Shown one piece after another: positions 1-64,000 of a stretch of DNA of 64,000 nt. Both the position numbers and the translations under genes were made by a program. Where the stretch lies: assembly GCA_958431225.1 (NCBI GenBank), contig OY288107.1, positions 1,143,501 through 1,207,500 on the forward strand, written 5' to 3'. The notes beneath the pieces are model-generated. The model saw nothing but the letters and a program-made list of their open reading frames with translations, was not told the origin of the DNA and searched no databases. The stretch's first letter is position 1, and the number at the start of each line of letters is the position of its first letter. The stretch is from an uncultured Alphaproteobacteria bacterium. Its GTDB lineage: Bacteria; Pseudomonadota; Alphaproteobacteria; Puniceispirillales; UBA1172.

Positions 1-374
1 AGCAACATGACGCGCTTGAGGCTGGTGCGCCCTTTGAGGAATGCCAGCGTCAGTTTTGTCCATGCTTTGACATCGCTTTTAGAGGCTTTGGCGTAGCCGT
101 AGCCGGGCAAATCCACCAAGCGCACCCCCCCCTCGCAAGCAAAAAAATTGAGCTGGCGCGTGCGTCCCGGGGTCTGTGAAGTGCGCGCTAGTGCCTTGTG
201 GTTGGTGAGGGCGTTGATGAGCGATGATTTGCCCACATTTGACCGCCCAGCAAAAGCAATTTCGGGCATATCGGCGGGGGGGAGTTGGGCTTTTGTCGTT
301 GCCCCGGCGACAAAATGGCACGGGCGCAAGAATAATTTGCGTCCAGATTCCAACGCATCGGCATCGGCTTGCAT
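1..374 (-). CDS. engB: Ribosome biogenesis GTPase EngB (YihA), partial
   Basis: This is a TrmE-Era-EngA-EngB family GTPase needed for assembly of the large ribosomal subunit. Only the first 124 or so residues lie in the window; the 3' end is cut by the left edge. The G1 P-loop GRSNVGKSS is at residues 43-51, a G2-like PGRTRQ follows at 69-74, and G3 DLPG is at 88-91 in the DLPGYGYA context typical of EngB. The ATG at 374 lies four bases beyond the yidC stop codon, so it is the last visible gene of the rpmH-rnpA-yidD-yidC-engB run. That order is common in alphaproteobacteria and supports the assignment. Confidence 0.95.
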
Positions 375-378
375 GGTC

Positions 379-2244
379 TTAACCCTTATGCACGGATTCG
401 CGGCGGACGCTTCGCATGATATAGATTTGTTGAAAAATCGTTAATAGATTGTTCCACGTCCAATAAATCACCAGACCCACCGGGAAGGTCGCCAACAAAA
501 ACGTGAACATCACCGGCATATAGCGGAAAATCTGTGCCTGCACCGGGTCAGGCGGCGGCGGGCTCAATGACATTTGCAGATACATGGTCACCCCCATCAA
601 AATCGGCCAAATGCCGATATTGAGAATATCCGGGGCAAAGCCAGTATCATACGGAAGCAAGCCGAATAGATTGATAATTGAAGTCGGGTCAAGTGCCGAT
701 AAATCGGTCACCCAACCAAAAAACGGCGCGTGGCGCATTTCTATGGTTACGTAAAGCACTTTGTAGAGTGCGAAAAATACCGGAATCTGTAATAGGATGG
801 GGAGGCACCCGGCGGCGGGATTGACTTTTTCTTGGCGGTAGAGTGCCATCATTTCTTGTTGTTGGCGTTGGCGGTCATCGCCGAATTTCTCGCGCAATTC
901 TTTAATCATCGGCGCCAAGTCGCGCATCTTTGCCATGGAACGATAGGATTTATTGGCAAGCGGGAAGAACAGCAATTTGATGCCTATCGTCATCACCAAA
1001 ATGGCGATGCCAAAATTGCTAACATATTGGTCAAGCCATACCAGCACAATCAACATCGGCTTTGTTAAAAATTCAAACCAGCCCCAATCAATGGCGTTGG
1101 TGAGGCGGGGGATGTTGTGGTCGTTTTGATAGTCGTTGAGGACGATGTATTTTTTGGGTCCAGCAAAAATATCCACGCGCCATGCCATGTCTGCACCGGC
1201 ATTGAGTTGGATAGGGTTTTGGATGCTGGCAATTTCCGTGGGACGCCCCGCGCCTTCGTGGATGTTGCCCGTGCGAATCTGGCGGATTTCGTGTTGCGTG
1301 GCTGCGTCTAATTGTAAGTGGATGGCTTCATAATTGGGCGCATCAAGGGGGCGCATGAAAAAATCGTGTCCTGCCGATTGCCCCGATTGTTCAGATGCGG
1401 GGGCGGGGATGAGGGCTGCTAGCCAATCCTTATCGGAAATCGCCGTCCAGCCGCGTATGCCTGCCTCGGTGCAGAAACGGCTATCATTGGCGCATGAAAT
1501 CGGCGTTTCTATATCGTCATAATCTAGGAACACATTACCGCTATCGCTGTTGAAATACCCCATGGGTCCGGCGTAGGAAATCCATTCGGAATAGCTGGGT
1601 TTCTGGCGCAAAATCCGCGTCCATGCGCCGATTTTTCGCGCGGCATCGCTGGCATTTTCCACTTTGCTGGTGATGGAAATCATATAGGCATCGTCAATTT
1701 CATAAATGAGCCGATATATTACGCCATCTTGGTTATAGGTGAGGGTCAGCGGCGTTTCTGGGGTGAGGGCGGTGCCATCGGCTTGCCAAATAGCATCGCG
1801 GGGGATGGCGCGCGCATAGCCGCTATCGCTAATTTCTGTGAAATAACTTTCGGCAAAATAGGCGTTTTCGGTGCCGGTGCGGCGAAATAGGCTGACTTCG
1901 GGGGCATCGGGGGTATTATCGGCGCGGAAATCTTTTAGGCGTAAATCATCAATGCGCCCCCCCGCCAAAGCAATAGAGCCGTCAATTTTGCTGTTGCGGA
2001 TGGGGATGCGCGGGGATTCTATCACCGCAACAATTTTTTGCGTATCGGCAAGGGTTTCTGCATCCACGCCCAAATTATCATCGCCCCCCAAATTGCCAGC
2101 ACCCAAAGGCACGGCGCCATCGGTGGCGGCGGTTTGGCTCGAGTCAGGGGGCGGGGCTTCGGCTACGAAATACAGCTGATAGAAAATGAGAATCAGCATG
2201 GATAGCGTGACGGCTAGGATGAGGTTTTTACTATCATGATTCAT
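379..2244 (-). CDS. yidC: Membrane protein insertase YidC (Oxa1 family)
   Basis: YidC inserts and folds inner-membrane proteins, alone or with SecYEG. At 621 residues it has the usual length for Gram-negative YidC. An N-terminal membrane segment (about residues 8-28) is followed by a large periplasmic beta domain. The conserved insertase core starts near residue 370, with hydrophobic segments and the sequence [16 protein letters not shown], and the last segment contains the family-typical VIYWTWNN. An acidic and alanine-rich linker follows the first helix. Its start overlaps the end of yidD by four bases, consistent with coupled translation of YidD and YidC. Confidence 0.97.
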
Positions 2245-2537
2245 GATTTGCTCCCCGCACGTTTTTTGGGTGGTATGGGGTCATAGCCATTTTCTCCCCA
2301 CGGATGACAGCGCCCTATGCGCTTGACCGCCATCCATCCCCCCGCCCATACCCCATGCGCGTTGATGGCTTCAATCGCATATTGCGAACAGCTAGGGACG
2401 AAACGGCATCCCCGCCCGATGAATGCCGAAAGCGTATAGCGATAGGCATAGATGGGGGCTAGAACCATATAGCGTCCGCAATTTTTTTTATGTTTGATGA
2501 TGTTTAACATGATGTTTAGCATGGGGGGGGGTTTCAT
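2241..2537 (-). CDS. yidD: Membrane protein insertion efficiency factor YidD
   Basis: YidD is a small membrane-associated protein that assists YidC-dependent insertion. The family core is clear: [17 protein letters not shown], then [13 protein letters not shown] and a C-terminal DPIPPK. The first ATG (2537) would overlap rnpA by 50 bases. Inner starts at 2522, 2510 and 2483 are possible, and 2483 would give an 80-residue protein close to the family norm and begin just past the rnpA stop. The stop overlaps the yidC start. Function is sure; the start is not. Confidence 0.9.
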
Positions 2538-2865
2538 TTCGGTTAAGGCTACTGATGGCTTGGGTTAGTGCGCGTTCTAAATCGTCCCATGCCAGTTGGT
2601 TGGTGTTATAGCGCGCAATCAGCACATAGTCATGCCCTTGCTTGCCGTGCTGTGATAATAACGCCTGCCCTGCCGCACGCAAGCGTCTTTTGGCGCGGTT
2701 GCGTTGAACCGCATTGCCAACTTTACGGCTGGCAGTGATGCCTAGACGTGGGGGGGCGTTATCGTGGCGGTCACGCATCTGCACCACCACGCCCGGCTTG
2801 GCAAGACGCGGTGCTTTCGCCGCCGCCAAGAAATCACGACGTTTGGGGATAATGTCTAGCCCCAT
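2488..2865 (-). CDS. rnpA: Ribonuclease P protein component
   Basis: This is the protein subunit of RNase P, which binds the catalytic RNA and helps process the 5' ends of tRNAs. The 125 residues match the family length. The diagnostic basic motif RNRAKRRLR sits at about residues 55-63, preceded by [12 protein letters not shown]. The start ATG shares its A with the TAA stop of rpmH (TAATG), the classic bacterial rpmH-rnpA coupling. The C-terminus ends in a histidine-rich tail beyond the conserved fold. Confidence 0.96.
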
Positions 2866-2999
2866 TAAGCACTGAGACGCTTGCGCCCTTTGGCACGGCG
2901 GGCGGATAGGATGCGCCTGCCACCAACGCTTGACATACGCAAGCGAAAGCCATGACGCCGTTTGCGTACAAGATTACTAGGCTGAAAAGTCCGTTTCAT
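2865..2999 (-). CDS. rpmH: 50S ribosomal protein L34
   Basis: This 44-residue, strongly basic protein begins [19 protein letters not shown] and ends GRKRLSA, matching bacterial L34 over its whole length. The gene is read directly from the sequence. A GGAG motif lies eight bases before the ATG, and the stop overlaps the rnpA start. A good promoter lies upstream at 3036-3064. It is the first gene of the ribosome, RNase P and insertase cluster. Confidence 0.97.
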
Positions 3000-3035
3000 A
3001 ACGGCGACTCCACTTGTTTAGTTGAGGTTATCGGC

Positions 3036-3064
3036 GTTTTAATCAGGTTTTTGGGGAAAGTCAA
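3036..3064 (-). promoter_or_regulatory. Putative sigma-70 type promoter of the rpmH cluster
   Basis: On the minus strand, TTGACT (3059-3064) and TAAAAC (3036-3041) are separated by exactly 17 bases. The transcript would start about 30 bases before the rpmH ATG. The position between gpt and rpmH fits a promoter for rpmH-rnpA-yidD-yidC-engB. The boxes are seen directly; activity is inferred. Confidence 0.6.
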
Positions 3065-3070
3065 TCTTTA

Positions 3071-3568
3071 TTAACGGGGGCGTTGTCCGGCTATGGGCTG
3101 AATCGGTTGCGGTTCCATATCCCACGGGAAATAAATCCATGTATCTTGGCTGACTTCGGTGACGAACGTATCCACCAATGGACGTCCGGCGGGCTTGGCA
3201 TAGACGCTGGCAAAATACGCTTCGGGGAGCATTTTGCGTAATGCCCGTGCGGTTTCGCCGGTATCTACCAAATCATCGACAATCAACCAACCGGCGCCGT
3301 TCTCGGCGGCGTGGGCTTTTTTGATTATATTTAATTGACCCTGTAATTGCTGACCATGTGCTGTTTGGTCGTAGGAGGCGATGCACGCGGTTTCAATGAG
3401 GCGCAAATTGAGCTCACGCGCCACCACCGCCGCCGGCACTAGCCCGCCACGTGTGACGGCGATGATGCCCTGAAAAGGCTCTAAATCTAATAACCGCCAT
3501 GCTAATGCTTTGGAGGTGCGGTGTAGTTCTTCCCAACTTACAGGAAAAGATTTTTGCGGTGTGGTCAT
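3071..3568 (-). CDS. gpt: Xanthine-guanine phosphoribosyltransferase
   Basis: Gpt transfers phosphoribose from PRPP to guanine, xanthine or hypoxanthine in purine salvage. The PRPP-binding loop [11 protein letters not shown] is at about residues 94-104, an early VTRGGL loop is present, and the C-terminal WIYFPWD is typical of the bacterial Gpt group. I chose the ATG at 3568 because the protein then aligns from its N-terminus with the E. coli enzyme and starts just after the upstream stop. The ATG at 3598 would add ten unsupported residues and overlap the upstream gene. Confidence 0.9.
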
Positions 3569-3581
3569 GTCTAAATCCAAG

Positions 3582-4736
3582 TTAGGCGGTGATGGCATCC
3601 TTTACCGCCCCTATAATATAGTCTTGGGCGTCATTGTCTAGCCACGCATGGAACGGCAAGGCTAGGATGCGTTGGCACAAATCTTCGGTAATCGCTAACC
3701 CGCCTTGGGTGATGGGGTAGTTGGCGTATGGGGGGTGTTCGTGGATGCCTTTGGGGTAATAAATTGCTGTGGGGATGCCGTGATTTTTGAGGCGTTCCTG
3801 CAAAGCATCGCGCGAAATCCCCCCCGAATTTTTTGGGGGCAGAAGCACCGCATATTGCGCCCAACTTGACGTGGTGTTTTGGGGGAGGGCTTGTGGGGTG
3901 AGGATGGATTCGAGGGCATTTTTATAGGTATCGGCTAGGCGTTGGCGTTGTTTCAATTCATCGGGAAAAAGTTTCAATTTTTCTAATAGAATCGCCGCCT
4001 GTATCGTATCCATGCGCGCGGTCATGCCGATGCGTTCATATTGATAGCGCATTTTGCCCATGCCGTGTTGGCGGGCGGAACGCGCGATATCGGCGCGGGT
4101 ATCATCATCGGTAAAAATCGCCCCGCCATCGCCATAACAGCCCAAAGGTTTGGCCGGGAAAAAACTGGTGGCGGTCATCGCCGCCATCTGCCCGGCGCGC
4201 TTACCATCGCGGGTGCTGCCCAAGGATTGTGCGGCGTCGTCAATGACCCATAATCCGTGTTTTTCGGCAAAAGCATTGATGCGCGCCATATCGGCGGGTT
4301 GCCCGAATAGCCCCACCGGGATGATGCCCACCACCGATAACCCTGCTGTTTGTGCGGCGGTTAGCGCATCGTCAAGGCGGGCGGGGTCAAGGGTGAAATG
4401 CGCCGCATCTACCTCGGCAAAAATCGGCACTGCCCCAAGGCACGGCAATATTTCGGCAGTGGCGGCGAAACTGAAACTCGGCACGATGACCGCATCCCCC
4501 GCCTTCACCCCTAATGCCATCAAACACAGCATCAGCGCATCGGTGCCGCTCGAGGTGGTGATGGCGTGGCGGGCACCGGTGAAATCCGTGAGGGCGTGTT
4601 CAAGCGCATCCACCTCCGCCCCCATAATATACTGCCCATGGTCAAGCACGCGGGTGATGGCGGCTTCAATCTGGGGGCGAATTTGCGCTTGTTGTGCCGC
4701 TAGGTCAATGAAGGGGAGCATATTTGGTGGCTTCAT
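3582..4736 (-). CDS. DegT/DnrJ/EryC1/StrS family PLP-dependent sugar aminotransferase
   Basis: This family moves an amino group from an amino acid, usually glutamate, to a keto-sugar nucleotide for cell-surface glycan synthesis. The N-terminal [16 protein letters not shown], the SSGTDAL cofactor loop and the lysine in [16 protein letters not shown] (Schiff-base position) are diagnostic. The ATG at 4736 overlaps the stop of the upstream oxidoreductase (ATGA); the longer reading frame to 4970 lies inside that gene and is not needed. Pairing with a Gfo/Idh/MocA oxidoreductase resembles WbpE with WbpB, which make 3-amino-2,3-dideoxy sugars. The substrate is not proven. Confidence 0.9.
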
Positions 4737-5704
4737 GATAGTTTCCGGTGTTGTCCGATGCTGTCCTGCATGCGCGTGAGTAGTTTCTGCACGTAAAGGG
4801 CTTCGGTGATGTCGGTAGGGGGCGGGGTGTTGGTGGCGACCATATTGATAAAGGCTTGCATTTCGTCTTTTAGCGGCTCGGACGGCGTAAGGGGCATGGG
4901 GACGGCATCGCCTTGCGCGATATCCTGTCCGCTTTTGGGGATGGGGTAAAGCATCAATTTGCTGTGCCAATCTTGGCTGTCGTCAAAAATGAGCGCGGCT
5001 TCACTACCGATAAGCGTCAATTCGTGGCGTTTAATCGGGTGCATCCAGCTGGCGTGTAAAGTGGCTTCAATTCCGCCATCAAATTGTAGATTGGCGGTGA
5101 TAATATCGTCAATGCCCGTGGTGATATGGCTGATGCCTTGACAGGTGATGTTTTGTGCTTCGGCGCCATTTACTAGGCGATATATCATGGCTAAATCATG
5201 GGGGCAGAGGTCGTAAAGCACCGATTCGACCGTGCGCACCCGCCCGGGGGCTAGGCGATTGGCGTGGATATAGCGCAATGTGCCGATTTTTCCCGCTTTC
5301 ACCGCCGCATCCGCCGCCAAAAATCCGGCGTGATAGCGCAATAAATGCCCCACCATGACTTGACGCTTGGCAGATTTGGCGGCGGCGGCGATGGCGGTGG
5401 CTTCGTCTAGGGTTAGGGTGAGGGGTTTTTCTACATAAATATGTTTGCCAGCATTGAGTGCATCTAGTGCCAAGGGGTGATGGTGCGCCGGCGGGGTGGC
5501 AAGGGCTATGGCTTCAATGGACGCATCCGCCAACATTTCCGTAAAAGGCAGCTGCCGCACAGCATATTCGGCGGCGTATGTTTCGGCGCATGCGCTATCG
5601 TGGTCATCAAGCGCGCCCAAGGCGCCAAGTGCCGCGAGATTGCGCGCTATATGGCGTCCCCATGCGCCGGTGCCGATTAAGCCGATATTTGCTTTTGCTG
5701 TCAT
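4733..5704 (-). CDS. Gfo/Idh/MocA family NAD(P)-dependent oxidoreductase, WbpB/WlbA-like
   Basis: The protein has 323 residues. An N-terminal Rossmann motif (GLIGTGAWGRHIARNL, residues 8-23) is followed by the family hallmark EKPLTL. The sequence GHLLRYHAGF resembles the GHLLxYHP motif of WlbA/WbpB enzymes, which oxidise C3 of UDP-N-acetylglucosaminuronic acid. Its stop overlaps the start of the aminotransferase, so the two products probably act in sequence: oxidation, then amination. No glycosyltransferase or transporter is adjacent, so the glycan served is unknown. Confidence 0.87.
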   Translation of the reverse strand: MTAKANIGLIGTGAWGRHIARNLAALGALGALDDHDSACAETYAAEYAVRQLPFTEMLADASIEAIALATPPAHHHPLALDALNAGKHIYVEKPLTLTLDEATAIAAAAKSAKRQVMVGHLLRYHAGFLAADAAVKAGKIGTLRYIHANRLAPGRVRTVESVLYDLCPHDLAMIYRLVNGAEAQNITCQGISHITTGIDDIITANLQFDGGIEATLHASWMHPIKRHELTLIGSEAALIFDDSQDWHSKLMLYPIPKSGQDIAQGDAVPMPLTPSEPLKDEMQAFINMVATNTPPPTDITEALYVQKLLTRMQDSIGQHRKLS

Positions 5705-5841
5705 AATGGCTTTTTGCGCGATTTATTCTATGTGGTCAATTGTTGCATTTTGTAATTTTGCGTGAATCGGCGGGGGCTTGTTTCGCCGTGGCTTTTGGCT
5801 TATTTAACATCCCCATAGGAATTAGGAATGAGGAGATTGCA

Positions 5842-6339
5842 ATGGCACATAGCCCCGAAGATTTAATGGCTTTATTGGATGAATTAGGCATCGCGGTGGA
5901 ACATTTCACCCACCCGCCTTTACGCACGGTGGAAGATGCACGCGCAAATCGCCAAGATATGCGTGGAGGACACGCCAAAAATCTCTATCTGCGCGACCGC
6001 AAAAAACGCAACTATCTAGTCATCGCCGAAGAAAACCAGCCGATTGATTTGAAACGCCTCGCTGTGGCAATGGGGGCGGACCGCCTCACTTTTGGCAGTG
6101 CCGAACGTTTGATGCAATATCTAGGCGTCATCCCCGGGGCGGTGACGCCTTTCGCGCTGATGAATGATGAATCTAGGGAGGTGGCGGTGTTTTTGGATGC
6201 AAGCCTTGCCGAGATGGAATGCGCCAATTTCCACCCCCTCACCAATGAGGCGACCATCACCATAGCCCTTACCGATTTGATGCGGTTTTTCCAACATACG
6301 CAACACGAGGTGACGATATTGCCCCTAAAAGAATTGTGA
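5842..6339 (+). CDS. YbaK/ProX family Ala-tRNA(Pro) deacylase
   Basis: This family hydrolyses mischarged aminoacyl-tRNA, typically Ala-tRNA(Pro), as a free-standing editing domain. The 165-residue protein has the family pattern EHFTHPPLRTVEDA near the N-terminus, KNLYLRDRKKRNYLV with the conserved lysine, then LGVIPGAVTPFAL and the FHPLTN segment. I chose the ATG at 5842 because AGGAG lies six bases before it; the longer frame from 5740 adds a tail absent from the family. It starts a short plus-strand group, divergent from the oxidoreductase. Confidence 0.9.
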   Translation: MAHSPEDLMALLDELGIAVEHFTHPPLRTVEDARANRQDMRGGHAKNLYLRDRKKRNYLVIAEENQPIDLKRLAVAMGADRLTFGSAERLMQYLGVIPGAVTPFALMNDESREVAVFLDASLAEMECANFHPLTNEATITIALTDLMRFFQHTQHEVTILPLKEL

Positions 6340-6395
6340 TAGCGCGTCTTGAAATAGGCGATGATTTTGTTATGATGCCGTGAAGGATGGATTAA

Positions 6396-7307
6396 ATGAT
6401 GGTTTCATTAGAAACGAACAATGCCGAGGATACTGCATCGGTGGGGGTTGTTGTCACTAGTGCTAATTTTATGGCGGAAGTGGTGGAAGCCTCACGGCAG
6501 CTGCCGGTGATTGTCGATTTTTGGGCAGTTTGGTGCGAGCCGTGCCGACAGCTGACGCCGCTTTTGGAAAAATGTGTCGCCGCCACCCAAGGCAAAGTCA
6601 AATTAGTGACCGTCAATGTCGATGAAAACCAAGCCATCGCCGCACAATTACAGGTGCAATCTTTGCCGACAATTTATGTGTTTGTTGATGGGCAGCCGGT
6701 GGATGGTTTTGTTGGTGTCAAAAGCGCAAGCGAATTAGAGGCGTTGATTCGCTCTTTACTTGAAAAGGGGGAAGGCGCATCGCTTGAAACTTTGCTTGCC
6801 GAAGCCGAAGCGGCGTTTGCCGAAAAAGATTATGCGCGCGCGATTGGCGGCTTTCAAATGGTTTTGGAAAATGCGCCAAAAAATGAGGTGGCGATTGCTG
6901 GGCTGTTGCGCTGTTTGATTGCGCTTGAGGATTATGATAGCGCCGATGCTATGCTCGCCGGGTTGAGCGATGAGATTCGCACTAGCCAAGCCGTGGAAGC
7001 CGTGGCAAAACGTTTGGATTTTGCGCGCAATGCGGCAGAACAGGCGGGGGATTTGGCAGATTTAGCGGCGGCGGTAGCGGCAGAGCCGCGCGATTTTCAA
7101 AAACGCTACGATCTAGCATTGGCGCAATTTGGGGCGGGGGCGCACGCAGAAGCGATAGAAATTTTGCTGGAAATGATCAAAGAGGATCGGCATTGGAATG
7201 AAGATGCCGCACGTCTCCAATTATTGGAAATCTTTGCCGCGCTAGGTGTTAGCGCACCCGAAGTCATCGCCGCGCGTAAGCAATTATCGGCTTTGCTGTT
7301 TTCGTAA
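6396..7307 (+). CDS. cnoX: CnoX (YbbN)-like thioredoxin-domain and TPR co-chaperone
   Basis: Residues about 20-125 form a thioredoxin fold with the redox motif VWCEPCRQL and the cis-proline SLPTIYV. The rest is helical TPR-like sequence with repeated patterns such as YARAIGGFQ and HAEAIEIL. CnoX-type proteins protect unfolded substrates from overoxidation and hand them to chaperones. E. coli CnoX lacks the first active-site cysteine, while this one keeps CxxC, so it may also reduce disulfides. AAGGATGG precedes the ATG. The YcaR-like gene follows closely. Confidence 0.9.
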
Positions 7308-7327
7308 ATTTTTTGGAGGAGGAATCC

Positions 7328-7519
7328 GTGTCAGATACCGAAACACCCGAACTTGACCCGCTGTTGCTGGAATTGCTGGTTTGTCCGGTCTGTCATGGAC
7401 CTTTGACCTATGACCGCGACAAGGGCGAACTCATCAGCGAGCAAAGCGGGCTTGCCTATCCGGTGCGTGATGGGATTCCGATTATGCTGGTGGATGAAGC
7501 GCGTAAATTGGACGCCTAG
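7328..7519 (+). CDS. Trm112/YcaR-family small protein (UPF0434)
   Basis: A 63-residue protein with one CxxC ([11 protein letters not shown]) and the [19 protein letters not shown] ending characteristic of the YcaR group. The second cysteine pair found in some Trm112-like zinc fingers is absent, as is usual for this group. I start it at GTG 7328 because GGAGGAGG (7315-7322) is placed five bases upstream as its ribosome binding site; a TTG at 7313 would put the binding site inside the gene. It converges with the UbiH-family gene and overlaps its end by four bases. Confidence 0.88.
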
Positions 7520-8730
7520 TGTCGATGAAAAATGCGCCCACTAGCGACACGTTCGGCTAGGGCTTTTAGGGGCGGGAAATTGGCGAGGCTCATGCCTATG
7601 CCTGCTAAACGCCGCCGCTTTTTGCCAGATGAGAATAACCAATTTAGCCCATCGGTCGCTAGGGTCATCATGGCAATTTCCGGGCAACGTGCGCGGGCGT
7701 AGGCTTTGAGCATGGCGGCATTGCCAATATCCATGCCTAGGGTTTTGGTGCGCGAGATTTGCCCCGCTAATTCCATAATATCGCCGATAGCTAGATTATA
7801 GCCTTGTCCTGCCAAAGGATGGATGCTGTGCGCGGCATCGCCTATTAGCACTAGGCGCCGTGCTATTGGGGTGCGGGCGTGTTGGGGGATAATGGGGAAA
7901 GATTGGCGGGGGCTGATGGCGTGCGCGCCGCCGAAAATCTGTCCGCTTGCTGTGTTAAATGCGTGCATAAATGTTGCATCATCCGCCTCTATTAGCCGTG
8001 TGGCATGGTCGTTTGTCATACTCCATACTAGTGCCGCATCAAAGGGCTGGCTTAATGGCATCAGTGCCATGGGCCCGGTTTTGACGAATTTTTGCCATGC
8101 GGTGGCTTCGTGGGGGGCGTCTAGGGTTAGGGTGGCAACAATGGCGCTTTGTTTGGGGTCGCGGCTGATGGTTTGGATGGCGGCGGCTTGGCGCAAGGGA
8201 CTGGTGCGACCATCGGCGGCGATGATGAGGCTGGCGGGGACACAGATATCTGTGGTGGTGTCGTCGGCACTGGTAAGCCCTGCCGCTACTGCCCCTAAAT
8301 CCGTGTGTTGGGGGTGGTAGCCTGTGATGGTGGCGGTGCGGCGGCTGATGGCGGGGGTTTTTTTGATTAAATCTGCCATGGTATTGATAAGGTCGTTGTT
8401 TTTTATGACCCACGCTAGCGGTTGGTCGTGGTGCCATTCCATGAGGGGGTCAAGCGGTTGTTGTGCCGTGCTGTCATCGCTGACAATAATGCGGCGGATG
8501 GGGCTGATGGCATCGGCGGGGAGGGCGTCAATGACCCCCAAATTTTGCAGAAATTGATAACTCACCGCGTTGATGGTGGTGGTGCGGATGGCATCGGTTT
8601 TGGGGGCGGTTTGGGGTGCGGTGCGTTCATAGAGGGTTAGGTTTTCTCCGTGTCCCGCCAACGCAAGCGCGGCGGCGTAGCCGCTTAAACCGCCGCCGAC
8701 AATATGAATTCCGTATGGCGCGCTATCCAT
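7516..8730 (-). CDS. UbiH/UbiF/Coq6-family FAD-dependent hydroxylase
   Basis: A 404-residue FAD monooxygenase of the group that hydroxylates the ubiquinone precursor ring. The ADP-binding motif [13 protein letters not shown] is at residues 12-24, and the second FAD motif [19 protein letters not shown] is near 290-308, in the form typical of UbiH relatives. The DG motif [10 protein letters not shown] lies between them. Which ring position it hydroxylates cannot be told from sequence. The start overlaps the upstream phosphatase gene by eight bases. Calling the pathway ubiquinone is an inference from the family. Confidence 0.88.
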
Positions 8731-9253
8731 TTGCCGTTGCCTCTTGCACGTGTTTTATGGCGCGTCGCATGATGGGTATTAAACTGCCCCCTGCGTATAG
8801 GATACCGAGGCATCCGGCATTTTTTGCCGCCTCTATATCGGTGTCGCGGTCGCCGATGAGGACGCTTTTTTTGAGGTCAATATCATGGCGGGACGCTAAA
8901 TCCAACAGCATCCCCGCTTGTGGTTTGCGGCAAGTGCAGCTACGCATTTCTGGTTGGGGGGCGTCCGGGTGATGCGGGCAGAAGGCTATGTCGGTAATGG
9001 CACCGCCTGCCGCATGGATGGCTTGGCACATCGCCCCGTGGAAGCGCCGCATCGCCGCCTCATCATAAAGCCCCAAACCGATCCCCCCTTGATTGGTGAC
9101 GACAAATAGCCGAATTTTTGCCTGATGCGCCATTTTGAGTGCCGCCCCGGCATCGGGCATCAGCGCAAAATCCTCAAGCCGATGCGTATAGCCGTGATCG
9201 GGGTTAATCACGCCATCGCGGTCAAGGAAAACAGCAGGGCGACTGGACATCAT
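8723..9253 (-). CDS. gmhB: D-glycero-D-manno-heptose 1,7-bisphosphate 7-phosphatase (GmhB-like)
   Basis: A HAD-IIIA phosphatase of 176 residues that removes the C7 phosphate in ADP-heptose synthesis for lipopolysaccharide core. The nucleophile motif FLDRDGVIN is near residues 9-17, motif II is VVTNQGG, and motif IV is LIGDRDTDIEAAKNAG. The zinc loop has CPHHPD and CTCRKP. Histidinol phosphatases share this fold, so heptose specificity is probable rather than certain. It is divergent from ftsK. Confidence 0.87.
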   Translation of the reverse strand: MMSSRPAVFLDRDGVINPDHGYTHRLEDFALMPDAGAALKMAHQAKIRLFVVTNQGGIGLGLYDEAAMRRFHGAMCQAIHAAGGAITDIAFCPHHPDAPQPEMRSCTCRKPQAGMLLDLASRHDIDLKKSVLIGDRDTDIEAAKNAGCLGILYAGGSLIPIMRRAIKHVQEATANG

Positions 9254-9322
9254 GCTAAATTGCCCTATTTACGCAAAAATTCCAATAGCAAATTGCTGGT
9301 GAAATCGTGTATAGATGCACGC

Positions 9323-11695
9323 ATGGCAGAACAAGACCAAAAGGCGTTAGTATCCTCGGGCATCATGGCGTGGTTTCAACGTATGGCGTTGAAAGCACTG
9401 AGTGCGGGCTTGGCTTTGCTGAGTTTGGCGTTGCTAGCGATGCTGGTGAGTTATCATGGGGGCGATGCCTCTATCAATAGCGCCGCACCTTCCGGGCAGG
9501 GGGTTGAAAATTGGCTCGGGGCGGGGGGGGCGCAAGTGGCATCGGTGCTGGTCAATGCCTTTGGCTGGCTGACGGCACTATTGCTGGCGTTCATCCCGGC
9601 CGTGTGGGCGGTGCGTTTATGGCAGCATCGCTGGCGTGGGCGCTGGGTGTTGCGGCTGTTTTTACTGCCTTTTGTTATGATATTGCTGGCGGCATCGTGG
9701 CAGGTCTTGGCGCTATTCGGCTTGCCAAGCCCAAGCACCGATGCTGGCGGGGCATTTGGGGCGTTGGCGTACCATTTTCTATTTGATTACGCGGTTTTGA
9801 CGACGCCCCTTATTACTTTGCCCCTGACCGCCACGCCTTTTGTCATTGTTGGACAGCATATTTTGGGCGTGGGTGTGCTGATTCTAGCGGTTTTGGGGTA
9901 TGTGTTTGTTTCCATGATTGGACGCGCGGAATGGCGGATGCTCTATCGTGGCTTGCGCGGTATCAGGCGGTTGATGGCTAGGTTGATGTTGCTGGTGCTG
10001 GGGGCTAGGCGGACGCGGCGCATGAAAAAAAGTATGCGCCCGGCACCGCCGCCCCCGCCCCGCCGTGAGCCGGTTTTCGTTGAAGGCGAAGCGGCACCTG
10101 CCCCGCCGCCCCGCCACCCGGCACCGCGTAAATCTTCTGCTAATAAACCCAGCAATAAACAAGGTGCTTTTGATTTGGAATCGGCGGGGGGGTATCGCTT
10201 ACCGCCCCCTGATCTACTGGCAGAGCCTAACGCGCAATTTGTCACTAGCGATGCCGAATCCCTGGATAATACCTCAAAATTGTTGGAAAGCGTGTTGTCG
10301 GAATTCAGCATCGGCGGGCAGATTGAACGCGCTAGCCCCGGCCCGGTGGTCACCCGCTATGACCTCAATCCCGCCCCGGGCACCAAAACCCAACGCGTCA
10401 TTAGCCTTTCTGATGATATCGCGCGGTCTATGTCGGCGCTATCGGTGCGGGTGGCGGTGGTGCCCGGGCAGAATGTCATCGGCATTGAGTTGCCCAACCA
10501 AAAACGCCAAACCGTGCTGTTGCGTGATGTGCTAGACAGCCCCGCCTGGAGTGCTGGTGGGGGCGCCGATGCGGGTGCGCTACCTTTGGCGTTGGGGGTG
10601 GATATTGCCGGCAAGCCGGTGGTGGCGGATATGGCGGTGATGCCGCATCTATTGGTGGCAGGGACGACAGGTTCCGGCAAATCTGTGGGGATTAACGGCA
10701 TGATTCTGTCGCTCCTTTACAAACACACGCCCGAAACCTGCCGTTTCATTATGATTGACCCCAAAATGCTTGAACTATCCATCTATGACGGCATCCCGCA
10801 TCTTTTAACGCCGGTGGTGACCGATGCCAATAAGGCGGTGGTGGCACTCAAATGGGCGGTGCGCGAGATGGAAGACCGCTATCAAAAAATGGCGAAAATT
10901 GGCGTGCGCAATATAGACGGCTTCAACAAACAAGCCCTAGAAGCCAAGCGCAAAGGCACCAATCTAGGACGGCGGGTGCAGACGGGTTTTGATGGCGAAA
11001 GCGGGCGTCCTGCCTTTGAAGATGACCCGCTTGGTGCGGGCATCCTGCCCTATATTGTCGTGGTGATTGATGAGGCGGCGGATTTAATGCTGGTGGCGGG
11101 TAAGGATATTGAGGCGGCGATTCAACGCCTCGCGCAAATGGCGCGCGCCGCCGGCATCCATGTGATTATGGCGACACAGCGTCCCTCGGTGGATATCATT
11201 ACCGGCAAAATCAAAGCCAATTTCCCCACGCGCATTTCGTTCCAAGTCACCTCCGGCACCGATAGCCGCACCATTTTGAGCGAGCAAGGCGCCGAACATT
11301 TACTAGGGCGGGGGGATATGTTGTTCATGGAAGGAAGCGGACGCCTAGCGCGGGTGCATGGACCTTTTGTTAGCGATGAGGAGGTAGAAGCGGTCGCTAA
11401 TTTCCTCCGCCAACAAGGCGAGCCCGAATATGATGATAGCGTCACCATTGAACCCGAAAGCGAGGTGGGCAATGGCGGCGGTGGCGGCGGGTTTGATGGC
11501 GAGGGTAGCCTTTACGACCAAGCCGTGGCGTTAGTGGCACGCGAGGGCAAGGCTTCTACCTCATTCATTCAACGGCATTTGCGTATCGGCTATAACCGCG
11601 CCGCGACCATCATTGAAGATATGGAGCGCAATGGCGTGGTCAGCCGTGCTAATCATGCAGGAAAACGCGAGGTTTTGATTGAACGTGATGAATAA
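9323..11695 (+). CDS. ftsK: DNA translocase FtsK
   Basis: FtsK pumps chromosome ends apart at the division septum and activates Xer recombination at dif. The N-terminal 210 residues hold four hydrophobic segments; a short proline- and basic-rich linker follows. The motor domain has Walker A (TTGSGKSVGINGM, near 448) and Walker B (VVVIDEAADL, near 578). The last 60 residues form the gamma winged helix that reads KOPS sites. I start at ATG 9323; the frame open from 9125 lies inside the divergent phosphatase gene and looks non-coding. No clear ribosome binding site is seen, and a TATAGA lies just upstream at 9310. Confidence 0.95.
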   Translation: MAEQDQKALVSSGIMAWFQRMALKALSAGLALLSLALLAMLVSYHGGDASINSAAPSGQGVENWLGAGGAQVASVLVNAFGWLTALLLAFIPAVWAVRLWQHRWRGRWVLRLFLLPFVMILLAASWQVLALFGLPSPSTDAGGAFGALAYHFLFDYAVLTTPLITLPLTATPFVIVGQHILGVGVLILAVLGYVFVSMIGRAEWRMLYRGLRGIRRLMARLMLLVLGARRTRRMKKSMRPAPPPPPRREPVFVEGEAAPAPPPRHPAPRKSSANKPSNKQGAFDLESAGGYRLPPPDLLAEPNAQFVTSDAESLDNTSKLLESVLSEFSIGGQIERASPGPVVTRYDLNPAPGTKTQRVISLSDDIARSMSALSVRVAVVPGQNVIGIELPNQKRQTVLLRDVLDSPAWSAGGGADAGALPLALGVDIAGKPVVADMAVMPHLLVAGTTGSGKSVGINGMILSLLYKHTPETCRFIMIDPKMLELSIYDGIPHLLTPVVTDANKAVVALKWAVREMEDRYQKMAKIGVRNIDGFNKQALEAKRKGTNLGRRVQTGFDGESGRPAFEDDPLGAGILPYIVVVIDEAADLMLVAGKDIEAAIQRLAQMARAAGIHVIMATQRPSVDIITGKIKANFPTRISFQVTSGTDSRTILSEQGAEHLLGRGDMLFMEGSGRLARVHGPFVSDEEVEAVANFLRQQGEPEYDDSVTIEPESEVGNGGGGGGFDGEGSLYDQAVALVAREGKASTSFIQRHLRIGYNRAATIIEDMERNGVVSRANHAGKREVLIERDE

Positions 11696-12299
11696 ATGGA
11701 TGCGTATATTGCCGTGTATATTTTTGGGCGCGTTGGTGGTTTTTGCATTAATAAAACCCCTTGCCGCCGACCCGATTCGTGATGCCGAAAATTGGTTCAA
11801 CCGCATCACCACCATGAAAGCGCGGTTTATCCAAACCTCCGATGATGGCAGTTCGGCTATGGGGGATTTTTATATGCGCCGTCCGCATCGTGCGCGCTTT
11901 GATTATGATGACCCGATTGATATCGTGCTGATTACCACGGAGGTTTGGCTGCATATTGATGAGCCATCGCGCCGCACCGTCACCAGCTATCCCATCAGCG
12001 AAACGCCCCTAAAAATCCTGTTCAGCGAAAAAGTGCGCTTGCACCACGACGGCATCACCACCACCGCCACAAGCGACGATGGCGTGCTATCCGTGCGCCT
12101 CGCCAAACCCACCGGACACGATGCTGGGGTGATTTTGCTAGAATTCACCGAAAAACCTTTCGCCCTAAAACGCTGGACAATCACCGACAGCACCGGGCTC
12201 ACCACCCGCGTGACATTCCAAAATATAGAAATGGGCATGCCCCTCCCGGCAAGGCTGTTCGTACCAACAAACTACCCCGCCCCAAGTGGTGGGGGATGA
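11688..12299 (+). CDS. lolA: Outer-membrane lipoprotein carrier protein LolA
   Basis: LolA is the periplasmic chaperone that takes lipoproteins from LolCDE to the outer-membrane receptor. A signal peptide (residues 1-23, cleavage after a short alanine stretch before DPIRDAENW) precedes the LolA core with MKARFIQTSDDG, GDFYMRRPHRARFDYDDP and a C-terminal TRVTFQNIEMGMPLP. The start overlaps the ftsK end; GTG 11685 and TTG 11679 are alternatives, the TTG being better placed behind GAGG. ftsK-lolA-xthA is a common alphaproteobacterial order. Confidence 0.92.
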   Translation: MNKWMRILPCIFLGALVVFALIKPLAADPIRDAENWFNRITTMKARFIQTSDDGSSAMGDFYMRRPHRARFDYDDPIDIVLITTEVWLHIDEPSRRTVTSYPISETPLKILFSEKVRLHHDGITTTATSDDGVLSVRLAKPTGHDAGVILLEFTEKPFALKRWTITDSTGLTTRVTFQNIEMGMPLPARLFVPTNYPAPSGGG

Positions 12300-12310
12300 G
12301 GAGACATAAA

Positions 12311-12952
12311 ATGAGAAAACTCAGACGCTTATTACGCGAAATCTTTCCGAAAATTTTCAAAAGATTCGACAACTCCAAGGATTTTTGGCAACGCCGTTAT
12401 TATTTTGGTGGCAATAGCGGCAAAGGGTCTTATGGGCAGGAAGCACAATTAAAAAGTGAATTTCTGAATTCAATCATCAAAGAAAAAGGCATTTCCCATA
12501 TAGTTGAGTTAGGTTGCGGCGATGGCAATAATGCTCAATATTATAAAATTAAAAATTATACGGGACTGGATGTGAGCAAAGAGGCGATAAAAATTTGCCA
12601 AAAAAAGTTTAGAGATAAAAAGCATTTCAAGTTTTATCACGCGAACGATCAGCTTGATTTCAGCAGTGCGCAATTTGGACAATCGCGCCATCGTTTGTGT
12701 TTGAGTTATGATGTTATTTTTCACCTCGTAGAAGATGAAAATTACCTAGAATATCTGAATTTTATTGAGCGCATTAATGCAAAATATCTCCTTGTTTATT
12801 CAACGGATTTTGACGAACAGATAGGGCAGAAGCATGTTCGTCATCGTGCGTTTTCAAAGGATTTAATGCGCGCGGGTTGGAAAAAAATTCTCAAAAAAAG
12901 CATGCAAGAAAACCGCAAAGACTTCATACTTTTTGAAAAGAAAAGTAATTAA
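12311..12952 (+). CDS. Class I SAM-dependent methyltransferase, AT-rich accessory gene
   Basis: The protein has 213 residues, with the SAM-binding motif IVELGCGDGNN at about 63-73 and an acidic end of strand 2 (YTGLDVS). The preceding FWQRRYYFGGNSGKGSYG is typical of a methyltransferase group often found in surface-polysaccharide clusters; this is family knowledge, not proof of substrate. I start at ATG 12311 because AGGAG lies seven bases before it. G+C is low (about 33 percent in 12541-12600), far below lolA and xthA, and lysine and isoleucine codons are common. It looks like an acquired insertion between two genes that are otherwise neighbours. Confidence 0.8.
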   Translation: MRKLRRLLREIFPKIFKRFDNSKDFWQRRYYFGGNSGKGSYGQEAQLKSEFLNSIIKEKGISHIVELGCGDGNNAQYYKIKNYTGLDVSKEAIKICQKKFRDKKHFKFYHANDQLDFSSAQFGQSRHRLCLSYDVIFHLVEDENYLEYLNFIERINAKYLLVYSTDFDEQIGQKHVRHRAFSKDLMRAGWKKILKKSMQENRKDFILFEKKSN

Positions 12953-12982
12953 TTCTTTGGATGAAATCGGGGCAGAAAAACG

Positions 12983-13768
12983 ATGCGAATTGCAACTTGG
13001 AATATCAATTCGGTGCGCTTGCGCCTGCCGTTAGTGTTGAAATTGCTAGGGGAAGCAAAGCCCGATATACTCTGCCTGCAAGAAACGAAATGCCCCGATG
13101 CGGCGTTTCCCGAGGCGGATTTTGTCGCGGCGGGGTATCCGCATTGTGTCTATCGCGGTGAGAAAGGCTATAACGGCGTGGCGATGCTCTCCCGCTTGCC
13201 ACTCCATCAACCGCACCATCTCCTCTGGGCGGGGAAAGATGATTGCCGCCACATCGCCGCCACGTTGGATAGCGGTATCACTATCCATAATTTCTACATC
13301 CCCGCCGGTGGCGATATCCCCGATGCCACCACTAACCCTAAATTTGCCCATAAATTGCAATTCCTCGACGAACTCGCAACATGGTCAAAAACACACGCCG
13401 CCGCCCAAAAAGCCGTGCTAGTCGGCGACCTCAATATAGCCCCGCGTGAAGATGATGTGTGGTCGCATAAACAACTTCTTAAAGTCGTCAGCCATACGCC
13501 TATTGAAGTGGATGCACTCAATCGGGTGATGGCGGCGGGACAATGGCACGACGCCGTGCGCGCAAATATCCCCGACGGCAAACTATACTCATGGTGGTCA
13601 TACCGCGCCCAAGACTGGAACGCCGCCGACCGCGGACGGCGGCTTGACCATATCTGGACAACCCCGCCTTTGCGCGAGTGGGCAGTGTCAGCAGAAATTA
13701 TGCGCGAGGTGCGGGGGTGGGAACGTCCCTCAGACCATGCGCCGGTTTTGGTGGAATTTAAATTCTGA
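12983..13768 (+). CDS. xthA: Exodeoxyribonuclease III
   Basis: ExoIII is a Mg-dependent 3'-5' exonuclease and AP endonuclease in base-excision repair. All parts of the family are present in 261 residues: MRIATWNINSVR at the N-terminus, the metal glutamate in CLQETKCPD (near 33), GDLNIAP (near 148), the RLDHIW strand and the catalytic SDHAPV (near 249-254). It follows the methyltransferase by 30 bases and ends at the hairpin-rich gap before dapF. Confidence 0.96.
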   Translation: MRIATWNINSVRLRLPLVLKLLGEAKPDILCLQETKCPDAAFPEADFVAAGYPHCVYRGEKGYNGVAMLSRLPLHQPHHLLWAGKDDCRHIAATLDSGITIHNFYIPAGGDIPDATTNPKFAHKLQFLDELATWSKTHAAAQKAVLVGDLNIAPREDDVWSHKQLLKVVSHTPIEVDALNRVMAAGQWHDAVRANIPDGKLYSWWSYRAQDWNAADRGRRLDHIWTTPPLREWAVSAEIMREVRGWERPSDHAPVLVEFKF

Positions 13769-13780
13769 AGATTAAAAAAA

Positions 13781-13859
13781 TGGGGGGTTTCACCCCCCAA
13801 ACCCCCTGACCACGGAACGCCGTGGAGCGAATTTTGGTGCACGCCGTTAGGGGCGGTGC
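13781..13859 (+). repeat. Hairpin repeat element, left copy
   Basis: Two hairpins in a row. The first pairs TGGGGGG with CCCCCCA (13781-13799); the A run just before it would act as a T run for minus-strand transcripts. The second is CCACGG-AACG-CCGTGG (13810-13825), then AGCG, AATTTTGGTGC and a second GGTGC-ending block (13847-13859). The same design recurs at 14001-14060, 25411-25486 and 58783-58879. Confidence 0.7.
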
Positions 13860-14000
13860 TAGAAATTTTGACATGGTGTCTTGGGGAAGGATTTGAAAAA
13901 TACCTCGCGGGGCGTAAGAGTATGGGATTCGCTTTCATGGCAAAAATTAAAGCGCGCTCATCGCCATTAAATAATAAGGGCGCAGAGTGCCGTGGCATAA

Positions 14001-14060
14001 ACCAAAAATTCGCGGCGCGGCGTTCCGCGCTCGGGGGGTTTGGGGGGCGAAGCGCCCCCA
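14001..14060 (-). repeat. Hairpin repeat element, right inverted copy
   Basis: Read on the minus strand, this matches the left copy nearly base for base outside the stems: a G-rich hairpin (14041-14060), AAACCCCC, then GCGCGG-AACG-CCGCGC (14015-14030), GCG and AATTTTTGGT. Two stem positions differ from the left copy on both arms so that pairing is preserved. Confidence 0.7.
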
Positions 14061-14086
14061 TAAATATCTAGTAAATTAGAGAAAAA

Positions 14087-14917
14087 ATGCGTATATCAGC
14101 ACCTATGGAAATCAATTTTGTAAAAATGCACGGGCTTGGTAATGATTTTTTAGTCATTGATGGTGCGGATGTGGATGCTGTGGCGGCACATGCGGCGATG
14201 TTGGCGCATCGGCGTTATGGTGTTGGTTGTGATCAGATTTTGTTGATTGTTGATGATGTTGATTGTGATGTTGGTTTGGTGATTTTTAATCGGGATGGTT
14301 CGGTTGCCGAGGCTTGTGGTAATGGTGCGCGTTGTGTTGCTGAGTTGGTTTTGCGGCGATTGGGGAAAGCGCGCGTTAGTATTAATACGGCTGGTGGGGT
14401 TTTGGCGGCTTGGCGGGATGGTGGGGGGATTGCTGTGAATATGGGGGTGCCGCGTTTTGGCTGGGATGAAATTCCGCTTAGTCGTGATGTGGCGACCGAT
14501 GCTTTGGATTTGCATGAGGTATTGCCCTTGGCGATGGCGGTTAATGTTGGTAATCCGCATTGTGTTTTTGTTGTTGATGATGCGGAGGCTGTGGCGGTGG
14601 CGGAATTGGGGCGGGGGGTGGAAAATCATCCTTTGTTTCCTCAAAAAACCAATGTGGAGTTTATTAGTGTGCTGGGGGAAAATCGGGTGCGGATGCGGGT
14701 TTGGGAGCGCGGGGTTGGTATTACCGAGGCTTGCGGTAGCGGGGCTGTGGCGGCGGCGGTTGTGGCGCATCGTCGGGGGCTTACTGGCGCGCGGGTTGAG
14801 GTGGAATTGGATGGCGGGGCGTTGGAAATTGATTGGCGCGATGAGGGCGTGATTATGGTGGGGGCGGTGGCTGAGGTGTTTTCTGGGCGCGTGGTTTTGG
14901 CTGGAGAGGCGTTATGA
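14087..14917 (+). CDS. dapF: Diaminopimelate epimerase
   Basis: DapF converts LL- to meso-diaminopimelate for lysine and peptidoglycan synthesis. The two active-site cysteines are in EACGNGARC (near 76) and TEACGSGAVA (near 216), and FVKMHGLGNDFLVID opens the fold. An ATG at 14105 would be the shorter family-like start; 14087 is chosen as the first. The gene is unusual in base use: long runs of codons end in T, giving a G/T-rich coding strand unlike mtaB next door. Its stop overlaps the mtaB start (ATGA). Confidence 0.95.
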   Translation: MRISAPMEINFVKMHGLGNDFLVIDGADVDAVAAHAAMLAHRRYGVGCDQILLIVDDVDCDVGLVIFNRDGSVAEACGNGARCVAELVLRRLGKARVSINTAGGVLAAWRDGGGIAVNMGVPRFGWDEIPLSRDVATDALDLHEVLPLAMAVNVGNPHCVFVVDDAEAVAVAELGRGVENHPLFPQKTNVEFISVLGENRVRMRVWERGVGITEACGSGAVAAAVVAHRRGLTGARVEVELDGGALEIDWRDEGVIMVGAVAEVFSGRVVLAGEAL

Positions 14918-16188
14918 GAAGCGGGGCGAAAGTGGAAAATTTTGGCTGTCGGCTCAATGCGTGGGAAAGCGAGGTGATTCGCAATCATACCGCCGCGCCG
15001 GCTTTTGCGCGTATGGTGGTGGTGAATACTTGTGCGGTCACCGCCGAGGCTGAACGCCAAGCACGGCAGCTGATTCGCAAAACCCGCCGTCAGAATCCGC
15101 ACGCGCAGATTGTCGTGACGGGGTGTGCCGCACAGATTGACCCGCAGAGCTGGCAAGGCATGGATGAGGTGGATGCGGTGCTGGGCAATCACGAAAAACT
15201 GGGCGCCGAAAACTGGCAGGCGTTGGCGGCGCATAATAGTGGTGATTTGCCTTCGCATATTGGCGATATTATGCAGGTGCGGGAGGTGGCGCCGCATTTG
15301 CTGAGTGGCTTTGACCATAAAGCCCGCGCCTTTTTGCAGATTCAGCAAGGCTGTGATCATCGTTGTAGTTTCTGCATTATTCCCTATGGGCGTGGGGTGA
15401 GCCGTTCGGTGTCGCTCGCCGATACTATCGCACAAATTGAAATGCTGGTGGCAAATGGTGTGCAGGAGGTGGTGCTGACGGGGGTGGATATATCGTCATG
15501 GGGGTACGATTTGGGGGATGGCGTCCGTTTGGGGCAGTTGGTTAAGGCGATTTTAGGCGCGGTGCCTGATTTGCCGCGCTTGCGCTTATCGTCGCTTGAC
15601 CCGGCGGATATTGATGCAGATTTGCGCGATGCTTTTGGCGGCGAAGAACGGCTGATGCCGCATGCGCATCTGTCTATTCAGCATGGCGATGGGCTGATGT
15701 TGAAACGTATGAAACGCCGTCATAGCCCTGATGATGTCAAAGATTTAGTAGAAGATTTGCGCGCACGTCGTGCGGATATTGTGTTTGGCGGTGATATTAT
15801 AGCGGGTTTTCCCACCGAAACCGATGAAGCGCATCAGCGGAGTTTGGATTTTATTGAGTCGCTCAATATCAGCTGGCTACATATTTTTCCTTTTTCGCCG
15901 CGCAATGGCACGCCTGCCGCACGCATGCCGCAAGTTTCGGGGGCGGTGATTCGCAAGCGCGCTGGTGAATTTCGTCAGCTTGGTGCGGCGTTAGCCCAAC
16001 GGCAATTGGATGCTATGGTTGGCTGTGCGGATGAGGTGGTTTTGGAAAGTGGCGGCATCGCGCATACGCGGCAATTTGCTAAAGTGGTGTTGGCGGCGGG
16101 GGAGGCGCGCCTGACGGCTGGGGCGCGTTATCGCGTGCGGATTCTGCGTGCCGATGACCAATTTTTACACGCGGAGGCACTATTATGA
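14914..16188 (+). CDS. mtaB: tRNA (N6-threonylcarbamoyladenosine37-C2) methylthiotransferase MtaB
   Basis: A radical-SAM methylthiotransferase that converts t6A37 to ms2t6A37 in tRNA. The N-terminal UPF0004 domain supplies three cluster cysteines (FGCRLN near 11, NTCAV near 39, GCAAQ near 71). The radical-SAM cluster is CDHRCSFC (147, 151, 154). A C-terminal TRAM-like segment follows. FGCRLN and the overall length (424) favour MtaB over MiaB or RimO. Overlaps of four bases with dapF and ftsY tie the three genes into one transcript. Confidence 0.92.
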   Translation: MRSGAKVENFGCRLNAWESEVIRNHTAAPAFARMVVVNTCAVTAEAERQARQLIRKTRRQNPHAQIVVTGCAAQIDPQSWQGMDEVDAVLGNHEKLGAENWQALAAHNSGDLPSHIGDIMQVREVAPHLLSGFDHKARAFLQIQQGCDHRCSFCIIPYGRGVSRSVSLADTIAQIEMLVANGVQEVVLTGVDISSWGYDLGDGVRLGQLVKAILGAVPDLPRLRLSSLDPADIDADLRDAFGGEERLMPHAHLSIQHGDGLMLKRMKRRHSPDDVKDLVEDLRARRADIVFGGDIIAGFPTETDEAHQRSLDFIESLNISWLHIFPFSPRNGTPAARMPQVSGAVIRKRAGEFRQLGAALAQRQLDAMVGCADEVVLESGGIAHTRQFAKVVLAAGEARLTAGARYRVRILRADDQFLHAEALL

Positions 16189-17099
16189 GTTTCTTTAGCC
16201 GTCTCAAAGCGGGTTTAGGCAAAACCGCTACACGTTTTAGCGATAACATTACCTCCGTGGTCAAAAAGAAGAAACTTGACCAAGAGGTTTTGGATGCGCT
16301 GTTTGATGCGCTGGTGATGGCGGATTGCGGGGTGGAGGCGGCGGAAAAACTAATCGCCAATTTTAAGAATAAGCGGTTTCATGCGGAGATTAGCGATACG
16401 GAAATTCGCGGGGGCTTGGCGGAGGGCGTTGCCGAAATCCTTGCCCCTGTCGCCGTGCCGTTGGAGGATAACCCGGCAGAAACGCCGTTTGTGGTGCTGT
16501 TGGTGGGGGTGAATGGTTCGGGCAAAACCACTACGGCGGCGAAATTGGCGGAACAATGGCAAAGCGCCGGCAAGAAAGTCATGCTGGTGGCGGCGGATAC
16601 ATTCCGGGCGGCGGCGATTGAACAACTGGTCATCTGGGGGGCGCGGACAAATTGTGAAGTCGTGCATGGTGCGGCGGGGGGCGATGCGGCGGCGATTGCT
16701 TATCAGGGGCTGGAAAAAGCCATTGCCGATAAAGCCGATATGGTGCTGATTGATACCGCCGGGCGTCTGCAAGCGCGCCAAGAATTGATGGATGAACTGG
16801 CAAAAATCCGCCGTGTGTTGCAAAAGAAAAATATCGGCGCACCGCATGCGACTATATTGGTGCTTGATGCCACGGTGGGGCAGAATGCGATTTCACAAGT
16901 TAAAGCCTTTGATGCGGCGACGCCTTTGACGGGATTGATTGTTAGCAAATTGGATGGCACGGCACGGGGGGGGATTGTGGTGGCACTTGCCGAACAATTT
17001 GGCTTGCCCCTGCATGCCGTGGGCGTGGGTGAGACTAAGGAAGATTTGAAAGCCTTTGATGCTACGGATTTTGGGCGGGCATTGATGGGGCTTGATTGA
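16185..17099 (+). CDS. ftsY: Signal recognition particle receptor FtsY
   Basis: FtsY is the membrane-docking GTPase that receives SRP-ribosome complexes. The NG domain is complete: P-loop GVNGSGKTT (near 107-115), DTFRAAAIEQL, DTAGR (near 190) and the specificity motif SKLDGTARGG. At 304 residues it lacks the long acidic A domain of the E. coli protein, as is normal in alphaproteobacteria. The start overlaps mtaB by four bases. ffh, its partner, follows after a 188-bp gap. Confidence 0.96.
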   Translation: MSFFSRLKAGLGKTATRFSDNITSVVKKKKLDQEVLDALFDALVMADCGVEAAEKLIANFKNKRFHAEISDTEIRGGLAEGVAEILAPVAVPLEDNPAETPFVVLLVGVNGSGKTTTAAKLAEQWQSAGKKVMLVAADTFRAAAIEQLVIWGARTNCEVVHGAAGGDAAAIAYQGLEKAIADKADMVLIDTAGRLQARQELMDELAKIRRVLQKKNIGAPHATILVLDATVGQNAISQVKAFDAATPLTGLIVSKLDGTARGGIVVALAEQFGLPLHAVGVGETKEDLKAFDATDFGRALMGLD

Positions 17100-17105
17100 G
17101 TGTGC

Positions 17106-17134
17106 TTGACATGTGCTGGCGGTTGGTGCATTAT
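17106..17134 (+). promoter_or_regulatory. Strong sigma-70 type promoter between ftsY and ffh
   Basis: A perfect TTGACA (17106-17111) is followed after exactly 17 bases by CATTAT (17129-17134). Transcription would begin near 17141, about 147 bases before the ffh ATG. The boxes are seen directly; promoter activity is inferred. Confidence 0.6.
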
Positions 17135-17140
17135 TCGCGC

Positions 17141-17270
17141 TAATCCCTGAATGCTGATGTAGCGTGTTGGGGGAAGGCATCATAATTTTGTGCCAATTAT
17201 TAGGGGTTGCTAGGCGACCTCGCGTTTGTCCCTGAGAACAGGCACAGACGTTATTGGCGTATGGGGTTTT
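17141..17270 (+). ncRNA. Candidate structured leader or small RNA upstream of ffh
   Basis: The stretch between the promoter and ffh has no open frame of note but can fold. AATCCC near its 5' end pairs with GGGGTT near 17265, and ATGC with GCGT just inside, closing the whole region. Inside are an ATAATT/AATTAT hairpin and a CCTG-AGAA-CAGG hairpin. A long stem around a loose middle recalls 6S RNA, but I see no certain family motif. The SRP RNA signature GGAAGGAAGCA is absent. It may be only the ffh 5' leader. Confidence 0.3.
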
Positions 17271-17287
17271 GATTTGAAAGAGACGCA

Positions 17288-18799
17288 ATGTTTGAAAGTT
17301 TGAGCGAAAAATTAACCGGCGTTTTTGACCGCTTGCGGGGGCGTGGGAGCCTAAGCGAGGGCGATGTTGATGCGGCGTTGCGTGAAGTGCGGGTGGCGTT
17401 GTTAGAAGCGGATGTCGCCCTGCCCGTGGTCAAGGATTTTGTCGCCAATATTCGTAGCCGTGCTATTGGCAGTGATGTGTTGAAATCGGTGACGCCCGGG
17501 CAGATGGTGGTGAAAATTGTCCATGATGCTTTGGTGGAAATGCTGGGGGCGGCAGAATCTGCGCTCAATTTTAATGTCGCACCCCCGGCGGTGATTTTGT
17601 TGGTGGGGTTGCAAGGTAGCGGTAAAACCACGAGCGCCGGGAAATTGGCGCGCCATCTTTTGCAGAAAGAAAAAAAGAAAGTGATGTTGGCATCGCTTGA
17701 TGTGTCGCGCCCTGCCGCCCGCGAACAATTACGGCTTTTGGGCGAACAAGCTGGGGTGGCGGTTTTGCCCGAACAAGATAACGAGACCCCCGAAAAAATT
17801 GCTACACGCGCGCTTCAAGCCGCGAAATTGCAATCCCAAGATGTGCTGATTTTAGACACCGCAGGGCGCACGAGCATTGATGCCGCACTGATGGCAGAGG
17901 CGGCGGCAGTGGCTAAACTTGCCAAGCCCCAAGAGACGTTGTTGGTTGCCGATGCGCTGACCGGACAGGATGCGGTAGCAACGGCGACGGCTTTTCATGA
18001 AGCACTGCCCTTGACCGGCATTATTTTGACGCGCGCCGATGGCGATAGTCGTGGCGGGGCGGCGTTGTCTATGCGCCATGTGACCGGCTGTCCGCTTAAA
18101 TTTTTGGGGGTGGGGGAAAAGCAGGACGCGCTTGAAGCCTTTGATGCCGAACGTATGGCCGGGCGGATTTTGGGCATGGGCGATGTCGTGGGCTTGGTGG
18201 AAAAAGCCTCCGAGACCATTGAAGCCGAGGAAGCCGAACGGCTGGCTTCGCGCATGGCAAAAGGGCAATTTGATTTGAGCGATTTTTTGGCACAGTTACG
18301 GCAGCTCAAAAAAATGGGGGGCATGGGCGGTTTGATGGGGATGCTCCCGGGCATCGGCAAAATGCAGAAAGCCATTAAAGCCGCCGGCATTGATGATAGT
18401 TATTTTAATCGCCAAGAAGCCATTATCCTGTCTATGAATAAAAAGGAACGGCGACAGGTGGGGCTTTTGAATGCCTCGAGGCGCCGCCGTATCGCCGCCG
18501 GGTCAGGCACGTCGGTGCAGGATGTCAATCGGCTGGTCAAACAATATCAAGATATGGCGAAAATGATGAAACGTTTAGGCAAGGCCGGGGGCGGCGACCC
18601 GGCGGCGATGGCGGCGATGTTTGGGGGGGGCAATGCGCCTGCTGATGCTGATGTTGCTAGCGGGGCTAGTAATGGGGAGGCGATGCCGAATTTGGGAAAT
18701 ATGCCCGACCTATCTGCGCTTAAAGCGATGCGCGGGGGCGGGCTACCGGGATTAGGCGGCGGCTTGCCTAGTTTTAATCCCAAGAAGAAGAAACGTTGA
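17288..18799 (+). CDS. ffh: Signal recognition particle protein Ffh (SRP54)
   Basis: Ffh binds signal sequences and SRP RNA and delivers translating ribosomes to FtsY. The N domain, P-loop GLQGSGKTT (near 107) and DTAGR make up the NG part; the methionine-rich M domain starts near residue 300 with [13 protein letters not shown] and the RNA-binding [18 protein letters not shown] glycine- and alanine-rich tail of about 70 residues follows, longer than in E. coli. It heads the ffh-rpsP-rimM-trmD-rplS group. Confidence 0.97.
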
Positions 18800-18828
18800 A
18801 AAAACATGTTAAGGAAAGGAAACACAAC

Positions 18829-19344
18829 ATGGCTTTGAAAATCAGACTAGCGCGGGGCGGCGCGAAAAAACGCCCATTCTATCGTATTGTCGTGGCGGAG
18901 GCTTCTGCCCCCCGCGATGGGCGCTTTGTTGAACGGCTGGGCTCGTATAATCCGATGCTCAAGGCGGGGCATAGTGAGCGTTTGGTGCTTGACCAAACCC
19001 GCGCGCAATATTGGATGTCCAAAGGCGCCAAGCCGACTTTGCGCGTGCATAAAATGATGACGGCGCTAGGGATGCTGGCGGCACCGGAAATCCGCGAACA
19101 ACCCAAAAAATCCGCCCCGGGCAAGAAGCGGTTAGAACGTGAGGCGGAAGCGGCAGCCCCCGAGGGGGGCGCACCTGCTGAGGAGGCACAAGCGGAAGCC
19201 CCTGTTGAGGAAGCACCCGCAGAGGAAACCCCCGCAGAAGCACCTGTTGAGGAAGCCCCTACGGAAGAAGCACCTGCTGAGGAAAAACCCGCAGATGAAT
19301 CTGCCGAAGAAGAATCCGCCTCTGACGACAGCAAAACCGAGTAG
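18829..19344 (+). CDS. rpsP: 30S ribosomal protein S16 with long acidic C-terminal extension
   Basis: The first 80 residues are a normal S16 ([21 protein letters not shown] and a clear GSYNPM). The rest, to 171, is a low-complexity tail of alanine, glutamate and proline built from irregular repeats of [10 protein letters not shown]. Extensions are known in alphaproteobacterial S16, but this one is long and strongly acidic for a ribosomal protein. I start at ATG 18829, behind AAGGAAAGGA; the upstream frame from 18796 overlaps ffh. Confidence 0.95.
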
Positions 19345-19347
19345 CTT

Positions 19348-19872
19348 ATGGCGGAACAGGTGATTGCTGTTGGTGTGATTACTGCGCCGCATGGCATTCG
19401 TGGGGCGGTGAAAATTAAACCTTTTACCGCCCGTCCTGAAGGCGTGGTGGCGTATGGGGCGGTTTATGATAAAGCCGGGCGGGCTTATGATATTCGCATT
19501 GAACGCCACGCCAAAGGGCAACTCATCTGCCGTGTTGATGGTGTCAATGACCGCAACGCCGCCGAGAATCTACGCAATACTTGGCTCTATATTAACCGCG
19601 ACCAACTGCCCGAAGAATCTGGGTATTTTTATCAAAATGATCTGCTTGGGGCTAAAGTGGAAGACCAAGATGGCAATGTTGTCGGCATCTGCACCGGGTT
19701 TTTTGATTTTGGTGGCGGCGCGATGTTGGAAATTGAACGCCCCGAAAATCTGCGGGTTTTGGTGCCTTTTGCCCAAAAATATCGGTTGTCGGTGGATGCC
19801 GAGGTGATTCGCCTCACTATTGACCCGATTTGGCTTGAAGACACGGCAAAAACAAAGGGTAAGCGCGCATGA
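19348..19872 (+). CDS. rimM: Ribosome maturation factor RimM
   Basis: RimM assists late assembly of the 30S head near S19. The N-terminal VGVITAPHGIRGAVKIKPFT is the family signature and a C-terminal PRC-barrel follows, with LGAKVEDQDGNVVG and LVPFAQKY. 174 residues, usual length. It begins three bases after rpsP and its stop overlaps trmD (ATGA), the standard order. Confidence 0.95.
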   Translation: MAEQVIAVGVITAPHGIRGAVKIKPFTARPEGVVAYGAVYDKAGRAYDIRIERHAKGQLICRVDGVNDRNAAENLRNTWLYINRDQLPEESGYFYQNDLLGAKVEDQDGNVVGICTGFFDFGGGAMLEIERPENLRVLVPFAQKYRLSVDAEVIRLTIDPIWLEDTAKTKGKRA

Positions 19873-20600
19873 CAGCATCAAACAAACAAACATGGTCGGC
19901 GGGGGTGATTACTTTATTTCCAAACATGTTTCCCGGATTGCTTGCCGAATCCTTGGCGGGTAAGGCTTTGGCGGCGGGGATTTGGTCGCTCTCCGTGACC
20001 GATTTGCGCGATTTTGGCGTGGGTAAGCATAGAAAAGTTGATGACCCGCCTTTTGGCGGCGGGGCGGGGATGGTGTTGCGGGGGGATGTGATGGCGGCGG
20101 CGGTGGCGGCTACGGCGGCGCAACTGCCGCAAAATGTTAGGCGCATTTATTTGAGTCCGCGTGGGAAACCTCTCAATCAAAATCTTGTGGCTGATTTAGC
20201 AGAATCTACGGGGGTTTTGTTGGTGTGCGGACGCTATGAGGGGTTGGATGAACGCGCCATTACCGCATCCAAATTAGAAGAAATCAGCATCGGCGATTAT
20301 GTGCTATCCGGGGGCGAGGTGGCGGCACAGGTTTTGCTCGATGCCGTCATCCGCTTGCTCCCCGAAGTTATCGGCAACGCCGAATCGCACCGCCATGATA
20401 GTTTCGCCGATGGGCTGTTAGAACACCCCCATTACACGCATCCGCGCGATTTGGCGGGGGATGCCGTGCCGGAGGTGCTGATAAGCGGCGACCATGCGCG
20501 TATTGAGGCATGGCGACGCAAGCAAGCCGAGGCACTTACCCGTGCGCGGCGTCCTGATTTATTAGAAATGCAAAAAGCGCGTGACAAATCAAAAAACTAA
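19869..20600 (+). CDS. trmD: tRNA (guanine37-N1) methyltransferase TrmD
   Basis: TrmD makes m1G37 in tRNAs that read CNN codons and prevents +1 frameshifting. The SPOUT knot is clear: VTLFPNMF-like start, DPPFGGGAGM, the SAM loop LVCGRYEGLDER and SIGDYVLSGGE, then LLEHPHYTHP in the C-terminal part. 243 residues matches the family. Coupled to rimM by overlap and followed by rplS after 68 bases. Confidence 0.97.
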   Translation: MTASNKQTWSAGVITLFPNMFPGLLAESLAGKALAAGIWSLSVTDLRDFGVGKHRKVDDPPFGGGAGMVLRGDVMAAAVAATAAQLPQNVRRIYLSPRGKPLNQNLVADLAESTGVLLVCGRYEGLDERAITASKLEEISIGDYVLSGGEVAAQVLLDAVIRLLPEVIGNAESHRHDSFADGLLEHPHYTHPRDLAGDAVPEVLISGDHARIEAWRRKQAEALTRARRPDLLEMQKARDKSKN

Positions 20601-20668
20601 TGCTATATGACCGACAACTTTAACCCTAATCGCGCTCTCAAAGCAGAAGTAAAATTGGAGAAACTGCC

Positions 20669-21109
20669 ATGAATATTCTTGACCAGATTGGCAAAAAAGA
20701 AATGGATAAAGTGCTGGCTAATGGCGGGATTCCTGACTTTGGCGCCGGCGATACTTTGCGCGTGGATGTCAAAGTCGTTGAAGGCACCCGCGAGCGTATT
20801 CAGGCGTTTGAAGGCGTCTGTATTGCGCGCAAATCTGCGGGGGTTAATTCGTCTTTCACCGTGCGTAAAATTTCTTACGGCGAGGGGGTTGAACGTATTT
20901 TTCCCCTTTATTCGCCGCGCATTTCCGCTATTAAAGTGTTGCGCCGTGGTAAAGTGCGCCGGGCGAAACTTTACTATCTCCGCGACCGCCGTGGTAAAGC
21001 CGCGCGCATCGTGGAAAATACCCGCGACCGCAATAAGGGTGCTAGTGCCGGTGCCGGTGCTGATAGTGCTGAAACCAACACTAAAGACGACACCACCGCT
21101 ACCGCTTAA
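20669..21109 (+). CDS. rplS: 50S ribosomal protein L19
   Basis: The L19 core fills the first 120 residues: [30 protein letters not shown] and the basic [20 protein letters not shown] short alanine-, threonine- and acid-rich tail follows. A GGAG sequence precedes the ATG. It ends the ribosomal group; no clear hairpin terminator with a T run separates it from leuC. Confidence 0.96.
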
Positions 21110-21177
21110 TGCGTCCCCCTTTTGTGATTATCCACTTAGGGGCGTTAGTATCGTGGCACTAGTGTCTGGAGAATCTG

Positions 21178-22578
21178 ATGGCTAAAACTTTATTTGATAA
21201 AATTTGGGAGGCGCATCTGATCCACCGTGATGCCGATGGGTCTAGTTTGATTTATATTGACCGCCATCTCGTCCATGAGGTCACTAGCCCCCAAGCCTTT
21301 GAGGGTTTGCGTCAAGCCGGGCGGGTTGTGGCTAATCCTGAACGCACTTTGGCGGTGGCGGACCACAACATTCCCACGAGCGACCGCAGTCAAGGGATAG
21401 CCGATGCCGAATCGCGGATTCAGATTGAAACCTTGGAAAAAAATGCCCGCGATTTTGGCGTGCCGTATTTTGATATGTTGGATATGCGCCAAGGCATCGT
21501 CCATGTCATTGGTCCCGAACAAGGCTTTACGCAACCGGGTATGACGATTGTTTGTGGCGATTCGCATACGGCGACGCATGGGGCGTTTGGCGCGTTGGCT
21601 TTCGGTATCGGCACATCGGAGGTGGAGCATGTTTTGGCAACGCAAACGCTCATCCAACAGCCGGCGAAAAATATGCGGATTACCGTCAATGGTGCCCTGC
21701 AAGCGGGGGTGACGGCAAAGGATGTGATTCTGGCAATCATCGGGCAGATTGGCACGGCGGGGGGCACCGGGCATGTGATTGAATATGCGGGGGATGTCAT
21801 GCGCGGGCTCAGTATGGAAGGGCGGATGACGATTTGTAATATGTCTATTGAAGCGGGGGCACGGGCGGGGATGATTGCCCCCGATGAAACGACTTTTGCC
21901 TATTTGAAGGGCAAGCCGATGGCACCCACTGGCGCAGATTGGGAGGCGGCGTTGGCTTGGTGGTCAAGCCTTAAATCCGATGCGGGTGCGCGCTATGACC
22001 AAGAAATTGCCATTGATGCCGCCGCTATTGCCCCCACGGTGACTTGGGGGACGAGTCCTGAAGATACCGCCGCGATTACCGGCCATGTTCCCGACCCGGC
22101 CATCGAGCGCGACCCCGCACGCAAAGCCAAAATTACGCGCGCTTTGGATTATATGGGGCTTGAGGGGGGGATGAAAATTGCTGATATTGCCATTGATACG
22201 GTGTTTATCGGCTCATGCACCAATAGCCGTATTGAAGATTTACGCGCCGCCGCCGCGATTGCCGAGGGGCGCAAAGTTCTGCCATCGGTGCGCGCGATGA
22301 TTGTGCCCGGGTCAGGCTTGGTGAAAAAGCAAGCCGAGGAAGAAGGCTTGGCGGATATTTTTAAGGCGGCAGGATTTGATTGGCGCGAGGCCGGGTGTTC
22401 TATGTGCCTCGCCATGAATGCCGACCGCTTGCGCGCGGGCGAACGCTGTGCTTCAACCTCTAACCGCAATTTTGAAGGCCGCCAAGGACGCGGCGGGCGC
22501 ACGCATCTGGTTAGCCCCGAAATGGCAGTCGCCGCCGCCATAAGCGGACGCCTCACCGATGTGCGCGAACTGGCTTAA
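21178..22578 (+). CDS. leuC: 3-isopropylmalate dehydratase large subunit
   Basis: LeuC with LeuD isomerises 2-isopropylmalate to 3-isopropylmalate in leucine synthesis. It is an aconitase-family protein of 466 residues. The 4Fe-4S ligands are in GSCTNSR (near 347) and GCSMC (near 407 and 410), and [13 protein letters not shown] is typical of the group. GGAGAA precedes the ATG. The gene sits directly after rplS and is followed by leuD after 14 bases, so the leucine genes may share the ribosomal transcript; I see no leucine-rich leader peptide. Confidence 0.97.
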
Positions 22579-22592
22579 TTGAGGAGAATCGC

Positions 22593-23198
22593 ATGCAGAA
22601 ATTTCATACCCATAAAGGCATCGCCGCGCCTTTGGATATTATGAATGTGGATACCGATATGCTCATCCCCAAGCAGTTTTTGAAAACCATCAAACGCACG
22701 GGACTAGGGGTGCATTTATTTGATGAGATGCGCTATGCGAAAAACGGCGATGAGATCGCAGATTTTATCCTCAACCAACCCCCCTACCGCCAAGCGAGCA
22801 TTTTGGTGACCGGCGATAATTTCGGTTGCGGGTCAAGCCGCGAACACGCACCATGGGCGTTGCTGGATTTCGGGGTGCGCGTGGTGATTTCCACAAGTTT
22901 TGCCGATATTTTTTACAATAATTGTTTCAAGAATGGCATCCTGCCGATTACCATATCGGCAAGCGACCGCGAGGCATTGATGGCGGATGCGCGTGATAGC
23001 GAAAATCCTGAACTGGAGGTGGATTTGCCGAATCAGGTGATTCGCCGTCCTAATGGGGCAAGCATTGCGTTTGACATTGACCCCTTTAGAAAACAATGCC
23101 TGTTGGATGGGGTGGATGATATTGGACTGACTTTGGAAAAATCCGAAGCGATTGATGCTTTTGCTAAAAAACGCCGCACCACGCATCCTTGGTTGTAA
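22593..23198 (+). CDS. leuD: 3-isopropylmalate dehydratase small subunit
   Basis: The swivelling subunit of isopropylmalate isomerase, 201 residues. [14 protein letters not shown] and [17 protein letters not shown] are the family motifs, and [11 protein letters not shown] is in the usual place. GAGGAG precedes the start. A short spacer of near-repeated GGGGCT(T/G)TAAT units separates it from leuB. Confidence 0.96.
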
Positions 23199-23248
23199 TG
23201 GGGCTGTAATGGGGCTTTAATCGGGGCTTTAATAAGGATAAGCGCGCC

Positions 23249-24358
23249 ATGAAAAATCGCAAAATTATGATTATGCCCGGGGATGGCATCGGCCCCGAGG
23301 TCATGGATGCCACATTGAAAATCGCTGACTGGCTGGCAAAATATCGTGCGTTTTCGTTTGATACGCAGTTCGGGCTGTGCGGGGCGGTGTCGTATGAAAA
23401 ACATGGCGTGCCTCTGACCGATGAGACTATGGCGGATGTGCTGGCGTGTGATGCGGTGTTGTTCGGGGCGGTGGGCGACCCCCGCTATGATGATCTAGCG
23501 TTTGAACTCAAACCTGAACGCGGGCTGTTGCGGATTCGTAAAGAGTTGGACCTTTATGCTAATTTGCGCCCGGCGCTCGTGTTCCCGCCTTTGGTTGCGG
23601 CATCTACCCTCAAAGAAGATGTCATTTCGGGGTTGGATATTATGATTGTGCGCGAACTCACTGGCGGGTCATATTTTGCCGAACCGCGCGGGCGTGAGAC
23701 GCGTGCTGGTGTCGTCTGTGCGTTTGATACCAATCTTTATTCGGTGCCTGAAATTGAACGCATCGGGCGCGTGGCATTTGACCTCGCCCGCAAACGCAAC
23801 CAGAAAATCACTAGCGTCGAAAAAGCCAATGTCATGCATTCAGGGGTGCTGTGGCGGGAGACTATGATGGCGCTCCATAAAAGTGAAGGCGCGGGTTTGG
23901 ACTATGAAAATATGTATGCCGATAATTGTGCCATGCAATTAGTACGCACGCCGAAGCAATTTGATGTCATTGTCACCGATAATCTTTTCGGCGATCTATT
24001 GTCGGATTGTGCGGCGATGCTGACCGGCTCGCTGGGGATGTTGCCCTCGGCGTCTTTGGGTGAGGTGGATGCGGAAAGCGGGATGCGCCGTGCTTTTTAT
24101 GAACCTGTGCATGGCTCTGCCCCGGATATTGCCGGGCAAGGCAAAGCCAATCCGTTGGCGCAATTATTGAGCCTCGCTATGATGCTCCGCTATTCGTTTG
24201 ATATGGGTGCAGATGCGGATTTGCTGGAACGGGCGGTGGAAATGGCGCTGGCTAGTGGCAAGCGCACCGGCGATATTATGGTCGCTGGGGCAGAACAGGT
24301 CAGCACCGATGACATGGCGGGCGCGGTCATTACCGCCCTTGATACACTAGCAAGATAG
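23249..24358 (+). CDS. leuB: 3-isopropylmalate dehydrogenase
   Basis: LeuB oxidises and decarboxylates 3-isopropylmalate with NAD. The 369 residues include MPGDGIGPEVM at the N-terminus, the LRKxLxLYANLRP-type substrate loop (RIRKELDLYANLRP), ELTGGSYF typical of LeuB rather than Icd, the DNLFGDLLSD metal site and the NAD loop VHGSAPDIAG. Eleven bases separate it from asd. Confidence 0.97.
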   Translation: MKNRKIMIMPGDGIGPEVMDATLKIADWLAKYRAFSFDTQFGLCGAVSYEKHGVPLTDETMADVLACDAVLFGAVGDPRYDDLAFELKPERGLLRIRKELDLYANLRPALVFPPLVAASTLKEDVISGLDIMIVRELTGGSYFAEPRGRETRAGVVCAFDTNLYSVPEIERIGRVAFDLARKRNQKITSVEKANVMHSGVLWRETMMALHKSEGAGLDYENMYADNCAMQLVRTPKQFDVIVTDNLFGDLLSDCAAMLTGSLGMLPSASLGEVDAESGMRRAFYEPVHGSAPDIAGQGKANPLAQLLSLAMMLRYSFDMGADADLLERAVEMALASGKRTGDIMVAGAEQVSTDDMAGAVITALDTLAR

Positions 24359-24369
24359 AGGCGGAGACG

Positions 24370-25404
24370 ATGGGATACAATGTTGCTGTAGTCGGTGCCA
24401 CAGGTGCGGTAGGGGCAGAGATGCTCAAAACCCTAGCCGAACGTCAATTTCCTGCGGATAAAATCTTTGCCCTAGCCTCGCGCAATTCGGTGGGGAAGGT
24501 GGTTAGCTATGGCGAAGATAGCGAACTCACCGTGCAAGAATTGGATAAATTTGATTTTGCCGATGCCGATATCGCGCTATTTTCGGCAGGGGGGGGGATT
24601 GCGACAAATCTCGCGCCCAAAGCCGGGGCTGCGGGGTGCGTGGTTATTGATAATTCCTCGGCGTTTCGTATGGATGCGGATGTGCCGTTAATTGTGCCTG
24701 AGGTCAATGGGCAGGTGCTAGATGCGTATTTCAAAGACCCTGACCGCCGCAACATTATCGCCAATCCGAATTGTTCCACCGCCCAAATGGTGCTGGCGTT
24801 GAAGCCGCTACATGAAGCGTATAATATCCGCCGTGTCGTTGTTTCCACCTATCAAGCCGTGTCCGGTGCCGGGCGTCCGTCTATGGAAGAATTGTTTGAA
24901 CAAACGCGCGGGGTTTTTGTCAATCAATTCAAAAGCCCTGAGTTATTTACCAAAGAAATCGCCTTTAATGTCATCCCGCATATTGATGTGTTTATGGATG
25001 ACGGCTTTACCAAAGAAGAATGGAAAATGGTCGTGGAAACCCAAAAGATTCTAGACCCCGCCATTGATGTCGTCGCCCATTGCGTGCGCGTACCGGTATT
25101 TATCGGGCATAGCGAGGCGGTGTTTATTGATTGCACCCGCCCGGTGGATGAAGAAGAAGCCCGAAAATTGCTCCGCGCCACCGCTGGCGTATCGGTGGTA
25201 GATCACCGCGTTGATGAAGGCTATGTCACCCCCAAAGAAGCGGCAGGCGAAGACGCGGTATTTATATCACGCCTCCGCCGCGACCCCACGGTGCAGAATG
25301 GTTTAGTGTTCTGGTGCGTCTCCGACAATCTCCGCAAAGGCGCAGCCCTCAATTCAGTGCAAATTGCCGAAGAATGCCTGCAAAGAGGGTTAGGCGATTC
25401 ATAA
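24370..25404 (+). CDS. asd: Aspartate-semialdehyde dehydrogenase
   Basis: Asd reduces aspartyl phosphate to the semialdehyde, the branch point to lysine and diaminopimelate, threonine and methionine. GATGAVGAEML binds NADP and the active-site cysteine is Cys135 in NPNCSTAQM. 344 residues. A GCGGAGACG sequence precedes the ATG. It is the last gene before a pair of strong hairpins (25435-25486) that probably separate it from sdhC. Confidence 0.96.
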   Translation: MGYNVAVVGATGAVGAEMLKTLAERQFPADKIFALASRNSVGKVVSYGEDSELTVQELDKFDFADADIALFSAGGGIATNLAPKAGAAGCVVIDNSSAFRMDADVPLIVPEVNGQVLDAYFKDPDRRNIIANPNCSTAQMVLALKPLHEAYNIRRVVVSTYQAVSGAGRPSMEELFEQTRGVFVNQFKSPELFTKEIAFNVIPHIDVFMDDGFTKEEWKMVVETQKILDPAIDVVAHCVRVPVFIGHSEAVFIDCTRPVDEEEARKLLRATAGVSVVDHRVDEGYVTPKEAAGEDAVFISRLRRDPTVQNGLVFWCVSDNLRKGAALNSVQIAEECLQRGLGDS

Positions 25405-25410
25405 TTGATG

Positions 25411-25486
25411 CGCACATAACCCAACCCCGCACCAAAAAAACGCCGCGGGGCGTTCCCCGCAAAAAACGCTGCGGGGCGTTCCCCGC
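25411..25486 (-). repeat. Hairpin repeat element, tandem double copy
   Basis: Two 26-bp units (25435-25460 and 25461-25486) lie head to tail between asd and sdhC. On the minus strand each reads GCGGGG-AACG-CCCCGC, then AGCG or GGCG, then six or seven T and, after the second, GGTGC. That is the same plan as the repeats at 13781, 14001 and 58783. On the minus strand each hairpin ends in a T run and could terminate minus-strand transcripts; a plus-strand asd transcript would not meet a T run. Confidence 0.7.
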
Positions 25487-25515
25487 TTGACGTGTTAAGG
25501 CTAGGCTATTAGACT
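25487..25515 (+). promoter_or_regulatory. Putative promoter of the sdhCDAB operon
   Basis: TTGACG (25487-25492) and TAGACT (25510-25515) are 17 bases apart. The start point would fall at or next to the sdhC ATG at 25522, and no ribosome binding site is visible, so the message may be leaderless. Seen boxes, inferred activity. Confidence 0.5.
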
Positions 25516-25521
25516 GCTTCT

Positions 25522-25911
25522 ATGACTGCTAAACGTCCATTATCGCCGCATTTGATGATTTATCGTCCGCAGCTGACTTCGGTGATGTCTATTTTGCATC
25601 GGCTGACTGGGGTGGCTTTGGCTTTGGGGATGGTGTTTTTGGTTTGGTGGTTGGTGGCTTTGGCGCAAGGCGGGGGGGATTATCAATTGGTGCGTTTGGT
25701 TGCTGGGCATGTTTTGGGGCGGTTGGTGTTGTTGGGGTTTTTTGTTGCGACCATCTATCATTTAGCCAATGGCATGCGTCATTTATTTTGGGATTTTGGT
25801 GTGGGGTTGAGCCTTGAAGGGGTCTATCGTGGTGGCTATTTGGTGCTGGCGGTGACGGGGTTGAGTGTGCTTGGCGGGGTTTTTCTTTTGTTTTTTTGCG
25901 GGGGGGCTTGA
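25522..25911 (+). CDS. sdhC: Succinate dehydrogenase cytochrome b556 subunit
   Basis: SdhC is a membrane anchor of complex II that binds haem and ubiquinone. The 129 residues begin RPLSPHLMIYRPQLTSVMSILHR-like with the conserved serine and arginine of the quinone pocket, and contain three hydrophobic helices. The haem histidine lies in YHLANGMRHLFWD. The coding strand is very G/T-rich. Its TGA overlaps the sdhD ATG. Confidence 0.93.
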   Translation: MTAKRPLSPHLMIYRPQLTSVMSILHRLTGVALALGMVFLVWWLVALAQGGGDYQLVRLVAGHVLGRLVLLGFFVATIYHLANGMRHLFWDFGVGLSLEGVYRGGYLVLAVTGLSVLGGVFLLFFCGGA

Positions 25912-26324
25912 TGGCGCGGGGACAATCTAAACGTGAATTTGTTGGGCGCTCGCTTTTGGGGCGGGCTAAAGGGCATGGCGCGGCGCGTTCGGGCGTGGGG
26001 CATTGGTGGATGCAACGCCTTACCGCTTTGGGATTGATTCCGTTGGTGGTCTATTGTCTCGTTAGTTTTTTGACGCTTGCGGATGCGGAACTTGGCACGG
26101 CGCGGGATTGGCTTGCGGCGCCGTTTCATGCGGTGATGATGTTGTTGCTTGTGGCGGTTGGTTTTTATCATGGCGCACTCGGCTTGCAGGTGGTGATTGA
26201 GGATTATATCGCCCATGAAACACGGCGCATTTTGTTGCTGGCGGCGATGAAAATGCTGATGACGGCGGCGGCGGCGTTGGCGTTATTTAGTGTGTTGCGG
26301 GTGGCATTCGGGGCGGGGGGTTAG
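25911..26324 (+). CDS. sdhD: Succinate dehydrogenase hydrophobic membrane anchor subunit
   Basis: The 137-residue second anchor of complex II, with three hydrophobic segments and the family pattern HWWMQRLTALGLIPL near the N-terminus and HGALGLQVVIEDYI in the haem/quinone region. I start at ATG 25911, which overlaps the sdhC stop (TGATG); the frame open from 25896 is inside sdhC. sdhA follows after three bases. Confidence 0.92.
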   Translation: MARGQSKREFVGRSLLGRAKGHGAARSGVGHWWMQRLTALGLIPLVVYCLVSFLTLADAELGTARDWLAAPFHAVMMLLLVAVGFYHGALGLQVVIEDYIAHETRRILLLAAMKMLMTAAAALALFSVLRVAFGAGG

Positions 26325-26327
26325 GTT

Positions 26328-28100
26328 ATGGCGTATGCGATTACCGACCATTATTTTGATGTTGTTGTTGTCGGGGCTGGCGGTGCGGGGTTGCGGGCGA
26401 CTATGGGGATGGTGACGGCGGGGCTGAAAACCGCTTGCGTTACCAAAGTATTCCCCACGCGCAGTCATACCGTCGCCGCCCAAGGCGGTATCGGGGCGGC
26501 GTTGGATAATATGGGGCAGGGCGATAATTGGCGCTATCACATGTATGATACGGTCAAAGGCTCGGATTGGCTCGGCGACCAAGATGCGATTGAATATATG
26601 TGCCGCAATGCCATCCCTTCGGTGATTGAGTTAGAACATTTTGGCGTGCCGTTCTCGCGCACCGAGGAAGGAAAAATTTTTCAACGCCCCTTTGGCGGGC
26701 ATAGTTTGGATTACGGCAAACAGCCGGCGATGCGTGCCTGTGCCGCCGCCGACCGCACCGGACATGCGATTCTGCATACGCTTTATCAGCAATGCCTTAA
26801 ACATAATGCCGAGTTTTTTGTTGAATATTACGCGTTGGATTTACTGATGGATGATGATGGGGCGTGTCGGGGGTTGCTGGCTTTGAAATTGGATGATGGC
26901 ACGTTGCATCGCTTTCATGGGCATCGCATTGTTTTGGCGACCGGGGGGTATGGGCGCGTCTATTTTTCTTGCACTTCGGCGCATACTTGTACTGGCGATG
27001 GTAATGCGATGGTGTTGCGGGCGGGGTTGCCTTTACAGGATATGGAGTTCGTGCAGTTCCATCCCACTGGCGTTTATGGCGCCGGGGTGCTGATTACCGA
27101 AGGCGCGCGTGGGGAGGGCGGGTATCTCACCAATAGCGATGGCGAACGTTTTATGGAACGCTATGCCCCGACGCTCAAAGACCTAGCCCCCCGCGATATG
27201 GTTAGCCGTTCCATGATTGTGGAAATCAACGAAGGGCGCGGGGTGGGGGCGCAGAAAGACCATCTGCTGTTGCATCTGGAACATTTGGATGAGGCGACTC
27301 TGCACGAACGGCTTCCCGGCATCACCGAAACCGCGCGCATTTTTTGCGGGGTGGATGTGTTGCGCGCGCCGATTCCGGTCCTGCCCACGGTGCATTACAA
27401 TATGGGGGGGATTCCGACCAATTATCATGGCGAGGTGCAACATAATGGCGACATTGTGCCGGGCTTGATGGCGATTGGTGAGGCGGCGTGTGTATCGGTG
27501 CATGGGGCTAATCGTTTGGGGACGAATTCATTGTTGGATATTGTCGTATTTGGGCGGGCGGCGGCGTTGCGCGCGGCGGACAGCGTGGAAAAAGGCGCAA
27601 GCCACGCACCGATTCCCGCAAGCCAAACCGATAAAGCATTGGCGCGTTTTGACCGCATCCGCCACGCCAAAGGCAAACGCCCGAGTGCCGAAATTCGCAT
27701 GGCGATGCAACAGGCGATGCAACGGCATGCGGCGGTGTTTCGTTCAAGCCAATCGCTCACCGAGGGCGTGAAAAAAATGGATGCGGTGGCGGCGACTATG
27801 GGCGATTTGCGCCTGACCGATAGGTCGCTGATATGGAATACCGATTTGGTGGAAGCGTTGGAATTGGATAATCTCATCGCACAAGCCCTAGTCACTATCC
27901 GTTCTGCCGAGGCGCGCCACGAATCGCGGGGGGCGCACGCGCATGAAGATTTTCCTGAGCGCGATGATGAAAATTGGATGCAGCATAGTTTGATGTGGCT
28001 TGATGCGCAAAATAAATCCACTGTGGGTTATAGTCCGGTCACGCTCACCACCCTCACCGATGACACCGAAACCATTCCGCCCATGGCGCGGGTTTATTAA
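26328..28100 (+). CDS. sdhA: Succinate dehydrogenase flavoprotein subunit
   Basis: SdhA carries covalent FAD and oxidises succinate to fumarate. The 590 residues have GAGGAGLRA for the dinucleotide, [10 protein letters not shown] with the flavin-linked histidine near 47, the substrate segment [25 protein letters not shown], and the [15 protein letters not shown] motif. It is a complete and ordinary sequence. Positioned third in sdhCDAB. Confidence 0.98.
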
Positions 28101-28118
28101 TTTAGTAAGGATAGTATC

Positions 28119-28898
28119 ATGGCTCAACTGACCCTGCCCCAAAATTCTAGAATCAGCAAAGGCAAGATTCACCCTAGCCCCAAAAATGCGGTGCGCCCCA
28201 AAATGTTTTCCATCTATCGCTGGTCGCCCGATGATGATGCCAATCCGCGTATGGATTCTTATACGCTAGATTTGGATGATTGCGGGCCGATGGTGTTGGA
28301 CGCGCTGATTAAAATTAAGGGCGAACAAGATGCCGGGCTGACGTTTCGGCGTTCGTGCCGTGAGGGGATTTGCGGGTCGTGTTCTATGAATATTGACGGC
28401 ACCAATACGCTTGCCTGTTTGAAACCGATTTCGGAGGTCAAGGGCGAAGTCAAAATCACCCCCCTACCGCATCTGCCGGTGGTCAAAGATTTAGTGCCTG
28501 ATTTGAGCCATGTCTATGCGCAACTGCAGACGATAGAGCCGTGGCTTAAAGCCGACACCCCGCCGCCGGAAAATGAAGAACGTCGCCAAAGCATCGCCGA
28601 ACGTGAAGAATTGGATGGGATGTGGGAATGTGTGTTGTGTTTTAGCTGTTCCACCGCTTGCCCGAGTTATTGGTGGAATGGCGATAAATATCTGGGGCCG
28701 GCGGTGTTGTTGCAAGCCTATCGCTGGATTGTTGATAGCCGTGATGAAAGCACCGGCGCGAGGCTGGATGCGTTGGAAGACCCGTTTCGGCTTTATCGCT
28801 GTCATACCATCATGAACTGCACCAAGACCTGCCCCAAGGGATTAAATCCCGGCAAGGCGATTGCTAAAATCAAAAAAATGCAACTGGAACGGCATTAA
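28119..28898 (+). CDS. sdhB: Succinate dehydrogenase iron-sulfur subunit
   Basis: SdhB carries three iron-sulfur clusters between FAD and quinone. The 2Fe-2S cysteines are in CREGICGSC with a later cysteine, and the two other clusters use [15 protein letters not shown] and [14 protein letters not shown]. 259 residues. AAGGA precedes the ATG. Followed by a C-rich 23-bp spacer and zapE. Confidence 0.97.
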
Positions 28899-28921
28899 TC
28901 GCCCCCCCCGCCCCCCCGCAC

Positions 28922-30046
28922 GTGATGATGTATCCTTCGCAACAACTAATGGCGGCGCTGGCATCGGGGCAGTTAGAGGAAGACCCCGAACAGCTGATGC
29001 TTGCCAAAAAACTGGACGCGCTCATTGATGCGGTGGTTGCGCGCAAATCCCAAAAAACTTGGCGCGGTTGGGGGCGTGGTTGGGGGCGCGGTTGGGGGCG
29101 TAAGGCGGATGATGTTGCTGTGAAAGGGCTGTATCTTTGGGGCGGGGTGGGGCGCGGTAAATCTATGTTGATGGATTATTTTGTGCGCGGGGCAGCGGCT
29201 GATTTTGGGCTGGCGGTGAAGCGGTTTCATTTCCATGATTTTATGGTCGCGGCGCATGAATCTGTGCATCAGGCACGGCAATCTAATAAATCTGACCCCA
29301 CCGCCAAAGTGATGCGCGCATTGACAGAAGGCGCCGATGTCGTGTGCTTTGATGAAATGGAAGTGCGCGATATTGCCGATGCCATGATTCTGGCGCGCGT
29401 GATGGCGGATTATATGCGGTTGGGCGGGGTGGTGATTGCGACGTCAAATCGCCATCCTGATGATCTCTATAAGCACGGGCTACAAAGGGCGCGCTTTTTG
29501 CCGTTTATTGCCGCGCTCAAAGAATTTACCGAAATCGTGGAAATATGCGGGGATGTTGATTGGCGGCGGCGGGCTTTGGCTGGGCTTGTGGGGTGGTATC
29601 ATCCGCTTAATGCCGCATCCGCCAAGGCGTTGGGTGATGCCATGGCGCAATTATCTGGGGAGTTATCAGGGGGGATTGAGGCGCATCCCCTAGCGGTTTC
29701 ATTGGGCGGGCGCACACTCACCATTCCGAAAGCCGCGAGCCGTGTCGGCTGGATTGATTTTGCTGACATTTGCGGGGTGCCTCTGGCGGCGGCGGATTAT
29801 TTGGTGGTGGCAGAACGTTTTGCTGGTTTGCTGGTGGGCAATATCCCCCCCCTCACCGATGCCTTACAGAATGAGGCGCGGCGGTTTATGTGGTTGGTGG
29901 ATGCGCTTTATGAAAAAAAATGTTTTCTCATCGCCTCTGCTGAAACCGATATCAATGGTCTCTATCAAGGGCATCAATGGCAAGCCGAATTCCCGCGCAC
30001 GCAATCGCGCCTCCAAGAAATGAGTCGCTTGCCCATAAAAGCATAG
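28922..30046 (+). CDS. zapE: ZapE/AFG1-family ATPase
   Basis: ZapE-like ATPases act at the division site or in membrane protein quality control. The 374 residues contain Walker A GGVGRGKSM (near 73), Walker B VVCFDEMEV (near 140), the sensor TSNRHPDDLY and a C-terminal FxLIASAE-like motif (CFLIASAETD). The start may be GTG 28922, ATG 28925 or ATG 28928; no ribosome binding site is clear. Just before the P-loop lies a small repeat, GWGR three times, encoded by near-identical 12-base units. Position after sdh and before mdh is usual in alphaproteobacteria. Confidence 0.92.
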   Translation: MMMYPSQQLMAALASGQLEEDPEQLMLAKKLDALIDAVVARKSQKTWRGWGRGWGRGWGRKADDVAVKGLYLWGGVGRGKSMLMDYFVRGAAADFGLAVKRFHFHDFMVAAHESVHQARQSNKSDPTAKVMRALTEGADVVCFDEMEVRDIADAMILARVMADYMRLGGVVIATSNRHPDDLYKHGLQRARFLPFIAALKEFTEIVEICGDVDWRRRALAGLVGWYHPLNAASAKALGDAMAQLSGELSGGIEAHPLAVSLGGRTLTIPKAASRVGWIDFADICGVPLAAADYLVVAERFAGLLVGNIPPLTDALQNEARRFMWLVDALYEKKCFLIASAETDINGLYQGHQWQAEFPRTQSRLQEMSRLPIKA

Positions 30047-30052
30047 GCGTAA

Positions 30053-31075
<1,023 letters not shown>

Positions 31076-31081
31076 AGGGGT

Positions 31082-34003
31082 ATGATGAGCGCATCGCAAC
31101 AACAATTTTTATACGGGTCAAACGCCACCTATATCGCAGAGCTGCAACAGCAATGGCGCCAAGATGCTGCATCGGTTGCCCCTGATTGGGCGCGCTGGTT
31201 TGAACAGCTTGATGGGATGAGCAGTGGTCTGGGTAAGGGGGGCGGTAATGGCAAGGATATGGACGCACCGCCCTCATGGGGGCGCGCACAGGGGCGGGTG
31301 ATTGGTGCTGATGGGGGCGGTGATGTGCCGCCGCCGACTGCTACATTAGATGGCGCATTAAACGGCGCTGGCGATGCTGAAGCCATCCGTGCCGCTACTT
31401 TGGATTCAATTAAAGCGATTATGTTGATTCGCGCGTATCGGATTCGTGGGCATCTGCAAGCATCGCTTGACCCGCTTGATTTGGTGGAAAAGACGTATCA
31501 TCCGGAGCTTGACCCCGAAACTTACGGCTTTACCGATGCCGATTTAGACCGCCCGATTTTTATCAATCACGTGTTGGGGTTGGAAATCGCCACCCTGCGG
31601 CAGATTTTGGAGGTGGTGCGCGAGACTTATTGTGGCAGCATCGGCGTTGAGTTTATGCATATCCAAGACCCTGACGAAAAACTTTGGATTCAAGAACGTA
31701 TTGAAGGCATCCGCAACCATACCGAATTCACCGATTTAGGCAAAAAAACCATTTATGAACGGCTAGTGTCGGCGGAAAATTTTGAACAATTTCTGCATAA
31801 AAAATATGTCGGCACCAAACGTTTTGGCTTGGATGGCGGCGAGGCGGTGATTCCGGCATTGGAGCAAATTCTAAAACGTGGCTCGCAATTAGGATTGCAA
31901 GAAATCGTCATCGGCATGTCGCATCGGGGGCGGTTGAATGTGCTTTACAATGTCATGAGCAAACCATTTCGCGCGATTATTTCGGAATTTTTGGGCAACC
32001 CCGCCAACCCCGAAGACGCTGGCGGTTCTGGTGATGTTAAGTATCATATGGGGAGTTCTGCCGACCGCGGCTTTGATGGCAATGAGGTGCATTTGACCCT
32101 CAACGCCAACCCGTCGCATCTTGAGGTGGTGGATCCGGTGGTGGTCGGGCGGGTGCGCGCGAAACAAAAGCAACGCACCGATAGCGACCATACTAAAGTC
32201 ATGGGGCTGCTGATTCATGGCGATGCGGCATTTGCCGGACAGGGCATTGTTTCGGAGACATTTGCTTTCTCGGCTCTGCGCGGCTATCGCACTGGCGGAA
32301 CTATCCATATTATTGTTAATAATCAGATCGGCTTCACCACCGACCCCGCCTATTCGCGCTCATCGCCCTATCCCACCGATGTGGCAAAGATGGTGATGGC
32401 ACCGATTTTTCATGTTAATTGCGATGATGTGGAATCGGTGATTCATGTGGCGCGCATTGCTACCGAATTCCGCCAGAAATTCAAAACCGATGTGGTGTTG
32501 GACTTTATCTGCTATCGGCGGTTTGGGCATAATGAGGGGGACGAGCCGGCCTTCACGCAACCCAAAATGTATCAGCGCATTGGCGACCATCCCTCCGTGC
32601 GCGCCATGTATGCGGACCAACTCATCGCCGAGGGGTTGATGAGCACCGAGGAAACGCAAACGCTCATAGACGAAAACCGCCAACATTTAGAGGATGAATT
32701 TGAAGCCGGCACCAGCTATAAGCCCAATAAAGCCGATTGGCTGGAAGGCAGTTGGGCGGGGATGCGCGCCGCCCCTGAAGGCGATGACCGCCGCGGCACC
32801 ACCTCGGTTTCGCGCAAACTCATCAACCAAGTCGGCAAGGCGATGACGACCATTCCTGACGGCTTTACGATCAATAAAAAACTTGAACGCATCATCAAAG
32901 CCCGCCAAGACAGCATCGAGGGCGGCGAAAATATTGATTGGGCAACCGCCGAACAACTCGCCTTTGGCACGCTAGTGATGCAGGGACACATGGTGCGCCT
33001 ATCGGGGCAGGATTCGTGTCGTGGCACTTTCTCGCAACGCCACGCCGTTTTTGTTGATCAAAACACCAACGAACGTTACACCCCCCTAGATCATATCGCC
33101 CCGGAACAAGAGGTGTTTGAGGTCATTGATTCGCCCCTATCCGAAGCCTCGGTGCTAGGTTTTGAATATGGGTTCAGCCAAGCCGAGCCGAAAGCGTTAG
33201 TGATGTGGGAGGCGCAATTCGGCGATTTTGCCAATGGCGCACAAGTGATTGTTGATCAATTTATTTCCTCCGGCGAGGCGAAATGGTTGCGCATGAGTGG
33301 TCTAGTCATGTTGCTCCCCCACGGGCATGAAGGGCAGGGGCCTGAACATTCTTCGGCGCGCCTTGAACGTTATCTGCAACTCTGTGCCGAGGATAATATG
33401 CAGGTCGCCAACTGCACCACCCCGGCGAGTTATTTCCATATTTTGCGCCGCCAACTGCGCCGCGATTTCCGCAAGCCCCTGATTATGATGACGCCGAAAT
33501 CGCTGTTGCGCCATAAGGCTTGCGTGTCGGGGATTGATGATTTTATCAATGGCGCATCGTTCCACCGCGTCCTTGGCGAGACCGACAAGATGATTGCCAA
33601 AAAGCCGAAACGCATCGTGCTTTGTTCGGGCAAAGTCTATTATGATTTGCTGGCAGAACGCCAAGCGCGCGGGATTAAAGATGTGGCACTAGTGCGCCTT
33701 GAACAGCTTTATCCGTTCCCGCATAAACCTCTGGCGAAAATTTTGAAAGCCGCCCCCGATGCCGAGGTGGTATGGTGCCAAGAAGAACCCATGAATATGG
33801 GGGCGTGGGATTTTGTTGATGCGCGTATTGAAAAATTATTGCTAGAAATTGGCGCATCGCATGCGCGTCCGTATTATGTGGGGCGGGAGGCGGCGGCGTC
33901 CCCTGCCACCGGGCGGATGTCGCGGCATTTGGCAGAACAAGAAAAATTGGTGGATGCCGCACTGGATTTGAAAACCAAAGGGGTGCGCTTTGTTGCGGAA
34001 TAA
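31082..34003 (+). CDS. sucA: 2-oxoglutarate dehydrogenase E1 component
   Basis: The thiamine-dependent decarboxylase of the 2-oxoglutarate complex, 973 residues. The N-terminal [17 protein letters not shown] is the E2-binding segment. [22 protein letters not shown] and [11 protein letters not shown] (near 480) form the cofactor site, and [20 protein letters not shown] lies in the C-terminal half. A glycine-rich variable stretch occupies about residues 45-100. GGGG before the ATGATG start serves as binding site. Confidence 0.98.
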
Positions 34004-34032
34004 CACGCGCTCGTAGTAGAAAGGCGAAAGCA

Positions 34033-35295
34033 ATGGCGATTGAAATCAAAGTCCCGACTTTAGGCGAATCCGTCAGCGAAGCCACGGTCGCACGCTGGCT
34101 CAAAGCCGAGGGCGATAGCATCGGCAAAGATGAAAATCTGGCGGAATTGGAAACCGATAAAGTGACGCTAGATGTGCCGTCGCCGGTGAGTGGGAAAGTG
34201 GTTAGCCTCGCCGTAGCGGAGGGGGCGACGGTGGATGCTAATGCGGTGTTAGCGGTGATTGAGGAAGGCGCCGATGGTGCGGAAACTGCGCCCGCCCCTG
34301 AAAAATCTGCGCCTGCACCTGCCGCGAAATCTGCGCCAGCGTCCGCGCCTGCCGCGAAATCCGCGCCCGCCCCTGAGAAACCCGCCTCTGTTTCGGAGGA
34401 TATGCCTCTGTCGCCGGCGGTGCGGCGTCTGGTGGATGAACATAATCTTGACCCGGCTAGCATTACTGGCACCGGTAAGGATGGGCGTTTGACTAAGGGC
34501 GATATCCTTGGGGTGCTTGAGGGGGGTGCAGTCGCTGGCGGGGCGGTTGCTGGCGGGGCGGTTGCCCCCGATGGCATCCCCGATGCGCGTGAGGAAAAAG
34601 TTGCTATGTCGCGGTTGCGTCAGGCGATTGCGCGGCGGCTCAAAGAGGCGCAAGACACCGCCGCTATGCTCACGACATTTAATGAGGTGGATATGAGCGC
34701 GATTATTGATTTGCGCGCTGAATTCAAAGACGTGTTTTTTGAACGCCACGGCGTCAAACTCGGCTTTATGAGTTTTTTCGTGCAAGCGGTGGTCAAGGCA
34801 TTAAAAGACTATCCCGCCGTCAATGCCGAAATTCGTGGCACCGATATTATCTATAAAAATTATTATAATATCGGCGTCGCCGTCGGCACCGAACAGGGGC
34901 TAGTCGTGCCGGTGTTGCGCGATGCCGATGCCATGAGTTTCGCCGAAACCGAAGCAAGCATCGCCGATTTCGGCACCAAGGCACGGACAGGCAAATTGAC
35001 CATGGCGGATATGTCCGATGGCACTTTTACTATTTCTAACGGCGGTATTTATGGGTCAATGCTTTCAACGCCGATTCTCAACCCGCCCCAAAGCGGCATT
35101 TTGGGCATGCATAACATCCAAAAACGCACAATGGTGGTGTCGGGTAAAGATGGTGATGAAATTGTTATCAAGCCGATGATGTATCTGGCGCTATCCTATG
35201 ACCACCGCATCATTGACGGGCGCGAGGCGGTGTCGTTCCTCGTGCGCGTCAAAGAATCGCTTGAAGACCCGCGCCGTCTATTGATGGGGCTTTGA
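34033..35295 (+). CDS. sucB: 2-oxoglutarate dehydrogenase E2, dihydrolipoyl succinyltransferase
   Basis: The E2 core. The lipoyl domain has the modified lysine near 43 in [10 protein letters not shown]. An alanine- and proline-rich linker with repeated APAAKSAP units (about 83-118) leads to the E3-binding domain ([18 protein letters not shown]). A second small repeat ([11 protein letters not shown]) precedes the catalytic domain, which ends with [16 protein letters not shown]. 420 residues. AGAAAGGCG precedes the ATG. Confidence 0.98.
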
Positions 35296-35298
35296 GGC

Positions 35299-36696
35299 AT
35301 GGCGGATAATAAGGAAACATTTGATTTGGTGGTAATCGGCGGCGGGCCCGGCGGGTATGTGGCGGCTATACGTGCGCGCCAATTAGGCATGCGGGTGGCG
35401 TTGGTGGAAAAGCGCAAGACGCTTGGCGGCACTTGCCTCAATGTGGGCTGTATTCCGTCCAAGGCGCTTTTGCATAGTTCGGCAAAATATGCGGGGCTGG
35501 TTGGCGGCGGTGTTGCCAATCTAGGCATTAAAATCGCTAAGCCTAAATTAGATATTAAAAAGATGCTGGCGCATAAGGATAAAGTGGTTAGCGGTCTCAC
35601 CGATGGCATCGCTTTATTGATGCGCAAAAATAAAATCACGCATATTGAAGGCAGCGGACGCATCACCGCACCGAATGTGGTGGCGGTGGGCGATAAGGAA
35701 ATTCAAGGGGCGCGTATTTTGATTGCCACAGGTTCGGCATCGCAAGATTTGAAAGGCGTCAATGTGGATGAAAAGCGCGTTGTGTCCTCCACCGGCGCGC
35801 TAGATTTGCGCCAAGTGCCGAAGCGGCTGTTGGTGATTGGCGGCGGCTATATCGGGCTTGAGATGGCGAGCATCTGGGGGCGGTTGGGGGCAGAGGTTGA
35901 AGTCGTGGAATTTCTGCCGCGCCTGATGCCGGGGATGGATGGCGAGGTGGCGACAAAAACTAAAGGTATTTTGGAAAAACAGGGCATCAATTTCCGCCTC
36001 AACACCGCCGTGCAATCGGCAAAATCTAGCGCGTCGGGGGTGGCGGTGGAAATGCTTAGCGATGGCAAAAAGACAAAAACAAAATGCGATGTGGTGTTGG
36101 TGGCAATCGGGCGGCGTCCGTATTTTGACGGTTTAGGCGTGGAAGAATTGGGGATTGCTACCGATGATAAGGGGCGCATCGCCGTCAATGCGCGTTTTGA
36201 GAGTTCGGTTGCTGGCATCTATGCGATTGGCGATGTCATTGCCGGGCCGATGCTGGCACACAAGGCGGAGGAAGATGGCGTTGCCGCCGTGGAATTGATG
36301 GCGGGTTTGGGCGGTCATGTGGATTATGATTTGGTGCCGGGGATTGTCTATACCGACCCCGAAATTGCCACCATCGGTAAGAATGAAGAACAGCTAAACG
36401 AGGCGGGAATTGCTTTCAATAAGGGCGTGTTTCCGTTGCTGGCGAATAGCCGTGCGCGCACTAGTGGCAGTGAAGAAGGCTTTGTCAAAATCCTCGCCGA
36501 TGCCAAAACCGACCGCGTTTTAGGGGTGCATATTATTGGTGCCGATGCCGGGACGCTCATCCACGAGGCGGCGGCGGTGATGGCATTTGGCGGGGCGGCG
36601 GAAGATATCGCGCGCATCTGCCACGGGCATCCAACGCTCAATGAAGCCGTGAAAGAAGCCGCCCTCGCCGTGGATGGGCGGGCGATTCATATCTAA
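35299..36696 (+). CDS. lpd: Dihydrolipoyl dehydrogenase
   Basis: E3 reoxidises dihydrolipoamide with NAD. The 465 residues have GGGPGGYVAAI for FAD, the redox disulfide in GGTCLNVGCIPSK (near 46 and 51), the NAD motif IGGGYIGLEMASIW and the C-terminal HGHPTLNEAVKEAAL with the active-site histidine. Three bases after sucB. Being in the sucAB cluster it serves the 2-oxoglutarate complex, possibly others too. Confidence 0.97.
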   Translation: MADNKETFDLVVIGGGPGGYVAAIRARQLGMRVALVEKRKTLGGTCLNVGCIPSKALLHSSAKYAGLVGGGVANLGIKIAKPKLDIKKMLAHKDKVVSGLTDGIALLMRKNKITHIEGSGRITAPNVVAVGDKEIQGARILIATGSASQDLKGVNVDEKRVVSSTGALDLRQVPKRLLVIGGGYIGLEMASIWGRLGAEVEVVEFLPRLMPGMDGEVATKTKGILEKQGINFRLNTAVQSAKSSASGVAVEMLSDGKKTKTKCDVVLVAIGRRPYFDGLGVEELGIATDDKGRIAVNARFESSVAGIYAIGDVIAGPMLAHKAEEDGVAAVELMAGLGGHVDYDLVPGIVYTDPEIATIGKNEEQLNEAGIAFNKGVFPLLANSRARTSGSEEGFVKILADAKTDRVLGVHIIGADAGTLIHEAAAVMAFGGAAEDIARICHGHPTLNEAVKEAALAVDGRAIHI

Positions 36697-36713
36697 AGCC
36701 ACCCATACGCATA

Positions 36714-37052
36714 TTACAAATAGTATAATAAAAATTCATAATTTATCATGATGAGATATACGAACAAACTGGCAAAAATGGCAAGGATGGCACTCTTGTA
36801 GCGTAGATATAGCCCGATAGATAAGGCACAGCAAATCAATATCGGCAGACCAAAAGGCTTAACAAGATAATTTGCGCCCTTAAGCGTGTAGATGATGAGC
36901 AAACACATGACGCCAATAGGCATCTTTTTTGCAATAAACACCAGCAATGCATTATCTTTGAGATTGCGCGTCAAAAAAATAGGCGTCGCCCGCAATAAAA
37001 TGGTTATCACTGAAATCGTCAGCAATGTATAAAAAATATAATCATTTGGCAT
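36714..37052 (-). CDS. azlD: AzlD-family branched-chain amino acid exporter, small subunit
   Basis: A 112-residue protein with four hydrophobic segments and the family pattern RATPIFLTRNLK near the N-terminus and MPIGVMCLLIIYTLKG. It pairs with AzlC to export branched-chain amino acids or analogues. The start overlaps the end of azlC by eleven bases. Base composition is more AT-rich than the neighbouring lpd. Confidence 0.87.
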   Translation of the reverse strand: MPNDYIFYTLLTISVITILLRATPIFLTRNLKDNALLVFIAKKMPIGVMCLLIIYTLKGANYLVKPFGLPILICCALSIGLYLRYKSAILAIFASLFVYLIMINYEFLLYYL

Positions 37053-37722
37053 AGAATCTAACCTTGAACTGGATGATTAAGCACGCCAAATATGTGATGA
37101 GCGATACCGTTAAGAAACTATTTTCCAATACGAAATTTTCCGCAATCAGACCCAATAAAGCCGACAATAAAATAAAAAGGAATAGTGCCCATTCTCTATT
37201 TTCTTTGCTGGCATCAACCGCAAGGATGACAAACATTGTGGTGAGGGCAAAATCAAATCCTTCAATTTCAGGGGGGATGATCAACCCCAACAAAGCCCCC
37301 ACCAATGCACCGCCCGCCCACCAGAAATGGCTGATAATCTGTAGGAGGGTGATTTCATTTCCTGTTAAATCTTTACCTAGCCCGGCGCTGGTTATGGCGT
37401 AGGTTTCGTCGGTTAATGCCCAGATGCCATAGGCTTTTTGTGCCGGCGTTTTCAGCCTGTGATAAGGAAATGACAGACCATAAAAAATATGGCGGAAATT
37501 GATGATGAATGCGGAAAAGGCGATCAGATAGAGGGGATAGGCATCGCGCATGAAACTCACGGCGAGAAATTCAATGGACCCGGCAAAAATCATAAATGCG
37601 GAGATCGGCGCCCAATACCACGCAATATCCGCCGTTGTCAGATAGACCCCAAAGGCAACCCCAAGCGGACCATACGCCGAAGCAACAGGCAAAGTTATCA
37701 GGAAGGTTTTTTTCACGTCCAT
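37042..37722 (-). CDS. azlC: AzlC-family branched-chain amino acid exporter, large subunit
   Basis: A 226-residue membrane protein with about six hydrophobic segments. ASAYGPLGVAFGVYLTTADI and the segment FIINFRHIFYGLSFPYH are typical of AzlC. It overlaps azlD, the two-gene arrangement known for AzlCD. The pair stands between lpd and xerC on the minus strand and looks like a small accessory unit; its upstream 88-bp gap has the 12-base palindrome CAAAATATTTTG (37774-37785), a possible operator. Confidence 0.88.
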   Translation of the reverse strand: MDVKKTFLITLPVASAYGPLGVAFGVYLTTADIAWYWAPISAFMIFAGSIEFLAVSFMRDAYPLYLIAFSAFIINFRHIFYGLSFPYHRLKTPAQKAYGIWALTDETYAITSAGLGKDLTGNEITLLQIISHFWWAGGALVGALLGLIIPPEIEGFDFALTTMFVILAVDASKENREWALFLFILLSALLGLIAENFVLENSFLTVSLITYLACLIIQFKVRFYAK

Positions 37723-37810
37723 TTCACGTTGTCCCCATTTTGCGTCATCTTTAGCATCAGGTTATTGACTCTACAAAATATTTTGCTTTGAGATGAAATA
37801 AAAGTTTGCG

Positions 37811-38728
37811 TCAAGATTTATTTTTTTTGGCACGCGGGTGGGTGTCGCGGTGGATGGCGGTTAGGTGGGCTTCGTCGATGTGGGTGTAGCGTTGGGTGGT
37901 GGTGAGGCTGGCATGTCCTAGTAGGCTCTGGATGGCGCGCAAATCGCCCCCCCCGGCGAGCATATGGCTGGCAAAAGCATGGCGCAAGGCGTGGGGGGTG
38001 GCGTGGTGTTCTAAGCCCAATTCTAGGCGCAATTTTTCCACCAATCTTTGCACCGCCCGTGCGTGGTGCGCGCCGCCGCGATTGGCTATGAAAAGCGGCG
38101 CATCGGCGTTGGCATCGCCCGGGGAGACCGCTAGCCACTGATTTATTGCTTCGCGCACGATGGGCAATACTGGCACATCGCGGCTTTTGCCGCCTTTGCC
38201 GTGGATGCGGAGCCAATCGCCCAAAGGCGCATCGTTGCGGGTGAGGGCTAGGGCTTCGGAAATGCGTAGCCCCGTGCCGTAAATGAGCGTCAAAATGGCG
38301 GTATCGCGCGCCTCAATCCATGCGGGCTGGTTGAGGGTTTTGATGGCGGCGAGCATGGCTTTGACATCCACCGCATCGAGGCTTTTCGGCAGGGGCGGTG
38401 AGATTTTTGGCGCGGCGAGATGGGTGAGGGGTGCTTCCGCATAATGCCCTTGGCGGTTGGCGAAGCGGTAATAATTGCGGATGGAAGATAGGATGCGGGC
38501 GATGCTGGTGGGCGCCATATTTTTATCCGCCAACTGCGCCAAAAACCGCCGCGATTCACTGCGCCCGAATCGGTCAGGGGGGCAGGCGGATTCTTCAAGA
38601 AATTCTAGCCAACTCCGCACATCGCGCGCATAAGATTCGAGCGTTTTTGGCGAAGCACGGCGTTCATGTTCAAGCCACACCAACCACGCATCATAGACAG
38701 AATTATCAATCATGGGATTGCTAGTCAT
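37811..38728 (-). CDS. xerC: Tyrosine recombinase XerC
   Basis: XerC with XerD resolves chromosome dimers at dif, under FtsK control. The 305 residues carry the full catalytic set: Arg155 (GTGLRISE), Lys near 179, HALR (His246, Arg249), His272 and the nucleophile Tyr281 (QRYTHID). The adjacent DUF484 gene is the usual genomic partner of xerC, which argues for XerC rather than a phage integrase. Four-base overlap with DUF484. The C-terminus is lysine-rich. Confidence 0.93.
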   Translation of the reverse strand: MTSNPMIDNSVYDAWLVWLEHERRASPKTLESYARDVRSWLEFLEESACPPDRFGRSESRRFLAQLADKNMAPTSIARILSSIRNYYRFANRQGHYAEAPLTHLAAPKISPPLPKSLDAVDVKAMLAAIKTLNQPAWIEARDTAILTLIYGTGLRISEALALTRNDAPLGDWLRIHGKGGKSRDVPVLPIVREAINQWLAVSPGDANADAPLFIANRGGAHHARAVQRLVEKLRLELGLEHHATPHALRHAFASHMLAGGGDLRAIQSLLGHASLTTTQRYTHIDEAHLTAIHRDTHPRAKKNKS

Positions 38729-39342
38729 TTGGATGCGGGGCGCATGGGCGCGCGGGCGGCGAGGGCTACGGCGATTTTGGTGGTTAATTGCATCAGCATT
38801 TCAGCCCCTTGGGACGGCATAAAACTATCTTTGGCTTTGCCCCCTAACATCAACACCGCCGCACCGGTAGTGGCGGGGAGGTCTTGGGGCAGGGCGATGA
38901 AGGCGGCACTTGGTGGTATTTTCGGCGGCGGGGTTTTTAGGGCGGCGGCGGTGAAGGCTTGGGCGTGGGCTTTGTTGGGCGCCCCTAGAAAAATGCCGTC
39001 TTTGGCGGTGAGGCTATGTAAAAAACTTGGGGTGAGGGGGGTGCCCACATTTTCTTCTGCCAAGATGCCGTCCTTGGCGACCAACAATCCCGCCCCTGCC
39101 ACATCCAAAATAGGCGGGAGGTAGCTGCGGATAATCTGGGCGATTTCTTGGCGGGTGTTGGCGGCGAGCAGGAGCAATGCGGAATGGTAAATGCGCGCGG
39201 CGACTTCGTGATTGGCGAGGCTGTGGTCTAGTAAAATTTTCTGCTGGCGTTTTGATTCGCGCATGGCTTCTTGGGCTTTACGCACGAGCAGATGATTGAC
39301 GTTGATGACGTCGGAAGTGCTGGATTTTGTGGAATCGCCCAT
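38725..39342 (-). CDS. DUF484 family protein
   Basis: A 205-residue protein of the DUF484 (YigA) family, a GAF-like domain protein of unknown role that is commonly encoded next to xerC. An N-terminal helix rich in charged residues (KAQEAMRESKRQQKILLDHS-like) precedes the GAF-like part. The gene overlaps xerC by four bases. No enzyme motif is visible, and I infer no function beyond the conserved neighbourhood. Confidence 0.83.
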   Translation of the reverse strand: MGDSTKSSTSDVINVNHLLVRKAQEAMRESKRQQKILLDHSLANHEVAARIYHSALLLLAANTRQEIAQIIRSYLPPILDVAGAGLLVAKDGILAEENVGTPLTPSFLHSLTAKDGIFLGAPNKAHAQAFTAAALKTPPPKIPPSAAFIALPQDLPATTGAAVLMLGGKAKDSFMPSQGAEMLMQLTTKIAVALAARAPMRPASK

Positions 39343-39354
39343 GGGTTTAAGCCT

Positions 39355-40008
39355 TTAGAGGATGGATTGTCCGCTTTTTTTCCAATCTGCGGTAAATGCC
39401 TCAATGCCCTTATCGGTGAGGGGGTGTTTGAACATGGCCGTGATGATTTGGGGCGGCACCGTGGCAACATCCGCCCCTAACAACGCCGCATCCACCACAT
39501 GTTGCACCCCCCGCACCGAGGCGACCAAAATTTCCGTGGGGAAATCATAATTGGCATAGATGGCGGTGATTTCTTCAATCAACCCCATGCCGTCGGTGGC
39601 GATATCGTCCAACCTGCCGACAAAGGGCGAGATGAAACCTGCGCCGGCCTTGGCGGCGAGGAGGGCTTGTGCGGCGGAAAAACATAAGGTCACATTGACC
39701 ATAACCCCGTTATCGCTGAGCTGTTTGCAGACTAGTAAGCCGGCTTCGGTTAGGGGGACTTTGACCGCGACATTTTTGGCGATGCTGGCGAGTTTTTCGC
39801 CCTCCTTCAGCATAGTCGGCGCATCGCTGGCGGTGGCTTCGGCGCTGACCGGCCCGTCAATGATGGCGCAAATTTCGGCAATGACCTCAAGAAAATCGCG
39901 TCCTGATTTGGCAATCAATGAAGGGTTGGTGGTGACCCCATCAATCAGCCCGCTGGCGGCGAGGGCTTTAATTTCATCTATATTCGCGGTATCAAGAAAG
40001 AGTTTCAT
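39355..40008 (-). CDS. Transaldolase-like fructose-6-phosphate aldolase (TalC/Fsa family)
   Basis: A short transaldolase of 217 residues. The barrel begins [26 protein letters not shown] and the Schiff-base lysine Lys83 in [11 protein letters not shown] are diagnostic, followed by [17 protein letters not shown] and FVGRLDDI. This length class includes both fructose-6-phosphate aldolase and true transaldolase, and the two cannot be separated here. It is divergent from priA, an arrangement seen in other alphaproteobacteria. Confidence 0.92.
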
Positions 40009-40077
40009 CGTTTGGTATTCCTATTGGTTACGGTTGCGACTATCTTACCCGAATCAGCAGAAAGAGGAAAATGATTT

Positions 40078-42084
40078 ATGTCGGAATTTTTGCCTGAGAT
40101 GCCGATTCGCGTGTTGGTGGCGGCGAAACTGCCCCATCAAGATGGCGCGTTGACTTATCGTGCGGGGGGGGCGATGCGGGCGGGGGAGTTGGTTTCTGTG
40201 CCACTCGGCAAAAGGCAGGTGGTGGGGATGGTGCTGGGGGCGGAAGAAAAAGATACTGGCAAAATGCGATTGAAAACTGCCGAATCTTATGCCGAACCTT
40301 ACTGCCTCCCCCCGTCTATGCTCCCCTTTATAAATTGGGTGGCGGGTTGGTATATGGAAGCCCCCGGGGGCGTTTTCAAAATGGCGGTGTCGGTGCCGTC
40401 GGCTTTGAAGCCGGAAAAAGCACCTACTGATGATGCGCCTGCCGTGTCGGCTCTGCCCCCCCGCCGTGAGCCTTTGACCGAAGCACAAAATGCCGCCGCC
40501 ACGCCTTTAGTCGCGCGCATCAATAAAGGTTTTTCAGTGTCGGTGCTGGATGGCGTCACCGGTTCCGGCAAAACCGAAATTTATTTTGAGGCGGTCGCCG
40601 CCGCCCTCAAAAATGGCAAACAAGCGTTGATTTTACTCCCCGAAATTGCCCTATCAAAGAGTTTTGAGGCGCGGGTGTTGGCGCGTTTTGGCTTTGCCCC
40701 GCATCTCTGGCATTCGGGGTTGGGGGATAAGGCACGGCGGCGCGTTTGGCGTGAGGCGATTCGCGGCAAGCCTATGGTGGTGGTGGGGGCGCGTTCGGCT
40801 TTGTTTTTGCCGTTTGCCAATCTGGGGGTGATGGTGGTGGATGAGGAACATGACCTCACCTATCGCCAACAAGATGGGGTGCGTTATCATGCGCGCGATA
40901 TGGCGGTGGTGCGGGCGAAATATGCGGAAATTCCGTTGATTCTGTCTTCGGCGACACCATCTTTGGAAAGTTTGGTCAATGTGGAGGCGGGGAAATACGC
41001 GCATATCTCTTTGCCGATGCGCTATGGCGGGGCGGAATTGCCTGAAATCGCACTGGTGGATTTGCGTAAAACCCCCACCGAATCTAGGCGGTGGCTGGCG
41101 CCGCCTTTGGTGGAAGCGATGACGGCGACTCTGGCGAAAAAAGAGCAGATTTTGTTGTTTCTTAACCGCCGCGGCTATGCGCCGATGTCGCTGTGCCTAT
41201 CTTGCCGTGCGCGCATTACTTGTCCGCATTGTTCGGCTTGGTTGGTGACGCATAAAGCCGTGGGGGTGTTGCGGTGCCATCATTGCGGGCATACGACACC
41301 GCATGGGGCGGTGTGTCCTAGTTGCGGGGTGGAGGGGATGATTCTGGCGTGTGGTCCCGGGGTGGAACGGCTGGCGGAAGAAGTGGCGGCGCGTTTCCCG
41401 GAGGCACGTTTGGGGGTGTTTTCTAGCGATACTATTACCACGCCGAAACAAGCGGCGGCATTTTTTGATGCGGTGCATCAAGGCGCATTAGACATTATTA
41501 TCGGCACACAGATGATTGCCAAAGGGCATCATTTCCCCGATTTGACGCTGGTTGGCGTGGTGGATGCGGATCTTGGATTAGGCGGGGGGCTAGGTGCTGG
41601 CGATTTGCGGGGGGCGGAATTGAGTTGGCAATTATTGGCACAAGTGGCAGGGCGTGCCGGGCGGGCATCCCGGGCGGGGCGGGTGTTATTGCAAACCGCT
41701 AACCCCGAATCGCGCGTGTTGCAAAGCCTCATTCAAGGCGACCGCGATGGCTTTATCGCCGCAGAAAAAGCCGAACGCCACGCCGCCGCGATGCCCCCTT
41801 ATGGGCGCCTCGCCGGGGTGATTCTGTCGGCGCGTAATGAGGATGCGTTGGGGCGATTCGCACAGCAACTCGCTGGGGCTTGGCCGCATTATGCGGAAAT
41901 TTTGTTGTTGGGTCCGGCCCCGGCACCGATCAGGCTGTTGCGCGGACAGCATCGGGTGCGTTTTCTGCTCAAAACCGCGCGTGAGGTGAATTTACAGCGC
42001 GCTATTGCGACGTGGCTCAAAGCCGTGAAAATCCCCGCTTCTATCCAATGCCAAGTGGATATTGACCCGGTTAGTTTTTTCTAG
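40078..42084 (+). CDS. priA: Primosomal protein N' (replication restart helicase PriA)
   Basis: PriA restarts stalled forks by loading the replisome. The 668 residues include Walker A VTGSGKTE (near 160), DEEH (near 256), LNRRGYAP, the eight-cysteine zinc module (CLSC, CPHC, CHHC, CPSC; about 373-420) and GTQMIAKGHHFPDLTLVGVVDAD. The N-terminal 3'-OH binding domain is shorter than in E. coli. GAGGAAA lies upstream of the start. The atp genes follow after a 97-bp gap. Confidence 0.96.
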   Translation: MSEFLPEMPIRVLVAAKLPHQDGALTYRAGGAMRAGELVSVPLGKRQVVGMVLGAEEKDTGKMRLKTAESYAEPYCLPPSMLPFINWVAGWYMEAPGGVFKMAVSVPSALKPEKAPTDDAPAVSALPPRREPLTEAQNAAATPLVARINKGFSVSVLDGVTGSGKTEIYFEAVAAALKNGKQALILLPEIALSKSFEARVLARFGFAPHLWHSGLGDKARRRVWREAIRGKPMVVVGARSALFLPFANLGVMVVDEEHDLTYRQQDGVRYHARDMAVVRAKYAEIPLILSSATPSLESLVNVEAGKYAHISLPMRYGGAELPEIALVDLRKTPTESRRWLAPPLVEAMTATLAKKEQILLFLNRRGYAPMSLCLSCRARITCPHCSAWLVTHKAVGVLRCHHCGHTTPHGAVCPSCGVEGMILACGPGVERLAEEVAARFPEARLGVFSSDTITTPKQAAAFFDAVHQGALDIIIGTQMIAKGHHFPDLTLVGVVDADLGLGGGLGAGDLRGAELSWQLLAQVAGRAGRASRAGRVLLQTANPESRVLQSLIQGDRDGFIAAEKAERHAAAMPPYGRLAGVILSARNEDALGRFAQQLAGAWPHYAEILLLGPAPAPIRLLRGQHRVRFLLKTAREVNLQRAIATWLKAVKIPASIQCQVDIDPVSFF

Positions 42085-42116
42085 TTCCTGACCCCCCCCT
42101 TTTTTCGCCTTTAATG

Positions 42117-42145
42117 TTGCGTTAGGCGATTTCGTGTGATAGCAA
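42117..42145 (+). promoter_or_regulatory. Weak candidate promoter for atpHAGDC
   Basis: TTGCGT (42117-42122) and TAGCAA (42140-42145) are 17 bases apart in the gap between priA and atpH. The match to consensus is modest, so this is tentative. Confidence 0.25.
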
Positions 42146-42181
42146 GCATCAAGATTTTATGACTTTTTGGGGTTACTAACC

Positions 42182-42733
42182 ATGGCGTATAGTTCTGCTA
42201 TTGCTAAGAGATATGTTAAGGCGCTGTTTGAGCTGGCGGATGCGGGCGGTAAGGTTGATGCTATCGCTAAAAATTTCCGCGACCTGGACGCCATCATGAG
42301 CGAATCAGCCGAGTTGCGCCGTATGATGGAAGGTTCAAGCATCGCCCGCCCCCGCCAAAAAGACGCGATGAGCGCGATTCTTGGGCGTGCTGGGGCGGAT
42401 GCGCTGATGTTGCAATTTATCGGCATCCTGTGTTTGAATGGGCGCCTATCTATTCTGCCGCAAATTACCAAAGAATTTCTCGCCGATTTGGCGAAAAGAC
42501 GCGGGGAGGTTTCTGCGGAAGTCATCTCTGCGGCGGTGCTTGATGCCAGTCATCAAGCGCATATCACCGAAGCGATTTCCCGAATCACCCAAAGCGATAA
42601 AGTCGCGTTGCGTGCTTCGGTGGATGCTTCGCTCATTGGCGGGTTGGTGGTGCGCATCGGCTCGCGTATGATTGACACGTCAATTAAAACGAAACTAAAT
42701 CGGCTTGAAGCCGCAATGAAGGGTGTTGGGTAA
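42182..42733 (+). CDS. atpH: ATP synthase F1 subunit delta
   Basis: Delta links F1 to the peripheral stalk. The 183 residues begin [18 protein letters not shown], the family signature, and end with the [19 protein letters not shown] strand motif. I start at ATG 42182; the five extra codons from TTG 42167 are not family-like. Its TAA overlaps the atpA ATG. The F0 genes are not present; in alphaproteobacteria they form a separate cluster. Confidence 0.95.
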
Positions 42734-44268
42734 TGGATATTCGCGCCGCTGAAATTTCAGCAATTCTCAAAGAACAAATCGCCAATTTTGGCAGTGAAGC
42801 CCAAGTCGCTGAGGTCGGGCGCGTGCTTTCCGTAGGGGATGGCATCGCCCGCGTCTATGGGCTTGATGAAGTGCGGGCAGGGGAGATGGTAGAATTTGAT
42901 GGGGGCATCAAAGGCATGGCATTGAACCTTGAAAGCGATAATGTCGGCATCGTGATTTTCGGCGATGACCGCGCTATCAGCGAAGGCACGATTGTGCGGC
43001 GCACCGGGGCGATTGTTGATGCGCCTGCGGGCAAAGGATTATTGGGGCGTGTGGTCGATGGGCTTGGCAACCCGATTGACGGCAAAGGCCCGATTAAGGA
43101 CGCCGAACGCCGCCGCGTTGAGGTCAAAGCCCCGGGCATCATGCCGCGCAAATCCGTGCATGAGCCGATGCAGACGGGGCTGAAAGCCATTGATAGCCTC
43201 ATCCCTATCGGGCGCGGGCAACGCGAGTTGATTATCGGCGACCGCCAAACCGGCAAAACCGCGATTGCCATTGATGCCTTTATCAACCAAAAATCCGTCA
43301 ATGAGGCGGCGGGGAAAGATGATAAGAAAAAACTTTTTTGCATTTATGTGGCGGTGGGGCAAAAACGTTCCACGGTGGCACAGATTGTGCGTTCTTTGGA
43401 AGAAAACGGCGCCATGGAGTATTCTATTGTTGTCGCGGCAACCGCCTCCGACCCGGCGCCGTTGCAGTTTATCGCACCCTATACGGCTTGTGCCATGGGC
43501 GAGTATTTCCGCGATAATGGTATGCATGCGGTGATCGTCTATGATGACCTGTCCAAACAAGCGGTGGCGTATCGCCAAATGTCGTTGCTGTTGCGGCGTC
43601 CGCCGGGGCGTGAGGCCTATCCCGGGGATGTGTTTTATCTGCATTCGCGCCTGTTGGAACGTGCGGCGAAACTCAATGAGGATAATGGCGAAGGCTCGCT
43701 AACCGCCCTGCCGGTGATTGAAACCCAAGGCGGTGATGTGTCGGCATTTATCCCCACCAATGTGATTTCTATCACCGATGGGCAGATTTTTCTTGAAACC
43801 GATTTATTCTATCAAGGCATTCGTCCTGCCGTCAATGTCGGGCTATCCGTGAGCCGTGTTGGCTCTGCCGCCCAAGTCAAGGCGATGAAACAAGTCGCCG
43901 GCTCTATCAAATTGGAATTGGCGCAATATCGGGAGATGGCGGCGTTCGCACAATTTGCTTCGGATATGGATGCGGCGACGCGCAAATTGCTCGACCGCGG
44001 GGCGCGTTTGACCGAATTGCTCAAACAACCCCAATACGCACCGATGCCGATTGAAGAACAGGTGGTAGCGATTTTTGCCGGGGTTAATGGCTATCTTGAT
44101 AATCTGGCTCTGGAACAGGTGGGGGCTTTTGAAAGCGGTTTGCTGGCGCATATGCGTGGGGGCGGGGCAAGCATCCTCAAAGCCATCCGTGAGGAAAAAT
44201 CAATCTCCGATGATACGAATAAAAAACTCAGTGGCGAGATTGAAGTTTTTGTTAAGAATTTTGTTTAA
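42733..44268 (+). CDS. atpA: ATP synthase F1 subunit alpha
   Basis: The regulatory nucleotide-binding subunit, 511 residues. The P-loop GDRQTGKTA is near 169-177, and [23 protein letters not shown] is the standard alpha segment. [10 protein letters not shown] at the N-terminus contacts delta. Overlap with atpH (TAATG) and a 29-base gap before atpG. Confidence 0.98.
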
Positions 44269-44297
44269 CTTCCGATTCTAATTAGGACTGACTTTCG

Positions 44298-45176
44298 ATG
44301 GCGAATTTGAAAGATTTGAAAAACCGCATCCGCAGCGTCAAATCCACGCAGAAAATTACCTCTGCCATGAAGATGGTGGCGGCGGCGAAATTGCGGCGCG
44401 CCCAAGATAATGCCGAAGCGGCGCGCCCCTATGCCGCGCGCATGGGGGCGATGATTCAAAATCTGGGGCAGAAAGCCGCCCCCGAAACCGCCCCGGCACT
44501 GTTGGTTGGCACCGGCGATGATAAGCGGGTTTTACTGGTGGTGGTATCGGCTGACCGCGGGCTGTGTGGGGGTTTTAATGGCGGCATTATTCGCACCGCC
44601 CGCCGTGAAGTGGAGGCGTTGGAAAGCGCCGGCAAAAGCGTTGAGGTGATGATGGTTGGGCGCAAGGCTAGCGATGCCCTCAAACGCGAATTGGGCGAGA
44701 AAATTATTGATTCGCGCGAGGGTGTGCAAGGCACGGCGGTGGCATTCGCCGAGATTGATAGCATCGCCGAAGTGATTCGGGCGCGCCTCAAAGAAGGGGC
44801 GTTAGACCGCTGTGTGATTCTCTATAATCGCTTCATCTCGGCGATTACCCAAGAGGTGACTTTGAGTACGTTGATTCCGGTGGAACTGCCCGAGAATGCC
44901 GAAACTGAAACGCCATCGGTAGCACCTTACGAATATGAGCCGTCCGAACATGCGGTGCTTGAAGATTTATTGCCGCGCAATCTCAGCACGCAAATTTACA
45001 CGGCAATTTTGGAAAGTTCGGCTAGCGAGCTGGCGGCGCGCATGACGGCGATGGATAACGCTACGCGCAATGCTGGCGATTTGATTGACCGCCTAACCAT
45101 GCAATATAATCGCACACGCCAAGCGGCGATTACGACCGAATTGATTGAAATTATTTCCGGGGCAGAAGCCCTCTAA
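44298..45176 (+). CDS. atpG: ATP synthase F1 subunit gamma
   Basis: The central rotor shaft, 292 residues. MANLKDLKNRIRSVKSTQKITSAMKMVAAAKLRRAQ-like N-terminal coiled-coil helix, SADRGLCGGFN, and the C-terminal helix with ASELAARMTAMDNATRNAGDLID are diagnostic. Normal length and composition. Confidence 0.98.
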   Translation: MANLKDLKNRIRSVKSTQKITSAMKMVAAAKLRRAQDNAEAARPYAARMGAMIQNLGQKAAPETAPALLVGTGDDKRVLLVVVSADRGLCGGFNGGIIRTARREVEALESAGKSVEVMMVGRKASDALKRELGEKIIDSREGVQGTAVAFAEIDSIAEVIRARLKEGALDRCVILYNRFISAITQEVTLSTLIPVELPENAETETPSVAPYEYEPSEHAVLEDLLPRNLSTQIYTAILESSASELAARMTAMDNATRNAGDLIDRLTMQYNRTRQAAITTELIEIISGAEAL

Positions 45177-46625
<1,449 letters not shown>

Positions 46626-46661
46626 TGATTCACTATCAAAACGTGAAAGGGCATCAAGGAC

Positions 46662-47039
46662 ATGGCAACGGACATGACAACAGCATTTGAATTAGTGACG
46701 CCAGCACGGGTGATGCTGGCAGTGGATGCGCGCATGGTGGTGGTGCCGGGCGCGCTTGGGTTGTTTGGGGTGTTGCCCCGCCATGCGCCTACCATTTCTA
46801 CCCTGAAACGCGGGGTGGTTTCGGTCTATGTTGATGGGCAGACCCATGCGCGCATTATGGTTGATGGCGGTGTTGCTGATGTGACCGAGGAACGTTGCAC
46901 GGTGCTCGCCGAACGTGCGGTCAATTTGGATAGCACCAGTTCGGCAGAGCTTGAAGCCATGCGTAAGGATGCCGAAGCCGCTGGCGATGCAGATGCGGCG
47001 GCGTTCTATGATGCCAGCCTTGCCTTATCAGCACAATAA
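46662..47039 (+). CDS. atpC: ATP synthase F1 subunit epsilon
   Basis: The rotor and inhibitory subunit, 125 residues. The beta-sandwich has the pattern ELVTPARVML, GALGLFGVLPRHAPTISTLKRGVV and VDGGVADVTEERCTVLAERAV. The C-terminal helix is short. It converges with rppH and their ends overlap by 12 bases, without a hairpin terminator. Confidence 0.95.
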   Translation: MATDMTTAFELVTPARVMLAVDARMVVVPGALGLFGVLPRHAPTISTLKRGVVSVYVDGQTHARIMVDGGVADVTEERCTVLAERAVNLDSTSSAELEAMRKDAEAAGDADAAAFYDASLALSAQ

Positions 47040-47510
47040 ATCGTTAAAATCTTCCAGCAACTGCTCATAGACTTGGCGTTTGAAGGGGGCGGCGAGGGCG
47101 GGTAGGGACGCCGCCGATGCCCACCGCCATGCGCGGAATTCCGGGTGCTTGGTGTTGATATTGATATCGTCATCACTGCCACGATATTGGAACGCCAGCC
47201 ATTTTTGCGTCTGCCCTTGATATTTGCCGTCCCACAGCCGATTGGCTAAATTTTCGGGGATGTTGTAGTTCAGCCATGCGCTATGTTCGCGCAGTAATTC
47301 GGCGTTGTCGGTGCCGATTTCTTCTAGCATTTCGCGCAACGCCGCCTCAACCGCGTTTTCGCCGCGGTCAATCCCGCCTTGGGGCATCTGCCACGCCTCG
47401 CCGTGATTATCTAGGCGTTGCCCGACAAAAACCTGCTTGGCGTCATTGATTAAAATAATACCGACACAGGGGCGGAATGGACGGCTGATATAACTGACAT
47501 GGGGCGCCAT
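47028..47510 (-). CDS. rppH: RNA pyrophosphohydrolase RppH (Nudix)
   Basis: RppH removes pyrophosphate from the 5' end of mRNAs and triggers decay. The Nudix box is complete: GGIDRGENAVEAALREMLEE at about residues 45-64. YRPCVGI-like (FRPCVGIILIND) and the C-terminal WLAFQYRG are typical of RppH. I start at ATG 47510, which shares a base with the ctpA stop (TAATG) and gives the usual 160 residues; an ATG at 47531 lies inside ctpA. Confidence 0.93.
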   Translation of the reverse strand: MAPHVSYISRPFRPCVGIILINDAKQVFVGQRLDNHGEAWQMPQGGIDRGENAVEAALREMLEEIGTDNAELLREHSAWLNYNIPENLANRLWDGKYQGQTQKWLAFQYRGSDDDININTKHPEFRAWRWASAASLPALAAPFKRQVYEQLLEDFNDLLC

Positions 47511-48886
47511 TATTTGCCCCAAATGCGCCAAGCGTTTAATACATCCACGGCGCGGGCGAGTTGGTAGTCTTGGATGGCTTCGGTATTGTCATCGGTGTTT
47601 TCATCGGGGGCGGTATTGCCATCAGCATTATTGGGAGCATCGCCATTAACCAACGCACCTCGGAGGTCTTCTTCGCGGAATTCACCGCCATCTATGCCCT
47701 CAACCCGCGCCGGTTCAACGACAATATCCGGGGTGATTCCTGTGCCTTGGATGGATAGTCCCGAAGGCGTGTAATAGCGTGCGGTGGTTAGGCGCATGGT
47801 GTCATTGGTGCGGATGGTGATGATGCTCTGCACCGAACCTTTGCCGAATGAGCGCGTCCCCATAATCAGCGCGCGTCCGTGGTCTTTGAACGCCCCGGCG
47901 ACAATTTCCGAAGCCGATGCCGACCCCGAATTGATCAGCACAACAATCGGCAAGCCATCCAACAAATCGCCTCTACGTGCCGAAAATCGCGCGGCGGATG
48001 CCGGCTCGCGTCCGCGTGTGGAAACAATCTCGCCGTGTTCAAGAAAGGCATCGCTGACGGCAATCGCCTCCGCCAACAGCCCCCCGGGATTGTTGCGTAA
48101 ATCCAACACCAAGCCGGTTAGATTTTTGCCGTGTTCGGCTTTGAGTTCGCGCACGGCTTTTTTTAATCCCGGGGTGGTTTGCGCGCTAAAAGTGGTGATG
48201 CGGATATAGCCGACACTGCCAAAACTTTCATGGCGGACGCTGCGCATTTTAATCACCGCCCGCACAAGGGTGATATCAAAAACAGGTTGCTCGCCGCGTT
48301 TGACGCTGACGGTGACTTCGCTATCAATATCCCCGCGCATCAGTGCCACCGCTTCGTTGAGGTCCAACCCCAACACCGTCTCGCCATCAATGCCGATAAT
48401 CAAATCCCCCGAAAGAATGCCAGCTTCGGCGGCGGGGGTGTCGTCAATGGGGGCGATGACTTTAATAAAGCCGTCCTCCATGGTGATCTCAATGCCTAAA
48501 CCGCCGAATTCCCCGCGCGTGCGTTCCTGAATCTGGTCAAGGTCTTCGGGGCTGAGAAAATTAGAATGCGGGTCAAGCGCGCTAAGCATACCATTGATGG
48601 CGGCGCGCACTAATGCTTCCGCCTCAACGGGTTCCACGTAATGATAGCGGATGCTTTCAAACACCTCGCCAAAACGTTCTAACTCGGCAAAGATGGCTTT
48701 GGGGTCTTCGGATTGCCCTTTTGATGGAGTGCTGGCAAGCCCGAAAGCGAGCGCGCAAAGCCCTAGCCCAATAAGCCCAAGGCAAATGTGTCGCCATGAA
48801 ATAGTCCATGAAGCTGGAAATGCTTTTGAAAGAAATTTTTGCATAAAAATCATCCGCGAAGCTAAAATAGCACCCATTTTGCCCAT
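47510..48886 (-). CDS. ctpA: Carboxy-terminal processing protease CtpA (S41 family)
   Basis: A periplasmic serine protease of the Prc/CtpA group that trims C-termini of cell-envelope proteins. A signal or anchor segment (ICLGLIGLGLCALAFGLAS) is near residues 34-52, a PDZ domain covers about 120-195, and the catalytic serine and lysine are in SGSASASEIVAGA (near 318) and SFGKGSVQ (near 348). A C-terminal tail is rich in asparagine and aspartate. The start may instead be ATG 48853 or 48844, which would shorten the N-terminus. It lies between gpmI and rppH. Confidence 0.92.
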   Translation of the reverse strand: MGKMGAILASRMIFMQKFLSKAFPASWTISWRHICLGLIGLGLCALAFGLASTPSKGQSEDPKAIFAELERFGEVFESIRYHYVEPVEAEALVRAAINGMLSALDPHSNFLSPEDLDQIQERTRGEFGGLGIEITMEDGFIKVIAPIDDTPAAEAGILSGDLIIGIDGETVLGLDLNEAVALMRGDIDSEVTVSVKRGEQPVFDITLVRAVIKMRSVRHESFGSVGYIRITTFSAQTTPGLKKAVRELKAEHGKNLTGLVLDLRNNPGGLLAEAIAVSDAFLEHGEIVSTRGREPASAARFSARRGDLLDGLPIVVLINSGSASASEIVAGAFKDHGRALIMGTRSFGKGSVQSIITIRTNDTMRLTTARYYTPSGLSIQGTGITPDIVVEPARVEGIDGGEFREEDLRGALVNGDAPNNADGNTAPDENTDDNTEAIQDYQLARAVDVLNAWRIWGK

Positions 48887-48901
48887 AGAATAGCGCGAAA
48901 A

Positions 48902-50476
48902 TCAAGGCGATTCTATATTTAGTAGCGATGTGCCGGTCATTTCATCGGGTATCGCTAGCCCTAATAGCGTCAAAATGGACGGGGCTAAATCGCTCAAATT
49001 GCCAGATTTGAGGCGCGCATGGGGCGGGGCGCCAAGCCAATAAAGCGGCACCGGATTGGTGGTATGGGCGGTATGGGGGGCTTGGCTGGCTTCGTCCCAC
49101 ATGGTCTCGCAGTTGCCGTGATCTGCCGTCAATAGCATGGCACCCCCGGCGGCATCTAGGGCTTTGATGGTGGCACCGATGGCGGTATCTATGGTTTCAA
49201 CGGCGGTGATCGCGGCGGCGAGGTCGCCTGTATGCCCCACCATATCGGCATTGGCGAAATTGACGATGATGAGTTCGTGCTCGCGGGCGGTGATGGCGGT
49301 GATGAGCGCATCAAGCACTTTTTCCGCGCTCATTTCGGGTTGCAAATCATAGGTAGCGACTTGCGGTGAGGGGATGAGGTGCCGTGATTCGCCCGCGTGC
49401 GGGACCTCGTTGCCGCCATTTAAGAAAAACGTGATATGGGGATATTTTTCGGTTTCGGCTAGGCGTAATTGGCGCAATCCCGCCGCGGCAACGACAGCAC
49501 CTAGCGTGTCGGTGAGGCGGCGGGGGGGGAACAGAATTTTGGCTTTGGCATCAAGGGTTTTTTCATAGGGGGTCATGAAAATAGTGGTGGATAATGCGGG
49601 GGCGGGGTTGGATTCATCTTGATGCCCCGCATCGGGATGCTCGTTAAACAACATGCTGAGTAATTGGCGCACGCGGTCGGCGCGGAAATTTGCCATGATT
49701 AACCCGTCGCCTTTCTGCATTCCCGCATAATTGCCGATAATGGCGGGGCGGAAAAATTCATCGCTCTCGCCGCGTTTTTCGGCGGCGGCGATGGCGGTTT
49801 CGGGCGCGTCAAAATGATGCGCGGCTTGGGCGTGGGCGATGGCGCGGAAACTCAATTCCGTGCGTTGCCAACGTTGGTCGCGGTCCATGGCGTAATAGCG
49901 TCCGCATATACTAGCGATGCGCGCCGCTTTCGGCAAACGCGCCTGCAACCATGCAAAATCTTTTTCGGCATTGCCCGGCAAAGCATCACGCCCATCGGTG
50001 AAAAGATGTAGCCAGATTTGTGTCTCAGACACTGTTCCGCGTTCCGCCCCCCGTTGTGCCATGGCTTCGGTCAGGGTTAGGATATGCGCGCGATGGCTAT
50101 GCACACCGCCTTGGGACAGCATGCCAAGAATATGCACCGCCCCATCATGCGCGCGCAAGGATTCAGAAAAATCATCTAAAAGCGGATGCGCCGCCAATGC
50201 GCCGCTTTCCACATCAGCATTTATCCGCACCAAATCCTGTTCAATGACGCGCCCCGCCCCGATGGTGAGATGCCCGGTTTCGGAATTGCCCACCTGCCCC
50301 GGAGGTAGGCCCACCGCGCCTTCGGAGGCATCAAGAAACGCTTTCGGTGCGTTGGCATCAAGCCCATCTATCACCGGCGTTTTTGCCAAGCGCACGGCGT
50401 TATGTTCCACCGCCTCACTATGCCCCCAGCCATCCATAATCGCCAAGATAACAGGTTTTTTTATGGGTAGTATCAT
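48902..50476 (-). CDS. gpmI: 2,3-bisphosphoglycerate-independent phosphoglycerate mutase
   Basis: iPGM interconverts 3- and 2-phosphoglycerate using two Mn ions and a serine. It is an alkaline-phosphatase superfamily enzyme of 524 residues. AIMDGWGHS near 12-20 has the metal aspartate; the phosphorylated Ser65 is in VGNSETGHL; FTDGRDALP and the C-terminal LTADHGNCE are also family motifs. 20 bases separate it from rlmH. Confidence 0.97.
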   Translation of the reverse strand: MILPIKKPVILAIMDGWGHSEAVEHNAVRLAKTPVIDGLDANAPKAFLDASEGAVGLPPGQVGNSETGHLTIGAGRVIEQDLVRINADVESGALAAHPLLDDFSESLRAHDGAVHILGMLSQGGVHSHRAHILTLTEAMAQRGAERGTVSETQIWLHLFTDGRDALPGNAEKDFAWLQARLPKAARIASICGRYYAMDRDQRWQRTELSFRAIAHAQAAHHFDAPETAIAAAEKRGESDEFFRPAIIGNYAGMQKGDGLIMANFRADRVRQLLSMLFNEHPDAGHQDESNPAPALSTTIFMTPYEKTLDAKAKILFPPRRLTDTLGAVVAAAGLRQLRLAETEKYPHITFFLNGGNEVPHAGESRHLIPSPQVATYDLQPEMSAEKVLDALITAITAREHELIIVNFANADMVGHTGDLAAAITAVETIDTAIGATIKALDAAGGAMLLTADHGNCETMWDEASQAPHTAHTTNPVPLYWLGAPPHARLKSGNLSDLAPSILTLLGLAIPDEMTGTSLLNIESP

Positions 50477-50496
50477 CGTATCATCTTACGCTAATT

Positions 50497-50952
50497 TTAT
50501 TCGTGGTGGTAGGGATGTTTTGCCAGAATCATCTCGGCGCGGTAAAGCTGTTCCGCCAGCATCGCCCGCACCAATAAATGCGGCCAGGTCGCACTGCCAA
50601 AAGCGAGGGTCAAATCAGCACGCGCCAACACCGCCGCGCTATGCCCATCCGCCCCGCCAATGGCAAAAATCGCCTCGCGCACGCCATCATCGCGCCAATC
50701 CTTAATGTGCGCCGCCAATGCCCGGGAGGTGAGGTTTTTGCCCTTGGCATCGAGTGCTACCAACTTGCTTTGGGCGGGGAGGATGTCCAAAATTTTCTGC
50801 CCCTCTGCGCTGATGCGCTTGGCTTTTTCCGTGTGCGGGGCGGTGAATTCTAGCAGCCTACCCTGATGCGGTAGGCGGGCAAAATAATCGCGCACCAGCA
50901 CCGCTTCGGGCTTGGTGCCAATTTTTCCAATGGCGGCGATGGTGATGCGCAT
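50497..50952 (-). CDS. rlmH: 23S rRNA (pseudouridine1915-N3)-methyltransferase RlmH
   Basis: A SPOUT methyltransferase of 151 residues that methylates pseudouridine 1915 in helix 69. IAAIGKI at the N-terminus, LDAKGKNLTSRALA, the SAM loop AIGGADGHS and the C-terminal AEQLYRAEMILAKHPYHHE-like ending (HPYHHE) identify it. I start at ATG 50952; the longer frame to 51021 runs inside rsfS. It follows rsfS by 25 bases. Confidence 0.95.
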   Translation of the reverse strand: MRITIAAIGKIGTKPEAVLVRDYFARLPHQGRLLEFTAPHTEKAKRISAEGQKILDILPAQSKLVALDAKGKNLTSRALAAHIKDWRDDGVREAIFAIGGADGHSAAVLARADLTLAFGSATWPHLLVRAMLAEQLYRAEMILAKHPYHHE

Positions 50953-50977
50953 GGTGGTATCTTTAAGGGGGGTTTCT

Positions 50978-51373
50978 TTAAGGGGCGGTGGTTGTGCGTC
51001 CTTGCCCGGTCTCATGGTCAAGCCACATTTTTTCTAGCTGATAAAACGCCCGCACTTCCGGGCGGAATAGGTGGATGATGACATCCCCGGCATCAATCAA
51101 AATCCAATCGCCCTGCGCCGTGCCTTCAGCGCCGCCCCCAATATTATTTTTAATGCTATTGTTTTTGTTGTGGGCTTTGATGGCTTTGTTGAGATGTTCC
51201 GCCATAGACACCAACTGCCGCGACGAACTCCCCGAAGCAATAACCATATAATCGGCAATTGATGATTTCCCCGCAAGCGGAATCGCAATAAGGTCCGTCG
51301 CCTTATCGGCATCCAATGAAGACATAATAATATCAAGCAGGCGGTCGCTTGCAGCGTGATGATGTGCGGAAAT
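50978..51373 (-). CDS. rsfS: Ribosomal silencing factor RsfS, probable ATT start
   Basis: RsfS binds L14 and blocks subunit joining in starvation. The core GKSSIADYMVIASGSSSRQL and the later GDWILIDAGDVIIHLF are standard. The only in-frame ATG (51325) removes the family helix that precedes LDADKATDL. Upstream the frame stays open, and a perfect AAAGGAG (51381-51387) sits seven bases before an ATT codon at 51373, with no ATG, GTG or TTG nearby in that frame. The ATT start gives 131 residues and restores the helix. The start is inferred; the gene is not in doubt. Confidence 0.9.
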   Translation of the reverse strand: MSAHHHAASDRLLDIIMSSLDADKATDLIAIPLAGKSSIADYMVIASGSSSRQLVSMAEHLNKAIKAHNKNNSIKNNIGGGAEGTAQGDWILIDAGDVIIHLFRPEVRAFYQLEKMWLDHETGQGRTTTAP

Positions 51374-51380
51374 TGTAAAA

Positions 51381-51387
51381 CTCCTTT
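51381..51387 (-). promoter_or_regulatory. Ribosome binding site supporting an ATT start of rsfS
   Basis: AAAGGAG on the minus strand, seven bases before ATT 51373. It is too far (56 bases) from the ATG at 51325 to serve it, so it decides in favour of the longer reading. Confidence 0.6.
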
Positions 51388-51453
51388 CGCGGTTTTCTGG
51401 CTCCCTTTAGCAGATATATTAAGCGAAAATTATGTTTCTGCCAATAATAAATA

Positions 51454-51903
51454 TCAGTCGCGGGCGTATTTTATGAAAGGCGTTTTTGTGCCAATCTTGT
51501 CGTATAAGCGCCGCGCCGGTGCGTTGAAATCTTGGGTCAGCCAATAAACGCCCTTCGCCCCGATGGCATCGGCGGAGGTATAGATTTGCGCGATGAGTTG
51601 CCGTGCCACCCCATGTTTGCGGTAAGGCGGGGCAACGAATAAATCTTGTAGATAACAGATTTTTTCTTTTTGCCAAAGATGCAGATGAAAAATGCAATGC
51701 ACGATTCCTGCGGCATTTTCAGGCGCATCGCCCCCGACAAAAGCGATATAGGCTTCGCAATCATGCGCATCATCAATCAGGCGGGTAAAGGTTAAATCAA
51801 AAATCTCTTGGTCGCGCGCGGTTTCATAAAAAGCCAGATATTGCGTCCATAACCCTGCCCATGCGTCTTGGTGCGAAGCGGTTAATTTTTCTAGCGTAAT
51901 CAT
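51454..51903 (-). CDS. GNAT family N-acetyltransferase
   Basis: A 149-residue acetyltransferase of the GNAT fold. The acetyl-CoA motif FVAPPYRKHGVARQLI lies near residues 86-101, with YWLTQDFNAPARRLYDKIG as the usual C-terminal helix and strand. The overall pattern resembles diamine or small-molecule acetyltransferases, but the acceptor is unknown. I start at ATG 51903, overlapping the cupin gene stop (ATGA). With the cupin gene it is inserted between nadD and rsfS, which are usually adjacent. Confidence 0.87.
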   Translation of the reverse strand: MITLEKLTASHQDAWAGLWTQYLAFYETARDQEIFDLTFTRLIDDAHDCEAYIAFVGGDAPENAAGIVHCIFHLHLWQKEKICYLQDLFVAPPYRKHGVARQLIAQIYTSADAIGAKGVYWLTQDFNAPARRLYDKIGTKTPFIKYARD

Positions 51904-52268
51904 GGCGTTTGCGCCCCGTGCGCCCCGCCTTCGGGTCCGTAAAAAATCACCCATGTTTCTAGGCTTGCGCCAAAATCAAAAAAACGATGTTGCATCCCCG
52001 CCGGCACAAATAAAAAATCCCCCGCCGCAAAAGGGATAATTTCATCCCCCATTTGAAACTTGCCCGACCCGCGAATGACGACATAACATTCATCGCGGCT
52101 GTGGGGTTGTTGCAGGTCTTCATTTTGCGGGATGTAGAGTTCAACCTGCAATTCCCCGCGCAAAAAACCAATATAAAATCGCTTGCCATCAGGGGTCGGA
52201 ATCTGCGCGCGCATATCCGCCGGGCGCAAATGTTTAGCATCAGTCGCATGGGTCATATCAGCCTCCAT
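51900..52268 (-). CDS. Cupin domain protein
   Basis: A 122-residue single cupin. Both cupin motifs are present: HSRDECYVVIRGSGKF and PFAAGDFLFVPAGMQHRFFDF, with candidate metal ligands His, Glu and His. Substrate is unknown. It overlaps the GNAT gene by four bases, so the two probably act together, perhaps on a small metabolite, but nothing further can be said from sequence. Confidence 0.83.
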   Translation of the reverse strand: MEADMTHATDAKHLRPADMRAQIPTPDGKRFYIGFLRGELQVELYIPQNEDLQQPHSRDECYVVIRGSGKFQMGDEIIPFAAGDFLFVPAGMQHRFFDFGASLETWVIFYGPEGGAHGAQTP

Positions 52269-52279
52269 TAGATTTTATT

Positions 52280-52954
52280 TTAGGCAAGATTTTTATTTTT
52301 GCCAATAGTAGATTTTTGCGCCCGAATCGCCGTGGCGGATAGGGGGTTTAGGCGGGGTTGGATGAAGCACCAATAGCGCCGCCTCGGGCGGTGGTTTAGG
52401 CACTTGTGCCTGAGACGTTTGGGCGGCAGGCGGCGGTGTCTAAGACACTTTGCCATGGGGCTGGCGAGGGATTTGGCGCGATAATTTGGGCGGCGGATGA
52501 CGATTAGGCTGGCGTGGCGGGGTAAGCGATTGGCGTGTTGCCATTGATGAATTTGTGCAAAATTATCGGCGCCCATGAGGAAATAAAATTTTTGGCGCGG
52601 ACAGGTTTTGTTTAATATCTGTAATAAATCTGCCGTGTAATGTGTGTCTAAAACTTGTTCTAAGGCGCTCACCACCATGCGTTTGCGGTGGCGGCATTGA
52701 TGTGCCATGCGCACGGCGCTTTCCATGCGTTCAGTGAGGGGCGCCATATCGCGCGCGGATTTATGCGGGTTTTGCGGGCTGACTAACCACCAGATTTCAT
52801 CAAGTTCTAAGGTGGTTGCCGCGACATCGGCGATGTGGGCGTGCCCCAAATGCGCCGGATTAAATGAGCCGCCCAAAAGCCCAATATGCCCCCGCGACCG
52901 CATGCGCAAACGTGCCAATGTTGCATATTTTGTTGCATATTTCGCGCGCATCAT
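52280..52954 (-). CDS. nadD: Nicotinate-nucleotide adenylyltransferase NadD
   Basis: NadD makes NaAD in NAD synthesis. GLLGGSFNPAHLGH near residues 24-37, WWLVSPQNPHK and the C-terminal LSATAIRA are diagnostic. Between the body and LSATAIRA lies a basic insert rich in arginine, histidine and cysteine (KCLRHRRLPPKRLRHKCLNH), encoded over two palindromes. I start at ATG 52954, which overlaps the proA stop (ATGA). The longer frame to 52996 is inside proA. Confidence 0.9.
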   Translation of the reverse strand: MMRAKYATKYATLARLRMRSRGHIGLLGGSFNPAHLGHAHIADVAATTLELDEIWWLVSPQNPHKSARDMAPLTERMESAVRMAHQCRHRKRMVVSALEQVLDTHYTADLLQILNKTCPRQKFYFLMGADNFAQIHQWQHANRLPRHASLIVIRRPNYRAKSLASPMAKCLRHRRLPPKRLRHKCLNHRPRRRYWCFIQPRLNPLSATAIRAQKSTIGKNKNLA

Positions 52955-54234
52955 GACCGCGTCTGCCCACTGCCGCGAACTATATATTTGAAACAAGTTA
53001 GCTGTTCCGCACCAACGGGTCCGCGCGCGTGGATGCGTCCGGTGGCGATGCCCAATTCCGCGCCTAAACCGAACTCGCCACCATCGGCAAATTGCGTTGA
53101 GGCATTGACCATGACGATGGCGGAATCGACCTCGCGGATAAATTGTTCTGCTATATTTTGGTTTTCGGTGATGATGGCTTCGGTGTGGGCGCTGCCATAA
53201 TTGCGGATATGCGCGATGGCTTCGTCCATGTCGGCGACGATTTTGACGGCGATGATGCTGTCCAAAAACTCGCGCCCGAAATCATCATTTTTGGCGGCGG
53301 TGATGTTGATTTGCGGGGCGGCGGCGACGGCTTCGGCATCCCCGCGAATTTGGCACCCGGCTTGGGTTAGCGCATCGGCGATCCGCCCCCACATCCCATC
53401 CAACAAGGCGCGGTCAATGAGTAAAGTTTCCGCCGCCCCGCAAACCCCGGTGCGCCGCATTTTCGCATTGACGGCGATGGCGGCGGCTTTGTCGGCGTCC
53501 GCCTCGGCGTGGATATAGATATGGCAGATGCCTTCAAGGTGGGCGAAGACGGGGACTTTGGCATCGTTTTGGACGCGCGCAACCAACGCCCGCCCGCCGC
53601 GCGGCACGATGACATCAATGCCCCCTTGGGCGCGCAACATGGCCCCGACAAGCGCGCGGTCGGGGTTGTCAATCACCTGCACGGCATCCACCGGCAAGCC
53701 GGATTTTTCTAATCCCGCGCGCATCAACCCGCCCAACATAACTACAGTTTTGAGACTATCACGCCCCCCACGCAGGATGACACTATTGGCAGATTTAATC
53801 GCCAACCCCGCCGCATCCGCCGCCACATTAGGACGCGATTCAAAAATCACCCCAAGCACCCCAAGCGGCGTGCTAACCCGCGCAATATCCAACCCATTAG
53901 GCCGCCCCCAACGCGCCATCTCCACGCCAATAGGGTCGGGGAGCGCGGCAATATCACGCAAAGATTCCGCCATAGCCAAAATGCGTTCGGGCGTAAGCGT
54001 AAGCCTGTCAAGAAACGCATCACTAACACCATTTTTGATAGCAAGCGCAACATCATCTTTATTAGCAGTGAGCAGGGAATCGCTCGCATTTTCAATGAGC
54101 GTAGCCGCATGGGTGAGCGCGCCAATACGCGCCGCATGCGGAGCAAGGCACATTTTTGCAAATGCAGTGCGCGCACGGGTGGTTAGCTGCTGGATGGTTT
54201 TTTCTTCTTGGGTCATTTCAGGTTTCGCTTTCAC
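52951..54234 (-). CDS. proA: Gamma-glutamyl phosphate reductase
   Basis: ProA reduces glutamyl 5-phosphate in proline synthesis. It is an aldehyde-dehydrogenase-fold enzyme of 427 residues with the active-site cysteine near 265 in TGVCGAAETLLID, IPRGG-like VPRGGRALV, and the C-terminal STQFADGGEFGLGAELGI. The GTG start at 54234 overlaps the stop of the upstream unknown gene (GTGA); ATG 54216 is an alternative. In relatives, proA directly follows proB; here two unknown genes stand between. Confidence 0.95.
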   Translation of the reverse strand: MKAKPEMTQEEKTIQQLTTRARTAFAKMCLAPHAARIGALTHAATLIENASDSLLTANKDDVALAIKNGVSDAFLDRLTLTPERILAMAESLRDIAALPDPIGVEMARWGRPNGLDIARVSTPLGVLGVIFESRPNVAADAAGLAIKSANSVILRGGRDSLKTVVMLGGLMRAGLEKSGLPVDAVQVIDNPDRALVGAMLRAQGGIDVIVPRGGRALVARVQNDAKVPVFAHLEGICHIYIHAEADADKAAAIAVNAKMRRTGVCGAAETLLIDRALLDGMWGRIADALTQAGCQIRGDAEAVAAAPQINITAAKNDDFGREFLDSIIAVKIVADMDEAIAHIRNYGSAHTEAIITENQNIAEQFIREVDSAIVMVNASTQFADGGEFGLGAELGIATGRIHARGPVGAEQLTCFKYIVRGSGQTRS

Positions 54235-54809
54235 AATCGTGTCTTTGGCTTTAGATAATCTTCGGCTTCTTTGACTTTCGCATTAAATTTTTCTGTAACT
54301 GCTTCATCTAGTTTCATTTTTTCAAGGACTTGTTCTACCTCTTGTTTCGTGGTTAGTTTTTCATCTACGATTTTTTTAGCTACTTCGCATCTTTGAATAG
54401 TTATTTTTGTTTTAATCTGACGTGCTTCTAAAGTTATATCTAGAAATATTATTCGCATTTCATCACCCCACAAATCCTCGCTTTTAAGAATATCATCGTA
54501 AATTTCTTGATACGCTGATTCCATTCTATCATTGTCTTCTTTATCAAGTATCGCGCGTGCCTGAAGGGATATAGATAATTCGCCGAGGTTTGGTGCAAAT
54601 ACAGGTGGAACTAGAAGGGGGTCCATCGTGTAATGATTTACGGCATCTCGGTATTTACGGATTGAGGCGAGAAGCCGTGTTGCTACATCGTATTTTGTTT
54701 TTCCGCTATGTTGTTTTTTCCATGCAGACAACCCCATAACGGCGCAGACAGCTATTGTCATCGTCGCTATGGAACTAAGAATTATGGCTATATCAACAAT
54801 AACGGACAA
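54231..54809 (-). CDS. Unknown membrane-anchored protein B of the proB-proA insert
   Basis: I do not recognise this protein. Its 192 residues have one N-terminal membrane segment (about 5-29), then a long helical, charged part. ASIRKYRDAVNHY (48-60) and a C-terminal block (167-188: LDE, EKF, V, E, YLKP) match the neighbour at 54822-55301, so the two are paralogues. It begins at TTG 54809, seven bases after AAGGAG (54818-54823). Its TGA overlaps the GTG of proA, so translation is probably coupled. G+C is about 35 percent in its first lines against about 60 in proA, a sign of acquisition. Confidence 0.75.
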   Translation of the reverse strand: MSVIVDIAIILSSIATMTIAVCAVMGLSAWKKQHSGKTKYDVATRLLASIRKYRDAVNHYTMDPLLVPPVFAPNLGELSISLQARAILDKEDNDRMESAYQEIYDDILKSEDLWGDEMRIIFLDITLEARQIKTKITIQRCEVAKKIVDEKLTTKQEVEQVLEKMKLDEAVTEKFNAKVKEAEDYLKPKTRL

Positions 54810-54821
54810 GGCACAACTCCT

Positions 54822-55301
54822 TTATGGCTTTGGGGTAAGGTTTTCACTTGATATCATTGGTCGTAGATGTTTGTCAGATTCTTCGACTAGCCCCTTAAAT
54901 TTCTCTAGAAGTGGTTCGTCTAGTTCTACCCCATCATTAATTTTTTCCTTTATGATGCTTTCTATTTGGCGCATTTCGTTCAATATTGATTGTAATTCCT
55001 TGCCACATAAAGCCTCATATCTTGAAATATCGGCGCAAAGAACTTGCCCCGAAGACAAGAGCGTAGATTCTCTTGTGATTCGCGCCGCCTCGGGCGAATT
55101 TGGGGGTAGGCTTACTAAATTATCCAGTATATGTCTGTATCTTCGGGTTGCAATAAGAAGATCCCACGCCATTACATCATTCATTTTTTTTCGCAAAAAT
55201 AGTCTAAATACCAATTCAGATAATACCCATATAGGCATGAATATGATGCCGACTACGATGAGCCAAATTATACGCATCAATAATACTATTAGGTGCCCCA
55301 T
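54822..55301 (-). CDS. Unknown membrane-anchored protein A of the proB-proA insert
   Basis: I do not recognise this 159-residue protein. Residues 4-36 are almost wholly hydrophobic, enough for one long or two short membrane helices, then LRKK marks the cytoplasmic side. IATRRYRHILDNL (50-62) and the block at 127-148 (LDE, EKF, V, E, HLRP) match protein B. The remainder is predicted by eye to be helical. AAGGAA lies eight bases before the ATG, 15 bases after the proB stop. AT-rich. Two cysteines (89, 99) are in the middle. Likely co-transcribed with proB and proA. Confidence 0.75.
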   Translation of the reverse strand: MGHLIVLLMRIIWLIVVGIIFMPIWVLSELVFRLFLRKKMNDVMAWDLLIATRRYRHILDNLVSLPPNSPEAARITRESTLLSSGQVLCADISRYEALCGKELQSILNEMRQIESIIKEKINDGVELDEPLLEKFKGLVEESDKHLRPMISSENLTPKP

Positions 55302-55316
55302 GATATAATTCCTTTC

Positions 55317-56486
55317 CTAGTTGCTTTCGGTGTTAGGTGTGGATTCTTCTACATCGCCCGCCGCGCTGTCAAGCACCAAATCATCGGCATGGATAACTTC
55401 ATCGCTATCACAATAGCCCAAAATGCTCTCAATTTCACGGCTATTTTGTCCGGCTATGCTGTTGGTGGCTTTGGCGTTGTAGCGGGTTAGGCCTCGGGCT
55501 ATTATTTTTTTTTCGGGGTCGGCTATGGCTACTAGGTCGCCTTTTTCGAATTGTCCTTCGGCTTTGGTGATGCCGGCTGCTAGTAGGCTTTTGCCGCGTT
55601 TTAATGCTTTGCTTGCCCCCGCATCAACATAAATCGTGCCTTTGGGGGTTAGCCCGCCGTCTATCCATGTTTTACGGGCGTGGAGGGGTTTTTTGTTGGC
55701 TTTGAACCATGTGCAGGCGACACCCTCCAACAGGCTTTTTATTGGGTGTTTTTCGGTGCCGTTGCAGATGACCATATTACAGCCGGCGCGGGTGGCTATG
55801 CGCGCCGCCTCCAATTTTGTTATCATGCCTCCTGATGAATACGCACCGCCGGCGCCGCCTGCCATTGCTATAATTTCGGGAGTTATTGCTTTGACTTCGG
55901 GTATTAGTTTTGCCGCCGCATCCGCCTTTGGATCGCTGGTATAAAGCCCGTCAATATCCGAGAGCAGAATCAGCGCATCGGCACTGACCATCTGTGCCAC
56001 CCTTGCGCCTAAGCGGTCATTGTCGCCGTAGCGAATTTCCGCGGTTGCCACCGTGTCATTTTCATTGACTACGGGAATAATCTGGCGGTCTAGGAGGCTC
56101 ATCATGGTGGCGCGGGCGTTGAGGTGGCGGCGGCGGGTTTCGGTATCATCGTGCGAGAGCAGAATCTGTGCGGTATTGAGGCTGTGCTTGGCTAAGGCTT
56201 GTTGCCATTCGGCGCTGAGGCGAATCTGTCCGATGGCGGCGGCGGCTTGTTTATCGGCGAGGGTTAGGCGTTTTTTTCCTGTCCCGAGCATCTGCCGCCC
56301 GAGCGCAATCGCCCCCGACGACACCACCAATAAGCGACAATTTTGGGCGTGTAAATGTGCCATATCTGCGGCGAGTGCTTGGAGCCAATCATGGCGCACG
56401 CCCCCCTCCGCATTTACCAATAAAGCCGAGCCGACTTTGATAACAATGCGCCGTGCGTGGGCGAAATAAGATGATGTATTTTTCAT
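55317..56486 (-). CDS. proB: Glutamate 5-kinase
   Basis: ProB phosphorylates glutamate, the first and feedback-controlled step of proline synthesis. The 389 residues start with RIVIKVGSALL, have VSSGAIALGRQML, PVVNENDTV and SDIDGLYTSDP in the kinase domain, and a C-terminal PUA domain (ALKRGKSLLAAGI, ARGLTRYNA). I start at ATG 56486, 32 bases after obgE; the upstream frame to 56540 overlaps obgE. The usual partner proA is displaced by two inserted genes. Confidence 0.95.
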   Translation of the reverse strand: MKNTSSYFAHARRIVIKVGSALLVNAEGGVRHDWLQALAADMAHLHAQNCRLLVVSSGAIALGRQMLGTGKKRLTLADKQAAAAIGQIRLSAEWQQALAKHSLNTAQILLSHDDTETRRRHLNARATMMSLLDRQIIPVVNENDTVATAEIRYGDNDRLGARVAQMVSADALILLSDIDGLYTSDPKADAAAKLIPEVKAITPEIIAMAGGAGGAYSSGGMITKLEAARIATRAGCNMVICNGTEKHPIKSLLEGVACTWFKANKKPLHARKTWIDGGLTPKGTIYVDAGASKALKRGKSLLAAGITKAEGQFEKGDLVAIADPEKKIIARGLTRYNAKATNSIAGQNSREIESILGYCDSDEVIHADDLVLDSAAGDVEESTPNTESN

Positions 56487-56518
56487 GGTATAAATCTCAA
56501 TCCTATAATTACAAAAAT

Positions 56519-57580
56519 CTAGTCGGTTGCGGGTTGCCAAGTGGTAGCGGTGGCGGCGTCCGTTTCGGCGTCTGCGTCAGCATCAACATTGCGGCTGTCT
56601 TCAATGACCTGCATCAGCAATCTTAGCGCATCGGTGACGCCAGCACCAGTGACGGCGGATAGCGCGATGACCTCTGCGGCGCCTGCCGCTTTCAATGCGG
56701 CGGTCAGTTCCACCATGCGCGCACTATCAAAAGAATCAATTTTAGAAATTGCTACCAGTTCAGGGCGGTTGGCTAGGTCCGCATCATAGGCACTAATTTC
56801 GTGGCGAATTTTTTGCCAGTTTTTTATCGGCTCGTCCGCCGTGCCATCCACCAGATGCAACAACACACGGCAACGTTCGGCATGCCCCAAAAAGCGATGC
56901 CCTAGCCCTATGCCTGCATGCGCGCCTTCCACCAAGCCCGGCAAATCGGCGAGGATAAATTCGCGCGCATCCACACGCACCACCCCCAAAGCCGGATGCA
57001 GAGTCGTAAAAGGATAATCGGCAATTTTGGGCTTCGCCGCCGACACACGCGCCAAAAATGTTGATTTCCCCGCATTAGGCAAGCCAATCAATCCAGCATC
57101 GGCAATCAATTTCAGGCGCAACCACACCCACATTTCTTGCCCGGAAAAGCCGCGCTCAACACGGCGGGGGGCTTGGTTGGTGGAAGATTTGAAGGCAGCA
57201 TTACCGCGCCCGCCATCGCCCCCCCGTGCCAGCGTGATGCGCTGACCTATCGCCGTCAAATCCGCTAATATAAGGTCGCTATCTTCGTTTAGAATCTGCG
57301 TCCCCAAAGGCAGCTTCAACACCACATCTTTGCCGCCAATCCCCGAACGATTGCGCCCGGCACCCGATTGCCCCGATTGTGCTTTGAAATGTTGCTGATA
57401 GCGGTAGTCAATCAACGTATTGAGCCCATCAACGCATTCGGCAATGACAGCACCGCCGCGCCCGCCATCACCGCCATCGGGTCCGCCGCGCGGAACATTG
57501 GCTTCACGGCGGAAACTCATCGCGCCGGGGCCGCCATTGCCGCTTTGGATAAATATTTTTGCTGAATCAAGAAATTTCAT
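56519..57580 (-). CDS. obgE: GTPase Obg
   Basis: Obg is a ribosome-associated GTPase for 50S assembly and stress. The glycine-rich Obg fold fills 1-157 ([25 protein letters not shown]-type repeats). The GTPase domain has GLPNAGKST (166-174), [10 protein letters not shown] and SKIDSFD. A short alanine- and aspartate-rich tail ends it. 353 residues. A hairpin terminator lies just upstream (57592-57623), only 11 bases before the ATG, so how obgE is transcribed is unclear. Confidence 0.96.
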
Positions 57581-57591
57581 TTTACTCTCAC

Positions 57592-57623
57592 GAAAAAGCG
57601 CATCCCCCGAATGTTGGATGCGC
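57592..57623 (-). terminator. Rho-independent terminator downstream of rpmA
   Basis: On the minus strand GCGCATCC and GGATGCGC form an eight-base-pair stem with a ten-base loop, followed at once by TTTTT. It lies 44 bases after the rpmA stop and 11 before the obgE start. Confidence 0.7.
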
Positions 57624-57667
57624 CGTGCTTATGCGATCATGACTAAAAGTTTCGGGGGGGGTGCGGG

Positions 57668-57937
57668 TTATTTTGTCGTTGGCGGGTTCGGGATGACATT
57701 GGCGAAGGTCTTGCCGCCGGTTTTGGTGCGGAAACTGACTTTGCCGTCGCTGAGGGCGAATAGCGTGTGGTCTTTGCCCATGCCGACATTGTCGCCGGGG
57801 TGGAATTTGGTGCCACGTTGACGGACGATGATATTGCCGGGGATGACCGCCTCACCGCCGAATTTCTTGACGCCAAGCCGCCGCCCTGCCGAATCGCGCC
57901 CATTACGCGAACTACCACCTGCTTTTTTATGTGCCAT
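57668..57937 (-). CDS. rpmA: 50S ribosomal protein L27
   Basis: An 89-residue L27: [24 protein letters not shown]-type N-terminus without the cleaved leader known in Firmicutes, and [36 protein letters not shown] precedes the ATG. It follows rplU by 12 bases and ends with the terminator at 57592-57623. Confidence 0.96.
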
Positions 57938-57949
57938 GTTGCTGTTCCT

Positions 57950-58462
57950 CTATTTTTTCGCAACCTTAGGTTGTGTTTTTTTTGCAACCTTTGTTGCGGG
58001 TTTTTTCGCCGAAGCTTTAGGTTGTGTTTTTTTCGGTGCGGACTTTTTTGCCGAAGCCTTAGGTTTAGTTTCGGCTTTTTTCGTTTCAGGCTTTTTCGCC
58101 GAAACCTTAGGTTCGCTTTTTTTCGCCTCACTAGCGGTTTTAATCTTGCCATCGGCGGCGATGTCGGTGATTTGGATCAAGGTTAAATCTTGGCGATGCC
58201 CACGCATACGGCGGAAATTTTTGCGCCTCTTGCGGCGGAACACCATGATTTTATCGCCGCGCGTGTGGCGCAACACCGTGGCACCAACCGCCGCATCCTT
58301 CACCAAAGGCGCGCCCAGCGTGACACTATCACCATTGGCAATCATCAATACCTCATCAAGACGCAACTGCGCCCCCGCCTCCGCCTCAAGGCGATCAACG
58401 ATAATTTTGTCATCTTTGGCGACTTTATATTGCTTGCCACCCGTTTTTACCACAGCATACAT
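57950..58462 (-). CDS. rplU: 50S ribosomal protein L21 with lysine- and alanine-rich C-terminal extension
   Basis: Residues 1-103 are a normal L21 (MYAVVKTGGKQYKVAKDD, FRRKRRKNFRRMRGHRQDLT). The remaining 65 or so residues are a tail of repeated KASAKKPETKKA-like units made of lysine, alanine, proline and threonine, very basic and histone-H1-like. Extensions of L21 occur in alphaproteobacteria; this one contrasts with the acidic tail of S16. First gene of rplU-rpmA. Confidence 0.95.
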   Translation of the reverse strand: MYAVVKTGGKQYKVAKDDKIIVDRLEAEAGAQLRLDEVLMIANGDSVTLGAPLVKDAAVGATVLRHTRGDKIMVFRRKRRKNFRRMRGHRQDLTLIQITDIAADGKIKTASEAKKSEPKVSAKKPETKKAETKPKASAKKSAPKKTQPKASAKKPATKVAKKTQPKVAKK

Positions 58463-58633
58463 TTACATTCATCCCCGCTACATTCATCCAAATATGGGCT
58501 AGATTTGAGGGGAATATACCGCGATGCTAGGCATTGTCAAGCCAGTTTTGTCGGGTTTTTGCAAATTCATATACGAGGGGCAGATAGGGAAGCCCTTGCC
58601 AGAACCCCAAAAAACGGCTAAATGCAGAGTTGC

Positions 58634-58723
58634 GGAGAGGTGGCAGAGTGGTTGAATGCGCCGGTCTCGAAAACCGGTATGGGCAGAAGCCCATCGAGGG
58701 TTCGAATCCCTCCCTCTCCGCCA
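58634..58723 (+). tRNA. tRNA-Ser(CGA)
   Basis: A 90-nt class II tRNA. The acceptor GGAGAGG pairs with CCTCTCC, the discriminator is G and CCA is encoded. The anticodon stem CCGGT/ACCGG encloses CTCGAAA, giving anticodon CGA, which reads UCG. The long variable arm (GGGCAGAAGCCC) is typical of tRNA-Ser, and the T loop is TTCGAAT. It is divergent from rplU. Confidence 0.95.
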
Positions 58724-58782
58724 GCACCAGGGACGGCGCGGCGGCGTGGGCGCGAATTTAATCTGCGCGGTGGGGCGGTTTT

Positions 58783-58879
58783 TTGGTGCTTGTGTTGGGG
58801 TAGGCGCACCACCGAGCGCGGTGGAGCGACCACGGAACGCCGTGGAGCGATTCTTGGTGCTTGTGTTGGGGTAGGTGCA
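58783..58879 (+). repeat. Hairpin repeat element with two tandem hairpins and flanking direct repeats
   Basis: A 26-base direct repeat (58783-58808 and 58854-58879, one mismatch) flanks two tandem 21-base hairpin units (58809-58829 and 58830-58850). The first stem is CCACCG/CGGTGG with loop AGCG, the second CCACGG/CCGTGG with loop AACG; one stem pair differs on both arms. Each is followed by AGCGA, and TTGGTGC ends the second. It lies between the tRNA and the glycerate kinase gene. Confidence 0.75.
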
Positions 58880-58893
58880 TAATGGGATGCTTC

Positions 58894-60177
58894 CTATGGG
58901 TTTTTATATTTGCCCTTGCCGATATTTTTAACAATCAAAATCGCCCGAAAATCGTTGACGTTGGTTTGGGTGGCGCCGGTGATAACCAAATCACCGAGCG
59001 CGTCAAAATAACTAAATGCGTCGTTGTTTTTGAGGTATTCATCAGCCTGAAGATGGCGCTGTGCGGCTCTATCTAGGGTGGTGGGGTCAATATAGGCGCC
59101 AGCATTGTGCTCTGAGCCGTCAATGCCGTCGGTGTCGCACGCCATGGCATAGATGTTTGGGGCATAGATATTCGGGGCGGCGTTGAGATGATGCGCTAGT
59201 GCCAGCATATATTCGCTATTCGGCCCGCCCCGCCCCGAGCCTCTAAGCGTCACCGTCAATTCGCCGCCAGACAATAGCACGGTGCCTGGTTTTGCTTTGC
59301 GCGCTAGGTCGGCGTGGATGCGCGCGACATCCACCGCCTCCCCCTCCACATCATCGCCAAGATATTCCACAACATACCCGGCTTGCTTGGCGATTTCCGC
59401 CGCCGCTTCTAGCGACTGATGCGGGGTGGCGATGAGGCGGGTTTTGCAATTTTGAAAACACGCATCCGCCGCTTTAGGCGTTTCGGCGATGGGGTGCGTA
59501 AGATGGTCGCGCACTTTATCAGACACGCTAAAATCCGCAATGAGCCTCAAAGCGTCCTCTGCGGTCGTCGGGTCGGGCACGCTCGGTCCCGATGCAATCA
59601 ATGCGGGGTCATCCCCGGGTATATCTGAGATCGCCAAAGTCACGATTTGCGCAGGATACGCCGCCGCCGCCAAACGCCCGCCTTTAATCGCCGAAAGATG
59701 CTTGCGAATGGTGTTCATCACCGAAATCGGCGCACCCGATGCCAGCAATGCTTGATTCACAGCAATTTTATCGTCTAAAGTCAGGGCGCCTGCGGGGGCG
59801 GATAAAAGCGCCGAACCACCACCACAGAGCAAAACAATCACCAGATCATCAGGGGTTAACCCCTCGACGAGGCGCAAAATTTCCCAAGCCGCCGCTTCAC
59901 TTGCCGCATCGGGGACAGGATGGGCGGCTTCAACAACACGGATTCTATCACAAGCCACACTAAACCCATAACGCGTCACCACCAGACCTTCCAAATCCCC
60001 GCACCAATGCTGTTCCAACACCCTAGCCATTTCGGCACTGCCTTTGCCCGCCCCGACAACAATGGTGCGCCCGATGGGTGCGGGCGGAAGGTGCGGCGGC
60101 AAACAAACAGCAGGCTGCGCCGCCGCCACCGCCGCATCAAACATGCGCATCAAAATCTGACGTTCCAAGATACCCAC
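58894..60177 (-). CDS. Glycerate 2-kinase (GckA/TtuD, MOFRL family)
   Basis: This family phosphorylates D-glycerate at C2, for example in hydroxypyruvate, serine-cycle or tartrate metabolism; members are often misnamed hydroxypyruvate reductase. The 427 residues carry VVGAGKGSAEMA, VVEAAHPVPD, VLLCGGGSALL and the C-terminal MOFRL part with ACDTDGIDGSEHNAGAY. NIYAPNIYA is a small local duplication near 337-345. It follows the TetR gene by 18 bases in the same direction, so the regulator may control it. Confidence 0.9.
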   Translation of the reverse strand: MGILERQILMRMFDAAVAAAQPAVCLPPHLPPAPIGRTIVVGAGKGSAEMARVLEQHWCGDLEGLVVTRYGFSVACDRIRVVEAAHPVPDAASEAAAWEILRLVEGLTPDDLVIVLLCGGGSALLSAPAGALTLDDKIAVNQALLASGAPISVMNTIRKHLSAIKGGRLAAAAYPAQIVTLAISDIPGDDPALIASGPSVPDPTTAEDALRLIADFSVSDKVRDHLTHPIAETPKAADACFQNCKTRLIATPHQSLEAAAEIAKQAGYVVEYLGDDVEGEAVDVARIHADLARKAKPGTVLLSGGELTVTLRGSGRGGPNSEYMLALAHHLNAAPNIYAPNIYAMACDTDGIDGSEHNAGAYIDPTTLDRAAQRHLQADEYLKNNDAFSYFDALGDLVITGATQTNVNDFRAILIVKNIGKGKYKNP

Positions 60178-60195
60178 AACCTTCCCATTCTTATT

Positions 60196-60831
60196 TTATT
60201 TATGCACCAATCGGCGGATTGTTGTCAGGTTGAATTCAAGCCGTTCTTCATAGGCTTCTTCGGTGCCTAAATCCTTTTTATAGACAATTGAGCCCGTATA
60301 TCGGTTGGTTAGATAGTAGTATCCAATAGCAGCGATGGTTATATTGAGTTGAATGGGGTCAATGCCAGTGCGGAATACGCCTTCGGCAACCCCGCGCTTC
60401 AGTAAGCGTTCTACCATCAAAACGAATTTTTGACTGATATCGTCTATGATTTTAGATTGTTTTAAGTGCCGTGCTTGATGCAAATTTTCACTATTCACCA
60501 AGGTGATAAATTCGGGATTCGCAAGATAGTAATTCCACGTGAAACAAACAAGTTTATCCAAGGCTTCTTTGGCGGGAAGCGAATCCAGATCAAGTTGCTG
60601 TTCGGCATATCTAATGTCCGTGTAAGCGTCTTCAAGCACCTTTAAGAACAAGTCCGTTTTATTGCCAAAATAATGGTAGATCATGCGCTTATTTGCCTTA
60701 GCGCTATCGGCGATCTTATCTATGCGCGCGCCCCCTAAACCCTTTTTTGCAAAGGCTTTTTTGGCGGATAACAAGATGCGCCTTTTGGTCGCTAGCGCAC
60801 CTCTTTTTTTGGTTTTGTTCGTGTCAGGCAT
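60196..60831 (-). CDS. TetR family transcriptional regulator
   Basis: A 211-residue regulator. The DNA-binding domain is at about 14-62: TKRRILLSAKKAFAKKG, ARIDKIADSAKANKRMIYHYFGNK, the classic TetR helix-turn-helix. The ligand domain ends with the charged EERLEFNLTTIRRL. The C-terminal part resembles regulators of the RutR/TetR_C groups, but its ligand is unknown. It is divergent from the aldehyde dehydrogenase gene, the usual arrangement for a repressor of the neighbouring operon. Its own promoter is visible at 60858-60886. Confidence 0.9.
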   Translation of the reverse strand: MPDTNKTKKRGALATKRRILLSAKKAFAKKGLGGARIDKIADSAKANKRMIYHYFGNKTDLFLKVLEDAYTDIRYAEQQLDLDSLPAKEALDKLVCFTWNYYLANPEFITLVNSENLHQARHLKQSKIIDDISQKFVLMVERLLKRGVAEGVFRTGIDPIQLNITIAAIGYYYLTNRYTGSIVYKKDLGTEEAYEERLEFNLTTIRRLVHK

Positions 60832-60985
60832 AGAAATATCCCATAAAATACTTGTTGATTATTACAAAAATAGATGGTGTTGTCAAAATTTCTAAACCCT
60901 TATCCAAAAAATGCAAATTTTATAATTTTATAACTTGACAAAAGCGTTTTATGTAAATAACTAGATAGTGCATTGGAGGGATGAT
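60832..60985. promoter_or_regulatory. Divergent control region between the tetR gene and the aldehyde dehydrogenase
   Basis: This 154-bp AT-rich gap should hold both promoters and operators. For tetR, TTGACA (60881-60886, minus) and AATAAT (60858-60863) are 17 bases apart. For the plus strand, TTGACA (60935-60940) is visible but no good -10 box lies 17 bases on. The tetR boxes are clear; the operator is not assigned. Confidence 0.55.
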
Positions 60986-62488
60986 ATGACCAATAAATTT
61001 GACATCACGCGCTTGCCTGAAACGGCGCGTAATTTTGGCGTCTATATTGATGGTGAGATGCGCCCAGCACTCTCAGGAAATACAACAACGCGCCAATCAC
61101 CCGCGCATGATATAGCGGTGACGGAGATTGCTAAATGTGCGCAGGATGATGTTGATATTGCGGTAGCGTCCGCTAGACTTGCATTTGATGATCGCCGTTG
61201 GTCGGGTCAATCTGGGGGCGTGCGCGCGGGCGTATTGTTAAAAACCGCTGGCTTGATACGCGAGCGATTGGAAGAAATTGCCTATTGGGAAACCCTCGAA
61301 TCCGGCAAGCCTATAAGCCAAACCAAGGGCGAAGTCGCTGGCTGTGCAGATATGTTTGAATATGCAAGCGGCTTAGCACGCAGCTTGCATGGCGATAGTC
61401 ATAATAATCTAGGCGATGGGTTATTCGGCATTGTTACGCGTGAGCCTGTGGGCGTGGTGGGTTTGATTACCCCATGGAATTTCCCCTTTTTAATTTTATG
61501 CGAGCGCGTGCCTTACATCCTCGCCTCGGGTTGCACCATTGTCGCTAAGCCTTCGGAAGTTACATCCGCAACCACCATCTTACTTGCCGAAATGTTATCC
61601 GAAGCAGGATTGCCGAAGGGTGTCATGAATGTCGTCACGGGTTCTGGTTCAACGGTCGGTCAGGCTTTGTGCGCACATGAATCGGTTGATATGATATCAT
61701 TTACAGGCTCAACCGCAGTGGGGCGCAATGTCATCCGCGCATCAGGCGATACGAATTTCAAAAAACTGGGCTTGGAATTGGGCGGTAAAAACCCACAGAT
61801 TGTATTTGCCGATGCGGATTTATTGGACGCCGCCGATGGGGTCGCATTTGGAATGTGTTTCAACGCCGGTCAATGTTGCGTTTCTGGTTCTAGATTGCTC
61901 GTTGAACGCGCAGTCATGTCCGAATTTTTGGCACTTTTGAAAGCAAAACTGGAAAAAACTGTTGTAGGCGACCCTTTAGATGCAAAAACGCAAATAGGTG
62001 CCATAACAACATCAGCACAAAACCAAACGATTTTATCGTATATTCAAAAAGGTCAGGAGGAGGGCGCTCAACTTAGTTTTGGTTGCGGTGCTGTGAAAAC
62101 GGATGCTGGTCAATTTGTGGGTCCGGTCATTTTTGAAAATGTTACGCCCGAAATGGAAATTTACAAAGATGAAATTTTTGGACCCGTCCTATGTGTTACG
62201 CCGTTTGATGATGTTGATGAAGCAATCGCTATGGCGAATGATACGAAATATGGTTTAGCGGCGTCGGTATGGAGCAAAGATATAGAGAAAGTGTTGCGCG
62301 TCTCGCGGCGCGTGCAGGCTGGACGTTTTTGGGTGAATACAACGCTTGCTGGCGGTCCTGAACTGCCTCTTGGGGGGTTTAAGCAATCGGGTTGGGGGCG
62401 CGAGGCTGGGAAATATGGCGTTGAAGAATACACGCAGATTAAATCAGTGCATATAGCGACCGAAACAAGAGAGCATTGGATTCCGTGA
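60986..62488 (+). CDS. NAD-dependent aldehyde dehydrogenase (BetB-like group)
   Basis: A 500-residue aldehyde dehydrogenase. VGLITPWNFP, FTGSTAVGRNV, the catalytic glutamate in LELGGKNP (near 265) and the catalytic cysteine in NAGQCCVSG (near 297) are all in place. I start at ATG 60986, six bases after GGAGG. With the following GMC oxidoreductase it would oxidise an alcohol to the acid in two steps, as BetA and BetB do with choline, but substrate is not shown. The stop overlaps the next start (GTGA). Confidence 0.9.
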   Translation: MTNKFDITRLPETARNFGVYIDGEMRPALSGNTTTRQSPAHDIAVTEIAKCAQDDVDIAVASARLAFDDRRWSGQSGGVRAGVLLKTAGLIRERLEEIAYWETLESGKPISQTKGEVAGCADMFEYASGLARSLHGDSHNNLGDGLFGIVTREPVGVVGLITPWNFPFLILCERVPYILASGCTIVAKPSEVTSATTILLAEMLSEAGLPKGVMNVVTGSGSTVGQALCAHESVDMISFTGSTAVGRNVIRASGDTNFKKLGLELGGKNPQIVFADADLLDAADGVAFGMCFNAGQCCVSGSRLLVERAVMSEFLALLKAKLEKTVVGDPLDAKTQIGAITTSAQNQTILSYIQKGQEEGAQLSFGCGAVKTDAGQFVGPVIFENVTPEMEIYKDEIFGPVLCVTPFDDVDEAIAMANDTKYGLAASVWSKDIEKVLRVSRRVQAGRFWVNTTLAGGPELPLGGFKQSGWGREAGKYGVEEYTQIKSVHIATETREHWIP

Positions 62489-64000
62489 AATCTCAATCGG
62501 CTTATGATTATATTATTATAGGGGCAGGCTCATCGGGCTGTGTCCTTGCGCATCGCTTAACCGAAAACGCAAACATTCGGGTATTATTGTTAGAAGCAGG
62601 GGGAAAAGATTCGCATCCCTACATACACATGCCCGTGGGATTTTCCAAATTAACGGCAGGTCCGAGGACTTGGGGGTTTCATACCGTTCCGCAAAAATAT
62701 GCAAATAATCGTGAGATTCCTTATGCCCAAGGCAAGGTGCTTGGGGGCAGTTCTTCAATCAATGCCGAGATTTTTACGCGCGGCACTCCAGCAGATTACG
62801 ACAGGTGGGCGGCAGAAGAAGGTGCTGAAGGGTGGTCTTTCAAAGACGTCCAAAAATACTTTATCAAATCCGAAGGAAACACGATTTTGAGTGGCGATTG
62901 GCATGGTAGCACAGGACCCTTGGGCGTTTCCAATTTACAACATCCCCAAGAGATGACCCAAGCCTTTGTGCGCGCGTGTCAAGAGCTTGGTTTGCCCTAT
63001 AACCCAGATTTTAATGGCGCGACGCAAGAGGGATGCGGGTTTTATCAAGTGACGGTCAAAAACGCGCGGCGTTGCTCAACTGCTGTTGGTTATTTGCGCC
63101 CGGCAATGGGCAGGGGTAATTTAACGGTGGAAACCAATGTTATGGTCACGCGCATAGTGGTGCAATCGGGACGTGCTGTAGCCGTTGAATATGCACAGAA
63201 TGGCAGTATGCGCCGTGCTGATGCGGAATCAGAGGTGCTATTAACCGCCGGCGCGATAGGCGCACCTAAACTTTTGATGCTTTCAGGCATTGGAGATGCG
63301 GAACATTTAAGAAAAATCGGCGTTGATGTTGTGCATCATTTGCCCGGGGTAGGACAAAATTTGCAAGACCATTTCGGCGTAGATATCGTGGCAGAATTGA
63401 ATGGTCATTATAGTTTAGATAAATACAATAAATTGCATTGGATGCTATGGGCAGGGGCGCAATATGTGCTGTTCAAATCAGGACCGGTTACATCAAATGT
63501 CGTTGAAGGTGGCGCGTTCTGGTATGCTGATAAATCGGCTACGCGTCCTGACCTGCAATTTCATTTTCTTGCGGGTGCTGGCGCCGAAGCAGGCGTGCCA
63601 AGCGTTCCTAAAGGTGCCAGCGGTATCACGCTCAATTCATATACATTGCGACCAAAAGCAAGAGGCAGTGTCAAATTGCGCTCAACAAATCCATTGGATG
63701 CACCCTTAGTAGATCCCAATTTCCTTGGTCATCCCGACGATCTCAAAACATCGGTGGAAGGCATAAAACTATCCGTAGAAATGTTTCATCAAAAAAGCCT
63801 GCAAAAATATATTCGGGAAATGAGATTTCCAAACCGCGCGGTTAAATCTCAGTCAGATTATGAAAATTATGCGCGTCAATATGGGCGCACCTCGTATCAT
63901 CCGACTTGCACGTGCAAAATGGGGGTTGATGAAATGGCGGTTGTTGATGCCAATTTGCGGGTGCATGGTATTGATGGGTTGCGAATCTGTGATAGTTCAA
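62485..64000 (+). CDS. GMC family FAD oxidoreductase (choline dehydrogenase-like), partial
   Basis: The frame starts at GTG 62485 and is still open at the window edge, so the 3' end is missing. The FAD motif IIIGAGSSGC is near 10-19; LGGSSSINAEIFTRG and LLTAGAIGAPKLLMLSGIG are GMC signatures; the catalytic histidine is near 471 in SYHPTCTCKMG. It is read from the raw sequence. Family members oxidise alcohols; choline is only one candidate. It overlaps the aldehyde dehydrogenase stop, and the two share the divergent TetR regulator. Confidence 0.9.
   Translation, partial: MKSQSAYDYIIIGAGSSGCVLAHRLTENANIRVLLLEAGGKDSHPYIHMPVGFSKLTAGPRTWGFHTVPQKYANNREIPYAQGKVLGGSSSINAEIFTRGTPADYDRWAAEEGAEGWSFKDVQKYFIKSEGNTILSGDWHGSTGPLGVSNLQHPQEMTQAFVRACQELGLPYNPDFNGATQEGCGFYQVTVKNARRCSTAVGYLRPAMGRGNLTVETNVMVTRIVVQSGRAVAVEYAQNGSMRRADAESEVLLTAGAIGAPKLLMLSGIGDAEHLRKIGVDVVHHLPGVGQNLQDHFGVDIVAELNGHYSLDKYNKLHWMLWAGAQYVLFKSGPVTSNVVEGGAFWYADKSATRPDLQFHFLAGAGAEAGVPSVPKGASGITLNSYTLRPKARGSVKLRSTNPLDAPLVDPNFLGHPDDLKTSVEGIKLSVEMFHQKSLQKYIREMRFPNRAVKSQSDYENYARQYGRTSYHPTCTCKMGVDEMAVVDANLRVHGIDGLRICDSS

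Follow-up and report, generated by a model that had tools for sequence, protein, structure and literature searches.

To our knowledge, conserved noncanonical start codons have been described for only a handful of bacterial genes, namely infC, pcnB, sigR, ccpN, and cvfC1. IF3 represses translation from starts other than ATG, GTG, and TTG, and infC is thereby autoregulated (PMC5472188); its AUU, AUC, or AUA starts are under such control in E. coli, Streptomyces, and S. aureus (PMC5472188, PMC13009471). RsfS orthologues bind uL14 and prevent joining of the ribosomal subunits (PMC3400551, PMC13246957). IF3-fidelity alleles are reported to raise output from noncanonical starts 3- to 15-fold (PMC5472188). 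Subunit joining is blocked jointly by IF3 and RsfS, and levels of the two factors increase in E. coli without RimM (PMC13246957). The start codon of E. coli rsfS (ybeB) is UUG (PMC10917681, PMC3400551). In its main text, a Caulobacter profiling study gives 0.7% CTG and 0.25% other near-cognate starts (PMC4117421). We found nothing on rsfS in the passages retrieved from that main text or from that of a Ruegeria proteogenomics study (PMC3305630), the supplements of both being excluded. Our search of the full-text literature likewise found no report of a noncanonical rsfS start; most subscription journals and supplements lay outside its scope, and an entry in a table remains possible.

Results

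The rsfS frame and its predicted start

We analyzed a 64,000-nucleotide stretch of DNA (hereafter, the window) from an uncultured, SAR116-like alphaproteobacterium of the order Puniceispirillales, whose genome consists of one 2.33 Mb contig. The features around rsfS are as follows:

50497 to 50952, minus strand: rlmH, the next gene downstream of rsfS (PF02590, E 6.9e-42), with an ordinary ATG start
50978 to 51373, minus strand: rsfS coding sequence from the predicted ATT start, an open frame of 131 codons plus stop
51323 to 51325, minus strand: first in-frame ATG of rsfS, within the first conserved helix, not regarded as the start
51371 to 51373, minus strand: predicted ATT start codon of rsfS (ATT, ATC, or ATA at the aligned place in families f1 to f3)
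51381 to 51387, minus strand: Shine-Dalgarno (SD) site AAAGGAG of rsfS, with a 7-nt spacer, kept in relatives
51407 to 51409, minus strand: in-frame TAA, the upstream bound of the rsfS frame
51454 to 51954, minus strand: GNAT acetyltransferase gene upstream of rsfS (PF00583, E 4.9e-14)

When the minus strand was read directly, no in-frame ATG, GTG, or TTG was present from the TAA at 51409 to the ATG at 51325. The leader runs TAA AGG GAG CCA GAA AAC CGC GAA AGG AGT TTT ACA ATT TCC GCA CAT, and its SD site has a duplex energy of -8.5 kcal/mol against an assumed 16S 3' end. The ATG at 51325 lies 16 codons past the ATT, is directly preceded by the codons ATT ATT, and has no SD site (energy 0). This reading confirmed a first-pass annotation of the sequence, which had described a frame open upstream of the ATG, with AAAGGAG seven bases before an ATT and no ATG, GTG, or TTG between them.

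The 131-aa product from the ATT meets the curated cutoffs for the RsfS family across the domain, both with PF02410 (E 3.7e-28; 98.1 bits against a cutoff of 21.6; residues 15 to 117, model positions 2 to 98) and with TIGR00090 (E 1.9e-28; 98.5 bits against a cutoff of 56.9; residues 13 to 117, model positions 2 to 99). A product begun at ATG 51325 would lack the first 4 to 5 model positions. Alignments to solved relatives begin, for example, at query residue 10 for 3ups and 28ye and at residue 12 for 30qz. That the window's RsfS binds uL14 and blocks subunit joining is presumed by analogy, these activities being known for orthologues only.

About 80 bases separate the end of the GNAT gene from the rsfS ATT, and promoter-like matches in this gap were at chance level only. 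No Rfam family was found in the rsfS region, apart from one sub-threshold chance match. The rsfS leader showed no stable secondary structure (z +1.03), giving no indication of an RNA switch at the start. As to the wider neighborhood, GNAT acetyltransferase and cupin genes (51454 to 52268, minus strand) separate nadD from rsfS in the window; the two genes are directly adjacent in Sinorhizobium (L279) and Rhizobium (L280).

The chance expectation for AAAGGAG followed after 5 to 9 nucleotides by ATT is 0.49 occurrences per window, and 37 of 100 shuffles contained the motif. The motif is not significant in one genome alone, and the case for the start therefore rests on comparative evidence.

Conservation within the order

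A near-cognate rsfS start (ATT, ATC, or ATA) behind an SD site was found in all 37 genomes from three families of the order (f1, f2, and f3). In the window's family, the aligned codon is ATT in all 12 genomes; it precedes the conserved core by 11 codons (17 in two genomes), and the energy of its SD site ranges from -7.5 to -8.7 kcal/mol. The start is ATT or ATC in a second family (22 genomes) and ATT, ATT, and ATA in the three genomes of a third. In four genomes of the window's family (L002 to L005), an in-frame stop sits between the SD site and the ATT, which makes a start further upstream impossible. A sequencing or assembly error turning ATG into ATT in the source genome would need just one base change and could account for a single genome; however, all 11 other family members, assembled separately, carry ATT at the same place. 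Because these independently assembled relatives share the codon, such an error is excluded in practice, and we give it negligible weight.

The fourth family, f4, has an rsfS ATG with a weak SD site in 12 of 12 genomes. SD energies are -6.4 to -9.2 kcal/mol for the near-cognate starts of f1 to f3, versus 0 to -4.0 kcal/mol for the ATG starts of f4. The genomes of f4 are AT rich (L030, L211, L212, L216 to L220, and L327 to L330), and in them infC still starts with ATA; with ATG on rsfS and ATA on infC, the family offers a natural contrast for judging what the codon does.

The first-pass annotation had proposed initiation at the ATT and had held that an ATG or GTG at another spacing in close relatives would count against it. 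Alignment of the start in close relatives revealed no such codon, and the proposal was upheld by conservation of both codon and SD site at the aligned position in genus, family, and order. On this comparative basis the rare codon ATT is well supported as the predicted rsfS start; no N-terminus has been measured.

Near-cognate starts across the Alphaproteobacteria

We extended the comparison to 102 genomes: single representatives of 100 additional alphaproteobacterial families and two genomes of the order. The start was taken as the in-frame codon, among seven candidates, with the strongest SD site (-6.5 kcal/mol or lower, spacing 5 to 9) in a 36-codon search region, with frame-shift controls and rlmH as the control gene. 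A 60-codon region was abandoned because automatic calling then produced an excess of canonical hits by chance. Near-cognate starts were called in 40 genomes (ATA in 16, ATC in 11, CTG in 8, and ATT in 5), canonical starts in 7, and none in 55. The other two reading frames gave 8 near-cognate and 5 canonical calls and 2 and 1, respectively, and rlmH at the same loci (n = 75) gave 3 near-cognate and 9 canonical. Two rlmH genes (L175 and L026) lack any ATG, GTG, or TTG between the upstream in-frame stop and the tenth codon of the domain; these are possibly further noncanonical starts or assembly faults.

We also tabulated, with no codon set assumed, which in-frame rsfS codons follow strong SD sites. 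The P values from this test ignore relatedness. In the class sample, ATA was enriched 10-fold (P = 1.5e-10) and CTG 4-fold (P = 1.2e-4), with ATC enriched too; ATT was enriched 13-fold in the order (P = 4e-14) and CTG 12-fold in a mostly Rhodobacterales set (P = 2e-56). TCC, TCT, and GTC were enriched as well, as expected of codons flanking a conserved start. CTG is the called rsfS start in 69 of 75 genomes of the mostly Rhodobacterales set and in all 20 of a Ruegeria set.

These data indicate that the predicted noncanonical start is not a peculiarity of one genome but recurs in alphaproteobacterial rsfS, on a scale that the first-pass annotation had not seen. It is widespread and not universal: no start of either kind with a strong SD site was called in about half of the one-per-family sample, and several lineages (f4 and small AT-rich genomes) have ATG, GTG, or TTG. 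Outside the class, rsfS starts with ATG or TTG in 18 of 18 sampled proteobacteria. Since E. coli rsfS uses UUG, a link to IF3 cannot hold generally in Proteobacteria. An RsfS tree implied 25 changes between near-cognate and canonical starts among 50 changes in all, figures that include tree and calling error; for example, L013 was automatically called CTG and has ATT at the conserved place. The tree (112 columns) is poorly resolved, and we used it only to note repeated changes, not to date their origin.

Evidence for translation of the N-terminal extension

Initiation at internal ATG, GTG, or TTG codons, here ATG 51325, would leave the upstream similarity untranslated or accidental. The Pfam score is nearly the same from either start (98.1 versus 96.5 bits), and canonical codons are what deposited rsfS annotations select. 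However, ATG 51325, which lacks an SD site, is not conserved, and in L008, L010, and at least 7 class-level loci no canonical codon occurs between the upstream stop and the tenth codon of the core. For 14 of the 40 families with near-cognate starts, a canonical codon is first met only 15 to 48 codons inside the conserved RsfS domain. Coding periodicity also extends over the N-terminal extension. Across 20 Ruegeria-like sequences, diversity at the three codon positions was 0.066, 0.034, and 0.161 from the CTG to the next ATG, versus 0.182, 0.129, and 0.194 upstream of the SD site, where periodicity is much weaker; this shift indicates that triplet periodicity starts at the CTG. A small second residue follows 78% of near-cognate rsfS starts, compared with a background of 47%, as expected of true N-termini from which Met is removed.

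The annotated starts themselves count against internal initiation. In Sinorhizobium, two Rhizobium strains, and Qingshengfaniella (L279 to L282), the deposited starts are four mutually nonhomologous ATG or GTG codons with poor SD sites. Relative to an SD-backed CTG that is evident in all four records, two of these starts lie upstream, by 26 and 10 codons, and two downstream, by 9 and 26 codons. In S. meliloti CP090106, the CTG is at L279:1444. These records were found with an approximate Rhizobium-like RsfS probe that is not a database sequence, and only the records found were used. We therefore regard initiation solely at such internal codons as very improbable. Gene callers restricted to ATG, GTG, and TTG would leave rsfS misstarted or truncated in many alphaproteobacteria.

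Two forms of RsfS, with a long product started at the near-cognate codon and a short product at a downstream canonical codon in a ratio set by IF3, are harder to dismiss and remain unlikely. Ruegeria-like genomes have a partly conserved ATG 18 to 20 codons past the CTG that could also be used, and L247 has an ATG with an SD energy of -6.2 kcal/mol. Against this, the next canonical codon in the window and most SAR116 relatives falls in the first conserved helix without an SD site, and in Rhodobacterales the downstream ATG is not conserved, with L096 lacking one altogether.

infC and IF3 in the same genomes

The infC gene of the source genome (G000; L273:1444), which lies outside the window, has an ATA start behind AAAGGAGAT (SD energy, -8.9 kcal/mol), and the encoded IF3 is intact, with both IF3_N and IF3_C domains. 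An ATA start of infC was found in all 39 examined genomes of the order. More broadly, infC starts mostly with ATA or ATC in the sampled alphaproteobacterial families (L249 to L278, L284 to L312, and L318 to L326) and with ATG or TTG in a few small AT-rich genomes. In a hand-picked set of 29 other families, all 15 with a near-cognate rsfS start also had a near-cognate infC start, and canonical infC starts (L290, L292, L303, L304, and probably L286) all occurred in genomes with a canonical-looking rsfS. Because the sample was picked by rsfS type, this concordance is only suggestive.

As judged from sequence alone, rsfS has the sequence-level properties of an IF3-discriminated start: a noncanonical codon, its conservation, a strong SD site, and an intact IF3 whose own gene has such a start. 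The comparative data suggest that rsfS production is under IF3 start-codon proofreading.

Discussion

We consider it likely that rsfS in the window is translated from the SD-placed ATT and that this start keeps RsfS synthesis low and inversely tied to free IF3; the IF3 part is inferred, without expression data. In the mechanism we propose, the strong SD site would position the ATT as the start and offset the weak codon, allowing useful expression. IF3 would destabilize 30S initiation complexes on ATT, ATC, ATA, or CTG, and it is because of this destabilization that we infer low, inversely IF3-dependent synthesis. RsfS would act on the 50S subunit via uL14 and IF3 on the 30S subunit, both holding the subunits apart. 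With ATT on rsfS and ATA on infC, both factors would be produced whenever too little IF3 is available for the 30S subunits present, and such feedback could keep anti-association capacity constant. The IF3 sensitivity of rsfS, its direction, and its physiological use are all inferred, with no experiment behind them. The link is plausible, and its support is circumstantial: infC starts with ATA in the source genome, and several large clades vary only among IF3-disfavored codons. From this drift of the rsfS codon among IF3-disfavored codons, we infer selection for a proofread start.

The main rival to an IF3-responsive start is that the near-cognate codon is real and merely fixes RsfS at a low, constant level, as in E. 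coli pcnB, with no response to the level of IF3. We regard this as a live possibility. Noncanonical starts generally cut yield in S. aureus reporters (PMC13009471), and the GTC start of sigR is IF3 repressed, yet no change in response to stress could be demonstrated (PMC5472188); a strong SD site with a weak codon is also compatible with level tuning. However, a low level could be reached by an ATG with a weaker SD site, as in f4, and within large clades the start interchanges among ATT, ATC, ATA, and CTG and seldom reverts to ATG, which fits selection for IF3 sensitivity.

Returning to the IF3-responsive start, we offer a broader proposal tentatively and with less than even confidence. RsfS in much of the Alphaproteobacteria may belong to a translational regulon of IF3, with its codon selectively kept as AUU, AUC, AUA, or CUG, so that the 50S-side factor would be made when the 30S-side factor is short; together with self-regulated infC, this would form a homeostat for free subunits. 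If true, start-codon proofreading would serve as a sensor coupling both factors that keep the ribosomal subunits apart.

Clade-conserved noncanonical starts on which IF3 acts are already known from infC, pcnB, sigR, and ccpN; rsfS is unusual in the breadth of its distribution and as a target that mirrors IF3. The orthologue in E. coli, rsfS/ybeB, likewise has a minor start codon, but UUG is among the three canonical codons tolerated by IF3, unlike the window's ATT. E. coli pcnB, as cited in a later paper, is another gene besides infC on which an AUU start sets a limit (Binns and Masters 2002, cited in PMC13009471); it differs in encoding poly(A) polymerase and is described there as a translationally limited gene. 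The S. aureus genes ccpN (AUA) and cvfC1 (AUU), reported in 2026, resemble rsfS in having conserved starts and extended SD sites (PMC13009471), but these are Firmicute genes, one for a transcription repressor and the other for a small protein whose function is unknown. Streptomyces sigR combines a strong ribosome-binding site with a noncanonical, genus-conserved start, and its IF3 dependence, unlike that of rsfS, has been shown experimentally (PMC5472188). It uses GTC or GTT, encodes an oxidative stress sigma factor, and is confined to Streptomyces, whereas the rsfS start spans many families with a variable codon. Like rsfS, infC has a near-cognate start across large clades, a strong SD site, an IF3-disfavored codon, and a product that acts on subunit association. 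The two differ in that infC encodes the discriminating factor itself and is autoregulated, whereas rsfS would be an outside target, and they part in f4, where infC has ATA and rsfS has ATG.
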